From positions 1 through 64,000 of the forward strand of contig WIXG01000211.1 in NCBI GenBank assembly GCA_009869945.1: a stretch of 64,000 bases of DNA, written 5' to 3'. Below the pieces are notes generated by a model. The model was not told where the DNA came from. It did not search any database and saw only the letters and a list, made by a program, of their open reading frames with translations. This document shows positions 1 through 64,000 of this stretch, one piece after another. Origin of the DNA: Mesaphorura yosii. Taxonomy: Eukaryota; Arthropoda; Collembola; Poduromorpha; Tullbergiidae. Position numbers and translations under genes: made by a program. The first letter of the stretch is position 1, and the number at the start of each line of letters is the position of its first letter.

Positions 1-641
1 CACCTTCGAGGAGCCATTCGACTTTGAGAAGTCTCACGAGGAACTCATCCAAACTCTGGCCAAGTTGGAGATCGTGGACAAGGAGAAGGCAGCAGCCGCC
101 GCAGCAGCTGCGATGCAGAATGGCGAGGCTCCGCCAGGAGGCGATGGCGAGGCTGAAGGAGAGAGAGAGAACTCAACTGCCGAACCCGTCGTCTACTACG
201 TGAAGGAGAACTTCTTCGACCAGATTAGCTGCGAAGGGCTCAAGAGACAGCCGGCGGGGTAAGGAACCACGCTTATTCAGATTTGTGATCTGAAAATCAA
301 TGCAAAATTACTAAAGCCTGCTTTTTCTCGTTGTGTATTTCAGACGCAACGTCCGCATCGATCGAATGGCCGAGCAGAAGCTGAACACGGAGACTTTTGG
401 GCCGGCGGCTGCTCGCGGAGGTCCGCGTCGTGGAGGCTTCAACTACTATCGCAATGGCTACTACCGCTCCAACCGCAACCCGTACTTGGCAATGATGGCA
501 GCCGGTGGTTACGACCCCACCGCCTACTTTATGCCTGGCAATGGAGGCTTTGGCAACTATCGTCGTGGCGGAGGAGGACGTGGCGGAGGCGGAGGCGGTG
601 GCCGTGCGTTTTACAACGGTGGATTCTACGATAACTTTTAG
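1..641 (+). CDS. LSM14: LSM14 / Trailer hitch family RNP protein, 3' part
   Basis: C-terminal part of an LSM14/RAP55/Trailer hitch/CAR-1 protein, a P-body and translational-repression factor that binds DDX6-type helicases. The exons are 2-258 and 344-641; the intron is 259-343 and the split codon gives Gly. The motifs appear in family order. An FDF-like motif (EEPFDFEKSHEEL) comes first, then an Ala-rich acidic linker with eight alanines in a row. An FFD box (YYVKENFFDQISCEG) and a TFG box (MAEQKLNTETFGP) follow, then an RGG/Gly-rich tail ending at TAG 639-641. The N-terminal Lsm domain lies outside the window, so the gene is truncated only by the window edge. The family call is firm. Which insect or vertebrate gene is the orthologue cannot be decided from this fragment. 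Confidence 0.92.
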
Positions 642-1559
642 GCTCAGAATTCGTAAATCCAGGTTGATTGCTTCACTTTACGTGTTTACTGATGGAAATT
701 GATTACTGGAACCTTTACTCTTGATTATTGTTAGGCATTTTGAATTTGAATTGTTGATCAAACTTTTGTATCCTTTGTCGTTTCATGTCTAGGTAGTAAC
801 AAACTGAACTGTAATGCAAAATTCCTTACTATATCCATGTTATCATTGATTAACTGAAATTTGTTTTTTTTTGTTGGAATTCTGCCAGAGATTACGAGTA
901 GTTGAATAAATTTGCCTACCTAACGTTGCAAATTTGCCTGTTTTCGTGCACCTGGAGTTCATTGACATCAGATTATTTTTGTCTACATGCCGAACCCGTC
1001 TGTCTTGTCCAGTTCTGGCTGTCCAGTTGTCCGAAATCGTCTGCATCAGCTCGCAAATTGCATTCAGCATCGAAGTTTCGTCTTTTTCTCGCTTCATTCG
1101 CATAGAATTGGAGTTGAGAGTTTGCTTGTCTCGTCCGCGTGCAACTCGAAAATCAGGGAAAAGTTTATACATTTAGAATTAGTTTGTAATTCCACTTGGA
1201 AAGCGTCAGTGAATAAAATTGGTTGAATAAACAAAAATTGGAGGAAGACATGCTTTTGTTCAACGGACGCACTCTCCACCAGCACCTGGTTTGCAAAAGG
1301 CAAGGTCAACTTCGCACTCTCGTCTTGTCTTTGCAGTTGTACTATAGCTGTATTATCTCATTTTTCTATTTTATTACAAATGCTCTAGCAAGGCGCACAG
1401 AGAGCAGCTGAAAATTCGCACTACATTAATTGGACATCGCTAAAAGTAGGAACTCAAGGAGTAAGTGAGCAGGGGCAAATAAAATGCTTAAATTAATGTG
1501 CTTGTGATTTGGTAACAGACTGGCACAATTTAATGTTGAATAAGAATACTTTCAAATTT
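642..1559. other. Untranslated / intergenic stretch between convergent genes
   Basis: No supported coding region. It holds the 3' UTR of the LSM14-like gene and, from the other side, the 3' UTR of the minus-strand gene that ends at 1560. The ORFs here overlap each other on both strands and show no domain or splice logic. Confidence 0.6.
905..910 (+). promoter_or_regulatory. AATAAA polyadenylation signal for the LSM14-like gene
   Basis: AATAAA lies about 265 bases after the LSM14-like stop codon. Two more copies at 1212-1217 and 1226-1231 could serve a longer 3' UTR. Confidence 0.5.
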
Positions 1560-4500
1560 CTAACGTAATTTTCGTTTACTGAATTTTGCCAAGAGTGCTA
1601 ACGCTGTGGTTATTGCCAAGGCTAGGACGAGAGTGAAGATCGCAGTCGCCATCGCTGATTCTGATCCCGTGCTTGAATCCACGAAATTGAGCAAATGTCC
1701 GACAGAGCTGCACAGCGGTGACCCGGCCCAGTGGATCCATTCGCCCAAGGAATTCCTTGAGCAGTTGTGCCCCATCAAATGCTGCATATGGTATGCCCAC
1801 GCCGTGGCGAACTTGGCTACCACCTTCGTCACGAAAGCTGAAGTCTGCATCGTGTGCACGAGTGGCGTCGCCAGGAATTGGTAGCCCTGCATTCATATGT
1901 GCGTGCTTGTATTCAAGATGAAAATTGATAAATTGGCAAAATTTATTTTGTACCACTTACCTTCAGCGTCTCTGGAGACTCCTGAGTGATAAGGCGTCCA
2001 AATTCTGCGTCTGCAATGAACGTGGCAATGTCCAGGTGTCCCTGCTTGAATAGCTCAGTGCAGATAATTGTCGTCTCGGAGAAGACACGGCCCAGCAGTG
2101 ATCCACAGGAACCGAACGTGCCCACAAAACAGGGTCCCGTGCAAGCGGCAGGCACGGCGCCTAGTGGAAGTCTACCCAGCACGAGCACGCAGACGGCGCA
2201 TCCGGTCGTCGATCCGACGCATGACCCGACGAAGGGCTTGGCGGCTTTGAGCACCTGACGCAGTTCCGGGAGCTTGGACGCTCCGGGCGTGGCTGGAGTT
2301 GTGCTTGATGGTTCTTCGTTTATTGGAACGTCAAGGCGCCTGAAAGAATTCCGAGGCCATTCCACATTATTCGGTTGTAACAACTTATAAGCCGTATAAG
2401 CTGTATGCAAGCTTACGTGGTCAAGTAGCCAGCCGTTGACGAGTCGGGATAGCCGTAGTAGCTGATGGGTGGTGGCACCGAGCTCGCTTCCGGATATCCG
2501 TAGTAACTCGCAGGCTGAGCGGAGGACTGCGCGGGAGGAGTGCCGTACACACCCGGCGGCGGTTGGTAGTACAGGTTGTTGGCGTTGTCGTCCCGCGCTA
2601 TGTAATTTTTGTTGTACGGGTAGAAGTACGAGCGCGGGTAGTACTGCTGGCCTCCTTCCGTGGTGGCACTGCTCGGGTCGTACGGCTGAAAATACTGCTG
2701 CTGCTGCTGTTGGTTGTAGCCTGCATACGCCTGCGCTGGCGTATGTCGCTTGGTCCTCCGATGAGGGTTTGATCGGAAGCAGTGCACCGGCTCCTCGAGC
2801 GATTGACCATTCGGTGTGCAAGCAATCAGAACGCTCGTGGTCGCCGCAGCGTCCGTCTGACACGACAGCTCCAGCCCGTACCCGTACTGGTTCGGAATGA
2901 GGAGGTACGCAGGAAGCGTTTCCGGGAGGAAGTTGAACGTGTACGCGAGCTGGTTGAAAGGATCGTGCGTAGTCACTTCGAGGCCGTGTTCGCTGCAGCC
3001 GTACTTGGAGCGGGCGAGCAGTGCGAGGGTCAGCAACTCCTCGTGGCTCAGCATGGAGGAGGTGGACACTTGGTAGCTCACAACAGAATAGACATCCGTT
3101 TCTCGTGCCGGCATCAGCGTGACCATGTCTTGGAGGATGAAGTCGGACGGCTGGAGAAGTAGCGCCAGCGACGACGGGGAAGTGATTGGCTTGGGTGTGA
3201 GGCCGAAAAAGACGCCACTGGCTCTGCTGCCGTCTGGACTCAGGTCAAGGGGCCCTGTTAATGGAAGCCGACCTCTTCCGGTAACCGCTCGGGCCGCAGC
3301 ATCGTATGTGAGTACGGCAGTGAGGATTAATGGATGCGGACCTGTAGGGTAAAGCGTGCCAAGCGGCTTGAAAGATGCCAACGTGCTTCCGGAATAAATT
3401 CAAATTATATATTACTTGTGCTTACCCATAAAAGAGTTAAGTTCGACCAGGATCCTCCTACGCGCCGGGTTGTCCCATTCTGTCGATCCAGCGTACTCCA
3501 TAGTGTACGCTCCAAATGGGAATCGTGTCAATCCGTGACTGATTTCCGTTCCATTCGGAGCCAGCATCTCTTCCACACCATAAGGACTGAATGCGTGGAG
3601 CGCAGTCCCAGAAACGGAACCAAGAACTCGAAGCAAGGTCTTGCAGCCACGTGCGAGGACCAGAAGACTGACTCCACTCGTATCGTTTCCGTATGCCCTT
3701 GGATAAAGCAAAAGCTTCTTCTTCAATGAAGCAAGCCCGACGATCGGGCTTTGGAGCTCCAGCTCGTGTCCAGCGGATTGGATTGCTTTCTTGTAAACTT
3801 GAAGCAATGCCAACTGCTGCTCAGACCGTCTCACGCCACTATCGTCGACGATGGGGATCAGCGTTTTAGTGCCCACTTTGACGATACGGTGCAGCAGTGC
3901 TGTTGCGACTGCACTGTCGCCCATCTTCAGGCATTCAACCCGGATTTGAGGATACGCTCGCAGATTCGGGAATGCTGGGCATGCTCTCGGCAGCACGACT
4001 CGCAAGCGTTCTTGCACAGGCGTAAGACTTCCGTAGGAATCCAGCACCCGGGCGAGACTCTTCTCATCCAACAGTGACACGATAGCGGTGGTACGATTGG
4101 CGTGGAGCCACGCCGCAGCTTCTGACTCGAAGGCGCCACGCAAGTCCAGCATGAGCGGAGCAGACTCTTGGGAGTCTGAGACGATCGTATCCCGGAAGCC
4201 CATCCATGCGGCCTTGAACAAACGATTCTGCACCGGGCACCGACTGTCGTAAATCACACCCAAGACACTGACACTTGCGCCCGAGTCCGAGCCCAATCCG
4301 AGCCCCGTCGGGATCTGAGCCGCGCATATAGTCACGAGTCCAAGCAGGAGAACAAATTGATTTCGATCATTGTTTCTGTGTTTATTTATAATTCGCTTAA
4401 TTGCACTTCTGTTGATGATACTGCTACTGTTGCTGCTCCTGTCAGATGCACGGCACTTCACTCGCACTCTCGTACTCGTTTCGTCCGTCAGGAGAAGAGA

Positions 4501-4572
4501 TTCTCGTTCTGGTTCGTTCTGCTGCTGGACTCCAGTTGTGGTTGGACTGCGCTCGTCGTTCAGGCTCTTCAT
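1560..4572 (-). CDS. Membrane protein with probable type-1 periplasmic-binding-like ectodomain, Cys-rich C-terminus
   Basis: Four exons, read on the minus strand: 4572-3426, 3341-2417, 2339-1961 and 1886-1560. The introns are 84, 77 and 74 bp and all phases agree, giving 925 residues. An N-terminal cytoplasmic-like stretch rich in Arg and Ser precedes a hydrophobic anchor (NQFVLLLGLVTICAAQIP, about residue 70). A region of about 280 residues then resembles a type-1 periplasmic-binding or ANF-receptor ligand-binding fold (for example VECLKMGDSAVATALLHRIV, then alternating strand/helix text). Next come a Tyr/Pro/Gln-rich low-complexity segment with a short polyQ run and a Cys-rich block (GCAVCVLVLGRLPLGAVPA). 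The end is a second hydrophobic segment followed by KFSKRKLR. The fold is an inference. I do not recognise the family, and the Cys-rich C-terminal block looks like a separate domain. Confidence 0.75.
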
Positions 4573-5031
4573 TCTCGTCTCGATCGCACTCTCACACTAA
4601 GCGTCACAAAAGTTGCTGCTGCTGCCGACTCGTCCGCCTCCGGACTTCCTGTCAATCAATTTCTGGTATGCGTCTCTTCTCCGCTCCGTCGGTGACCGTC
4701 GGTCGATTCTGGACCAAACTAGTTTCCCATTGTTGCAAGTGGAATCGTAGGAGACGACCGATGTGAGAATTAAACCTGTTATTTAGTATTTAGTTTCAAT
4801 TTGAGCAATTTACAAGAGAAAAACCGTTCTTTTTGCTTGGCTTCTGGCTTTTATACTTTATACTCGCATTTGCACTCGAAGAACCGCTACACTTTTCTAT
4901 TTACTAAATGGCTGAGACTCGCAGGAAAGTGTCAATGTTTAAAGATAGACAGACGAAGGTGAGGAGGACGAGCTCAGACTGAATTTCCATTAAATCTCAT
5001 GAATAAACTCATAAAATTATAAAGTTCAATG

Positions 5032-5471
5032 TTACACATCCAAAGCACCAAACAAATCTCGCAGCATCTGCTGCTCCTCGTCGGTCAAAGTCATCTCGAT
5101 GCCGATTCTCCTTCTGTGTGCGTTCCTTTCGTCGCCTGTGTGCAAATCTCGCACTCGACCGAAAGTCGGACACTTGTAATTATTCCGGGCTTATGTCATT
5201 AACATCATTCCAATGTTACTGCTACGGGTTGCACTATATTTGACGCACTGCTAGCCGAGTTGTCGTTTACAAACGCCAAACAGCAAACGAGGGCAGAGAA
5301 AAGCGTACCAAGTTCATGGCCCATATTTTCCTCGCGTGGGGTCTCTCCTGCGTCCTGCCCCTGCAAGAAATGTAGCATTTCATGCACATGCAATTGTCCT
5401 TGTCCAAATGCTACAAATTCCACACGGTGGTCAAATAAATCATGACTCAGGCCTCGTTTTGGCAGCGGATT
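5032..5471 (-). CDS. Partly resolved gene, last two exons
   Basis: The last exon is 5135-5032, with acceptor TTTGCACACAG and stop TAA. The exon before it is about 5471-5309, with donor CTTG/GTACGC. The 173 bp intron is phase 1 on both sides. Together they read through without a stop and give protein-like text: GLSHDLFDHRVEFVAFGQGQ, then HVHEMLHFLQGQDAGETPRE, ending MTLTDEEQQMLRDLFGALDV. The 5' end of the upstream exon is uncertain, and more exons probably lie in 5,480-6,000. One candidate on the same strand is about 5797-5713, reading SYYFRLVSARILELNARFTS between a TTTTGCAG acceptor and a GTCAGT donor. I could not join it in phase. No family recognised. Confidence 0.4.
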
Positions 5472-6493
5472 CTTGTTTTAAGGACTTTATCGGGTTTCTA
5501 GTCGCAGACTGATTAAATACGCAAAATGTATCTTGGGGCGATTTTCTGCATTTAAATTTCATAATTCGTAACTACTTTTACGAGATCGCATTTCCACTGG
5601 ACAGGATGCCATTTTGCTGGAAGGGCATCTAAATTTCCACATTTCTGTAGTTAGCTTGGCAGGCTTGGCTACTTTTAGTCATATTCCACTAAATACGCGT
5701 TCGTAGAAACTGACCTCCAAATTGCGACGTAAATCGAGCATTCAACTCAAGAATGCGAGCGCTGACAAGGCGAAAGTAATAACTGGCTGCAAAATCTCGG
5801 ATTAAAAGGAATTGTGCGCTGTATGTTTTACTCGCCGTGGTATATTGATGATTGCGTCTCGATACTAACTACGCCTGTGCAGTTTTTAGTTAAGCGGTGG
5901 TTACACCGGACTCGAAATGGGCCTGCACCTAGCCCTTGCAATGTTCGTTGTAATTCGTTTCCCGTGCGCTTGAAAGTCTGAAACCGCTTCGGAACGCTCG
6001 GATGGCCTCAGAATATTTTAGGCGTTTGGAATTTTTGGATTCGCAATGCTGGCTAGTGGAATTTCAGGCCGTTGAATTCATTTCTATTAGGCTCCCGGTT
6101 AAGTCCAATCCAGCTTCCAATTAAGGCGAAAATTTGACTCCGGATTCGGATTCGGACATTTACAACGACGATAGCAGTGTTCCATTTCCTGTTTGCTTTA
6201 TTCATGCCTGTCCACTACTTTGCAAATGCGTTTTTAGACGCCTTGAATCCTTTCAAGCGATGGAAAATTCGCAGCTCTGAAATGTCAATGACCACGGTTT
6301 AAGACCTGGCGTAGCCAAGCTTCGGTTTCGGTTTCTTTCCTACAAACTCGGTTTTATACTAGCATACAGAAATTTCCTTCGCAGCCAGTCTTCATTACTC
6401 GATTAGTGTCTACTGGGTTGGTTGCTGTTTGATTGCAGGGTTACAAAAATTCTGGTCCTACTTTCTGAAAAAGTGCCCTGACGCTTCCAGTCC

Positions 6494-7041
6494 ATGCCTG
6501 AAAAACACAGAAAACGAACAAGTAACATGATGCGCTGGATTCTGTACATTCGTCTGGCTCTTGCCTCGAGGAAGGGGCGGAAGCTACGTCTGAAGTTGTT
6601 TCGAAACTTCGAGAAGGCCAAGGCTGGGATTGAGGAGTTTTTGGCATTGATAAGAAATAACGAGTTCGCTAGTAAGTTTCTAACTCGTAAGTTTTCGAGC
6701 TGGTAACTTGATGTCTGTCTTCTTGATGGCTGCCCTGTCTTCCGCTTCGTCCTCCTGTCCGTTGGCTTCAGAGGCACTCCCGTTGTTCCAAACTCTCGAA
6801 GAGAGGAATGAGAAAGTCCGTAGGATTCATCTGGAGCTGGCTGAAGTCTTGCAAGCGATTGAAAACATGATCAGTCTTCTCGAGGCTAGTATTCCGGCGG
6901 AGATTAACAGTTTTCTCACTTTCGAGTAATGAAATATTCATCGTTGAATTAAATCACGATGAACTTCGTATCGTTAATCATAACTTGCTCTTGTGTCATT
7001 TCAGGGAACACTGCCGTTCCACAATTCCGCCTGCTGCCTGA
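6494..7041 (+). CDS. Small three-exon helical protein, unknown
   Basis: The exons are 6494-6671, 6772-6925 and 7005-7041. The introns are 100 and 79 bp, GT-AG, with phases 1 and 2 both kept, giving 122 residues. The N-terminal half is basic (LASRKGRKLRLKLFRNFEKA). The second half is a leucine-rich amphipathic helix (EKVRRIHLELAEVLQAIENM), and the end is EEHCRSTIPPAA. The agreement of three exons in phase, followed by AATAAA at 7211, is the main support. The ATG at 6494 is the first in frame, but an upstream exon is possible because CACAG lies just after it. A minus-strand ORF over the same bases has no splice support. Function unknown. Confidence 0.55.
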
Positions 7042-7210
7042 GCGAGAGTGAAGGTCAAGACAGGACAGCTGCTGAGTTGACAGCGACAGATTTCCATTCA
7101 AAAATTTAAATTATTATAAATTATCACCATTGCCTTTAAGCCTTAAGTCTTCTCTTGTGAACTTTTGGTTTGTTTTGAACGAGCAGCCCTTGCCTTCATT
7201 GAGGCGAGTA

Positions 7211-7216
7211 AATAAA
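7211..7216 (+). promoter_or_regulatory. AATAAA polyadenylation signal
   Basis: AATAAA lies about 170 bases after the stop of the small three-exon gene. Confidence 0.45.
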
Positions 7217-7269
7217 GAAAGCAAACAAACAAGACGCAATTGGATCGAGTTTACAAAGAATGTGTAGAA

Positions 7270-7275
7270 TTTATT
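7270..7275 (-). promoter_or_regulatory. AATAAA polyadenylation signal for the PIWI-clade gene
   Basis: TTTATT on the plus strand, so AATAAA on the minus strand, about 250 bases after the PIWI-like stop. It faces the signal at 7211, as expected for convergent genes. Confidence 0.45.
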
Positions 7276-7524
7276 CACAGATCAAGCAAGTCAACGAACA
7301 AGCATACGAAACTTGATGGAATCTTAACTACGACTTAACTAAAATCATTAGGATTATGAATTATGGTTCCTTAATTAATCAATACAGGCTCAGACTTCCC
7401 GAATAATTATCCTTAAATCTAGACCCCTTAAATGGTTTCGAAGTCTTAGCATTTAGCACGGCTTTAATTAAAGCTTTCACTATCACTGCCAAAGTCAAAG
7501 TCAGATCAGAAAAACTGGAACATC

Positions 7525-10368
7525 TTAAATGTAGTACATTTTAGATTTGAGTTCGTCTTCCATCTTGTGAGTTTCCACCACCATGACCGCATTGGAGAGT
7601 AGTTTGCGAGCGTAGAGGCAGGGTGCAGGCAGAGAGATGGGTCCAGTATGGTTGTAGTACAGGTGGCACATTTTGAAGGTGAACTGCTGTAGCTGATGGC
7701 GGCTCCATCCTGAGTAATCTCGAATCACGGCGTACAAGCACGGATTGGCAGTTCCATATTTGACAGCAGAAGAGATCATGTAGAATTCAAAACGCCCTGG
7801 AGCGATGATTGTCTCGTGGAGTACAGTACCTGGATTCGGGTTTTGGATTTTCTTTTTGACGAACTTGGTGATAGTCTTTCTGGTGACCGCGATAAAGACG
7901 AATTTTGGAGCAGCGGCGTCATTAATTGTTGCGTTGCCTTTGTAGTATTCTTCCAACGCCGTATAAATGCAGTCAGCTTCTTCTTCGTAGTGTCGAAGAA
8001 ATAATTTTTCAGCACGTCCAAGACGATAAAAGATGAGTTTGGTGGGGAGTGATCCATTATTTTGTGATCTGTAGTGGTCCAAAGATTCTGGTGGGAAAAA
8101 TAAAAACGAATAGTCGTTAATACAGAGCCCAGGATAGGAAAGTATATTAAATGCTGTATTTACTTTGTGGTGATCGACTTACTTTTAACGTCCAGACCAA
8201 GAATTTTACGAAGATCACAATTTCCAGCGTACTGAGAAACCGTGTTAAAGTACTGAGCTATGTTATCGTTGAACGTGGCGACAGTTGCAACTGCTCCGGC
8301 TTGGAGACCTTGTTTTGCAGCCCTGGCGTTCCAATTTGTGCAGCAACCAATGATCATGATGCCTTCTGATGGTAACTGGATGCCCCAGGGCTGACCACCC
8401 ATCTTGGCATTCATTTGGATGAGGAGGTTTGTGGCAATCTTCTCATACCAAGCTGGATTCCTCAGATTTTTAGCGAGAAGGCACTGTGATGGGACTGCAA
8501 AACAGAAAACATAAAAAATTAGAATTCAGAATGATGGAGGACAGTAAATGCAAAAGTTTCCAAATAATTTGCTTTGGATAACAAAGTGGACAATCACCTT
8601 TATAGATATTTGTCAGCCGCTTCTTGACAGCTTGATAGACCTCAAATTGGCTGGATTTTAGAATGACAAGTACAATTTGGGTTTGACTGCTGACAGAATC
8701 ATTTACAGCAGCAATGTAACCATTCTTAGAGATGGCTGCTGTCAAGGTGCTCAGATTGTCCACTGTTATACTGCAAACCAACAGAAGATATACCAGACAT
8801 AAATAAAGGAGATTTAAAGGTTGGTTTAAAGAAATTTTAACTGTATCGTGTATTTTACTTACATTCTTGGACTCGAGCTGGTGTCAAGTCCCATCACATT
8901 AGCAACCATTCTCATTGTTTTTAGGAATTCTGAGAATTGGTAGTAGTTTGATTCGGGGACAACAACCGACCAATTCTGCAGTGGGACCGAGGAAAGCATT
9001 TGGCGACCTAAACGAAAATGCGAGAGGCAAATTATTAATAGATCGAACGAAGGTTAATGACTAAACAGGGTAGCCAACTGAATCAGTACTTTACTTACTC
9101 TTGAAGGCCTCGGCCCAGGTGTACTCTAGTGGCAAGTATGGTCTGTTGCCCCCAAGAATCACAGCTTGTATGAGAAGAGTACTGCCAGGACAGTTTGTGA
9201 GCAGTGAAGAGAACCAGAGCCCCCAGTCACGCTTCTCCTTCTTGTATTGCAGCGTAGACTTGAGGGCGACCATGAACTCTTCGACCGATGCGAACGAGGA
9301 GTATGGATCCAGATGCACATTTCGAGCGAAGTAGTCGGTGAAGACTTCATCTTCTTTCATGTCCTTGGGGAGTCCTGCCATGTAGCAGAGTTCGGGCACC
9401 AAGTGAATGTTCACAGCCACACGATCACCGTTCTTATCCTTCTTACTGGAGACAACGACGAGGAGCGGTTGTTTCTCAGCGGTGGGTTGGGCGCCGTAGC
9501 GAGAGCTGTAGTACTCACGGTAGCTGATTCTGTTGACTCCGTGGACGTAGAATTTGGAGTCGGGGCTGAGGTTCCAGTTGACGTCGTCGATGCGGTAGAT
9601 CCTGTTGTTGTACGTGGTGACGACGACCTGACCAATCATGGCCAGTCTGATGATTGGGCGGAGGCTTCCTTTTCGACCGCATGCGTTCGTCGGGCGAAGG
9701 TCTTCGTTGGCAAATTGCTTCAGCATAAAGTCCCAAACAGTTTGATGTCGCACAAAAATTTGAGTATTCTTGACACCGAGAAGAATGTGTTCGTCTTGGC
9801 ACTGTTTCACAGAAAGAATGTAACCTGGCCACATGTCGACACGAGAGCCTTCCTCTCTGAATGTGCACTTACCTAAGGGGTTATAGTATGCGTTGTTGAG
9901 GTTTGTGAGGGCGAGTTCCTTGAGGCACTTCCGAACCATAATGTCAAAGAACTTCCACTGCATGTAATCAGCATCATTCAACTGTCCTGCGAACTGAATT
10001 GTGATTTTAACACTGTCACCGTTCACAGAATCAACGTCCTTGGATACTTTTGAGCTGAGTATTGTTTCCAGCTGGAGTGGACCACGAAGGTAAAGTGCGA
10101 TGCCGTCGTAAATGTACGGTTTATCAGTCAGTTCAGCGAGACGACGAACCAAGTTCTTCCTAGCTCGCCGAGTCTCGATGGGTGGATCAAACTGCACATT
10201 GTGTTTGTGGACACAGGAGCCAGGCTCCAGTGCGAGTTCAAAGTAATTGGAAACATGAATGTATTTAGTTGGAATTTGCATTGGTTCCAGCTGGAGTTGA
10301 TGCTGTTTCATTTCATGATTGATACTGAGCAGTTCACATACGTCTGACTCATTTGTTGCAGTTGCCAT
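7525..10368 (-). CDS. PIWI-clade Argonaute lacking the slicer catalytic residues
   Basis: Five exons on the minus strand: 10368-9099, 9007-8863, 8770-8598, 8494-8183 and 8087-7525. The introns are 91-103 bp and all phases agree, giving 820 residues, a normal PIWI length. The ATG at 10368 has a good context (CACAATGG); the longer open frame above it begins only with TTG. The N domain is present (VSNYFELALEP). So is a PIWI-type PAZ (TYNNRIYRIDDVNWNLSP, then LVPELCYMAGLPKDMKED) at about residues 215-360. MID and PIWI follow, and the end is MYYI, near the family's FYL terminus. The slicer positions are changed: the G-x-D site reads GCC (Cys, 8342-8340), the YRDG site reads YRLG (Leu, 8022-8020) and the PAP-YAH site reads YAR (Arg, 7608-7606). 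It should bind guide RNA without cutting. Binding piRNA is inferred from the clade. Confidence 0.9.
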
Positions 10369-10665
10369 TGTGGAGTTTTGGTGGTTGGATTTATATGAGT
10401 TCAGATTCGGCAAGTCAGGACAAGTCCAGAGAAGACGTCTTTACTCGTCAAGATCCAACACGATAATGAAAGGATCGAGAGAAACATGATCAAACATGAA
10501 TGCTAGTTTCGAGCTCATTTCCTTGTTTGGAAGCCCAAGGCAGACACGATACTTTTCTCGGCTGCGCTACAGCAGAAGAGTTGGGCTTAGCATGTGATGA
10601 GCGTGGCAACGAGATCGAGATGGGATGAACTTTGTCCTCTTTGACGAAGTCAAGGAACAAGGAAA
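10369..10665. promoter_or_regulatory. Short divergent intergenic region, possible bidirectional promoter
   Basis: About 300 bases lie between the PIWI-like start codon (minus) and the first ATG of the small plus-strand gene. The region has no coding support. The head-to-head layout suggests shared upstream sequence; no clear TATA box was seen. Confidence 0.35.
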
Positions 10666-11403
10666 ATGAAATGCTCAAGTCATCCGTGCAATGCATGGCT
10701 GAGTAATAGTTTGAGCTCCAAAACCCCAACTGCTTCTTTCTCGCACCAATGTTTACACATTCTGTTGTTGGTCATCATTTTCTTTGCATTTTGCGTCTTG
10801 GCTTTTGGAGGTCAGATTCATTTGTTTATCCAGTTGATCTTGACGTCTTCAATGACCTGACTGAGTCAATTAATTCCACGGGTCACCCCTTTGAGGAAGA
10901 CGTTCAGCGGCAGCGACAGTCAAGACGGGTCCGAGTATTGGCTGAGTCTCGTAAGTAAATTAGATAACTTTAATCTTATATCAAGGTTTAATCTATTCAG
11001 GCACACATCCACCAGGCAGTTTCGAGTTTGAAGACCGATTCCTTCATCATTGTTGTAAAACTTGCCTGTGGTCACTGCTATGAGTTCAAGCTCATTTCAT
11101 GTAGGAGCCTTGGTGCTGGTTTGCTATCCTCCGAGCACCCGCCCCGCATCAATGCTGCTTGTCCAGTTTCAGTGATCGACACAAAGCTGAGTCGACAACG
11201 CGTGCTGCAATTATAACGACTCAGGCGTACAGTATACACGATCTGGAAAATGTAAGTCAGACAAGTGTCCAGAATATGACTCCTACGTCCAAACACTATT
11301 CTTTTGTTTTCAGGCTAGGCAAATGAACCCACAATTCGAATTCGATGATCACCCAGAATTTGATGAGCAAGAACATAAGAAGGAAGAAGACCAGCTCTTT
11401 TGA
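10666..11403 (+). CDS. Small multi-exon protein with N-terminal hydrophobic segment, unknown
   Basis: Proposed exons are 10666-10823, 10866-10950, 11001-11054, 11105-11251 and 11314-11403. The last three introns (50, 50 and 62 bp) are GT-AG and all phase 0. The joined frame is open to TGA 11401-11403, with AATAAA following at 11428. The N-terminus has a strong hydrophobic run (CLHILLLVIIFFAFCVLAFG). The middle reads GSDSQDGSEYWLSLAHIHQ and EPWCWFAILRAPAPHQCC. The tail is highly acidic (FEFDDHPEFDEQEHKKEEDQ). The first intron is weak. It must be only 42 nt, with a GTTTAT donor, to remove an in-frame TGA at 10858-10860. A different start exon is therefore possible. No family recognised. Confidence 0.4.
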
Positions 11404-12167
11404 TCGGATCCTTCGCCTCGGCATTTGAATAAAGTCGGTTTAATTCTCGCAACCAAAGTAGATAGAATTCCAATGCGCAAATTAGAATAAAAGTAATCAA
11501 TGCAAAGAGCAAAGGTACTAGAATTCTGCTTAGACGCAGACGTCTAGTTAGTGAATGAATCATATTCGAATGATTCAGCTCAGCCTCATTATCCCCGGTC
11601 AAATATTCTTCCGAATAAAATTGTTGCTGGTTGGGTTCATGCGATCAATGCTGGATATGTTTGAAGGTTTAATCATAGGTTCACGATTCACACTCGGACG
11701 TTGAGCTGACGTCCAGTCAACAACTACCCCAATGTCCAAATATCAGCTGAATTATATTTGTGATGACGCATACGGTTTTGCAACTGACCAGACGAGGCAA
11801 CAAGCAAACTGGAAAAAGGCTGTTCCGCGCGACTCATGGCGTAGTCTTTGCGGCTGCACCTTGCTTGCAACTAATATTCTTTACATAATTCGACCATCAG
11901 ATTTGCAAATTATGAGCGATCCTTGAGCAGTTTCCTGAGATGAAAGTTAAGAACGGCTAGGGAACTTTAGCAAAGGCGTATATTGCCAATTGCTGCAGTT
12001 AACAATTGTATTGGGAAGTCCAAAGAACTGACCTCATTCATTCTTGCCTCGCAAGAACTCATTCTTATTGAATTCCGCACTCAGTAAAGAGACGGCTAAA
12101 AGGTTTTATCGTCGACTGCTCGTTTTGTGCTTCTGTAATTTGCTGCATTGGCCTTTCAGCATTTCAG
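11404..12167. other. Intergenic, CNNM upstream region
   Basis: No supported gene. A minus-strand open frame with a hydrophobic stretch (about 11,316-11,560) is discussed under rejected items. The stretch just before 12168 should hold the CNNM promoter and 5' UTR, and CTTTCAGCATTTCAG before the ATG could be a splice acceptor. Confidence 0.4.
11428..11433 (+). promoter_or_regulatory. AATAAA polyadenylation signal
   Basis: AATAAA lies 25 bases after the TGA of the small acidic-tail gene, supporting its plus-strand orientation. Confidence 0.5.
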
Positions 12168-14488
12168 ATGGGTCGTCATAGTTCATTGCTTTGTTTCTGT
12201 CTGATCCTCAATCATTTCCTGACGATATTTGGGAGATCAATCGAGGCAATGACACCGACTACTCCCGACCCAAGTGAATCCAGAACGCTTTCCAGTACTC
12301 AAGACCTGCCTCGTGCTTGGCCGTGGCCAAGTCTCGGTTCTGAAAACATTACCAGCGTGGCATCCATTTTTGGGTTCAGCGTCGAGTACGAATCGAGTGT
12401 GAAAAGTGTCGATTATGCCAATGGTAGTGTGTTTGCATTCGAGGGGCTTCCAATCACAATGCAGCTGTTTGGACTTTTCGTTAAGAACACGAGCCTCATT
12501 TACTCGGACTCGGTGCAGTGCACGAGGGGCAAATACAACCATCCACACCAACTCACCCTTGACGCCGACGCTGGTCTGGGAATGGAAAGTCCATCCGCGA
12601 TATTCACAAGGGCCGCCGTGAGTCTGACGCTTCCTCAGCGATCCATGTTCAGAAAGATTTACTTCTGCCTGCGAACTGGTGAAAATGAGGCCTCCTCCGA
12701 ATGGATCCCACAGAATCCAGCCATTGTGATCCACATCATACGGCCTCATACAACGTCGGCTACCAGCGAACCAGCCCCCGTGGTCGTGTCGCATGAACTT
12801 TCTGTCATCCCGCTCTGGATCCAGCTCATTTTCATCGCCTTCCTCCTTGCTCTGTGTGGGCTCATGTCCGGACTGAACCTCGGACTCATGTCCATCACCA
12901 AAACCGAAATGGAAATCATTCTGCAGACGGGAACCCAGAAGGAGCGGAAGTACGCGGCTCGAGTTCGTCCACTGCGGTCTCAGGGGAATCAGCTCCTCTG
13001 CTGCATTCTCCTCAGCAACGTGATGATCAACGCCACGCTCGCGACGCTCGTTGACCACATCATTTCTGGATTCGTGTCCATAATCATCTCGACGCTCGTC
13101 ATTGTGATTGTGGGGGAAATCGTTCCGCAAGCCGTTTGCATGAAACATGGTCTGGGTAAGATTACTTGTAGTGCGGTATCCTTGAGTTTAACAAAAAAAA
13201 TGGATTTGTTTTTAAATGTAATTTCAATTGCAGCCGTCAGTGCCAAAACAATTTACATCACCAAGTAAGTCTATTTACCAAGTAGGACATATTTCTATAT
13301 ACTGGAAGCTCAATGTATTTTTGTATCTCAGATTTTTCATGTTGATGACCTTCCCCGTTGCTTGGCCACTGGGTCGATTCCTTGACTTTCTGGTCGGGGA
13401 GGAGACCGGCCCCGTGTACACTCGAGAGAGGCTCAAGGAGCTCTTGAAGCTCACGGGTGAACAGAGCGGAATGGAGCCCGTGGAGCTCGGTATCATATAC
13501 GGAGCACTGGACATGAAGAAGAAGACAGTCAAGTATAAAATGCGGCGATTGAACGACGTTTTCATGCTGCCAATCGATACCGTCTTGGACTATAGCACAA
13601 TGCACGCCATCGCGACGCGGTCTCAGGTCCAAGACGTCGAGTACGTGCCCGTGTTCGAGATTCGTCGCTCCAACGTGGTTGCAGTTCTCCATATCAGTCA
13701 ACTCATCCTCGTCAATCCGATGGACCGAATTAGGCTGCGGACGCTCTTGCGACCGAGAGAACGTGAGATGACCCCGAGTTTGTTGCGCGTGCCCGAGAGC
13801 ACGGCGCTCGATTCCATTTTTAAGGAGTTTGTGGCGGGCCAGCGAGCCCACATTGCATTTGTACACAGTCGCGGACAAAGTTTCAGATTAACTGCTGGTA
13901 GCGGTAGTCGTTCTGAAAAATCGCACTGTCTCGGAGTAATTACGATGAAGGACATCGTGCAGCAGCTCCTGTGCACAGAAATTAAACCAAGGCCAAATTC
14001 ACTTACAAGATTCGGCTTCCAGTCTAATACGCCTACGCCTGGCTCGAAAACGAATTGGAATTGGAGCCCAGGATCGAGTGTCCAGCTGAAAGATTTCTGC
14101 ATGATGACCAGCCTGCAATTTATATCAGCCAGTAAGTTTGTCCCACCGAAAGCAAATGCCCTATTTGTAATTTTCTTTTTGTATAGATGTGCTGCCAAGA
14201 TCATCGAAGCTTTTCAAGGTCCTGCAAACGGATCCTGGACCCGGACTCATCTGCCCGTACAACCAAAATTTCAGCACGATCATCAGCTTGAAGACGTTGC
14301 CAGATGAACTCGCAAATCGGACGTCAGCGGAAGGAAGAGACGAAGGCAAAGTTCTAATTCACAGTCTTGGTCAAGATTGCCGAGTAGAATTTCTCATGGG
14401 CAAGAGTTCGCCTTGTACGAAGCACGAGCCAGATTCAGAATTAATGGCAGAACAGAACAAAGGCAGTGCTTCAGATCTTGGCTGGTGA
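12168..14488 (+). CDS. CNNM / ancient conserved domain protein, metal (Mg2+) transport mediator
   Basis: Four exons: 12168-13155, 13234-13264 (31 bp), 13332-14131 and 14187-14488. The introns are 78, 67 and 55 bp with matching phases, giving 706 residues. The order is that of the CNNM/ACDP family. A signal peptide (LLCFCLILNHFLTIFG) leads into an ectodomain. A DUF21 membrane domain follows, with GLMSGLNLGLMSITKTEME and IVGEIVPQAVCMKHGL. Next are an amphipathic ITKFFMLMTFPVAWPLGRFL helix and a CBS pair (EYVPVFEIRRSNVVAVLHIS ... HCLGVITMKDIVQQLL). The C-terminal cyclic-nucleotide-binding-like part is short and weakly conserved. The usual acidic end of the second CBS domain (TLEDVIEEI in animals) reads TMKDIVQQL, so nucleotide or Mg binding may be altered. 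The tiny 31 bp exon is supported by conserved flanking residues. Confidence 0.9.
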
Positions 14489-14628
14489 TCGAAATGACCG
14501 GACGAGCCCAGCAGAATAGTTTCCTTCCATCGAGATTGCGTTCATGATGAAATGAGTGACATGACATCCGGCCGAAGCTGAAGACAGGCCAGTTTTGCCC
14601 TGCATTCTGCATTATGGCTGCTGCCCTT

Positions 14629-14871
14629 TATAAATTGAGTGTCACTCACTCCAAAAGAAGTGGAACGGGTTGAAGATCAAGAATGAAGATTCGAGTCGAG
14701 TGGAATGGACATGGACAACATTATTATAAATTCCGAGCGATGAGTTCACGCTGCGTACTTTTGTTTCTTTCCATTTTCTGCCCTGCTCTCCTGCCCGTTC
14801 TCGTTGGTGACTATGATTATTGCTCCAATTACAAGCGATGGATCTCGGCCTCAGCTGGACGGCCAGTGTGA
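14629..14871 (+). CDS. Possible small secreted peptide behind a TATA-like box
   Basis: A TATAAAT sequence near 14629 lies about 110 bases before ATG 14740. From there a 43-residue frame begins with a signal-like sequence (MSSRCVLLFLSIFCPALLPV) and continues DYDYCSNYKRW before TGA 14869-14871. An in-frame ATG also exists at 14683. The frame is short and could be chance sequence in the CNNM 3' flank. It is listed because the hydrophobic start and the core-promoter-like sequence coincide. Confidence 0.2.
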
Positions 14872-17288
14872 AGACTTCCTGCTGACTCGACTCACGTACA
14901 TTATGGACTTTGAGCTTGGGTTCGTGTGCCCAGCATCATCGCGTTCAGATTCATAATAAGATTTCATTGATCATTTCCATATTGCCTTAACCACAACAAT
15001 AATAATTCATAAATACATAAACAAATGAGCCAATTACCTGCCTCGGCCTCCCTCCTGCATTCTCTTCTACTTCTGCTCCACACTGCGCCTGTAATTTGGA
15101 GATGCTAATCTCATTACTAAGCCATAATCCATCAATAGCAACAGCAACTCTAAACAATGCGGTTGTACTCGAGTTTAGTGCCACATTAGGCATTAATAAG
15201 GTCACAAGAGCAGGAGTCGAGATGCGATAAGAGAAAAATTGAGTCAAGTCAACTCGGTGTGGATGAGTCGACAACCATGCAGCTCAGTGCACTCCTGCAC
15301 TGCACTGCATTGCGTTGCGTTCCCGATACGTACGCTAGCTTGCTCAACAAAGAACAACAATGCGATCGCGATTAACAGAATAAGAACACGGAATACGGAA
15401 CATAGCCCAAGTCCATATTAGTCCGTGGCCAAAGCGGAGTAACAATGGAATTACGCACTTATTAAAATGAATTACACTGAAGGAGAAAGCTAAGACCCTT
15501 AAATGACCCTTATTCCTATTGTAACAGAATAACAATCGACAATCGATGGAGAGTACAAATTATGATCCGGACAAAAGAAAAGAATGACTCGGCACAAACG
15601 CGCAGCGAGCTGCCAGCTGCAGCCCACGCAATCCAATTACACTCGCATGTTGAGCGTCGAGCTCTCGTCAAACACAGAATACGAATCTGAACCTTCGAAT
15701 TATTGTCACTGGGATCGTGATTTCAATGTATGAGCCATGAGCCTTAAGCTGAGACAACGACGGAAGCCTGAGCCGTCCAGCTTAAGACTTCTTAACTGAT
15801 TTCGGGCGTCACGACGCAGCTTCCGTGCAGCGAGGGCAAGATGCGTCGTGTCATGCGATGCACGTAGCAAGCATCAGGCAGCACCTCCGTGGCTCTGGTT
15901 GATGAAGTGATCATGCGAATGGCGAATTCTTGCTTTACAAGCTGATGACAAGCTGAGAGTCTGAAACCACTTTTTTGGCACGGCGATAGACTGGACTGGC
16001 ATGGACAGGCAAGATGAGAGTTCAGATACGAGGATGATCGAGTGGCCCAATTTGGAATCGGAACTGTAATTGAGTGCAGGAACGAATTGCGATGCAGCAC
16101 GATGCCTTCTGCATCGACGCTTTGGCTTTGTTGGGTGGTCCATCCAAATCAATCTCTGCTCGATTACTACCGTGCTGAAGTGCTGCTGGCTGCTGCTGCC
16201 ACTGCTACAATGCAATTTCGACGTTACGAGGTCATTTCAATACTCGTAATCGTAACAATAATCGCAGAAACCCATTATTATTGTTGGTATTGCAGCAATC
16301 GTGGTCGTCGTAATTGACAGATTTCAATAATAAGAAGAACGGTTCGTTCGTTCGTATTTTAATTGCTGCCATTGCATTTCATTGCTTGCTCGTTCTACCC
16401 ACGCGCTTCACGAGCTGAGGCAGAGAGCAACCTGGAAGACAATCTGACAATCGAGTGCATCGTGGGTAAGTGTAACAATGGAACAAGAACAAGAGTCAGG
16501 AACAATGTAATGGAATAATTAACCCTTTCATTGTGTCACCCACACACTCTACTACAATCACAATGCTGCTGCACATGGCCTGGCCTGGTCTGATCTGACT
16601 TGTAGCGTTGCACGATAACAGAGAAGGAGAAATGTGAGTCTTTGTGTCACCAGAAAAAGCAACAGCAACAGCACCCAAATGTCATGTCACATTCTTCCCA
16701 TCGCAGCTCTTCCTTATCAGCCTGATTTGATCTTCTCATCAGGATCACACTTGGACACTTTCTCTCCTGCGTTCACTACGTTGTCCTATCCTGCTCTTCA
16801 GCATTGCTCCTCGATCCTATTGCCATCACCGTGTCATGCAGAGGAAAAACTTGTCTGTGCGCGCCAGGGAGTCGGAGGCACATACCTGGCATGCCTGCCA
16901 CCCGATACGACCACAAATCATTCATGTCTCGCTAGCTCGTGTCGTGTAAAGTGTAAAACAAGGAACGACAAAAATGGATCAGACGAGCTGGACGTGGAAT
17001 TATGACCCAAATGAACTGAAATAAATATGGCATGCCTGTACGGCACATCCGCGTCACATTCCTGACTGACTTTAATTTTTTATTATAATTTCTGTAATAA
17101 AACACAAGATTCTTCTCGAAAGTATAAAGGCTAGGCTATTGTACCGGGACACGCTGTCTCGTGCTTCGCCGTGTACAAAAATTAAAAATTTAAATCTAGA
17201 AATCTTGTATCTTGCTATTGCTAAACTCACTGCTACTTGCTTGAGCCCAAATTCTTGCTTGATTGCTTCACCCGAGTTCACGGATACT
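14872..17288. other. Non-coding stretch between convergent genes
   Basis: No supported coding region on either strand. The frames here overlap and lack domains. The first part is the likely 3' UTR of the CNNM gene and the last 200 bases are the 3' UTR of the minus-strand coiled-coil gene. Confidence 0.5.
17078..17083 (-). promoter_or_regulatory. AATAAA polyadenylation signal for the coiled-coil gene
   Basis: TTTATT on the plus strand, 205 bases downstream of the minus-strand stop codon at 17289-17291. Confidence 0.45.
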
Positions 17289-18591
17289 TCACCCGAGTCG
17301 ATAGCGTAAGAAGGGGAAGTTAAACTTAATCTGCCCACGTCGTTCATACTGCGGCGGAGGCAGCTTGATTTCGACGTCCTCCTCATCCACTTCGTACACT
17401 GTCTCGTTCTCGTACTGCACAAAGTACAACACCTCTGACGGAAGACGATCGCCAAAACGGTTGTAGCCGCCGCCTGGAATAGCGGCCACCATTTTCCGGT
17501 AGTATTGAACTCGATACAAGTGATTTCTTTGAGCTGCGGTTTCGTCCGGCTTGACCGCGAGAACTTTGGCCACAAAATAAGTGTACAACTGGTCAACTGC
17601 CAGCGCATTGGTTGTGGGTTGACGTCCACGACCTCCGCCGCCGTCACCTCGCAACCCGCGGTCTTGGCCTGGAGGCGTGGTACTGCGTCTTCGTTTGATT
17701 GGAGTCGAGTTGCCGTAATCTTGCTGCTGTTCGACAGCATTATCATTAGCGAGCACTGAGCCAAGACTTGCACCGTTCATTGTGGACAACGGGCCACCAT
17801 TGTTAACGTGGACATTTGTGGGATAGCCGCCAAACTCGACGACTCTGGCCTTCGCGTGCGCTTCGGGCAGCAGTTTGACCAGCAGGAAGTGGTCTGGATC
17901 GGACTCTATCCAGCCCTCCCTGTCGTCATCAGCAATGGTGGTCACGTGGATGTTGAGAGACGATGCCTTTTGCAGAGTTCCAGTAAAGATGTTGTCGCCG
18001 GAGTCGTGTTCGTCCTCGGTCTCGGACTCCGGATATGCCAGGAATCCATTCTCCATGTCGTCATTGGCATCGCCAGACGCCTGAATAGACGGAGAGATAG
18101 TTTCAACGCAGCTCATACGTTTCAATTTTCCCAAATTTGTTTGCAATTGCATCTTTTTCACTTACATTTTCCTGTAGAAAACTGCCTTTAGAGTCGTCTC
18201 CTTGTGAGTGTTGTTTCTGAATCCGGCTGGGCAGCGGTATTGACAAGAATGACATGTCACTCAGAGCTTCCCCTTTTTCACCATCCTGAAGTGCGGTGCT
18301 GGAGAGGGGCCCAATTCGATTCGAAAGTCCAGGCGCCACATGCTCACCCCAAGACAGCGCAAAAATCCGTTCATTCAATCTTTTGATCTCTGCATCTTTC
18401 TTCTGAAGCAGGTGCTGAAGACGCTGGTTCTCTGCTTTGAGGTCATCAACTCTGCGCTCCAGCTCCGTTTTCTCTGTTGAACTCCGATCTCGTTGGTCTT
18501 TGTAGACTTCATTCATACGGTGTGAGACTTCCAAATCTTGAGCCAATTGCTTGTTTTGTCGCCGAAGTTCCATAACAGCTGAAGTGGCCAT
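17289..18591 (-). CDS. Coiled-coil protein with conserved C-terminal basic/acidic region, unknown
   Basis: Two exons on the minus strand, 18591-18166 and 18080-17289. The 85 bp intron (GTAAGT...TATTCAG) is phase 0, giving 405 residues. Residues 1-80 form a heptad-type coiled coil (LERRVDDLKAENQRLQHLLQ). Then come a Ser/Asp/Glu-rich linker, a short block reading GWIESDPDHFLLVKLLPEAH, and a likely nuclear localisation signal (IKRRR) before a Gly/Arg stretch. The C-terminal 90 residues are well ordered (VDQLYTYFVAKVLAVKPDE, then EVLYFVQYENETVYEVDEED). They have a strand-rich look that could be Tudor-like. That is inference only, and I do not recognise the family. A nuclear or RNA/chromatin-associated role fits the composition. 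Confidence 0.75.
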
Positions 18592-20154
18592 TTAGCGCTG
18601 TTCTCTCGTTTGCTGATAACGAAAATAAAATGACAGCCTTCTTGACCAGTTGAAACATGGCGAATTCTCAACCGTAGCTAATTAAGAGGAACTTACTTCA
18701 ATTGTCGTACGTCAAGGCCCCGATTCAATTAGAATTGTTGATCCACATTAAAGAGCACAAAGGTAAAACGCAATGTCTAAAATTCTGTAATCACAAAAAT
18801 AACAAAAATTTTCTTCGATTAAAATTCTGAAATTGTCGTCATTCAAGTCTGATAAGAAATTAATTAATTGTTGCCAACCGTTAATCTTGCAATTGTAATC
18901 AAACTGTCCTTGAATTAAAATCACCACGCACGTAAAAGCCTATTGTAAAATTTAGTCACTGCTGACATAAACATAAATTACTGATATAAAGTCGGTTTTT
19001 AAAAAAGCTAAAATTTTATATAAAATCTGTTACATCCTTCGCTACGATTCTCTCAATAAAGTATGATTATATTCAAGAAGCGAAGGACGACGCCTTTATT
19101 CGTAGGACAGGCAGTAGCAGAGGAAAAAATAACATCATCTCCAATTGCTGAAGAAATTCAGGTTTCTTCCAGCAGGGCACGCTTGGAGATAGCGCTGCGA
19201 TTATTAATAGTAATTATTGCTTATTTATGCTGAAGCTGAGGCCAGCCAGTGCAGCAGCTGAAACGAGCGAGCTATGCCTCTTTCCTGGACTCTGAGCCCG
19301 TTTTAATATTGGAAGCTTGGCTTCGTTCTAGCCAAACCAAGTCTTTACGCGCAGGGCAGTGGTGAGAAAGGTGAGACAAAGGGCCAGGGTCAGTGGGACT
19401 TGAATCAGATCAAAATGCAATTACTCCACACCCTGCATGTTCAAAGCCCCCACTACAACGCCTTCTTTGCATTTTTCGCAGTCAGATTTCGCTGATTCCA
19501 CCTCGACGAGCTGTCCATGCATATTTTAACCATGTCAGCCTCGATTAGCGGAATCGGATCGCGAATCCGTGCAGAAAATCGTGTCGCATGCGCGAATTTG
19601 TCTACCATTTGTTGTGATCGTCGAGTAGCAGCATGCAGCATGCATCAGGAGCAGGGAAGGGGCAAAATGATTTCTTTATTATTTTGGACCAGGTCCTGCT
19701 GAATGAAGTGAATGCACAAAAACACAGGAACTATCATCGATCTACCTGCACCGTGTATGCGTGCATCGTAACAATGTAGTTAACAGGTTAACAGGTAGTG
19801 AAGTTGAGGCGAAGTACATGCGATCAAGCCCAAGGGAGCAGAGATTGCATACGCTTCAAAGAGATCTGCTGTGAGTCGACTCAGACTCAGTTTCGACGCT
19901 GCACTCAAGCAACAAACACGAGCGTCAGATTTTCGTTCTGCCTCCCCGTTCTCGTGTGAGACTTTCGCCTTTGGTGTCTCAATTTTCGAGAAAAATAGAA
20001 TAGAAATTAAAATTTCATCCAGTTTTTGCCTTCAGCTGGTGTGAGTGTGAATTGGCCAGTTAAAGTTCTGGAAGCAAGGCGACTGGAGTGATTTTTGTGA
20101 TTTGGCGTATGCATAAATACGGCCGACTTCTCCAAGCTGAGACCGAAGACCGCA
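18592..20154. other. Intergenic region and 5' flank of the first KLF gene
   Basis: No coding region supported. It lies between two divergently transcribed genes. The last few hundred bases should hold the first KLF promoter and 5' UTR. A short direct repeat of GTTAACAG-type sequence lies near 19,780. Confidence 0.5.
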
Positions 20155-22981
20155 ATGGCTTCGACCATCGCGAGTTCAAACTCTTACCCGGTCAACTCCA
20201 GCGGCACTGGCCCCGGCACGGCTGCAAGCGACAATTTTCAGGAGGTGAGCTCAATTTCATAGCAAGTGTATTCGGAAAACCAAACAAAATTTGCAATATT
20301 TCCCATGTTTGATATTTGCAATATTCGCACGCATTCGTTGGTCGTCTGACAAATCTGCGAGTCGGTCCGGTTCATATTTTGCAATTACACCATGCATTTC
20401 GAGTCTGCAGCTAAGCGGAACGCAGGTTCATGCTGATGCTTGGCGGTGGGGCAGGCAAGGCAGCCTTGTTCCTGACCGTCCACGCCAAGTGCATGTGAAT
20501 GTCAGTGGCAGCGATGGCTACGGGTCTGTGACAACAACAATCATCCTGCGCTGGGCGATAATCACACACACGCACGCATGAAACACATAAACCTGAATGC
20601 CTGAGCATATGTACGATTTTTACACGCGTTTCCATCCAAATTAAAATTTTTGGTTGGTTGGACAGTACCGAATGCTGAATGCTGAGCGCTGACGCTTAAG
20701 ACAACTTCCTACCGTACGCGAACGCGAACTCGATGAGCGTACAGGTTGCATGCGCACAGGATACGAGTCGTCGAGAGGAGATTTGACGGAAATGAATAAT
20801 GTGATCCTCATCATCATTTGCATTGTTATTGTTGTATGAGTCAGAAACGTCTCACAGCCACTGCCTGCCTGCCTACGCTGCACTGTGCAGTGCAGGTGAT
20901 CTCCGAACCGAAACATCCATCACCATCACATCAACCCATCTCATATCGCATCTCCTGAGTTTCAATTGTTTTCAAAGTGCCTTGGACTCGACGAAGGATG
21001 TTTGCGGTGGAGATAAGCTCGGGCTCGTTGATGCTCTTGCTCAGGGCTGATGCTTGGCGATAGGATTGTTTCGCTGATGGCTGTTGGTTCCTTGTAAATA
21101 TCCAAGTTCCTGATCCGCCGCGCAGAGAATATAAGGAATTCAGTAAACGAAAAACGAGTTTTGAGGTAAACGTGAGTGGCGTATTTACAGGTCGTTTCCC
21201 AGCGGAAAAGACGCTCGGCAGGAGCTCAAGGATGCCGGTCGCGAGATGCTCAGGGTGCTTAATGACTAATTAATTTGTCAGGCACGCGGCGAGATTTGAT
21301 ACCCCTTTTCTTCGTGACTGTTGTCTGTGCATTGTGCATGATAATGACGGTCGCTCGTGCCAGAAATTCATTTGTTCGGCTGCTCTCATCCTTTTTTTGC
21401 TCCTGTCCTAATCTTTTGACACGCTCATTCTTCTTCCACACCGTCTTCGTCCCACAGACAGTCGTAGACGTTGTGCGTGCCACATTATCCGAGTAATAAC
21501 ACATTAAACACTAGCTGCAGATACCGCCGCCGTTGGCGTTCATTCACGCACACGCATAATTTGAAGCGTAAATGAGGTTCATGCATGACTTGACCTCATT
21601 TGTCACTCGTGGCGATTGATTTGCCTGAGACTGGAGAGCTTCAAATGACAACTATTCGGACAGTTAACAGCATTGTAATGGCACGAAACTCTTTTGAATA
21701 TTCCCGCAGATTTGGCAAGATCTGGAGCGTATAATAATGGAAGTGGATGACACGGGTGGGCTTCTTCCTCCCAACCCGCACATGGTCAGCCCTATGGCTA
21801 TGTCCACGGGAGCCATTGGATCCCCAAATCTACAATGGTGTTGGTCTCACAATGCGAAGCAGCCGCAGCCACCACACGCTTTCATGATCAAGGTATTTTT
21901 AAATGGCAAATTTCGGGCTTAAATTCCCTTCCCTAGAAAGTAGGCGTTTCTGCTTGGCTTATGCCACTTAATTATTTGCACACTTTCTAAATCTTACTTA
22001 CTTCGATCCATTACTTCGCAGAGGGAACCGTCTCAAACTGAGCTGGACCAACAAGTGCCAACAATCTCGTTCCCAAACGACGACCAAGCCTCAAATTCGC
22101 CCCTCTCAACCTCGCCAGTCGCGTCCCGCTCAAATGGCGGTGCAGATTTCTACTATCCACCAGCACCGCCTTCATCTTCGTCCCTTCCCCAGGCTCACAG
22201 ACTTCCTCCGTTCAATTCCTACCATCACCCGGGCAGTCTTTACGCGAGCCGCCCAGAATATTCCGGCGACTACTCCTGCAGTGTGCAATCAGCAAAGGAC
22301 CCGCCAGCCGAGCCGCATCATCACCACTGCTGCTGTTATGAGTGTTATTATCAGACGCCCGCTCCAACGTTTCATCACCACTACCATCATCATCTCCACC
22401 AGACACCGCCCGTGTCGCATCTGTCTCCTCCATCCACTCCAGATTCGCCTACTCCGACTCCACAGTACTTCCCGCAAACGTTTCATCACCATTCGCCGCT
22501 GCTCCAGTACACGTTTCACCCTCAGCACCTCCCCAAAGCACCAAGACTCCTGACACCACCAACCTCCCCAGCCGCTACTGCTGCAGGACCAACCACTAGC
22601 CAGCAACAACGAGGACAGGCAACATCGACACCAGCAGCAGCGGGCACGTCGCCTGCAGCCAAGCCGGCTGCGAAGCCTCGTCGTCGCCGCAACTGGACCC
22701 GGCGCAAAATGATCATTCACTCATGCACTCATGAGGGCTGTGCCAAGACGTACACGAAATCCTCACATCTGAAGGCGCATCTCCGCACTCATACCGGTGA
22801 GAAACCGTACGTGTGCAACTGGAAACTGTGCGGCTGGAAATTCGCGAGATCGGACGAGCTGACGCGGCATTACCGGAAACACACGGGTGACCGTCCCTTT
22901 CAGTGTCGACTCTGCGACCGAGCATTTTCTCGATCCGACCATCTCGCTCTGCACATGAAGCGGCACATAACCGTCATGTAG
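20155..22981 (+). CDS. Kruppel-like transcription factor, dar1-like, copy 1
   Basis: Three exons: 20155-20244, 21710-21892 and 22022-22981. The introns are 1,465 and 129 bp, both phase 0, giving 410 residues. Exon 1 encodes [13 protein letters not shown]...FQE. Exon 2 opens with the shared motif [14 protein letters not shown]. The middle is Pro/His/Ser-rich with histidine clusters and an [14 protein letters not shown] motif. A SUMO-type IKRE site is made by joining exons 2 and 3 (IK/REP). Residues about 325-407 are three C2H2 fingers with canonical linkers ([18 protein letters not shown]) and the KLF recognition helices [16 protein letters not shown] and RSDHLALH, so it should bind CACCC/GC boxes. 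The fingers match copies 2 and 3 far better than KLF6/7 or KLF5, and a basic [10 protein letters not shown] stretch precedes them. The dar1-like assignment is from memory of the finger sequence. Confidence 0.92.
20245..21709 (+). other. Long first intron of KLF copy 1
   Basis: At 1,465 bp this is by far the longest intron supported in the window; the equivalent introns of copies 2 and 3 are 223 and 189 bp. No coding frame within it is convincing. It may carry enhancer sequence, but no specific site can be supported. Confidence 0.6.
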
Positions 22982-25900
22982 ACAGACGTATCTCGACTGC
23001 TCATATCAGAGGAGGGGTAAAATGAAACCAAGCCAAAAATTTGTAAACTCGCATCTTCAAGCACGATGACGCGACGCCTGTAACGAATGAGGAGTTTTCA
23101 GAAGGGATTAAGCATTAAATTGTAGATAATTCCGTCCATTATTTTGTAATAAAATGCAAGACAATCCAATCTCGAGATGTTATGACTAGTGTGCTTGTCA
23201 TTCTGTTTACATTCCCTGCCTGATTGATTGATTCAGGAGATTCGAGCGACTGAGCGGCCAGTTTGGCTGGACCATGTGGGAGTGCAAGAAAGGGAAAAGT
23301 AAAGTCTTGTTCGATTACAGCACAGCAACTCTGTCTTGATATTTTCGAATTACTCGTACTGAAAGATTACATCACCACTCACTCACTCACCATCATCGCC
23401 ATCGCCATCATCATATCACATCCCATTGTAGTAGTGTAGTACTACAAGAGGACAACAATAACAATGCGATGCATAAATTGACTCTTGTAATTGTTGGATG
23501 ATTGTAGACCGTAAATGTAAATGCGCATGATTCATGTCAAGGAGAACTTGGACTCGGACCGGCCGGCTCGGGTCTCGTTCATCACTTAATCTCAATCAAT
23601 TCTCGATTTCGAGTGCTCTCCTAACGAACACACTTCCAGTCGAGTACGAGCAATGAATCAGGATCCAAAAAGCAAACCGAATCTTGATTCTGGAGTCCAC
23701 CTCCGCTCTTTCATCAACAATCAACCGAGTAGCAGCGTTCAAAATACTCGATTCGAGTCAAGCCGAGGAGAACTCGCGTTTTCTTTGCAGGTCGCAAGTC
23801 GCTTCCCACACAATTTCACGCCCACAAGAATCAGAATCGTTACTTGCTGCGTTCCTGTTTGGTAATTCGAACTCGTCACGTTGTCGTACGTGCAGCATTT
23901 CGCAATGAAGCAGCAAACTCAAACGCAGACGAGCGTGGCCGTAGCAGTGCAAAAGATGCGCAGGGGATGGCGAAAGGAGGAGTGAACACGAGATGAGACG
24001 CGAACCCAGTACGGCCAAGTCGGGCAAGCGCTCCACTGCTACAGAGACTCGTAAATCAATTCTGCGTTGCGAAGCGTCGTGAAACACTGCAGAAGATGCG
24101 ACTCGACGAGCCGCGTCATACGACTGGCAAACAATAGGATGTTTCAAGTTAGGCGATTTTCGACTCGATTTCTGATTAAATCACTTCGGAATCGTCTCTG
24201 GAGACGATTAAAAGCGATGAAATCAGTTTGTGTGGAAGACATAATGTCTGAATAATTTAGATATTCGAACTAAATTTTTGTTGAAATGTTCAATGACTGG
24301 AAGTTCTCTTTGGTCTTCGTGTCACTTCACTGTATGAGTTTTAGTTTGGGAAAGCGGCGCATTGCTCCTGCACAAATAGGTTATCATTGTTTTTCGCAAA
24401 TCGGTCATTTCATGTGGAAATCGATTTAACCCAAAAAAAATCGGTTTTGATTTAATCAGTCTTCAGCCGAATCAAAAAAACATGAAACATCCTAATTTGT
24501 GATTTCTTCATCTTCGTTCATTTTTATTGCCTCGATTCTTACTTTTGTTTTCGTTGATTGTTATTTCGCTATTTATTACGCGCAGCGTGCGCGACACGGG
24601 ACAAATATAGACAACGCTTATCTGCGAAGATAAGCCACGAAGAAAAATGGAAGAATACGACAGAGAATCACTGCACTGCACTGGACGGAATCAGAAACCG
24701 GTTCATTACCATCGTAATTACTCTCTTGTTCCTATTTATAATGCGCGTCTCGAGGCTCCGACGGACCGACTTGTTTCTCTTGCGTCTTGTAATCTTGGGC
24801 TCCGAGAGATTTATCGCAATGTGTGGGCCATAAAATAGAGTGAGTTGTTGCGTACCGACGGCCACGACCAGCAGGAGGATGGAAATCATAAAGCACACCG
24901 CCGCCAAGGCATTCCAGCCAAGCTGACATTACGAACACGATCGAGTGGGGACTTTGAAATCATTAAGTCACGGCGACCCGGTTTGCTTCTTTGCTATTTA
25001 AAAATTTGGGATTTTAAAAATTGTACTTTGGGATGAAGATTACGGGCAATTGACATTGATTACACGAATACAGATTGTCAGCTTTACAGTTTCGAGTTTC
25101 CGCACTTGACTCGTCTCGATTCTTGGTTCCGGTAGGCTTGGTTCATCGACTCGAAATGCGATGAATGAATGATTGAGCCTCGATTCAGATCGATTGTTGC
25201 CGGTGTCAAGCGACAATTTGTACGAGCAAAGTGGCTGCAGTAAGTTGTAATTTGTGAACGGACTGCAATTCTAATCGAGTGGCACGTAAAAAAAGCAAAG
25301 AACGACGCAGATCAGACCAGAGCAGAGCGAGGAAGTCAATGGAGCGAGGAACCACAACGACACGGCAGCGCAACGACTCGACACAACAATGGAATGCGGT
25401 GCAACATGCAACAATGCCTTATCTGTACGACATTGTTGACAACGCGATGCGTTAGCCTACGCCGCGCAGTGCACGGAAGAGTAGAGCGGCGAGATGCAGC
25501 AGGCGAATAAGGAGTCATCATTCGTCGTGCATGTTCCTCCTCCAGACTTCTTCGATTAGCCACAAATATTTGACACACCCTGCCTTCTTCTGCATTCTGC
25601 ATGCTGCTGCTGCTTCTCCGTCGTCTCCGTGGCTTTGCCGTCTTACTCGCAGCCTCGTTTCATCCGCATCTTGAATCACTACTTATTTCGCAAGCGTCGT
25701 CGATCGCGTACAGCGCAGCGCAGTGAAGAGCACATTGTTGCTCGCTAATAAGCGTCACGGCGCATAATGACATTTTAATGCAGCAGCAGCGATTGTGATC
25801 CGAGCCTCACTATTTTTAGCTCTTCGCCAGCACGGAGCAATGGCCCTCGATTTCCTCTCGCGCCTGCGCTGCGTACACCTACGCGCGTCGCTTCCCGTAC

Positions 25901-28900
25901 TCTCATCGCACTGGTCATTATTTTTCCATTTGTAATTTGTGCTCCTGTGTAATATGAAATATGCAACAATGCGCTCGCGCGCTGCCTCGCTCCGCAGATT
26001 ACAAAGCGGAGTCTCCACTCGAATAAATTACGAGTCGGTGATTCCGTGGCCGAGACCGCGGCTCGACTTCAATGAAGGTAATTTCAGAGCAGAGCTCAGC
26101 AGCGAATTGAACATCTCCAAAAATGGCACATTTTAATTTCGGGGTAGCGAGCGTCTAAGCGCGGCTGCGCGAGATGGATGAACTGGATCCGTTCATTCAT
26201 TCATCATCGGGCAGGGAATTGTAATCGAATTATGCGCGATTGGGCTGTAAAAGTAAAAGGCAAGGCAGCGGGTAATCTGATAATCATTATTATTACGGAG
26301 ACTGACTGACTGAGTGATGAATGATGGGCCAAGACGCAGCAGCGCAAGACAAATGCAGAGCGGCAAGGACGCGGTGCGCCATCAGGAAAAGGATTTGAGG
26401 TTTGGTTTTCGCCTGTCAAAGCCAAATCTTCGCTTTGCTCTTGCCTGTCTGCCTAAAAAGGGATCCTTCAATTACCATTACGAGAGCGATTACGATTGGA
26501 CTCTGCCGCCGACTCGAATCAGAGGAAAATCAATCACCACAATTACCACATCGCTCCGCGTATCATTACTGTTATTAAATTAAGGAATGGTGAATTGAAC
26601 TGGATACTCGGACGCTATCTGCGTGCACGCATGACCTTCTCGTGCAGGTAATTTATTATCGAATTGCGTGCTCGCACTCGGCCACTCGGCAAGGACCAGC
26701 GACCAAGAGCAGACAACAGAAAAGAAGTCGAGTGGAGAGAAGAGGAAGAATGATCAAATCATCAATCACATCTCTTCCTTTCTCGAGCACCGCAAACTTC
26801 TTTGTATGACTGTCAGTTGTCATAATATTTAGATTCGATTCTGGCCGTCGTCGAAGGAAGTAACAAAGGCTAAATAAACAGATGAGATCCAATCGTCCGG
26901 CTCTGCTTGGTTTTGTGATTAAAAGATTCAAGCATCGTTTCGTCTGATCACATTTGCACAATTTGGAGCTGAGCAGTAGTGGGAAATTGGCCCGTTCGGA
27001 TTTGTAATTAAACGATTGATTGGTTTTTGTCTCACGTATCTCGCGTCTGCAGTTCGTTCGATGACCTGAGAACGTGTTTGAGATTTTGATTTAAAGTTCA
27101 CCTGTTAATTGCTTCGGGATCACGGTCGCCGTTCACGTCTGCCTATTTTTGGTCCTGTGCTCGGTCTGCTCTCTGCTGAATGCATGGCTCAGTTTGTTTG
27201 GCTCCTGTGGGCAATGCAATAAATAATGGACGAGATATGAGTCCGACACGAGAGCGGTCAAATTATGAATTATCTCTCAGCCAAACCTGAGCACTGCTCG
27301 TAAAGGGCAACGCAACTCCTTGACTTCTTCTGGCTTCTCTTCTCCCAAATTAATTACTTTTCCATTCTCCGCCACTGCTGACGCGATTTCGTTTCGTTAA
27401 GACTCCGTTTCGATGATTCCAAGCCAGGCAGACATCGAGCGATTGGTGGCCACGCTCCTGCTACAATTTATGTCGTCGTCACTGCGCAGTGGCTGTCCAG
27501 TTTGCGTCGATGTTTTCCTTTCGATTTGCATCTCCTCCTCCTCCTTCGACTTGGACTTGTGCTCGGCTCAGCCGCTGCACCCTGCACAGATTTAATTGTT
27601 TGGCTGGTCGTAAGACGTGAGAGCAGAGATGCAATATATCATGTCTCTCAACAATGCTGGACTGGTATGGGCAGTGGGCATGGCTGGACGTGTAATAAAT
27701 GTCGACGTTGCATTCAATTCCAGAAGCTACACAGCATTTGTAGAATTTGTAGCTGTTGTCCGCAAACAACGGGCAGCGCAGGAGAAAACGAAGCTGACCA
27801 TCTTCACCACGAGCAAGCGTATGAGCATGATAAAAGTGGCTCATTCATTAATTTATCCAGCGTCTCACGATGAATAATAAGTGCTCATACTTGTAGTCTC
27901 AACGAGCCCTTTTGTGCTCGCCTGCGTTACAATAGGATCAATGAAGCAAGAATCTTTTCATCTTTCAATTTATTATCTAGAGTTAATATTTACTCTCCTC
28001 TGGCCCATGTGTGAGTTCTTTGTGTGACGGACGCTGATGATGATGCGCTGAAATGTAAATACGCAATTATCGATGAGATGCCAGATGAAGAGTGAAATCG
28101 AGACGGATGAGTCGAGCAATAAGCAAATGCGTACTCAATGAGAGATGAGCAGTGAGCAATGAACGATTGAATCTGGCCTTCTCACGCAGCATGGGCGATG
28201 ATGAATCGATGATAGTTGTCTCGCGATGATTCCGATTACAGACTATAGCAAAGTGCATCGCACATGGAAATTGCTTCGGAATCAGTGTTTAGGCAGTCAG
28301 GTTCATTTTCAACGAAAATCACGAATAAGAATCTAAAGAGTTTCCCCAATAAAGCCATCACAGGTGTGAAAGATATTTTTATTACAATGTTCTTGTGAAT
28401 TGTGGTCGTAATAAAAAGGTTCATCGCCATGCCCAAGTCGACGAAGGAGCAGCGGCAGCAGCAGCAATTTAGCATTTAACAAGTTTTTGTGGCCACTTCA
28501 GCCGCACGAAAGACGAAATGCCCAGGAACGAGTAACGAGTTTTCAGCAATGCTGGAAAACAGGTTGGGAACGACTCCCTGACGGCACGCGACAAGAATTA
28601 CACGGATTATGAGCCACACTTCATATTTTCGTGCTTTCGTGCCCGCAATGGAAAATACGGATAAAGTTATTTGCTTGCTTATTTATTTCCACGGTCCCAA
28701 GTCTCTAAAGTCCAAAATGTCGTCAACTATCCGCATTTTTGCTTAATGGTTCGAATTTGTTGCTTGCTCTGTCGCATATTAATTGTCCTCCTCCACAAAT
28801 ATGTAGCATGGAGCTGTAAAGTAATGAATGGATGGGCGATAGCCCTGTACGGACAAACAACGCTCATTTGTCCTGCTGAATGGGAATCCTTTATCTCGCA

Positions 28901-31183
28901 ATATGCATTGTAGCATTGTGTGCATGCCCAAATACGGACTGCGTCAGAGAATTTAAGGAATCGCAATTGCATTCATTGCTCGCTTTACAATTTACAGCGC
29001 ACTGAGTGCGTGCATAGTGACTGTATTTATTGCACGTAGATTGGAATGAGGGTCCTCCACCTTTCTCTTTCTCTGCTACACTCTCCTCACTGCTGCGCTG
29101 CGCTCAGTCGGGCCAGATTCATTATGACCACCAAAGGAGCCCACGGCCCAGGCTCAAGCTCAGCTAATGTGTGACCAAGACCACGAATGATGCCTGCCCT
29201 GGCTGGGCCGTCGTCCAAGTCAGTGTATTTGTTGTATTTATGGAGATTAATGCTATTAGCAGTGCCTGGCATGTGCTCGTCCCCTCTGACCTCCCCACGG
29301 AGCCAGAAAGGGACCGCATGGATAATTAAGTCGGCGGAATGATCAATGTGCGACAGACACGGCCACAAATTCGTGTCCACGTCCGCGTTCGTGTTCGTAT
29401 TCTTATTCGTATTGTTGTTCTTGGGCTTCAGCATTTTCTGTTTGCTTACCAGGTTCCAGTTCATGAGCCAGAACCGGAGCGCGATTTGGTAATGAGTTGA
29501 CTCTGCCTGAATTAATAATGCCGACTGAACAAGATTAATTTGATTATGATTACGCGATGTCTAAAGTGCAAATAATCAATTTGGGCCGTAGAGAGAAATT
29601 GCCGTGTAAACAAGTGATTGTGGTTACGATCGCCGCACCGCATTCATTTGTCCTAAATTGAGTCACAACGAGCTTTGCTGTGCGTCAGCTCATCAACAAT
29701 TTACGAAGTAATCAATAACAGCCACCGCGTTCCACGTGTGCTCCTCTGTCAAGCACGAGTTGAGTAATTGGGACACAGGATCGTGAGTCGCGAAGTCGGA
29801 ACCCAAGAACCAGAATTTACATAATCACGACTCGACTCTGAAGACAAGATTCTGGACCAAATGCTTGACTGACATGCCGTGCCGTGATCTTGTTTGTCAA
29901 TCGGAAGTCAAACCGAGTCACTTCAATCAGTTGGATGCTGCTACCCTTCGTTCTTCGTTGACTTGACACACGTCACGTCACTGCATCTCATGCCATGTCA
30001 CAACAGAAGGACAGAAGCTCCGGCAGAGCTATCGAGTAAGTCATCAAGTCATGTCAGCTCAAGAAGGTAGAAAACAGAAGACGGCGGCCTGTCTCCAAAA
30101 TCAACCGCGATTCAGAAGAACTGCGGCCGTCATCGCATCATCGCGTCTCTTTGTCGGCCCAGTCATGAACCATTGAGTTCACATTCCGTTTCTCGTTCCT
30201 TCAAGTATTGGTCATAGTCGTAGTTGTCAATTGTCTCTTTCCTTCTCATCTTCATGTGAGATCTCCTGAGAATTTAATCTCGAGCCGCATCTCCCACGGA
30301 CGAAAGGCAGCTCGAAAGTCTGTGTTCATTTCATCTGTCATCTCATTGTTATGCGGTGATTGTAAATAATGCATGCAATTATCGTAATCGTAATAATAGT
30401 ACGATATGTAAAGCACTTGTAGATTTGTACCCATGGCGTGGATTGACCAACATTATTGTTGGCCGGAGTTTCGTAACGCGTACGCTGCTATAATTTGATA
30501 CAACGTTGTTTTGTAGCTTTTGCGTTTGCTGTTTTGGAGTTCTCGAGCGTATCACCACCCGAGAGCGAGACTGAGACCAATAATATACAAAATACATTGC
30601 CCATTGTGAATTGTGACTTGTAATGCAGTAATGTGATGATTACTCCAAAGTGCAAAGGAGCACCATAGCACAAGTACAGAGGCTCGAGTGGTCTGTTCAG
30701 TTCAGCAGGTCTCAGGTGAGGGAGCCCAGTCTAAAGTTACACACATCGCATCATGCATTTTGCCATTGCATTGCCTCTTCGCCTGAACGTTGAGCCTTCT
30801 CATCGTCATCGTCACCGTCATGAGCAATCTCATTTCGATTCTGACACACGGCGCTCATACAACGTGTTAGATTGTTGTAACTGTAATTGTAATTAATTGT
30901 ACAAACACGTTGATACAGTGAAAGTGGAAACCCTTTGTCGTCGTCCTGTCTTGACGACTGTGAAAGCGACTCGGTGATCGGTGCTCTGATGAAAATGCGC
31001 ATGAGAATTTTGTGTTCTATCTGCGAGCGACGATGAATCAGTAACGCAAGTGTTAGGAAGTCAGTGTGAGTGTGAGTTTCTGGTTTCTGACGGAGGAAAT
31101 TGCAAGTATGTGTATGCCAACTTGCCGCGATTTTTATCGTTTTTTGAGTGTGTGCTCCGTTATCACAAATCCACACAGTGACG
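22982..31183. other. 8.2 kb non-coding interval between KLF copies 1 and 2
   Basis: No supported coding region, tRNA or rRNA. ORFs are short, overlap on both strands and lack domains or in-phase splicing. The sequence has many short AT-rich homeodomain-like cores (TAATTA and similar) and ATG/CAT-rich simple-sequence patches, for example CATCATCGCCATCGCCATCA near 23,390. Regulatory DNA for the KLF genes is the likeliest role, by position only. Confidence 0.5.
23148..23153 (+). promoter_or_regulatory. AATAAA polyadenylation signal, KLF copy 1
   Basis: AATAAA lies about 170 bases after the KLF copy 1 stop codon. Confidence 0.5.
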
Positions 31184-33272
31184 ATGGCGAGTGATAGTGG
31201 CAATCAGACGATAGCTCACCAGCTTCATCCAAACGCTCATCTGGACACAAACAACAATGTAAGCCTAGTACATCAGTAATTTAAGAGATATTGTTTGAGC
31301 CCGAGGAGACTTTCCCATTCAACCCTTCAACAATTCAATTCAAACTATCAAGTCAAGATTTTTTCAATGAGAGTCTCACGTTGCCCTGTTGCAGTAGTTG
31401 GCATTTCTCGAACTTGAGACGGTTAACACCGTTTCTGAATACAAACACACGCTTTTGCAATTTAGCATTCTTTTGTTATAGAAAATGTGGCAGGAGCTCG
31501 ACAGTGTGTTTGGCAACGGCTCCGGTGTCGGAAGTGGCGGCAGTGAAACTATGATTCCGCTCTCCCTCCCGCTCCCTTTCCAGCCACTGCAGCGATCCTC
31601 GGCCGCCAGCATCATTGTGGGTGTTGGAGGAGGTCAGTACGGCCCCACGTCGCCGTCAACACTCTCTCAACACACATCGCCTTATCAGCAGCACCAGACA
31701 AGACTTGTGCCCACAACGAACTCGTATTACAATTATTTCCAGCCGTCGATCACGGCGGCAGACACACCGCTCATCGTGAACCTGAAGCGCGAGCCAGGAA
31801 CTGGACACCAGCATTGCTCTTCTCCTGCGAACAGGCAACCGCCTCAGCCACCGGTCTCGGAATCTCATTCACCTCATGAGCCAAGCTCGTCCACGCCCTC
31901 CTCCCCGCCGCCTTCAGCCTGTTACCCGGTCTCGGCAAGTACCACGTGCTACGGGAGCGGGCGAAAGGACTCTTACAATGGAAAGTACTTTGACAACTAC
32001 ACAATGACAATGCGAACCACCTCCACGACATCCAGCACGGCGGCAGCCGCGTACGGCGTGTCTCAGCACGACCCTTCCGCTTCTCCGGCAGCCACGGCGT
32101 TCGAGTACCACTTGGGAGCTGTTTCGTCAGCTGCGAGCCACCATTCTCCGCTTCACGCCATTTATAGTCCGCCACAGCTCCCAGGCGGTGCTGGAGCGGG
32201 AGTGGGGTCGCATCACCACCATCACCATCACGCCGCATTGTATGAATCTCACCACCACCACCATTTTCCACCGCAGGCACCCATCATGCCCGTGCACGTA
32301 CCTTGCTCGGGCACCGGGGCGGGCTCAGCTGCCGTCACGACGCTGCAAATGCAGCAACACCAACAGCAGCAGCTTCTCCTACACCACCACCATCATCACC
32401 ACGGATCTGTGCCAAGCAACAATCTCAACATCAACGTTAACCTGAATTTCCAAGCACCACCGCCAGTCGCACCCAAACTCCCGTCCGCCCTGAACAACTA
32501 CAGTTTCAAAGTGATGCCGCCACTTTCACCGACACACGGAGCGGATATTGGCGGAATGGGCAGCTCCACTTCGCCACTGCTGCCGTACCATCACGCGGCA
32601 CGAACTCATTCTCAGCAGCAGCAGCAGCACCATCAGGCCAGGGGAAGCGGTGGCTCTGCGGCTGCAGCAGCGTTCCTGCGGATTCCAAACATTTCTCATT
32701 CGCATCTGCACCACCATCATCACCACCACCACGGAGGTGGATCGGCGTCAGCCTCTCAATCGCATTCCTCGCTTCAGCAGCACAACTCGCACGGTCAGCC
32801 GGCGCCGGAGTACTTCGCCCACCAGCAGCACGATCTTGACCAGTCTCCAGTCATGCCAATCAACGGCACCGGAATCCTCGCCGACAGCTCCTCACACCAC
32901 CAGCAACTTCCGGGAAACGGACCTGGCTCAAGTGTCCCAGTCGCCTCCGGCGGAGTGGTCGTGAAGATGAAGCGAGGTCGACGACGTTGGGGCCGCAAGA
33001 AGACGACGACGCACTGCTGCACGTACACAGGCTGCATCAAAACGTACACAAAGTCCTCCCACCTCAAAGCCCATCTGCGCACGCACACCGGCGAGAAACC
33101 GTACGTTTGCTCCTGGAAAGGCTGCTGCTGGAAATTCGCGCGATCCGACGAGCTGACGCGACACTACCGCAAGCACACGGGCGACCGACCCTTCCAGTGT
33201 CGACTTTGCGACCGCGCATTTTCTCGATCCGACCATCTCGCCCTCCACATGAAGCGACACATGACCGTCTGA
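31184..33272 (+). CDS. Kruppel-like transcription factor, dar1-like, copy 2 (His-rich)
   Basis: Two exons, 31184-31258 and 31482-33272, with a 223 bp phase-0 intron, giving 621 residues. Exon 1 encodes [14 protein letters not shown]...TNNN. Exon 2 opens [15 protein letters not shown], with the same intron-before-WQ layout as the other copies. The long middle is low-complexity: at least four histidine runs of five to eight residues, polyQ, polyAla and Ser/Pro blocks. It carries a SUMO-type LKRE site ([10 protein letters not shown]) and a [13 protein letters not shown] motif. Three C2H2 fingers end the protein. The helices match copy 1; the first finger has an extra Cys (HCCTYTGC) and the second reads [10 protein letters not shown] basic [13 protein letters not shown] precedes the fingers. 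ATG 31184 has A at -3. Confidence 0.93.
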
Positions 33273-33519
33273 GCGGAGTTTGATTCTTCTAGTCCCGGCC
33301 AGCACTGGCAAAGGCTGGCAAAGGATCACTGACAATCGACATGGTGCGGAAATACGAAGCAACGGAAGCTTTAAGCAAGGCAATCACCCACTGCAAACCA
33401 ATGCAACAATGACCAAAGTTAAAGTAGAGCAAGACGCTACACAAAATACAATGAATGAATTCAATGCGAATTTAGAATTTAATTTACTCATTTTAGGTTT
33501 TTATTTATTCTTTAGCCTT

Positions 33520-33525
33520 AATAAA
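33520..33525 (+). promoter_or_regulatory. AATAAA polyadenylation signal, KLF copy 2
   Basis: AATAAA lies about 250 bases after the KLF copy 2 stop; another copy lies near 33,552. Confidence 0.45.
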
Positions 33526-36500
33526 TTGTAAGTTGAAGAAATCTCACGTAAAATAAATCCGACATTCGTTTATTGTCCGCATTTTCTACCTTCTCGTGCA
33601 ATTTTCCATTTCCGAATTTCAGATTTCATGTCAAGTCGCAATTCCTCGCGCGATTCGCGGTCGCGCCGTGTGCAGTGTTTGGCGTTCATGTTCACATTCT
33701 CGTTCTCGCGTTCGTCCGCCCACGCGTCAATTGAAATTATGAAAACGTGCAGCGAAATGTTTGTCGATGGGCTGGCTACACGGTGCTCGTAAAATCTGAA
33801 AAGAGTTCATCATCCCATAGAGTCCACGAGAGATAAAAGCAGAGATGCGAGGTGAGATACGAACAGCGAAGAGGTTTGGTTTAGTCTTGCACAGAAAATA
33901 AACTGGCGAGCGATCTGTTGTGGTTTACAAGCCGTAATCTCAGTGGAAGTCTGTCTCATCTTTTAATATCTTGTCTCTTTTCTCTGCCTTTGCATCCCAG
34001 CATATTATTATTTTATTGTATTGCCTTTTGGGTCCTTCCTCCTGCTGAGAATTTATCCCAACCCACAAACTTTCAATAAATCATCTCTCACGTACATAAA
34101 AAACGACACTCTGACTTTTATACTGTGTAATATTGCATTACAACGCACATTTTATTGTATTTTGCACGATGAATTTCTGAGGTCGCTGCGAGGAAACTAA
34201 AATTTGAGAGTTTACCCATTTTTCATAATATTTTCTTTTGTTTCAGCATTTTATGGGCATTTGCCATTTCGGCAGACGTGTGCGGTCATAAAACGAGAGG
34301 CAGTCGACCGCGGCTTGTCGCCGTGATGGCTCAATTCAGTCTGATCCGACGCTGCGGTGGAGTGGACCTCACACCGATTTCGAACCCGAATTTTACACCA
34401 GTACGGAAACCTGCGCCTAGTCTAGAAATTTAGAAATTCTCATAAACAGCAGAGCGTGGGCGCTCGCGCCAAAAGCTCACTCGCAGACTTGACGAAATAA
34501 TTTCAGCGTCATTCATTCAGAAATGAAATATGCGTTCAGCTCGGCTCGTGCAACGCGGCGCGAGTCGGGGGCACGGATCCATGAAATGAATTCCTTCATC
34601 GCAACGCGACCAGAAAAATTTACATACATCACATTTGTACTTTTTGTACGCATTGACTGGGAGGTGAAATGAAATGGATTCACAAATTACAAATTGTCTT
34701 GTAAAGTGTGAAAGAGGAGCAGCGTCAGCCTCGACTCGTTATTATTCTCCATATTACCCTTGCTTCCTCTGCCGTGCTAATGTGAGTTGGAGCATGAAAA
34801 TGAAAATGGAACAATTTCAACTCATTTCTGCGTCTTGTGCGTCTTGTGCCTCGCACTACCTCAAAAGACGATACAGCTTTTTAATTTCTTTCCAACAAAA
34901 TCCTAATTTAAAATTCCAATTTTCAATTTACACAAACCACGAGAAGAAAATAAGACAGGACGGAGAGGAGCCGAGAAGATTCCTTCGTTTGAATGAATTG
35001 TCGTCGTGAAACAATGAACGGAAGTTGAGTTTTGTACTCTGCATACATAGAGCATTGTTGGACCGTGTCATCATCATCACTGCTCCTCCGCCGCCGTCGT
35101 CGTCTCATACTCGCTGTCACTCATTCTGCCTCGAAATTAGTTGCAAAAATCCAATCTCAACATCCGTCCGGTCCTCAAGATGCGACCAAATGCAAATGAG
35201 AATGAGTGTCAAGTGTGCTGCTGCAGTTCGAGAAGGAAGTCGTTTAATGAAGCATTGAAGCCAGGCAGGTAGGCAGGTACGGCTCTCGTGCGTTATGTAA
35301 TCGGACATGCTGGTTGTGCTGCACTGATACCGAAGGTCCAGCGCCAAGTGCCGAGTTAATGGCTTTGTCATGTTCTTGTCTTCTGCCCGGCCGTTGTGTA
35401 CACAAATGGGAAACACAACATCTAAATTAACCCAGAACCAAATCCAAGGCAAAGGTAAAGGCAAACGTGCAAGGAAACACAAGAGCGAAGAATACTAGCA
35501 AGAGCCGCATTGCAAAATCCAGATTAGGTCCGAGTTTGGTCAGCACACGCCAGTCGACTGTGATTATGAATTTGATTTTGATTAGTTGTGAAGCGCAGGT
35601 TACACCTCCAGCATCCTCATCCTCAATCACCAACCATCAACCTGTTCCTCGCCCAAGCGACGACGCAATTCATCTTCGGCCCGCACTTCCTCTTCTTCTT
35701 GCCCTGCTCTTTAATTACCACTCAATCAATGTCAATCTCGACAACCCGCTAACGCGAGCCCGTCCCATTGTTGTCAACACGGCCGCGGTCGCGCACAAGA
35801 CGAGCATTTAAAAACGATGAGTTTAAAAATACAAACTTTGTTTTCCGTCTGTGAACCTAGCAACGAGCGCAACCAAGCCGAGCGTTCGTTTTGTGCTCCG
35901 TCATTTCCATTTCCTCTTCTTATTACCTGCCCCGTGTGCCTGCGCCTCTGCAATTTGCGTGCACGACGGTGAAGATGGGTGCCAGTGCTGCTTGATCTTT
36001 GTACCCATGAGCCATGCTGACTTGGCCTGGCTTGGGCGCTTGCAATTGCGAGATCCGTGAGACCCCACTTTCTCGTTCAAGTTTATAAAAACAAATATGG
36101 TCAGAGTCCATTTTCTCACTGACGACGCTGATAATCATCGCCATTACAAACTCCAGCAGCTCTCACACCGACTCCGTGAATGAATAGAATGACTCAAGGG
36201 CCATTGCACACAAATGGGCCATCGTCGTCGCACAACAATGAGCAATTGTCATTTTGCGCATTAGGCAACCCTCTCATTATTAATCGTAATAACTGCGCGC
36301 GCGATGGGTACAAATTGGGCCCGCGTACGCGATGAATTGCTCTGCTCCGTGTGCTCGCGTTGGCGTTGGCAACAATGAACAGTGCTTGGGTCTGGGATTA
36401 AAATTAAAACTGCACCATCCTCGAACAATGTCTCATTTGTCACCCATTGACACATCCTCTGAAGACATTGTAAGTACAAGCGGTACTTGACACCTCCGTA

Positions 36501-36882
36501 ATCGTGGGGACCGAGCACAAAAGACGAGCCATGAGCCAAGTAATGATCTCAGAGGCCTTTGTGGTCTGCATTCTTTGTGTGTGGCTTCACCTCGAAAAGA
36601 AAAGAGCAGAGGAAAGCGCAGAGAAATTGTCACAACGTGTACTTCAATGTCGATAAGAATCACGAGGCAGGATGATGAGACAATATTTTCCAAACTCTGT
36701 CCCGAGGAGCAAACGCAAGAAAAGCCCCACCTTTGCCCTAGCCTGGCCGTTGCACGACTCGTTATCGCGACGAGTTTATCACCCAGTCACATTATCGCAG
36801 TGGCAGATTCTTGCCATCGACATGCTATAGTGGAAAAATTCATCGCCGGATAACGTTGCTGCAGAACACAACAAAGAAAGGA

Positions 36883-36981
36883 GCCCCCCTCCCTGAGCTA
36901 TAAATAGCCTGAGGGGCCACCTCACAATGAACTCCCCCGGCCCTAGCTATAAATACCCTGAGGGGCCACCCCGCAATCAAC
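36883..36981 (+). repeat. Two-copy 49 bp tandem duplication carrying TATAAATA
   Basis: Two adjacent, imperfect copies with a 49-base period: C-rich start, AGCTATAAATA (36897-36906 and 36946-36955), then CCTGAGGGGCCACC and CGCAAT/CACAAT. The TATA-like cores are at 36899-36906 and 36948-36955. The unit includes CCTGAGGGG, a near-palindrome. It lies in the gene desert between KLF copies 2 and 3. Confidence 0.8.
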
Positions 36982-39900
36982 CTTGCCTCACCAGCGATAA
37001 ACTGTCGTAGAATCTGTCCTGCCTGGTCTGATCGACGCTCGGGCTCCGGAATTGAAATCTCACAGTTCCAGTACACGAGCTTATTTAAACTAATGGCCAA
37101 TCATTGACGTTAAATTCACTCGTTGTTTTGGTCCAGGCTCGTCCGTCCGTGTGAGGTCCCGCTTCCAATTTCAATTTAAATACGCAATCGAAATACGCAC
37201 TCAGCACTCATTCGCATTGGTCGTGGTGATGGCAATTAAAAGCGAAACCACCCACAGGACGCATCATTAAACGGCCAGAAGACCAGAAGCCTTTTCCGGA
37301 CACGTTAAAAGGATTAAGTGATAAAAGATGCGAGAATCGCGCCCAGTCACACAGGTTGTGTAGCCTCCTCGTTTCATTGTTGATGAAGTTGTTGACAGAC
37401 GGTGGGACCAAATTGGTACGGGAACGAGAGTGTGCACTCAACATGTAAATGAGCCTGCCTGCCTGTAAGAGCGAAGAAGTTGAGCCCTAAATTAAGTCGT
37501 CATTGCCAGAGATCTTTGCCGGAGCGATGGAATTCATAAATTGACAGAGCAGGACAGAGCCTACAATGAAGAGTCTGAAGAGTGCAATGCCAGCAGTAAA
37601 AATAATTCCAGGAATGTGGTCGTGGCAGTCGTGGACGTGGGTTCAGCCTCCTCACATTCTATGTGCGTACTCGAGACTGGAATCTGGACGATGCATTAAT
37701 CGAGCTGATGTGACGCGCGATAGCGATTGTGATCGTAATTATTCACTTGGCAGGCAGGCAGGCAGTTCTGGTACGTCATTTAAACAGTAAACATCACACA
37801 ATTTGTTGGCAAACACAAATACAAATGCAATGTAAATGCAAATAGCAAGCACCAATACTCCAAGACCAAGTTGAAGGTCTCGTCCGCAGTCGCAGTCGCG
37901 GAGCAAAACGGAAGTTGGCTTTGGTTGAGTGTACTTTTATTGCTGGTACACGAGAGGAACAAACAGCACGGGACAAGTGCTTGAGCTGTACACGGATCGT
38001 AAACTCATAAACATTCTACATTTGTTCGAACGAGACGAGAGTGCAAATGTCATTTTTTTATTTACATCCTCTTCCTCCCAGCGCACGTTAGAATCCTGAG
38101 CAGGGCCGAGTCCTGACTGACTCTTGGGTCGTTCTGGTCGCAGCCGCAGTTTTAATCACACAATTTCCCAAGCTTCAATATTCCAATATTGTACGACCCG
38201 ATAATTGGGCTCTGATCTCATAAATTCCGCATTTCGGCCCCTCATTAAATTTAACGCGCTCTCAAACTCAAATTTGGTCCAAGTCGAGGCGAGTTGTTAT
38301 TTTGGGATGCCTGCCTGGCTGCTCATTAGCGACTCGTGAACGAGAACGAGGAAACAAACGAACGAAGCAACGCAATTTATTCCTCTCGATCTGAATCCGA
38401 GTTGGGTAGTTGAAGATTCTTCGTGGCATGTTATTCCCATTCTCATTCATTATCTCCGCGTTACTCGACGAATTACGTACGACGACGACGACGAGCACGT
38501 CGAAGAAGAAAAGAGGGCCAGGTACAACAATGAGACGGACGTGGACGAATGGAATGAAAATGTGATCTTGTACGATGTACTGAGTGTAAATGGCCCGTAA
38601 GATGAGATGATCACTCACTCACCCAACGACTAGAGTATGGCTGGCTGCGACCTGTGACCATTGCCTTGCCAAGCCATTGCTATGCCATGACTCGTATCAA
38701 GCAAACACATCTTCCTGAACGTCGGTCAGATTTATGACCCGTCTCCATTTCCAGGCATCCATCCTCTCATTACAAGTTCCAAGTATGTGTCCGTGTCTGC
38801 CGCGGACAAACTATGCAACACCACCAATAAATTACGCACACTCGCACTGCTCACTCTCTTCGGCTGCGCTTCGCCTAAGATGAGATTCAGGAATTCATTG
38901 ATTAAGGAGCTGCTAGCCGTCGATCTCTGAAATTTGGGAATTCCGAATCTGAAGCGTGGCCTGATTATAGATTGAAAACTGACCAAGAATCGAATAAAAT
39001 CGCCGACTTTAATTTCAATTAGTTACGCGAATCGCATGAATTAATTCTCGCGTCGCTGCAGGTGGTTTTTATGATGACTGGCCTGGCCTCACATTCTCCT
39101 ATCTCATTGAATGACAAATATGCGTGCATCGTGAGGCCGTCCGTCCGCGTCATCTGGCTCGTTGTAATCATACAAACTTGAGCTAGGTGCTTACTAGATA
39201 AATACACGGCTCACGGCTGAACGTTTCGCTGCCCTGCTCGAAGCTCCAACGATTGTTGAGCACAGATCGTCTGATTCGCAGCTGGCAGAGGGAGCCAATC
39301 GCGTCCACATTCGACACGTCGTAACTGTCGAGTTGGAGTTGAGGCGACTGGCAGTTTTGTAGCGCAAGTACGTTTCCTACGTTGTTGTTAGCAGTAGGTA
39401 CACCTGGTCTCAGCCTGCCTCCCTCAACGCACCGCAACGCAACGCACTCACGCTAATGAGAAATCGAAAGGGTTACTCTGCTAAACGATCTCTGCTGTGG
39501 TGCACGGATAAGAAGCACGAGAGCAGATCTGCACTGAGCTGTGCTGATCCGTGTTGTTCAGGGGAGAGATGAGATGCGTACACGAACGATCGCGTTGTCT
39601 CACCTGGTCTGCCTTCCTTCTATCCTCTTCGCATCTTACCTTGCGTCTTCTCGATCCACTTCTATTGTCTGCTTCTCTGCGGATGGACAAGTCGATGGAG
39701 AATCAGTCTTGGGCAACAAACTCAGGCGACAAGAACCAGCCCCAGCGAAGGCACTGCACGGCCCGCAGAGATTAACGAAATCTGGATCAATCTCCATTCT
39801 TCTCGTGTTTTGCGTCCCGAGTGTCTCATTTCGTGGACTATTTCTCATCTCCGCTAATCCTCTTCACTGGAATCCGCTCTGCGTCTTCAGCGTCTCATGT

Positions 39901-40545
39901 GCGTTCTGACTATCGTGTCACAACTCGTGTTCAGTTGTTCAGCTGTTCAGGTGTTTTGGTCGTGTCGTGTCCAGTCGCGAATTCTGTACATAAACATTCA
40001 TAAACACAAGTTACATCAATCAGTATCTGACTCGTGGAATTTCTCGAGACAAAAAGCGAGAAGCGCTGAATTTCAACCTTTCGGAAATCTGGAATCTGAA
40101 AGTTTTGTGGCAGTGAATTGAAGCAAAGATTGGGTTTCGTGTCTGGAAGAAAACTAAAATTCGTTTCGGAGTTTGCAGGCAAAAATTTTGACAAACGTTT
40201 CGATTTTCCTGTTTGGATTCGCTTTTTCGGGTTTTGTTCACCCTGGATTTTTCAATCTCGCGATGGACGAATCAAAGGAATCGGCGGACTGAACGTGAGA
40301 AGTGCGAGCAGTGGTGCCGGATTTTAGAATATTGAGAATTGATATTGTGTGATATCGTAATCGCAATTATAATCCTGACGTGATGTTGAATTGTGCAATT
40401 CGCGTGCTGGCGTTTTGCGAGCAGGCCGTGTGAAATTATGAAAGAGTTGACAGAGTTCGAGTGCAACAGGCAAGAAACAGCAATTGTACACTTACTCCAA
40501 GTGCAATCAATCAAAAATAAATAAGTTTTGTGCCTGCCATAAATC

Positions 40546-42204
40546 ATGTCGTCGACAGAAATCTCGTATTTCCACGACGTAAGTCACACATTTCATTTTG
40601 TTTCATTCCTGCTCGTTTTCTACTATGATTTCCAATTCGCTACGCTCATGAACGCTGAAACGGTCACAATTCTCCGTCCTGCCAAAGCTTCTGCATTGCT
40701 TAAGTTTTCTTCTCTTTGCTGAGTCTTGCCGTCTTTTGTATCTTCAATTTCCCTTTCCTCTTCGCAGATGTGGCAGGACATCGAGAGCGTGTTGCTGGGC
40801 GACGTCTCCTCCGACAACACGACAGGGCTCCCTTGCAGCGACCCTTCGAGTCCCAACGGGTCGCTGTCCAACTCCTCCACAACCTCGTCCTCGTGTTCCA
40901 TCTCCTCAATCAGCGTCCGGTGCACAGACTCACCTGGACCCGGCGCCGTGCTGCAGCCCATTCCCATGTCAACGTTCCTCGCCACGCACGTGCCCTTCGA
41001 CTGCTGCTCAACAATGACAATGTGCATGTCCTCGAAAGAAGTCACGGACGGACGAGACGGTCCGGATGCGGCAGGCGAGGACTTTATCGACCTCGACGAT
41101 GTGATCCGGAGAGCAGCGGAGGATCTCCCACCTTTCTTCAGCAGTACGCACCACAGCAGTCAGCTCCTGGACGAAATCAGCTCGATCCCTTCACTGCATC
41201 CTCATCACAATTGCATCGGTGTGCATTGTTCGTCCTGTGCCAGTGGTGTAAATGTAAGCGATCAGACGCCAGTAAATGGCAGCATCGACGTGAAAAACCT
41301 GATCATAACCTCGACGCCAAGCCAAACCGTGCAATCCACGCCGGGGTTACTCAACGGAGTGTCGACTGGCTGTTACATCTCGCCGTCACCGCCAGACAGC
41401 CCAAACAATGGCAACAGTATGCAAATGCAGCTGCACTCCTCTATCGGAAGTCTCCAGCAGCAGCAGCACACGCACTTGCATCCGACTTCCATGACCCACC
41501 TGAATTCAAACTCCAGCTCGTGTGAGTTCAAACTACTCCAACACGCCCCACTTCAGAAGCTACACCTGCCAAGCATCTCGACCTTTTCAAGTCCCATCGT
41601 CAACTCCGTAACTGCGGCTGTATCTCAGCTTGAGAATAAGTCGTCTATCATCCAGCTGCGCGTGATGACTCCACCGTCATCACCGAATCTCGCCGAACTC
41701 CTTGCAGCATCCGCGGTGCAACTCCAGCCTTCAACCATGTCCGCGTCCCCGCCTCCAATCCCGAACGGTGTTATGTCGCCATCCTTCGAACCACCAACTC
41801 CAAAATCCATTGCTACGTCAAAACGAGGGGCCTCTCTCCTGCAACTCCAAAACGGCCAGAATGGTCCTCCGGCAAGGAAACAGCAAAACGGCGGGACGGG
41901 CAAGCGGACGCGGAAGGGCTGGGGCCGCAAGAAGATCACGACGCACAGTTGCACGCACGCGGGCTGCGCCAAGACGTACACCAAATCCTCGCATCTGAAG
42001 GCTCATCTCCGGACTCACACGGGCGAGAAGCCGTACATTTGTGGGTGGGAGCGCTGCGGCTGGAAGTTTGCGCGTTCGGACGAGCTGACGCGCCACTACC
42101 GGAAGCACACGGGCGACCGCCCGTTCCACTGTCGACTCTGTGATCGCGCCTTCTCCCGCTCCGACCACCTCTCCCTGCACATGAAGCGCCACGTGAGTGT
42201 GTAA
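40546..42204 (+). CDS. Kruppel-like transcription factor, dar1-like, copy 3
   Basis: Two exons, 40546-40578 (11 codons, [11 protein letters not shown]) and 40768-42204, with a 189 bp phase-0 intron, giving 489 residues. Exon 2 begins [17 protein letters not shown], the clearest form of the motif shared by all three copies. The middle is Ser/Thr/Pro/Asn-rich with an acidic stretch ([20 protein letters not shown]), a plausible activation segment. It has a [16 protein letters not shown] motif close to the TPPSSPEL element known from KLF6/7. A basic [11 protein letters not shown] precedes three C2H2 fingers with helices [16 protein letters not shown] and RSDHLSLH, ending at HVSV. The lack of long His runs makes this the least low-complexity copy, and perhaps nearest the ancestral form. 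Confidence 0.93.
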
Positions 42205-42628
42205 GTGCCACGGCGGCGGCCACGTCGCCTCCGCTGGAGTCAGAATTCTGTGATGCCCGAAAGCAGTGGGATGACGAAAGTTGGTTTGCCCATTTTCTAG
42301 TTTTCTACAAGTGAATTGCAGTCCAACTTTTACTTGACTTGTCTTTCCTTTTGCCGTCATCAGCCGCATCTCTAATTTACGCTGCTGCCGTGTTCACTGT
42401 TCACTGTTTATCGTCTATGTAGTCCTTGCGCATCTTTGTTTTATTACTGTTACTATTTACTATTCATTACGGATTTTGTTACCAAAAGCAGAATGCTGGC
42501 CCATAAACTCGGCCCAAATATGTACGTTGATTTGTTCGCCGCGGCTCCACTCATTGAGTGCTTGACATTTGAGTTTTCGATTGTGATTGTGCAACGCTCG
42601 CGCAGCAAAATTTATTTGGCAACGCGTT

Positions 42629-42634
42629 AATAAA
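42629..42634 (+). promoter_or_regulatory. AATAAA polyadenylation signal, KLF copy 3
   Basis: AATAAA lies about 425 bases after the stop; a second copy is at 42812-42817. Confidence 0.4.
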
Positions 42635-45600
42635 TCAGTCAAATTCGCGAATTGGTGAAATGGTAAAGAATTAATTGGAGTTTGTTCAATGACGAGCGCG
42701 ACGATGAAATTACTTTTGCCTGTTTGTGCTTTGTACCGTGCCATTCGATGCCCAAAGTGAATCTCGACCCAATCACGTCCACTCTAAACATGTGTAACCA
42801 TTAAGATAGCCAATAAAGGGTCAGTCGCGATGATGAAAGGAATTACTCGACCTGTTGACCTGCTGTCTGGTTGTCTGGCAGAAGGGAAATACAAATTAAG
42901 CTTGAGACTTATTCTAATCCGTTCGTTAGCAACGTAATTAAGTGTACCTAGTCAGAAGGACTCTCGGACCGCGCAGCGCAGTTTCGCGGTGAGGCTGCAA
43001 ATTGCAAATTGAATGTTTCTTGTCTTCGTGTCTTGCATTTACAATTTGCAGTTTGCTGGCGATGCAACTGCTACTGTCCTACCGTCCTGCCACGTTTGCA
43101 CTTGCCATGCGTGCGTGCGTGCGGACGCAAACGCCTTGTTGCATGTAATTACCATTTTGCCTCTGAAAAAGGAATCAGATCAAGAATCACTACATCGTAA
43201 ACACCAAAACATGAAAACACAAACGAAAAAATTTAGATTCCCACGTTTACTCTCTGTGCTGTATGCCAGATACAAGAATCAAAGCGTTTCCCGTCAACTT
43301 CGATTGACATGCAAGGCAATCGCGAGACGACAATCTCGAATCCTGAATAACAGGCCAGACCGCCGTTTCATTGCACTTCGTTTTGAATGAAGTATGCAAA
43401 TTATGGAATTTCAATTAACCGGTTTTAATTACGGTACGCTTTGCATTTTTATTTGCGTGCACCCGTTTTGGAAATGCAGAGTCTAGTCACTTTCTTCACG
43501 CCGCGCCGAGCCGCGCTGCGCGGACTCCGAAAGTCCCCGAGCCCGTATTCCTGCGAATTGTACGTAAGCTGTAAGATTCTTCGCCTAGTTTAAGGGTACT
43601 CGGATGCGAGACAAGTGCATTTAATGTACGACGACGACAATTACTTATAAATTACTATTTAATATTTGTGAACCACAAATGTCGTGCCGCGCTGCGATGC
43701 GAACAAGAAGAGTAAAAATGACATTTTATTACGAATTTGTCAGCCGACTAGATTCCTGTCTTTATATTTTCTTCGTGGACTGAAATGTCGCATGGCTCTT
43801 GACGATGACTGGGTTGCTGCACTCCCGTGCCGTCGTCGAGTCGAGTGATCTCTGCCGCATCTCAGCTGGATGAGAAATGACTGTGACGATATGTGCTGAT
43901 GTGGATGAAAGTTGAAGAGATGGGAATCCAAGTGGAAACAATCATCATACATGCATGCATGCGGAAGGCCAGGCAGGATTCCCGTTTTCCAATCGTGCAT
44001 TTGCATGAAGACAGAAGAAACGACATTACCTTGGCTTGGCTCTGGCCTCAACCCGCTGCGATGAGCATTATAGATTTTTCTAGTCGCTGGAGCCCGCAGA
44101 CGCGAACTCTCCGAATTCCTGCTTCGTTCGCTCCTCCTCGTCCAGAAACAGTGCGCTGACATAAGCAACCTTCCGAATTTCGCATGAGAGCCGTCTCCGC
44201 CTTCTCGTGCGCGAAAAGAGGTCGGAAATTGGAAGAAACCAAACATGGCCGCCGTGGCTGACGCGGAGCGAGCGAGTTTTCAGTCTTTATGCGACGGCAT
44301 TACCAATTGAATGCAGATCGACTGGCTTGATAACTGGGCCGTAATTTCGGCCTCTTGTTCTCGTAATTAATTCTAATTATAAATCTCTTAGCGACCGTGT
44401 AGCGGCTCATTGAGTGCGCAAGCATCTGACACGTTCACTTTCGCTCGTATTTCATCATCGCATCGCGGTCCTCGTACCCGTGGCTTGGCTTTGCATTGCG
44501 TCGAGATTCGTTTAATGAGCAAATATTGCAATGCAATTGCGAGCACGTTGCAAAAAATTAAAAATATGAAAAATGTTATTTACGGACTCCAACTGTGATC
44601 TGATCCCAATTCATGACGACCGTTGCCTTTGCCCTTTTGCCTTCTCCTTTTGTCTTTGCTCGATGTAATGGATTTTATTACTATAGACCGTATTTTGGCT
44701 TTCTTCGGTATAAATCGCATCGCAAAGCGATTGTATCCCATAATTTAGTTTAAAATTTAAAATTTAGTTTCTGTCATAAAAAATTAGTCGTAAACTCGGC
44801 AAATGGAAATCGAACGGTACTTTTAATTAAAAACTGCAAAATTTTTGCATTTCATGATTTTCACAATTCGAGTTTGGAGAACACATCGAGACGCCAAAAA
44901 CCATAAAATTGAGGCACGCGCAACAAACAAGATTACAGAACGGAACATCGACCCGGCAATTTGGATGAAGTTACTGAGAGTAATTTTTGCGAAATGCGCC
45001 TGAAAATACAAAACTAACACGAAAAGGGTTGGATTGGAAAGTCGCGATTCGCAGTTGTGAAATTTGTCAACTCGTAAAATTGTAGTAAAATATAAAGAAC
45101 GGAGTAAATGTTAACCGAATGCGAACACGAGTCGTAAATTCGTGAATCTGTCTCGTAATTCGCAGGTCCCATCAATCTGTCAAGTGTTCTAATTTAACAA
45201 GGAATCGCTTCGTATTCGCAGTCGAAGCAGGTTTTCTGTTTAAGGGCCAGAGGCCTGCCTTTTCAAGTGATCTCATTGCTTTATTTTTCCTGTAGTCGCA
45301 GTCTTGCAGCAGCCACAGAAGCCTTTGCCTTTCTCAAAACATGCCGTCGTCGGAGTCGCAGTCTCAGACATCGTTGGCATTCCAATACTCGGCGTTCACA
45401 CGCAAGTCAGGCCCACTCGCACTCACAAAAATCCAATTAGTGAAGTCTTCGACGACGGTGCCCTGCCATGCGATGGCAAATAGCAGCAGCAGCATGTCAA
45501 GTAGTTAATGATACGATTACACAGCAGCAGCGCAGCGCAGCGCCGTGGTCGTGTTTTTTGTTCCCAAGCCACGCAGCGTTCCTTAGCTGAATGAAATATT

Positions 45601-48600
45601 GGACTTGATCATGCACAGAGCCTCGGTATTGTTAACAACAGCAACGGTCGACCATTCATCGCAATAAATAAGTCAGTTTGCTACAAATTATTGGCATCCT
45701 TCCACAACAATAAGAGTGAGTATTTATTACGTCGAGGTCCAATGAAATTCCTCCACCGCTGCCTACGTAGTTCACTGCTAGTGTCGTTTGTAACAACGTC
45801 GAGACATCGAAGTATCATGGCGTTGATGGCCCCGAAGATTAGCGCTTTATTGCGAATTGCAGTTTGAGATTGCTACGCATAAATTCGATTATTGCAAATT
45901 CCGTCTTCGTCATTTCATTCCCACTTTGAGCACTCGCAATCTTAGCCTACCTTTTTTCAGGTTTACAGTTTAATGAGTTTCGCATACGATTAGCATAGAC
46001 TTGACCTCGGCGGCCGAGCGAGCCGAGTCCGACTTCGACTCCAATCCAACACCTGCCTGCAGAGCAGTGCAGATTTGTGGCCACGGGTTTCATTTCATCA
46101 ACCCGTGACTGGTGCGCGAGGAAATCGGCTGACTGACTCGGACTGACGTGGCTGATGCATTTTAGTGTATGGGTTCATCATCCATCATTCCCATCATTAC
46201 TGTCAGTGCTCCGCTTCTGCGCCTGTTTTTGCTCCTGCTCCTGCTGCCGAAGAAGAAGAGCAGAGCAGCAACGACCTAACAATAGCAGGTACTAAGCGCA
46301 TGAACATGAACAACAAGATCACTTTTGATTTCTATGCAAATCCGAACCACGACGAACAATGACAACAATACAAATACAATTTTTGCACGGCCAATGGAAA
46401 TGGTAATGATAATCAGATTGAATTCCTCCAGTCAGAGCCAGAATCAAAAGCAAATCCTGGGCAAAGGCAAATGCAGAGAGAAAGATAAAGATTCTTTTCT
46501 TCTTTTGTCCGCTGGTCTGTCTGGAGACTGAAGAAGTAATAAATGATGGATAAATTAGACGAACATTTCACAGTTGGAGATTCTCACACTCAAACAACGG
46601 CCAAGGGCATAAAAAATGGACTTTTGTGCGCAGGAGAGATAAATGGTCATTTATTTGAAATAAAGAGCAACTTTTCATCCTCGGACGCAGTGGGGCTTTG
46701 TGGCTACCGAGACTGTGGCGGATTCATTCATTCCAGAATTATTTATAGCGTCATTTGCAAGCGCGACTACTTTGCGATAGCACTCAAAGTGACTCACTTG
46801 AGCCTTCAGTGCTGTGACAGGTCGGCTCGGTGCGGCAACGGAGAACGGAGGCAGTTGTGCGCCAAAAGCCAATTTCAATGAATTTGTGCAACACGATCTG
46901 CTCGGAGGCAAGTAGCAGCATAACAGCAATTCGGCAATTCAGACATTGAAATGAAGTCCAATTTGGCAGCGAGTGGTAATTACGGCTCTTGAGTCGAATG
47001 TCGAATTCAATGCGGCGTGCGCCGCACATTCGTGTTCACTTCAAGTACGATTCATGTCCGGGCCTCTCTATCGTGACCTTTCTCTCTTGTGCACTTTCAC
47101 TGGCCAAGTGCTGCTGTCTCACATTGCCCCAGAGCCCTGCATCGCCGTGTCCGTGACATTTAAGCGAGCTCTCCTCTGCCTGGCCTGCTTGCAGTTTGTA
47201 CGCTGCGCTCTACTATGCCGAAATGTGCTAAAAGTCGTGACGGTATTGGTTTCCTCGTGCAATTATCGCTGCTGCTGCTGTGAATTGGATTAAATTGAGG
47301 CTGCTGCTGTGAATGAGTTAATTGTGGGTATTAAGTGTGGGTCTCCACCACACATGATTACACGTTTGCGCCTGCTTAATAACCATGTTCTCGTGTGTTG
47401 AGGGCGGTCGAAGCACAAATGCGAACGCAAACGCGAGCACGCTGCTGGCCGGAAGAATAATAAATATGAATTTTGTGAAGCGGTGACCTTGGCCAGGTAC
47501 TCCAAGTGCGTAGGCAAGGAAAACTCGACTCGACTGCGCTGCGCAAACTGTACCGACTCGCATTCACATCCTTACTCGTATTCTTATTCTTATTCTCTAA
47601 TTAGTGCAGTTACGTACGAGCGAATACAAATGATGAATTGATTTCGTTTGACAGTCGCAGTCGTTCGAGTACACAAATGTCGGAATTTGTTTGATTTCCG
47701 TGTACGACGTCGTAAAATCGTAAAAGGACAGAAACAGAAAGCAGACACGTGGCAACATTCGGTGGCCGTCATTGTAAATTTACAAAGCAAAGCTGAAATC
47801 AGTTCGAATATTCAAATTCGTTTGTTCGAAAAAGTTTTGTTTCATGACCCGAGGACGCCAATTTCAGCACTCGCGTTCGAGTCCGCGTTATCTTTATCGC
47901 CGATCGATCGAGTAACAGGCCGTGTTAGCCATTGGCTAATGAATTGATTTTCTATTTATTTATTCACGTGAATTTCGTTCTGCCTGGAAGGGACAATCTG
48001 CTTAATACAAATTGAGATTTGGTTATTGCACCATCACAATCGCAAATTCACAAACCAGAGTCCATTATTGAGTACAAAATGCCAACGAAAGCGTAATGCA
48101 CGTGGAGTGCGTATTGAGTACTCCGACTTGGACAGCGGCCGTAAATATTTTGGCAAACTATCCATCGCAACTCTTGACAGCGTCCACGGTCGTCCGTGTG
48201 GGTTTTTGGGCTCGTTTGGTGCAACCACGCACTCAGCATCAAATTAATGGACGAATGTTGTGAAAAGTGGACGGATTATGTCAAGAGCCCAAAAAAGAGT
48301 GGAGGTATCAGAACTTGAATAATGTCCATTGTCACCTGAGACTCACGGACTGAGCATTGTCGTGGCAGAAAGGGATTAAGGATTATTACTTCAGGATTTG
48401 TGGCCGATACTCCTGCGTCTTGCCGTTCTCGCAGTACATGTAGTATAATGAGACTTAATGACTTTACAATGCCTGCTTAGTCTGCTAGTACATTCTGCGA
48501 GCAGGGAGCAATTAGCACGGTAGGCGGGCAGACCAATCAAAGCGTCTCAGCATCAACGAGCGAAGAACAGGATTCTGTGAACCCAGCGCCTGACCAAAAA

Positions 48601-51600
48601 GGACCACACAATCTCTGCGACTGGGCTTTGGTGAGTGCTCATCGCCCATCGCGTTCTTGAGTGCTTGTTTACAACTCGTGCGTTATGCAACCACGGCCGG
48701 CCGCCGCCGTCGCCGTGACCGCGTCCTCTGCGCTTTGACTGCTACCGCTCCTCGAGAGAGAGTAATTAAACGAAATTGGGCATTTATGCAAGCGAAGGTG
48801 TGCAATCGAACCAGTTGAGCCAAAAGTGGTTCAAACTCATTATGCTCGGTATTGTTATACGATAATTCCATGCTATCATCACTGCCGCTGCTGCATAGCG
48901 CAATATAGCTCGTAGCCATTAGCCATTACCTTGCAGTGGCGCGTGTGGTGTGTTAATTACTCGTACCGTATCCACTCCCGCATGCTGGCTCCAACGCAAG
49001 GCAGCAGATTAAAGTGAGACTGTGTCGAGCTGTGACTTCGTTCCGTGCAATTCGCATTCTTTCTTTCTGTTGACTCACAAAATAAATCATGACTGTCACT
49101 CACGACTCGACGCGATTTTATTACAATTCACAAATGCAAATCATAAAATGCACGCGCACAGAAATGCAGTGCAAGAGCAAATGAACAAATGAACAAATGA
49201 CGGACATAAAATTTATGTGTTTTATTATTTATTGTGTTGGGCGCGCAGCACGGCGGTTGCCTGTTGCCTGTTGCTGGCCTGGCCTGGTCTGGCGCGGGAC
49301 AAGGTAAAGGAAATTGAGAGTGATTACTATTGTCAATCCGCTGCGTGCGTATTGTGTAATTGTAATATGCGACGGTGGCTGCAATTATCCAACCTAGAAT
49401 TATGCTCAGACTCAGAATTGTTTGCATTCTTCCACCGACGAGCCGCGTCGATGGCGGCCTCCGCTCGGCACTTGCGAGCTGCACTTAATTAAGTGTATCA
49501 AGGCAGCCCAGCAGCGGCAATTGTAACGTATCGCCAAAAGAGCAAGTGCTCTGCGTGAGCATTTTAATTTTAATTCAAATGGACTCTGAATTTATTTAAT
49601 TGCCACAACACTTGAGCATTGACTCTGAGCCTTGACGAAGGCCGAGGAGCTCGACTCCTGTGCAATTAATTGGCGTTGGTTGGTTGACACGACCCTAGTA
49701 CATATTTTGACAGCGTGTGTGGCGTGTGGCAGGCGAATGATTCATTACCCTGATTGCAATTCCGGAAAACAAGATTCTCGATTTCTCGTGTGTGGGTAGT
49801 CGAATCAGAGATGATTTATCATTGCGTCGATGAAGCCACACACGAGTCGCTGCCACTGGAGCAGCTCATTGCCAGACTTTTTGCGTCTGCGACTTAATTA
49901 CGCTCAAAATGCATTCAATGCGGACTCAAATATTACCAAATTTTTATAGAAACAAGTTTTTTGAGTGTCCAAACTGGAGTAATGGAATGGTGATGCAGAA
50001 ACGTTGTCATGTCCCATTCAATCACTGTACCCTTTCGCGCACTCGAGTGTGGATGTGTCAGCCCTGCTTCGGCTGAGCTGCTCCTTGGTATTTGGTTCCT
50101 GACAAGCACAGCAATGAATAATATGTAAATTATTATTAATGCATTTTTCCCCGTCCGTCTGTCCGCCGCGCCGTCCGTTTGTCGAGATGACATTGACTTG
50201 TCAACGTCAACAGACGCGAAAAGACACAGCGCACCGCGCAGGAGATAAATGCAAAGATCGAACATAAGAATGAGATCGAATAATGAGAAGAAAGACTCGC
50301 TTTTGTACTCCGCTTCTAGTCTCACGCATTCCGAGCAGCTGAAACAAAAAAGTGACTCTTACCACGCATGTACTTAGCTACCACGACGCAACAATAACAA
50401 GTCATACATTACAAAATGACAACAATAAACAAAATGCTGCAGTCAATCAATTCGCATTTGGCAATTCGCATTTGGAGTACGCTGACTCAGTCAGAGAATG
50501 TCAACCATTAAATTACCTCTTGTTCGGCGCTGTCGTGACTCGACGCGTAGCTACCGGACTTGAAATCGCAATCGCAGAATTCTTTTGAATTTCACGTCGC
50601 TGAAAATGGGATTCAAAATCCGCAACCAATATTTGCATCATTCGTCATTCATAGAAATCTGAAAATCCCTTCATTCTTGGGCGACTTGGACCACATTCTT
50701 TTTCAGTTTACTCTTTACTTTATACATTTGGTTTTTGCCCTTTCGATCGAGATACGACGCGGTGCCAGTTTTAATATTTTATGATCTGTTGATCATGTCA
50801 TGTCATATCTCTCACCACCATCATCATCATACTGCAGGCAGCAGCATGGTAGAAAACACGGATAGCTGAGCCTCCTGTCTACTGGTTCGTGTGCCGTGCT
50901 CATTTAATGTGGCACTATTTACTCAGACCGTGCACAGTATAAACACAAACACGCAGCACGCGCAAGGGCACCGGCAAAAGAGTAAAGTAAAAGTCATCGT
51001 CATCACCGTCGTAAAAGCCGTCTTCCCCATTTTATGCTTGTTCCGTGTGTGGAAAAACATTGCCATAATAGCATTTGATGATACGTGGGCCAGGCTAAGC
51101 AGAAGGGTACACATATATTACCTAATGTGCCTTGATTAATTTCATCACGCAATCATTTATCCCATTCTCCACGCTCTTACCGAGCACATCACTTTTTATT
51201 AGCAGAGCCCCGCTGCTGGAAGTGAATTATAGTCTGAGTTTGGCTAGCATTCTGCACGCTGCACGTAAGTTTTCAGGTCGCTGTGGATTAACAAATGTTC
51301 AACTGGCATGAAAATTGCTGCCGCTGTCCCGAGATGGAAAGGAGAAAAGATGTTTTCTCTTCGGCCGCCGTTCACGTCGGCGTAAGTGATTCTCCATTAA
51401 TTAAATGACTTTTATCTCCAATCATGTCATGTATTACTATTACTACGTCGGTCGAAGCAGGGCCAGGCAGATGGAGACGAAGACTTTCTCTTCCCGTGAG
51501 CGTTCGTTTGTTTTTGTAGGCTCGGATCACTTTCTTCGTGGACGCGCAGCGCGCACGTGCCCGTGCTCAGTCACCAACCAGGTAGAAAATAGAAATCATC

Positions 51601-54600
51601 CGCTTCCCGTTGACGTCCAACTCTTTCTGGACTGGGAATTGAACGAAATTAGTTTATTGACTCCTGACTTGTAATTTGGTCTCATCCCACGGGACTTAAT
51701 CTACCAGTAGCCGAGCGGTAGTGGCAGCTGACGTGCCGTCGTTCCTCGCTAAAGCAATTGACCAATTTGCAAGTCAAATCGCATGTAAATAAACACCGTC
51801 ATAAAAAGTTAGGTTATTTTTACGTCCGCGTGGAGTAATGAATAATTTAGACAATATTTTACGATGCAGGATGAAACAAAGGATTGCAAATATTTTTGCC
51901 ATAAACCCGTGACTGCACCACATCGCCATTTTGCACTGGGTTGCAGCTTGGACACGGAGGAATGAAAGCAACGGTGCATTAAAACGCTGATGAAACCGTA
52001 GAATATTAAGATCAGATGGCAATTATTCGGACGGACGGACCGAGTTCACTTTTTGCACTCTTGCTCTCGTTCATTTAAAACGATGCTAATACGAGAAGGA
52101 ATTCAACAATGCAATCTGGTGTACTGCAGTGCAGCAGCGGACTAATCTCGTGTCTCATCTTAATACACTGCAGCAACAAGGCATTATTATTCATATTACA
52201 TTTATACTTTCACAGAGCAACGCTCGCACAGTAGGAACAAATAGATTTGAAATGGAATCTTTTTTGTGCTTGTGTGAGTAATAAGAAAAGATCATCGTGG
52301 AGATCGAAACCTGGTCGAAATGATTGGAGTTTATCATGCAGCAGGATCTCAATAGGAAGAGAATTCCTGCGCTGTGCATCAAACACGAGCGAATGTGGAG
52401 GAGTCGAAGCAACAAAAACACACCGCGAACCTACCAAAAAATCCAATAATGCCAATAAGACAGGAATTCAAATCTTGCGCACGGAGTCGAAATAATACGC
52501 CAGCGCGCATGGCGCACAGTATTCGAATAATGCTCCGTCTGACCTCGATCTGATTTACGTAATGACTGCGTTGTTCAAGAAATGCGCACCATACCATTAT
52601 TCGTGTGCGCCGTAGCTGAGTTACGCATATGATCTTAATGAAAAATGCCTGAAATACGCGAAATTAGCCCCAAAATGGTCCAGAGCCATGTGCCCACTTT
52701 TTATGCACAAACACAAGCACCAAATACGCATAATTTAAGAGCGTGTTAATGTTTGACCGACCGCCGCAACCCACAAAAAGCATGTGCACACGATGATGAT
52801 GATCTCGTACTTGTTCTCGTACGGGCAGGAAAGACATGGCATAAAACGAGGCAGGCCGCAGAGAAATGAAGGTGGTAACCGCAGAGGCAATAAATTAGAT
52901 CGCAAGCCAGCCAGCCAGCCGGACAGGTAAAGTATGACACGGCGCTGAATTTATTACATTGTTGATGATATAATGAAATGAATGTAATTACTTTGTAAAT
53001 GGGATCTTGTTCCGCGGCGGCGGCGGTGCGGCAGCGTACGGCCAGCATTCAGCTTTCGCAGGGTTCATATGCAATAAATAAGGCCGCGACGACATCGCGA
53101 GTGCGAATTAACAAGACGCACTGACCTGCCTGCCTGCCAGCCTGTGTCTTTCGGCGGTCCGTGTGGCAGAGGCAGGAGAATGAATGAATGGACAACAATT
53201 AAGATTTGCATTTTTTACTCCGCTGACTGACTGACTGCTGGTTTGTAGTCATTAACAAGCTGCCCGTTGTAACGAGTTGAGTGAATGTTGAGGAATGCGA
53301 GCAGGAAGCATTCTCAAGGTTCTTCCTTTTCACAACGCTTCGCTTCGCATATGTAAACACTTTGGTCACTTTTTGTCCAACTCAACTTGTAATTGTAACA
53401 AGTGATGTCCTGTCCGCTGTCGTCAAGTGTTTGCCATATTGATCGTCGAGAGCCAGGCTCGGCTGCCAAAAAGAGAAGTCGACCATCCAGCAGCGGCCTG
53501 CTTGGAGACGTTACATTATTGAAATAATATTTTCGTTTCAAGTCGCCGCCTGCGCCGCAACAATGTAAACACTGGCATGAACTTGCTTTGGATGCACTGC
53601 GTTTGACTGCTTTATTGTTGTAATTCGTCCGTCGAGCCCACGTGCAGGCAGCAAGCTTTAAGAATAACACGTCACGCGAATACCACGGCAGACCTCAGCA
53701 GCCAAGCCAGGAGACCGTTTAATTAATCAAAAATCAATACGTTCAGAGTGAACAGATGTTAAAAGCTTGCATAGTTTACGCCAAGCGTGGGAAGGGGAAG
53801 CCACAAATTATGGCTAAACATAAATCCTAATTAAGCCTCAAACACAATCGCAATTTACGTGCATACGATCCAGATCAGGGCAACCATCGTCAAACGCATA
53901 TTTGAAAACAATAAATAATAATCACGTCGTTTTTGTCGCTCATTCATTCAGTGCGCGCGCGGCGGCTCAACACGGCCGCAGCTCACATCCGCATTACTCC
54001 GTCTGCTGTCACTTCAATTAACAGAACCCACACACTTTGCCTTTGCTCTGCCGAATTTTTTACAAAAATAATTAATTCCGTGTCGCAACCGCGAGTTGGC
54101 CTGACCAGAGCGCAAGTCAGAGTCCAAGACAGTAGACTCTCGACTTAAGCATATGCGCGTGGCTCGTACGATCCGTGAATCATGGCCAGCTACGCTTTCG
54201 TGTGTGCGTGGTTCCAGGAGGACCAGGATCATCATGCTCTGATCCGCAGTCGCGTCCCGTGATGTCGATGATGATGGCTTAAAGATTATTGATCAATGAG
54301 CACGGCAAAGCAAAAAATGGTTGGGCATATTTTAAGAGAGGGCTCGCACAAAAAACGGAGAGTGAAACCAGTTTTTAAATGAGTTCTGCGTATCGAATTA
54401 TAACAATACATTACAGGCAGGCGGGCAGGCACTCAGTTCATGACAATAAGTCAATAAATTTAAAACCTCAATACATTGTAGAATAGTATTAAAATTCGAT
54501 AATGGTTATTTGGTTTATTATGGTAGTAATGCAGAATTTATGCCAATGTGGGAAAGGCTCGCACAAGAATCTTGCGATCTCAGGATTTGCGATTCCCGAC

Positions 54601-55249
54601 CAGTTTCTTGTTGTCAGTTGTTGTTCTGTCATATGTAATTGCGGGATTTTACTCGATGGAATTTTCAGAACAAAGTTCAGAGGTCAAAAGCAAGGAACGG
54701 GATTAGACATGAAGCAGACGATAGACACTCAGGATTCATGGTTTAGTTTGCCAGAACGGCATTCTCGATCTGTTGGAGAACTTTAGCGTGTCTGGATAAC
54801 GAGGACGGTAACGCACGTGGAAGACGGAGGCACGTAGGTTGCGTACCATTTGAACCCGAACTTTTGACTTGACTCTGAAATTTATGGTTTGGAACATTAT
54901 TTTATTTTATTGCAGTGGTAATTGTAATGGTATCAATGGACCGGCGTGGTGTAGCAGCGTGGTTAATCAGGCATCACGAGGACCCTCGCATTGGTAATAA
55001 ATAATATACGAACCAATTCTCCCAATCACAACTGCCATCCCTTCTTGCCATGGCGATAATAACGTGAAACGTACTTTCAATTTATCGCAGCACTGTTGCT
55101 CCTGGACAAGAAAACTAGTCAATCTACTTTTTTATTATTATTCCTCGCTTCGTTTCTTAAAATATTATTACTGCTTGTTCAATTGGAAATTGGTTCACTT
55201 TTTTAAGTACTCACACTCACACGTATTCAAAGTTTTTAAAGTATTCAAT

Positions 55250-55275
55250 CTGGCATGGCATGGCATGGCATCGCT
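55250..55275 (+). repeat. TGGCA pentanucleotide microsatellite
   Basis: Four successive TGGCA units, followed by a decayed copy, within the desert. Confidence 0.7.
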
Positions 55276-58200
55276 CGCTATGGCACAGCGTAATTGTATA
55301 TTATTACGGGCCATAACGAGACGAGATTCCAAGAAAGAACGGCTGTGGGTAAAATGACTGACCAATACACAATGCAAAGAACAGTCGATACGAAATAATT
55401 AAGCAGCAGAGCCAAGTCGGACGAACGATGATGAATGCTCTTAATGAAAGGTTAACGCTTGAGTCCAATAAAAGGAGCAATTATCGCCAACCATAATTTT
55501 TTAATGCGAGTTTAATGGAAGCAAACTTGAGGAATGAGATTCGCAACTTAATTTTTGCAAAGATTGAGATTTTGTGATAAAAATCAGCAAGTGGTAAGAT
55601 TTTAATTGTTCCATCGACTTTTTTGTCCGACCATTTGTCTTCTGGAATTGAGTTTGGCTTGGATTCCGTCTGGAGACGGCCAAGACGACGACGACGTCAT
55701 GTCTTCGTCTCGTGAATCTTGATCTGGATTCTTTTTTTCACACACCTTGAAGCGCTACAATTATGCAAAGTTGCGTTTTGTCAACTCATCGCCCGTCCTT
55801 GCTTGCAGCCTGTTGTCGTGGTTCTTGTTCCGATGAACCACTCTACCAGTCAAAGCCATTAAGCACATGCCGCACGTTGGACGCGTTCGTAGCCGAAGAC
55901 CAAGACCATGTTTTGCGAGTTTGTCACCTTAAAAGCATGTCAATGCCACTCCAATTAAATCGCGCAGCGCGAGCCTGTGGAGCTGTGAGTCAACGGGATT
56001 CTTTATTCATTTTTCCACAAAAAATCGAGTCACATCTTTTGTCTTTTCGTGCCGGTTGGTCCGCGCGCTGCGTGGAGCCCGTCTCAGAATTTTATTCACT
56101 TGAAGTTTCAGCCGCACATGCAAAAACGTCGCGATCAAGATCAAGATCGTTCTGGTGCGTGTATTTATATAATAATTAAAACTTTTAGGAAGTCATCGTC
56201 ATTTCTTCATGGAACTTTAGTTATGCCTTCCTTCTATTCTTTTCGTAACCTTTGTACGAAGAAGTTGATCCAATTGCAGCCGCTTGAGTTTGTAATTATT
56301 AAATTAACGAGACACCTCGACAGAAGAACGTAGCATTAACTTACCTTGCCCAAGGTCACCGCCTCAACAAAAGTCAAGTCAGCCTCAGGGAGCAGGCACG
56401 AAAAGAGATACTGCGATGCGATGCCACGCTTGAAGAAATTGGCAACATCATGCAATGCACCAGCAGCAGCCACAAAAGATGAGAATGATGAAATCCTGAA
56501 TGGGCTTGAATAATGGACAACGCCGAGATGCAGATTCGAGATACAAGACAAAAGCGATAATTGTTCGTCGTGCTGAGGAGGCACAATTAAATCGTTTCCG
56601 AGATCCGTGCGTACGAAGTGATTTATTTTACGACTTCAGGATTTCGGCAGTGCTGCCTACAAGAATGCAGCCACGATCAGAAGAGCATTGAGAGATCTGG
56701 ACATAAAGCGCAAACAAAAATGGATTATTTTATTTCAATTTACGCTATAATTATGGCGTTTGCCATATAATTTGTTTGTTTCTTTCCACAATCGCGTGGA
56801 ACTTATAATTAGCAAAATAATAATCAGAACAGAATTCCTGATATTATAAATACACGACCTTGCTTCATTTTTCATCCCGTAAAACAGGAAAGTCTCAAGT
56901 TTGGGCAGCACAGCATCAAATCATCAAGTATGTATGCAGCAGTGGAGCGGCCATAAAAAGAATGAGATCAGAAAAACGGGTTACGAGATTGGAGCATTCG
57001 ATTCTTGGTCAGGCGAGAGCAGTAAATAAACACGTCGCGTATAATTAAGCGGTTAATAGGTGTGATTGTGGAGTAATAATTGTCTTGCTTTATGCCCAAT
57101 AAAAGTCTACTCAGCCGGCCAAACTTGTTCTGCCCTCTGATTTGATGCCTCCGGATTCTCGAAAGTGATTCTCGCTCTTACTGGAAGCGACTCGGTCAGA
57201 GTACGACTAACGACTAAAGAACTTGACAAAATGGAGTGGTTTGCTTTGTGCAGGCCGGCGACATGAGCGCGCAGTGTGACACTTTGCCTAGCTTCTGCAT
57301 TAATGCTTGACTCGAACTCGGACTCGGACTGTGAATTGAATGAATGACTCGAGTAATAATTTAATGCCCATTATCGTAGAGACCGGTTTCTCTTTGTGCG
57401 ATCGGTCCATTTAAGTTTTATGACTCAATAATGCTTACTTGCTGGACACTGATACCAATCTCGGGACTAAAAACATTTTATGTTGTGTGACCAAATTAAG
57501 AAGGCGCACAAAGGCAAAAGAGCACAGGCAAAGGCAAGGACAAACGAATGAATATCGCGTTCATGATCCCAGGAGTCAACAGCAGACAATGATGTGGGTT
57601 TACGGTAAACTGTAAACAGATACGGAGAATTTGCAAGTCACTAATAAGCATGAAGAATCTCGACGACAACAATGCGTAACAGAGAAGATCGTATCATGCC
57701 AGCATGCCATTTTGAGCAGGATTCCAGAAATGAACGCTAGCACCAACTTATACATTGCATAAAAACGTGGCGGCCCAATTGTGACAAGAATCGCAGCAGC
57801 AGGAGCAAAAACGAATTGGTATGCTTTTTCGCGATTACGCCAAATACCAGCAATTAGCCGTAGTAACAGACCAGAAGGAAAAATGGCAAATTAAGACAAA
57901 AGACAAGGCAGTGGAGATCAAAAAAGTAATTCGATTTCGTGGTTTGGGCCAGCAATAAACAATGACAGTGCACAAATTCTACACGAAGCAAACTACAAGA
58001 CCACCAAGACCAATGTCTCTGCTCACTGCCGTGCTGGTTTGAATTCTGTGACTGCTGTGACTAAGAAAAATCGATGATTTAACGCTTGGTGTAAGAATGC
58101 GTAATTAACCTTTGAACTTGGCATGTGTGATTTATTACAAATTTCATTAACCGCTCTAATTTCATGCATGATTTGCACAATGGTCTTTAAAAGCCCATAT

Positions 58201-59540
58201 TGACAGCAGTCACCGAACGCGAACGGCAAGAGCGAGTAAAAGTGCTGCGACGGCACTTCAAGCGAACAAACGATACAGACAAAATCCGCCGTCACTGTCG
58301 CTGTCCCTTTGCTCGACGCTGTTGCTATTGCTAAGTAAGATGAGAGACAGCAGTTGCAGATTTCTGAGCATGATTACATCCTTTGCAAGACATCAAATTC
58401 CCTGTCTTGTCTTGTCTGCTGGCTGACGAAGACAAAAGCCTATTTAACCTGATTCTGTCACCAGCCCCACATAAAATCCATTACTTTTCTTTCGTCTTGT
58501 TCTCTCTGCCATGCCATAAATTATCAGTCTACGAATCTCAAGACATTACTCGGCAGAGATTACAAAATCGCACTCTCAGGTCTCAAGACGCGATTACTTC
58601 ATTCATTTTCTGTGTCTGTGCCTCTGAAGTGGTTACTGTTAAATGGATTTCGGAGGCTATCGTTTCATTAAAAATGAACGCCAGACGAAAATACGAAATC
58701 TCTCTATTGTAAATACCAACTCATGTTAATTTCAATCAACATGCAAATAGTATGCAGGTTTAATCGAGGGTTAGCTTTATCCAAGCTGGGCCATAATTGC
58801 TTTATTTCAACATGGAAATGAAACGCGCGTTTATTTACTCGACGTGGTCTCAAACCCATAATTAGCAGCCATTAAAATTAATTGCAATCAAAGCATAATT
58901 TGACCTTGCAAGAGCTGGGCATCTCGTCGGCGCTAATTTGATGACGCTAATGCCGGCCGCATGATGCTGCATTTTGATGTTAGCTGGATGGAACCTCGCA
59001 TCTCCCTGAATACAGGAGCACATCGATGAGTAGTCGACGTGAATGCAAAAGAAACAAAGAAGAGACCTGATGGATATTTCATGTGCCCGGGACTTCAAAT
59101 TCACAGTCTTTCGATGAAAGAAAACATACGATGTGAATCGGTGAATCCTGATTCAGAAATCAAATTAGGAGTTGAATGATCAGTGTTATCGACGTTTCTT
59201 CATGAATTTTCTTGACGATGGCTGAGAAAGAACTTAAGGTTGACGATGACATGTAAGTTGATCAGTGATCAGTGATTAGTGATTAGATTACTTCTTAAAA
59301 GACTGAAGCTGAAAGTCTGAACGGATGGGCAGCGGATAGAGATGGTGTGATAGTGCTAATGAAGAATCTAGTTATTTTAAGTTTCCTTCCATTTATGATT
59401 TATGCGTGCTTTAGTTAATGATACATTCACATGTTAGGCCAAATCATTACAATCTACAAGAACGATTTGTGATATTCTTATTTCGTGAACGCAAATATAG
59501 CGCATATTTTCCACCGTTTTCACTTACCGAGTAAAAAATA

Positions 59541-62500
59541 ATGAGTCAGCCGTGGGGGCCAAGTCGAGGCGGTGATAGAGGTGAGCTGATAGTAGACAAA
59601 TACTAAATTCAAATTAACAAGGAATGAACTAAGATGACAGGAAATCATGATGTTCCTAATGCAGGACGAGGAAGGGGTGGTGATGGTGGTGGATTCCGAG
59701 GAGGAGGTGGACAGCAGCGAGGGGGTGGTGATGGAGGTTTTCGAGGAAGAGGTGGACAACAGCGAGGGAGTGGTGATGGTGGAGGATTCCGAGGAGGAGG
59801 TGGGCAGCAGCGTGAAGATTTTCACAGAGGTGGCGGCGGTGGATTTAGAGGCGGAGATGATTTCCGAGGAGGTGGTAGAGGAGGTAATCTGGAATTAGCA
59901 TGTTGAAACCAATCAATCCATATGCACTTGTCAATTGTCTACTGAACCTATTTTTAGGTGGTGGATTTGATCGCGGACGTGGTGGTGGATTTGATCGTGG
60001 ACGTGGTGGTGGATTTGATCGTGGACGTGGTGGTGGATTTGATCGTGGACGTGGCGGTGGATTTGATCGTGGACGTGGTGGTGGAGGGTACGACCGTGGT
60101 GGTGGTTTTCGTGGGAAAAGTACTGTCACCCCTTCGAGAGATATACTACCCCATGAAGTCAGTCGAGTTGATATGAAGCCTTTGGGTTGGCTTCAGAAGG
60201 ATACGGAAACTAAAAATCTTCAGCCACCATCCAACCAGGCACCTGGCACAATTAAAGAGAAAGTTATTCCAATAATTGTAAATCATGCTCCTGCAAGGAT
60301 AACACTGCCGAAATCAGTGTTCCAATATGAAGTGGACATTGATATTTCTGACGAGACAAAGAAAGCAAAGAATGAGAGAAAGAAAAGGAGAGATGGTGAA
60401 GGTCAGGCGAGCAGTGTACGTGGCGGACAACAGCAAAGAGGTGGCCGAGGTGGACGGGGCCGTGGAAGAGGTATTTTACAATCTTCAGTAATTCGGTATC
60501 TAATAATTTTCAAAACTGGTATATCATTCTATGCACTCCATCAGGCCAAGCAGCTGCTGCTTCATCTGGCAGAGGCGATCCTTCAGCAGATCCAAGTGGA
60601 AAGGACCCGCCGAAGCCTAGGTTATGGAAAAGAATCGTGAAATTCATAACTCCAATTTTAAAAAAACTACACGAAGATGAAACCGGAGAAAAGATTGAAA
60701 TCGCCACCGACGGTAACAAGGCTATGTACACTATCAAGCAGATAATCATGACCGACAATAATTCTCAAAGCTACGAGTTTCAATTGCCGCTCAATCTATT
60801 GGAAAATGAAACATCTAATGACGTCTACGTTGTGACGATCACAATGGTTGCTGAAATTCCTACCCTCGCCTTACAAGAATACATTTCCAACATGAAAGAC
60901 TTTGTCGCCAGAAATGGGGAAATGGAAAATACCTCAAAGTTGAATCAAATTTACAACATCGTACTTAAAACTTCTCCATTGTTCAAGTGAGTGTTTTAAG
61001 AATGAATTTAAGATGTTTTGTTGAATAATATATCTGATGTTTTTGCTTTCAGCTTCATCCCAGTTGGACGTGCGTCTTTCTTTCCAATGCGGGACGATTC
61101 TTGTCGTCTCGGTGGTGGCTTAGCAAATTGGTCTGGTTTTTCCTTAATTTTCAACTTCGGATGGCAACCTTTCGTGAATGTTGACATTGCCAACTCAGCA
61201 TTTCTGATTGGGCGACCGGTTTATGAGGTTCTGAAGGAGCTGCTTGAACCACCGCCAAATGAACGACGTCAGGGTGCTATCCCTGAGGATTATCGTCCGT
61301 GGACTGACGATGATGTGAGAAAAGCGGAAAACTTATTGAAGACGTGTTTGGTCCGATATGATTGGCCTAATGGGGAAACATTCAAGAAGAGAGTCTCGGG
61401 CGTTTTACCTCTTAGTGCTAGTAAGCATAAATTCACTGGACCCAGTGGAGACACCAACGTTGCGGAGTATTGTTTGCGTCAGAAAGGATACAAGGTGAAG
61501 AATGAGCATGGCATATGTCTTAAGCTTGGCAACGCTGTCCTCCCTGCTGAGGTAAGACATTACTCATCCAAGCACCGCCACTAGCAATACATTTTTAAAT
61601 TCCTACTCGATTGTATTGCAGATGTGCGTAATTGAAAAAGGTCAAGTATTTAATCAAAAGCTCGATGAGGCGCAGACCGCAAAGATGATAAAACACACGG
61701 CGAAGAACCCTGCAGACAGATTACAGGAAATCAAGGAGTCAATCAGGACTGCAAACTTCAAGCAGGATCCTGTACTGAAAGAGTTCGGCGTGAGCATTGA
61801 AGACCAACTTTTGATCTTGAGTGCCAGAGTTTTGCCTCGGCCGACCTTGGTTTATGGGGTAAGATCTACTACTTAGAAATCATAGACTAATCTAGAAACA
61901 TGCAGTGAATGTCTGACTTGACTTCTTGTTTCAGAGTGAAAACCGTGGAGAGCAGAATCACGTGGTTCCCGCCCCAGACGGGACTTGGAATACTTTCGAG
62001 AAAAATATCCAATTTCTGATGCCATTCCCGGGTGGGCCGTTGAAATGGGGCCTTACCGTCGTTGGACGCGATGATCCCGACTCCACGAAGTGAATGCTTC
62101 TGAACTCTGAGTATTTTTTCTAGTACTTACGTCTATTGTTTGCTGGAATAGGAGATTCGTTGATATGCTCATTCGCACTGGACGGAAAGCTGGAATGGAG
62201 CTTGGAAATCCAGATGACGTTCTAAATAGTTTTGACAAGGCGGTAAAGCAAGACAGCAAAGTTTGCAGTAAATGTAGTTTTCAAGAATTCAATAAACTTG
62301 ATTAACAGATTGACGACAGAAGAGGACTAGATGATGGACTGTTGAAAGATTTCAAGTATTTTGCGGACGAGAAGTACAAAATGGTTTTAGTTATCATTCC
62401 TAGGAAAGATACTAGAGTTTACGCAGCTGTTAAACAAGCTGCTGAAATCAGGCTTCTAGTAAGCTCCTCATACTTGAAACGAACACTGAAGCGTTAATGA

Positions 62501-63906
62501 TATGTTATTGCAAATTTCAGAGAGGTATTCTGACGCAGTGCGTGCAGATGAAAAACGTCCGGGACTGTAAACCGTCAACAGTGGAGAATATAATCCTTAA
62601 GATCAATTCAAAGCTTGGAGGAATCAATTACATTCTTCACATGACCGAGGCCTTCAAAAACATCGATATTTTAAAAGCGCCTGTCATTATAATGGGGGCT
62701 GACGTCACTCATCCTGCCCCTGGTTCAAGGGTATTTGTACTACGCTCACCACCTCAGATTGAACTAACAGTTATCGTTGATGCCATTGAAAACTTTGCTC
62801 GACAGATGCCTAGCATGGCCGCTGTTACTGGAAGCATTGACCGGTCTGGCATGCCATTCATGATGCATACGCAAGCTCAACGTAAAGCTGAAGCTGGGGC
62901 CGCAGAGATAATTGTCAACTTAAACGAGATCATTGTGAAATTTCTCGATGAATTTATAACAAGAACCGGACACAAACCCAGGAAAATTATTTTCTATCGC
63001 GACGGGGTTGGAGACACACAATTTGCAGAGGTAATTTGTTAGAAAAAATCAGAAAATGCGATATGGCAGTTCTTGACATGAGCTTTGTTTTTTTATGGTT
63101 TTACATTATCCAGGTGTTGCAAAGAGAAATGATGCAGATTCGAGCTGGATGCGAAGCAGTTGGTAGGAATCAGCAAATTATGAACAAGGCGAAGAAAGAT
63201 TTAGAGCTGGGCGATCGTGGTGGACCTTACGAACCAAAGATAACATTCCTGGCGGTCCAAAAGCGACATAAGACTAGACTTTTTGTTCAGAATGCTTCTG
63301 ACGGCGTGGGCAGGGTAATGAAATTTATTTTCTCAAGGACTTCCCTTGCATTTTGACCATGACGCAATTTTAATTAATTTCTAGCCTCAGAACGCACCGC
63401 CGGGTACTGTGGTGGATACACAGATTGTTGACCCCAAAACGATTGACTTTTACTTGCTGTCACATCTCGGAATCCAGGTAAAACTTTTAATTTTGATTTT
63501 AAATTCATGAGATTCACTTAATTCATTACTATATTTTGTGTCAACTAAATGTTGCAGGGCACGAGTAGACCAACACGATATCAAGTACTTTGGGATGACA
63601 GTAACTTCAACTCCGACGAATTGGAACTGCTATCGTACTTTCTGTGTTACATGTACGTCCGATGTACAAGGCCGACATCGTACCCGGCTCCAACATACTA
63701 CGCGCATTTGGCTGCGACTCGAGCAAAAATCCACACTTATGGATTACAGTAAGAGGAACAGGAATTTCTTCGCTGGAGTTCATAATGCTAAATAACCATG
63801 TCAACACAATTGTAGGGATGACGAATTCGAGAATCTCGACCTGGTAAATAACCGAATCAGACGTCAGAGGAATGTAATCGAAGAGTATCCGATGCACTTC
63901 GTCTGA
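59541..63906 (+). CDS. AGO2-like: Argonaute with RGG-repeat N-terminus, siRNA (AGO2-like) type
   Basis: Fifteen exons: 59541-59580, 59665-59883, 59958-60470, 60545-60986, 61053-61551, 61622-61858, 61935-62089, 62152-62242, 62309-62458, 62521-62730, 62806-63030, 63114-63314, 63385-63477, 63558-63748, 63816-63906. All phases agree, giving 1,118 residues. An extended N-terminus of Gly/Arg repeats (residues about 10-125) precedes ArgoN. Then come L1 ([20 protein letters not shown]), PAZ, MID and PIWI. The slicer residues D843 ([11 protein letters not shown]), D918 ([11 protein letters not shown]) and H1075 (YYAHL) are present, and the end is the typical MHFV. It should load siRNAs and cut target RNA in the cytoplasm. 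AGO2-like rests on the RGG/repeat N-terminus and divergence from AGO1; it is an inference. The introns are 66-84 bp. Confidence 0.93.
59958..60076 (+). repeat. 24 bp coding minisatellite (GGGFDRGR x5) in the Argonaute N-terminus
   Basis: Five consecutive 24-base units encode GGGFDRGR. They are almost identical at the DNA level (one C/T change in unit 1, one in unit 5), which points to recent expansion. A looser array of [12 protein letters not shown]-type units is in the preceding exon (59665-59883). Confidence 0.9.
62731..62805 (+). other. Stop-free, in-frame 75 nt intron in the Argonaute PIWI domain
   Basis: It begins GTATTT after GGTTCAAGG and ends TTGCTCGACAG. It is exactly 25 codons with no stop in the reading frame. 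Spliced, the protein reads [13 protein letters not shown], matching other Argonautes (GSTxKPSIAAVTGS). Retained, it would add 25 residues eight residues after the first catalytic Asp. Confidence 0.85.
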
Positions 63907-64000
63907 GTTATCTCTGTGGAAGGACAAACAACCAAAACCTGTCATCTACATGCCATTTCTTGCCATGCTTACCTTCTAATTAATGAAATTCTTATATTTA

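Follow-up and report, generated by a model that had tools for sequence, protein, structure and literature searches.

A probably slicer-dead duplicate of a DEDH-type PIWI gene in the collembolan Mesaphorura yosii

Introduction

Loss of RNA cutting by a PIWI protein has been studied best in Drosophila Piwi, which carries the tetrad DVDK, is loaded with guides and does not cut efficiently (PMC7015924). According to the same report, the H874K change alone nearly abolishes slicing by Siwi while piRNA loading is retained, E708V reduces Siwi slicing, and Drosophila Piwi was turned into a slicer by a mutant altering K617 and A625 together with two tetrad residues; its authors proposed that slicing would free partly matched targets prematurely. 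The report also names ten side chains that contact the guide 5' end in Drosophila Piwi, describes a metal-dependent 5' pocket with Gln in PIWI proteins (Piwi Q589) and Lys in eukaryotic AGOs, and assigns the main-chain carboxylate of the Piwi C-terminal residue an assisting role in 5'-end binding (PMC7015924).

PIWI-family proteins without the DDH motif have also been described in mites (Varroa, Tropilaelaps, Metaseiulus and Tetranychus; PMC7659050), and the slicer deficiency of human AGO1 has been ascribed to its tetrad, in which the fourth residue is Arg (PMC9262622). Mosquito PIWIs (PMC2566310) and the expanded Piwil1 copies of cichlids (PMC11753138) are reported to have kept their catalytic residues; duplication alone therefore brings no such loss. 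Among tardigrades, a Piwi homologue with small RNAs has been reported, and H. dujardini possesses 26-nt small RNAs with a 5' U and a ping-pong signature (PMC4323106); in Milnesium piwi-family proteins were found only in early embryos (PMC3459984).

Here, we analyzed a PIWI gene at positions 7525-10368, on the minus strand, of a 64,000-nucleotide stretch of contig WIXG01000211.1 of M. yosii (hereafter, the window), and compared it with the Argonaute family of the genome (93.0 Mb in 1,127 contigs). Its sister in our trees is a PIWI gene on contig C64 (paralogues are named after their contigs).

Results

The gene comprises five exons. Exon 1 (10368-9099) encodes a short N-terminus lacking RG repeats, the N and L1 domains, PAZ (residues 235-340) and most of L2; exon 2 (9007-8863) the end of L2 and the start of MID; exon 3 (8770-8598) MID with the 5'-phosphate residues Tyr517 (8637-8635) and Lys521 (8625-8623); exon 4 (8494-8183) the 5'-pocket residues Gln533, Gln556 and Lys560 and the start of the PIWI domain; and exon 5 with the stop codon (8087-7525) the remaining PIWI domain, including Tyr777 and Asn779, and the C-terminus YYI. 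The 820 encoded residues contain no internal stop, the 2,460 coding bases no frameshift, and all introns are of the GT..AG type. The same four introns were recovered by a purpose-written spliced aligner for which PIWIL1 of PDB entry 9s0z was the sole query, so the exon model of the sequence-only reading was correct, as was its view that the gene is intact. A pseudogene test returned an open frame and rejection of branch-wide neutrality. Upstream of the ATG the frame stays open for another 24 codons before a stop closes it; a further upstream coding exon may exist.

Pfam detected Piwi (191.8 bits, residues 504-796) and PAZ (72.7 bits, 235-340) together in the one protein, as membership of the PIWI clade requires, and the top 11 of 47 solved relatives in the PDB belong to that clade. 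In both of our trees, the PIWI rows, this protein among them, split from the AGO rows with support of 100/100, the second tree omitting three of the five AGO rows. The assignment to the PIWI clade that had been made from the letters alone is thus upheld.

Several other genes lie in the window, all on the plus strand. A gene for a CNNM-type (cyclin M) membrane protein at 12072-14304 probably has at least two exons, the match of the second frame falling just below the Pfam cut-off. Three open frames, at 21944-22978, 31482-33269 and 40723-42201, each end in C2H2 zinc fingers and may be related genes clustered locally. An AGO-clade gene with an intact D-E-D-H tetrad, 50 kb away from our PIWI gene, extends from 59888, where its open frame starts, to 63906; it has a run of RG-rich repeats (GGGFDRGR) in its upstream open frame and groups with the AGOs of C369 and C827.

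All four positions of the slicer tetrad are altered. In both HMMER pairwise and MAFFT alignments, Cys581 (TGC, 8342-8340) takes the place of Siwi D670, Asp623 (GAT, 8216-8214) that of the Glu finger E708, Leu656 (CTT, 8022-8020) that of D740 and Arg794 (CGC, 7608-7606) that of H874, which yields C-D-L-R in place of the complete tetrad of slicer Argonautes. The sequence-only reading had given the exact positions of the Cys, Leu and Arg codons and had counted three changes among the four catalytic positions; the three named changes stand, and its count falls short by the Glu finger, which it had proposed to locate and which proved to be Asp623. The loss of cleavage residues is thus more complete than had been claimed. 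No intact D/E/D/H was present elsewhere in the protein in either alignment, and the agreement of the two methods led us to drop the idea that a misplaced alignment conceals one. Within eight positions of Cys581 the sequence contains no acidic residue.

The second shell has changed as well. Trp584 (8333-8331, minus strand; Drosophila Piwi K617) occupies a column in which, of the 15 other PIWI rows, 13 have His, C64 has Arg and Drosophila Piwi has Lys, and Gly596 (8297-8295, minus strand; Drosophila Piwi A625) one in which 12 of the 15 have Ser, C64 and Drosophila Piwi have Ala, and C626 has Thr. The C64 protein (L010) is thus DEDH with Arg and Ala at the second-shell 617/625 positions, where most rows have His and Ser, and its predicted slicing may be weak.

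At least 52 Piwi-domain matches occur in the genome, grouped into 21 places, that on C6 being below the Pfam cut-off. All 21 were modelled, 19 outside the window and two within it, and they resolved into 17 gene models and four fragments or broken copies (C105, C20, C185 and C6); these four were left out of the tetrad comparison, the trees and the conserved-column counts. Among the models, that of C369 contains one frameshift and that of C827 is N-terminally partial. D-E-D-H is found in 15 of the 17 (10/12 of the PIWI clade, 5/5 of the AGO clade), and the two without it, the gene studied here and C626 (L021), are both PIWI-clade. The C626 model, free of stops and frameshifts, is altered at three of the four positions: the first is a gap with no adjoining Asp, and the second, third and fourth hold Glu, Tyr and Leu, respectively. 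It is probably a second, independent case of catalytic loss. Two further family members deserve mention: the broken PIWI copy on C105 (L014), with stops and frameshifts, has Lys at the fourth catalytic position, as does Drosophila Piwi, and the AGO on C501 (L009), 1,012 residues in a single intronless open frame with D-E-D-H, is possibly a retrogene.

Conserved columns were defined with 13 slicer-type PIWI rows, namely ten from this genome plus PIWIL1, Siwi and sponge Piwi-A from the PDB, with Drosophila Piwi and C626 kept out of the set. Among the 49 columns invariant in these rows, the 7525-10368 protein alters 12, including all four catalytic ones (hypergeometric P = 0.0023). The same test gave five altered columns with two of the four catalytic for Drosophila Piwi (P = 0.047), and 16 with three of the four for C626, which is not significant (P = 0.096). 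When each of the 13 rows was left out in turn, none had lost a catalytic residue. Fast evolution as the sole cause of the tetrad loss was dropped, since C437, likewise a fast row (13 of 62 columns altered when left out), is still DEDH. Our protein is also altered at eight conserved columns beyond the tetrad, of which the PIWI domain contains six (S698, K780, R785, D804, T808 and D814 in Siwi numbering).

The residues that would hold a guide present a different picture. Eight of the ten side chains listed for the guide 5' end (PMC7015924) are kept, namely, in Drosophila Piwi numbering, Y551, K555, Q567, I582, Q589, K593, Y801 and N803, and so are both PAZ tyrosines, Y327 and Y328. The two changed contacts, T570 and T573, lie in family-variable columns and match the state of C64; Arg550 of the specificity loop is changed too, in a column that varies across the family. 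Gln556 occupies the Q589 column, which predicts a metal-dependent pocket of the PIWI type. The C-terminal residue is Ile, and Leu in Drosophila Piwi. By these comparisons, the catalytic positions appear to have been lost more than chance predicts while the guide contacts were mostly spared. C626, in addition to its catalytic changes, no longer has Tyr at one P4-contact position and at one of the PAZ tyrosines.

The gene is sister to C64 in both trees, with support of 100/97 in the first and 100/98 in the second, and the two proteins are 34.5% identical over 724 aligned residues. All four of its introns lie at C64 intron sites with identical phases, C64 having one extra intron (column 873), and three introns common to C73, C309 and C220 (columns 601, 999 and 1076) are missing from the two sisters; C8 and C626 have introns at 601 and 999, and C960 only at 999. 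The shared introns therefore provide independent support from gene structure for kinship with C64, and their retention at the C64 positions led us to reject a retrocopy origin. A recent or assembly duplicate was rejected as well, a DNA search of the whole genome having matched only the gene itself. A loss shared with C626 was weakly rejected in the AU test (p = 0.04, both branches being long), and the introns of C626 at 601 and 999 are absent here. Grouping with Drosophila Piwi was rejected at p = 9e-8, which does not fit orthology; the likeness to the DVDK non-slicer therefore looks convergent. Taken together, trees and introns indicate that the gene is a duplicate of the DEDH-type PIWI of C64 and arose within this lineage. 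Since C64 already has Arg and Ala in its second shell, we infer that the erosion may in part be older than the duplication. Additionally, C185 holds a solitary C-terminal remnant with Ala at the catalytic His position; its identity is 47% to our protein (66 residues) and 40% to C64 (47 residues).

The end branches of the two sisters differ about six-fold in length (1.85 versus 0.33 in the first tree, 1.96 versus 0.32 in the second), and protein constraint is therefore weaker on the 7525-10368 gene than on C64. We fitted a purpose-written branch codon model to three trios containing the gene and two control trios (C626; C437). Its branch omega was 0.06-0.08, a value that is rough and poorly fixed because synonymous sites are saturated (branch lengths of 20-23 neutral units, with some other branches at the bound), and omega = 1 was rejected in all three trios (2 dlnL of 26.2, 29.5 and 28.4); C64 gave 0.08-0.09 in the same fits on a far shorter branch. 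By these fits the branch, taken whole, is under constraint; constraint may have relaxed recently. Had the gene drifted neutrally for 0.03 substitutions per site, about three stops would be expected, and none is observed in the 820 codons.

PIWI proteins dock Tudor proteins through RG repeats. By eye, the 39 residues ahead of the N domain of our protein contain no arginine, RG repeat or basic cluster, and the in-frame stretch upstream in C64 is RG-rich (GGRGRGTRLRSRR). The lack of a basic cluster tells neither for nor against the nuclear silencing role that the sequence-only reading had suggested. As printed, and again by eye, RG repeats appear in the upstream frames of four of the 11 paralogues (C64, C494, C309 and C8) and in none of the other seven, these frames having been scanned without exon models and several beginning only at the first Met; because only four of 11 show repeats, their absence from our protein is a weaker mark than it looks. 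A role outside Tudor docking is nevertheless plausible on the basis of its predicted N-terminus. The genome also contains one match to Maelstrom, covering 36 of 215 profile positions, and four to the CHHC zinc finger, the type present in GTSF1/Asterix, and these matches suggest that cofactors of the piRNA pathway are present. A search for RdRP found no match in this genome, and none in the control genomes either, and its result therefore carries no weight on either side.

Discussion

We consider it most likely, with a probability of roughly 0.65, that the gene encodes a slicer-dead duplicate of the DEDH PIWI of C64 that is loaded with guides and binds targets without cutting them. Since Siwi H874K and Drosophila Piwi load guides without efficient cutting, the protein should, by analogy, load, bind and not cut. 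A small guide RNA would be loaded in the usual manner, with its 5' end in the MID/PIWI pocket and its 3' end in PAZ; the loaded protein would pair with target transcripts and hold them uncut, and silencing would arise from whatever the bound protein recruits or blocks. From the protein sequence, we infer alike the lack of cleavage in vitro, guide loading, target binding, partner recruitment and the compartment in which the protein works. The binding-only role suggested by the sequence-only reading gains indirect support from the kept 5'-end contacts, the PAZ tyrosines and the rejection of neutrality over the whole branch.

The protein could instead be a decoy or antagonist, which would bind guides, targets or partners used in common but hand none of them to a silencing machine, and would thereby lower the activity of the DEDH PIWIs. 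The preservation of most guide-binding residues after the loss of the cutting residues would suit such a role equally, and the genome supplies ten DEDH PIWI models to compete with; sequence cannot tell a decoy from a recruiter, and we regard this alternative as unlikely. A gene under relaxed constraint that is heading toward loss, its role minor or already gone, seems improbable. The long end branch fits decay, as do the broken PIWI copies on C105 and C20 and the fact that the sole further piece found to be closer to the gene than to C64 is a lone fragment (C185, with 66 matched residues); however, the unbroken coding bases and GT..AG introns, the strong average constraint on the branch, and the disproportionate loss of catalytic positions with guide contacts mostly kept all speak against it. 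Residual cutting through substitute residues nearby is very improbable: Asp623 is a conservative change at the Glu-finger position, but Cys and Leu replace both catalytic aspartates, no acid lies close to Cys581, and in relatives a fourth residue that is Lys or Arg goes along with the loss of slicing. Orthology with Drosophila Piwi through a single ancestral loss is scarcely credible, for although this non-slicer tops the solved relatives (332.1 bits), PIWIL1 (PDB 9s0z) is practically equal (331.5 bits), and the AU test, the introns and the sister position with C64 all oppose it.

Beyond the reading as a guide-loaded, non-cutting duplicate, we tentatively suggest a broader scenario, which we hold to be possible rather than probable. 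Non-cutting PIWIs would have arisen at least twice here from DEDH stock, in this gene and in C626, converging on the strategy of Drosophila Piwi. The route would have been stepwise: the second shell is already eroded in C64, the entire tetrad would have gone next while most of the grip on the guide remained, and the N-terminal RG repeats were perhaps lost too; the outcome would be a guide-loaded binder outside Tudor-docked ping-pong, with a silencing or regulatory arm of its own.

Non-slicing PIWIs are already known from Drosophila and mites, and this member of the kind is marked by an unusually complete erasure of the tetrad, by a DEDH sister that the genome still carries and by C626 as a probably independent second case. 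Drosophila Piwi resembles our protein in its PIWI clade, its non-canonical tetrad, in which a basic residue replaces His, and its kept 5'-phosphate pocket and PAZ tyrosines, but it keeps both catalytic Asp residues, which are replaced here, and is not orthologous by tree. In mite PIWIs the catalytic triad is likewise wholly or partly substituted (PMC7659050), although the substitutions are SRG, SRS and NDH/NDY. Human AGO1 and AGO4 are described as catalytically inactive, and AGO1 has an Arg at the fourth position (PMC9262622); they differ in being AGO-clade proteins with microRNA guides, AGO1 retaining the first three catalytic residues. The SAGO/WAGO proteins of C. elegans are secondary Argonautes that reportedly lack key metal-binding residues (PMC2566310), but they are worm-specific and used with RdRP-made 22G-RNAs (PMC4323106). 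C64, the sister gene with four introns in common, differs in its D-E-D-H tetrad, its RG-rich upstream stretch, its short branch and the Arg and Ala of its second shell. The pair formed by the two genes, a separate loss of cutting next to a surviving DEDH sister, is a natural replicate of the Drosophila Piwi case, which a comparison of the paralogues can put to the test.
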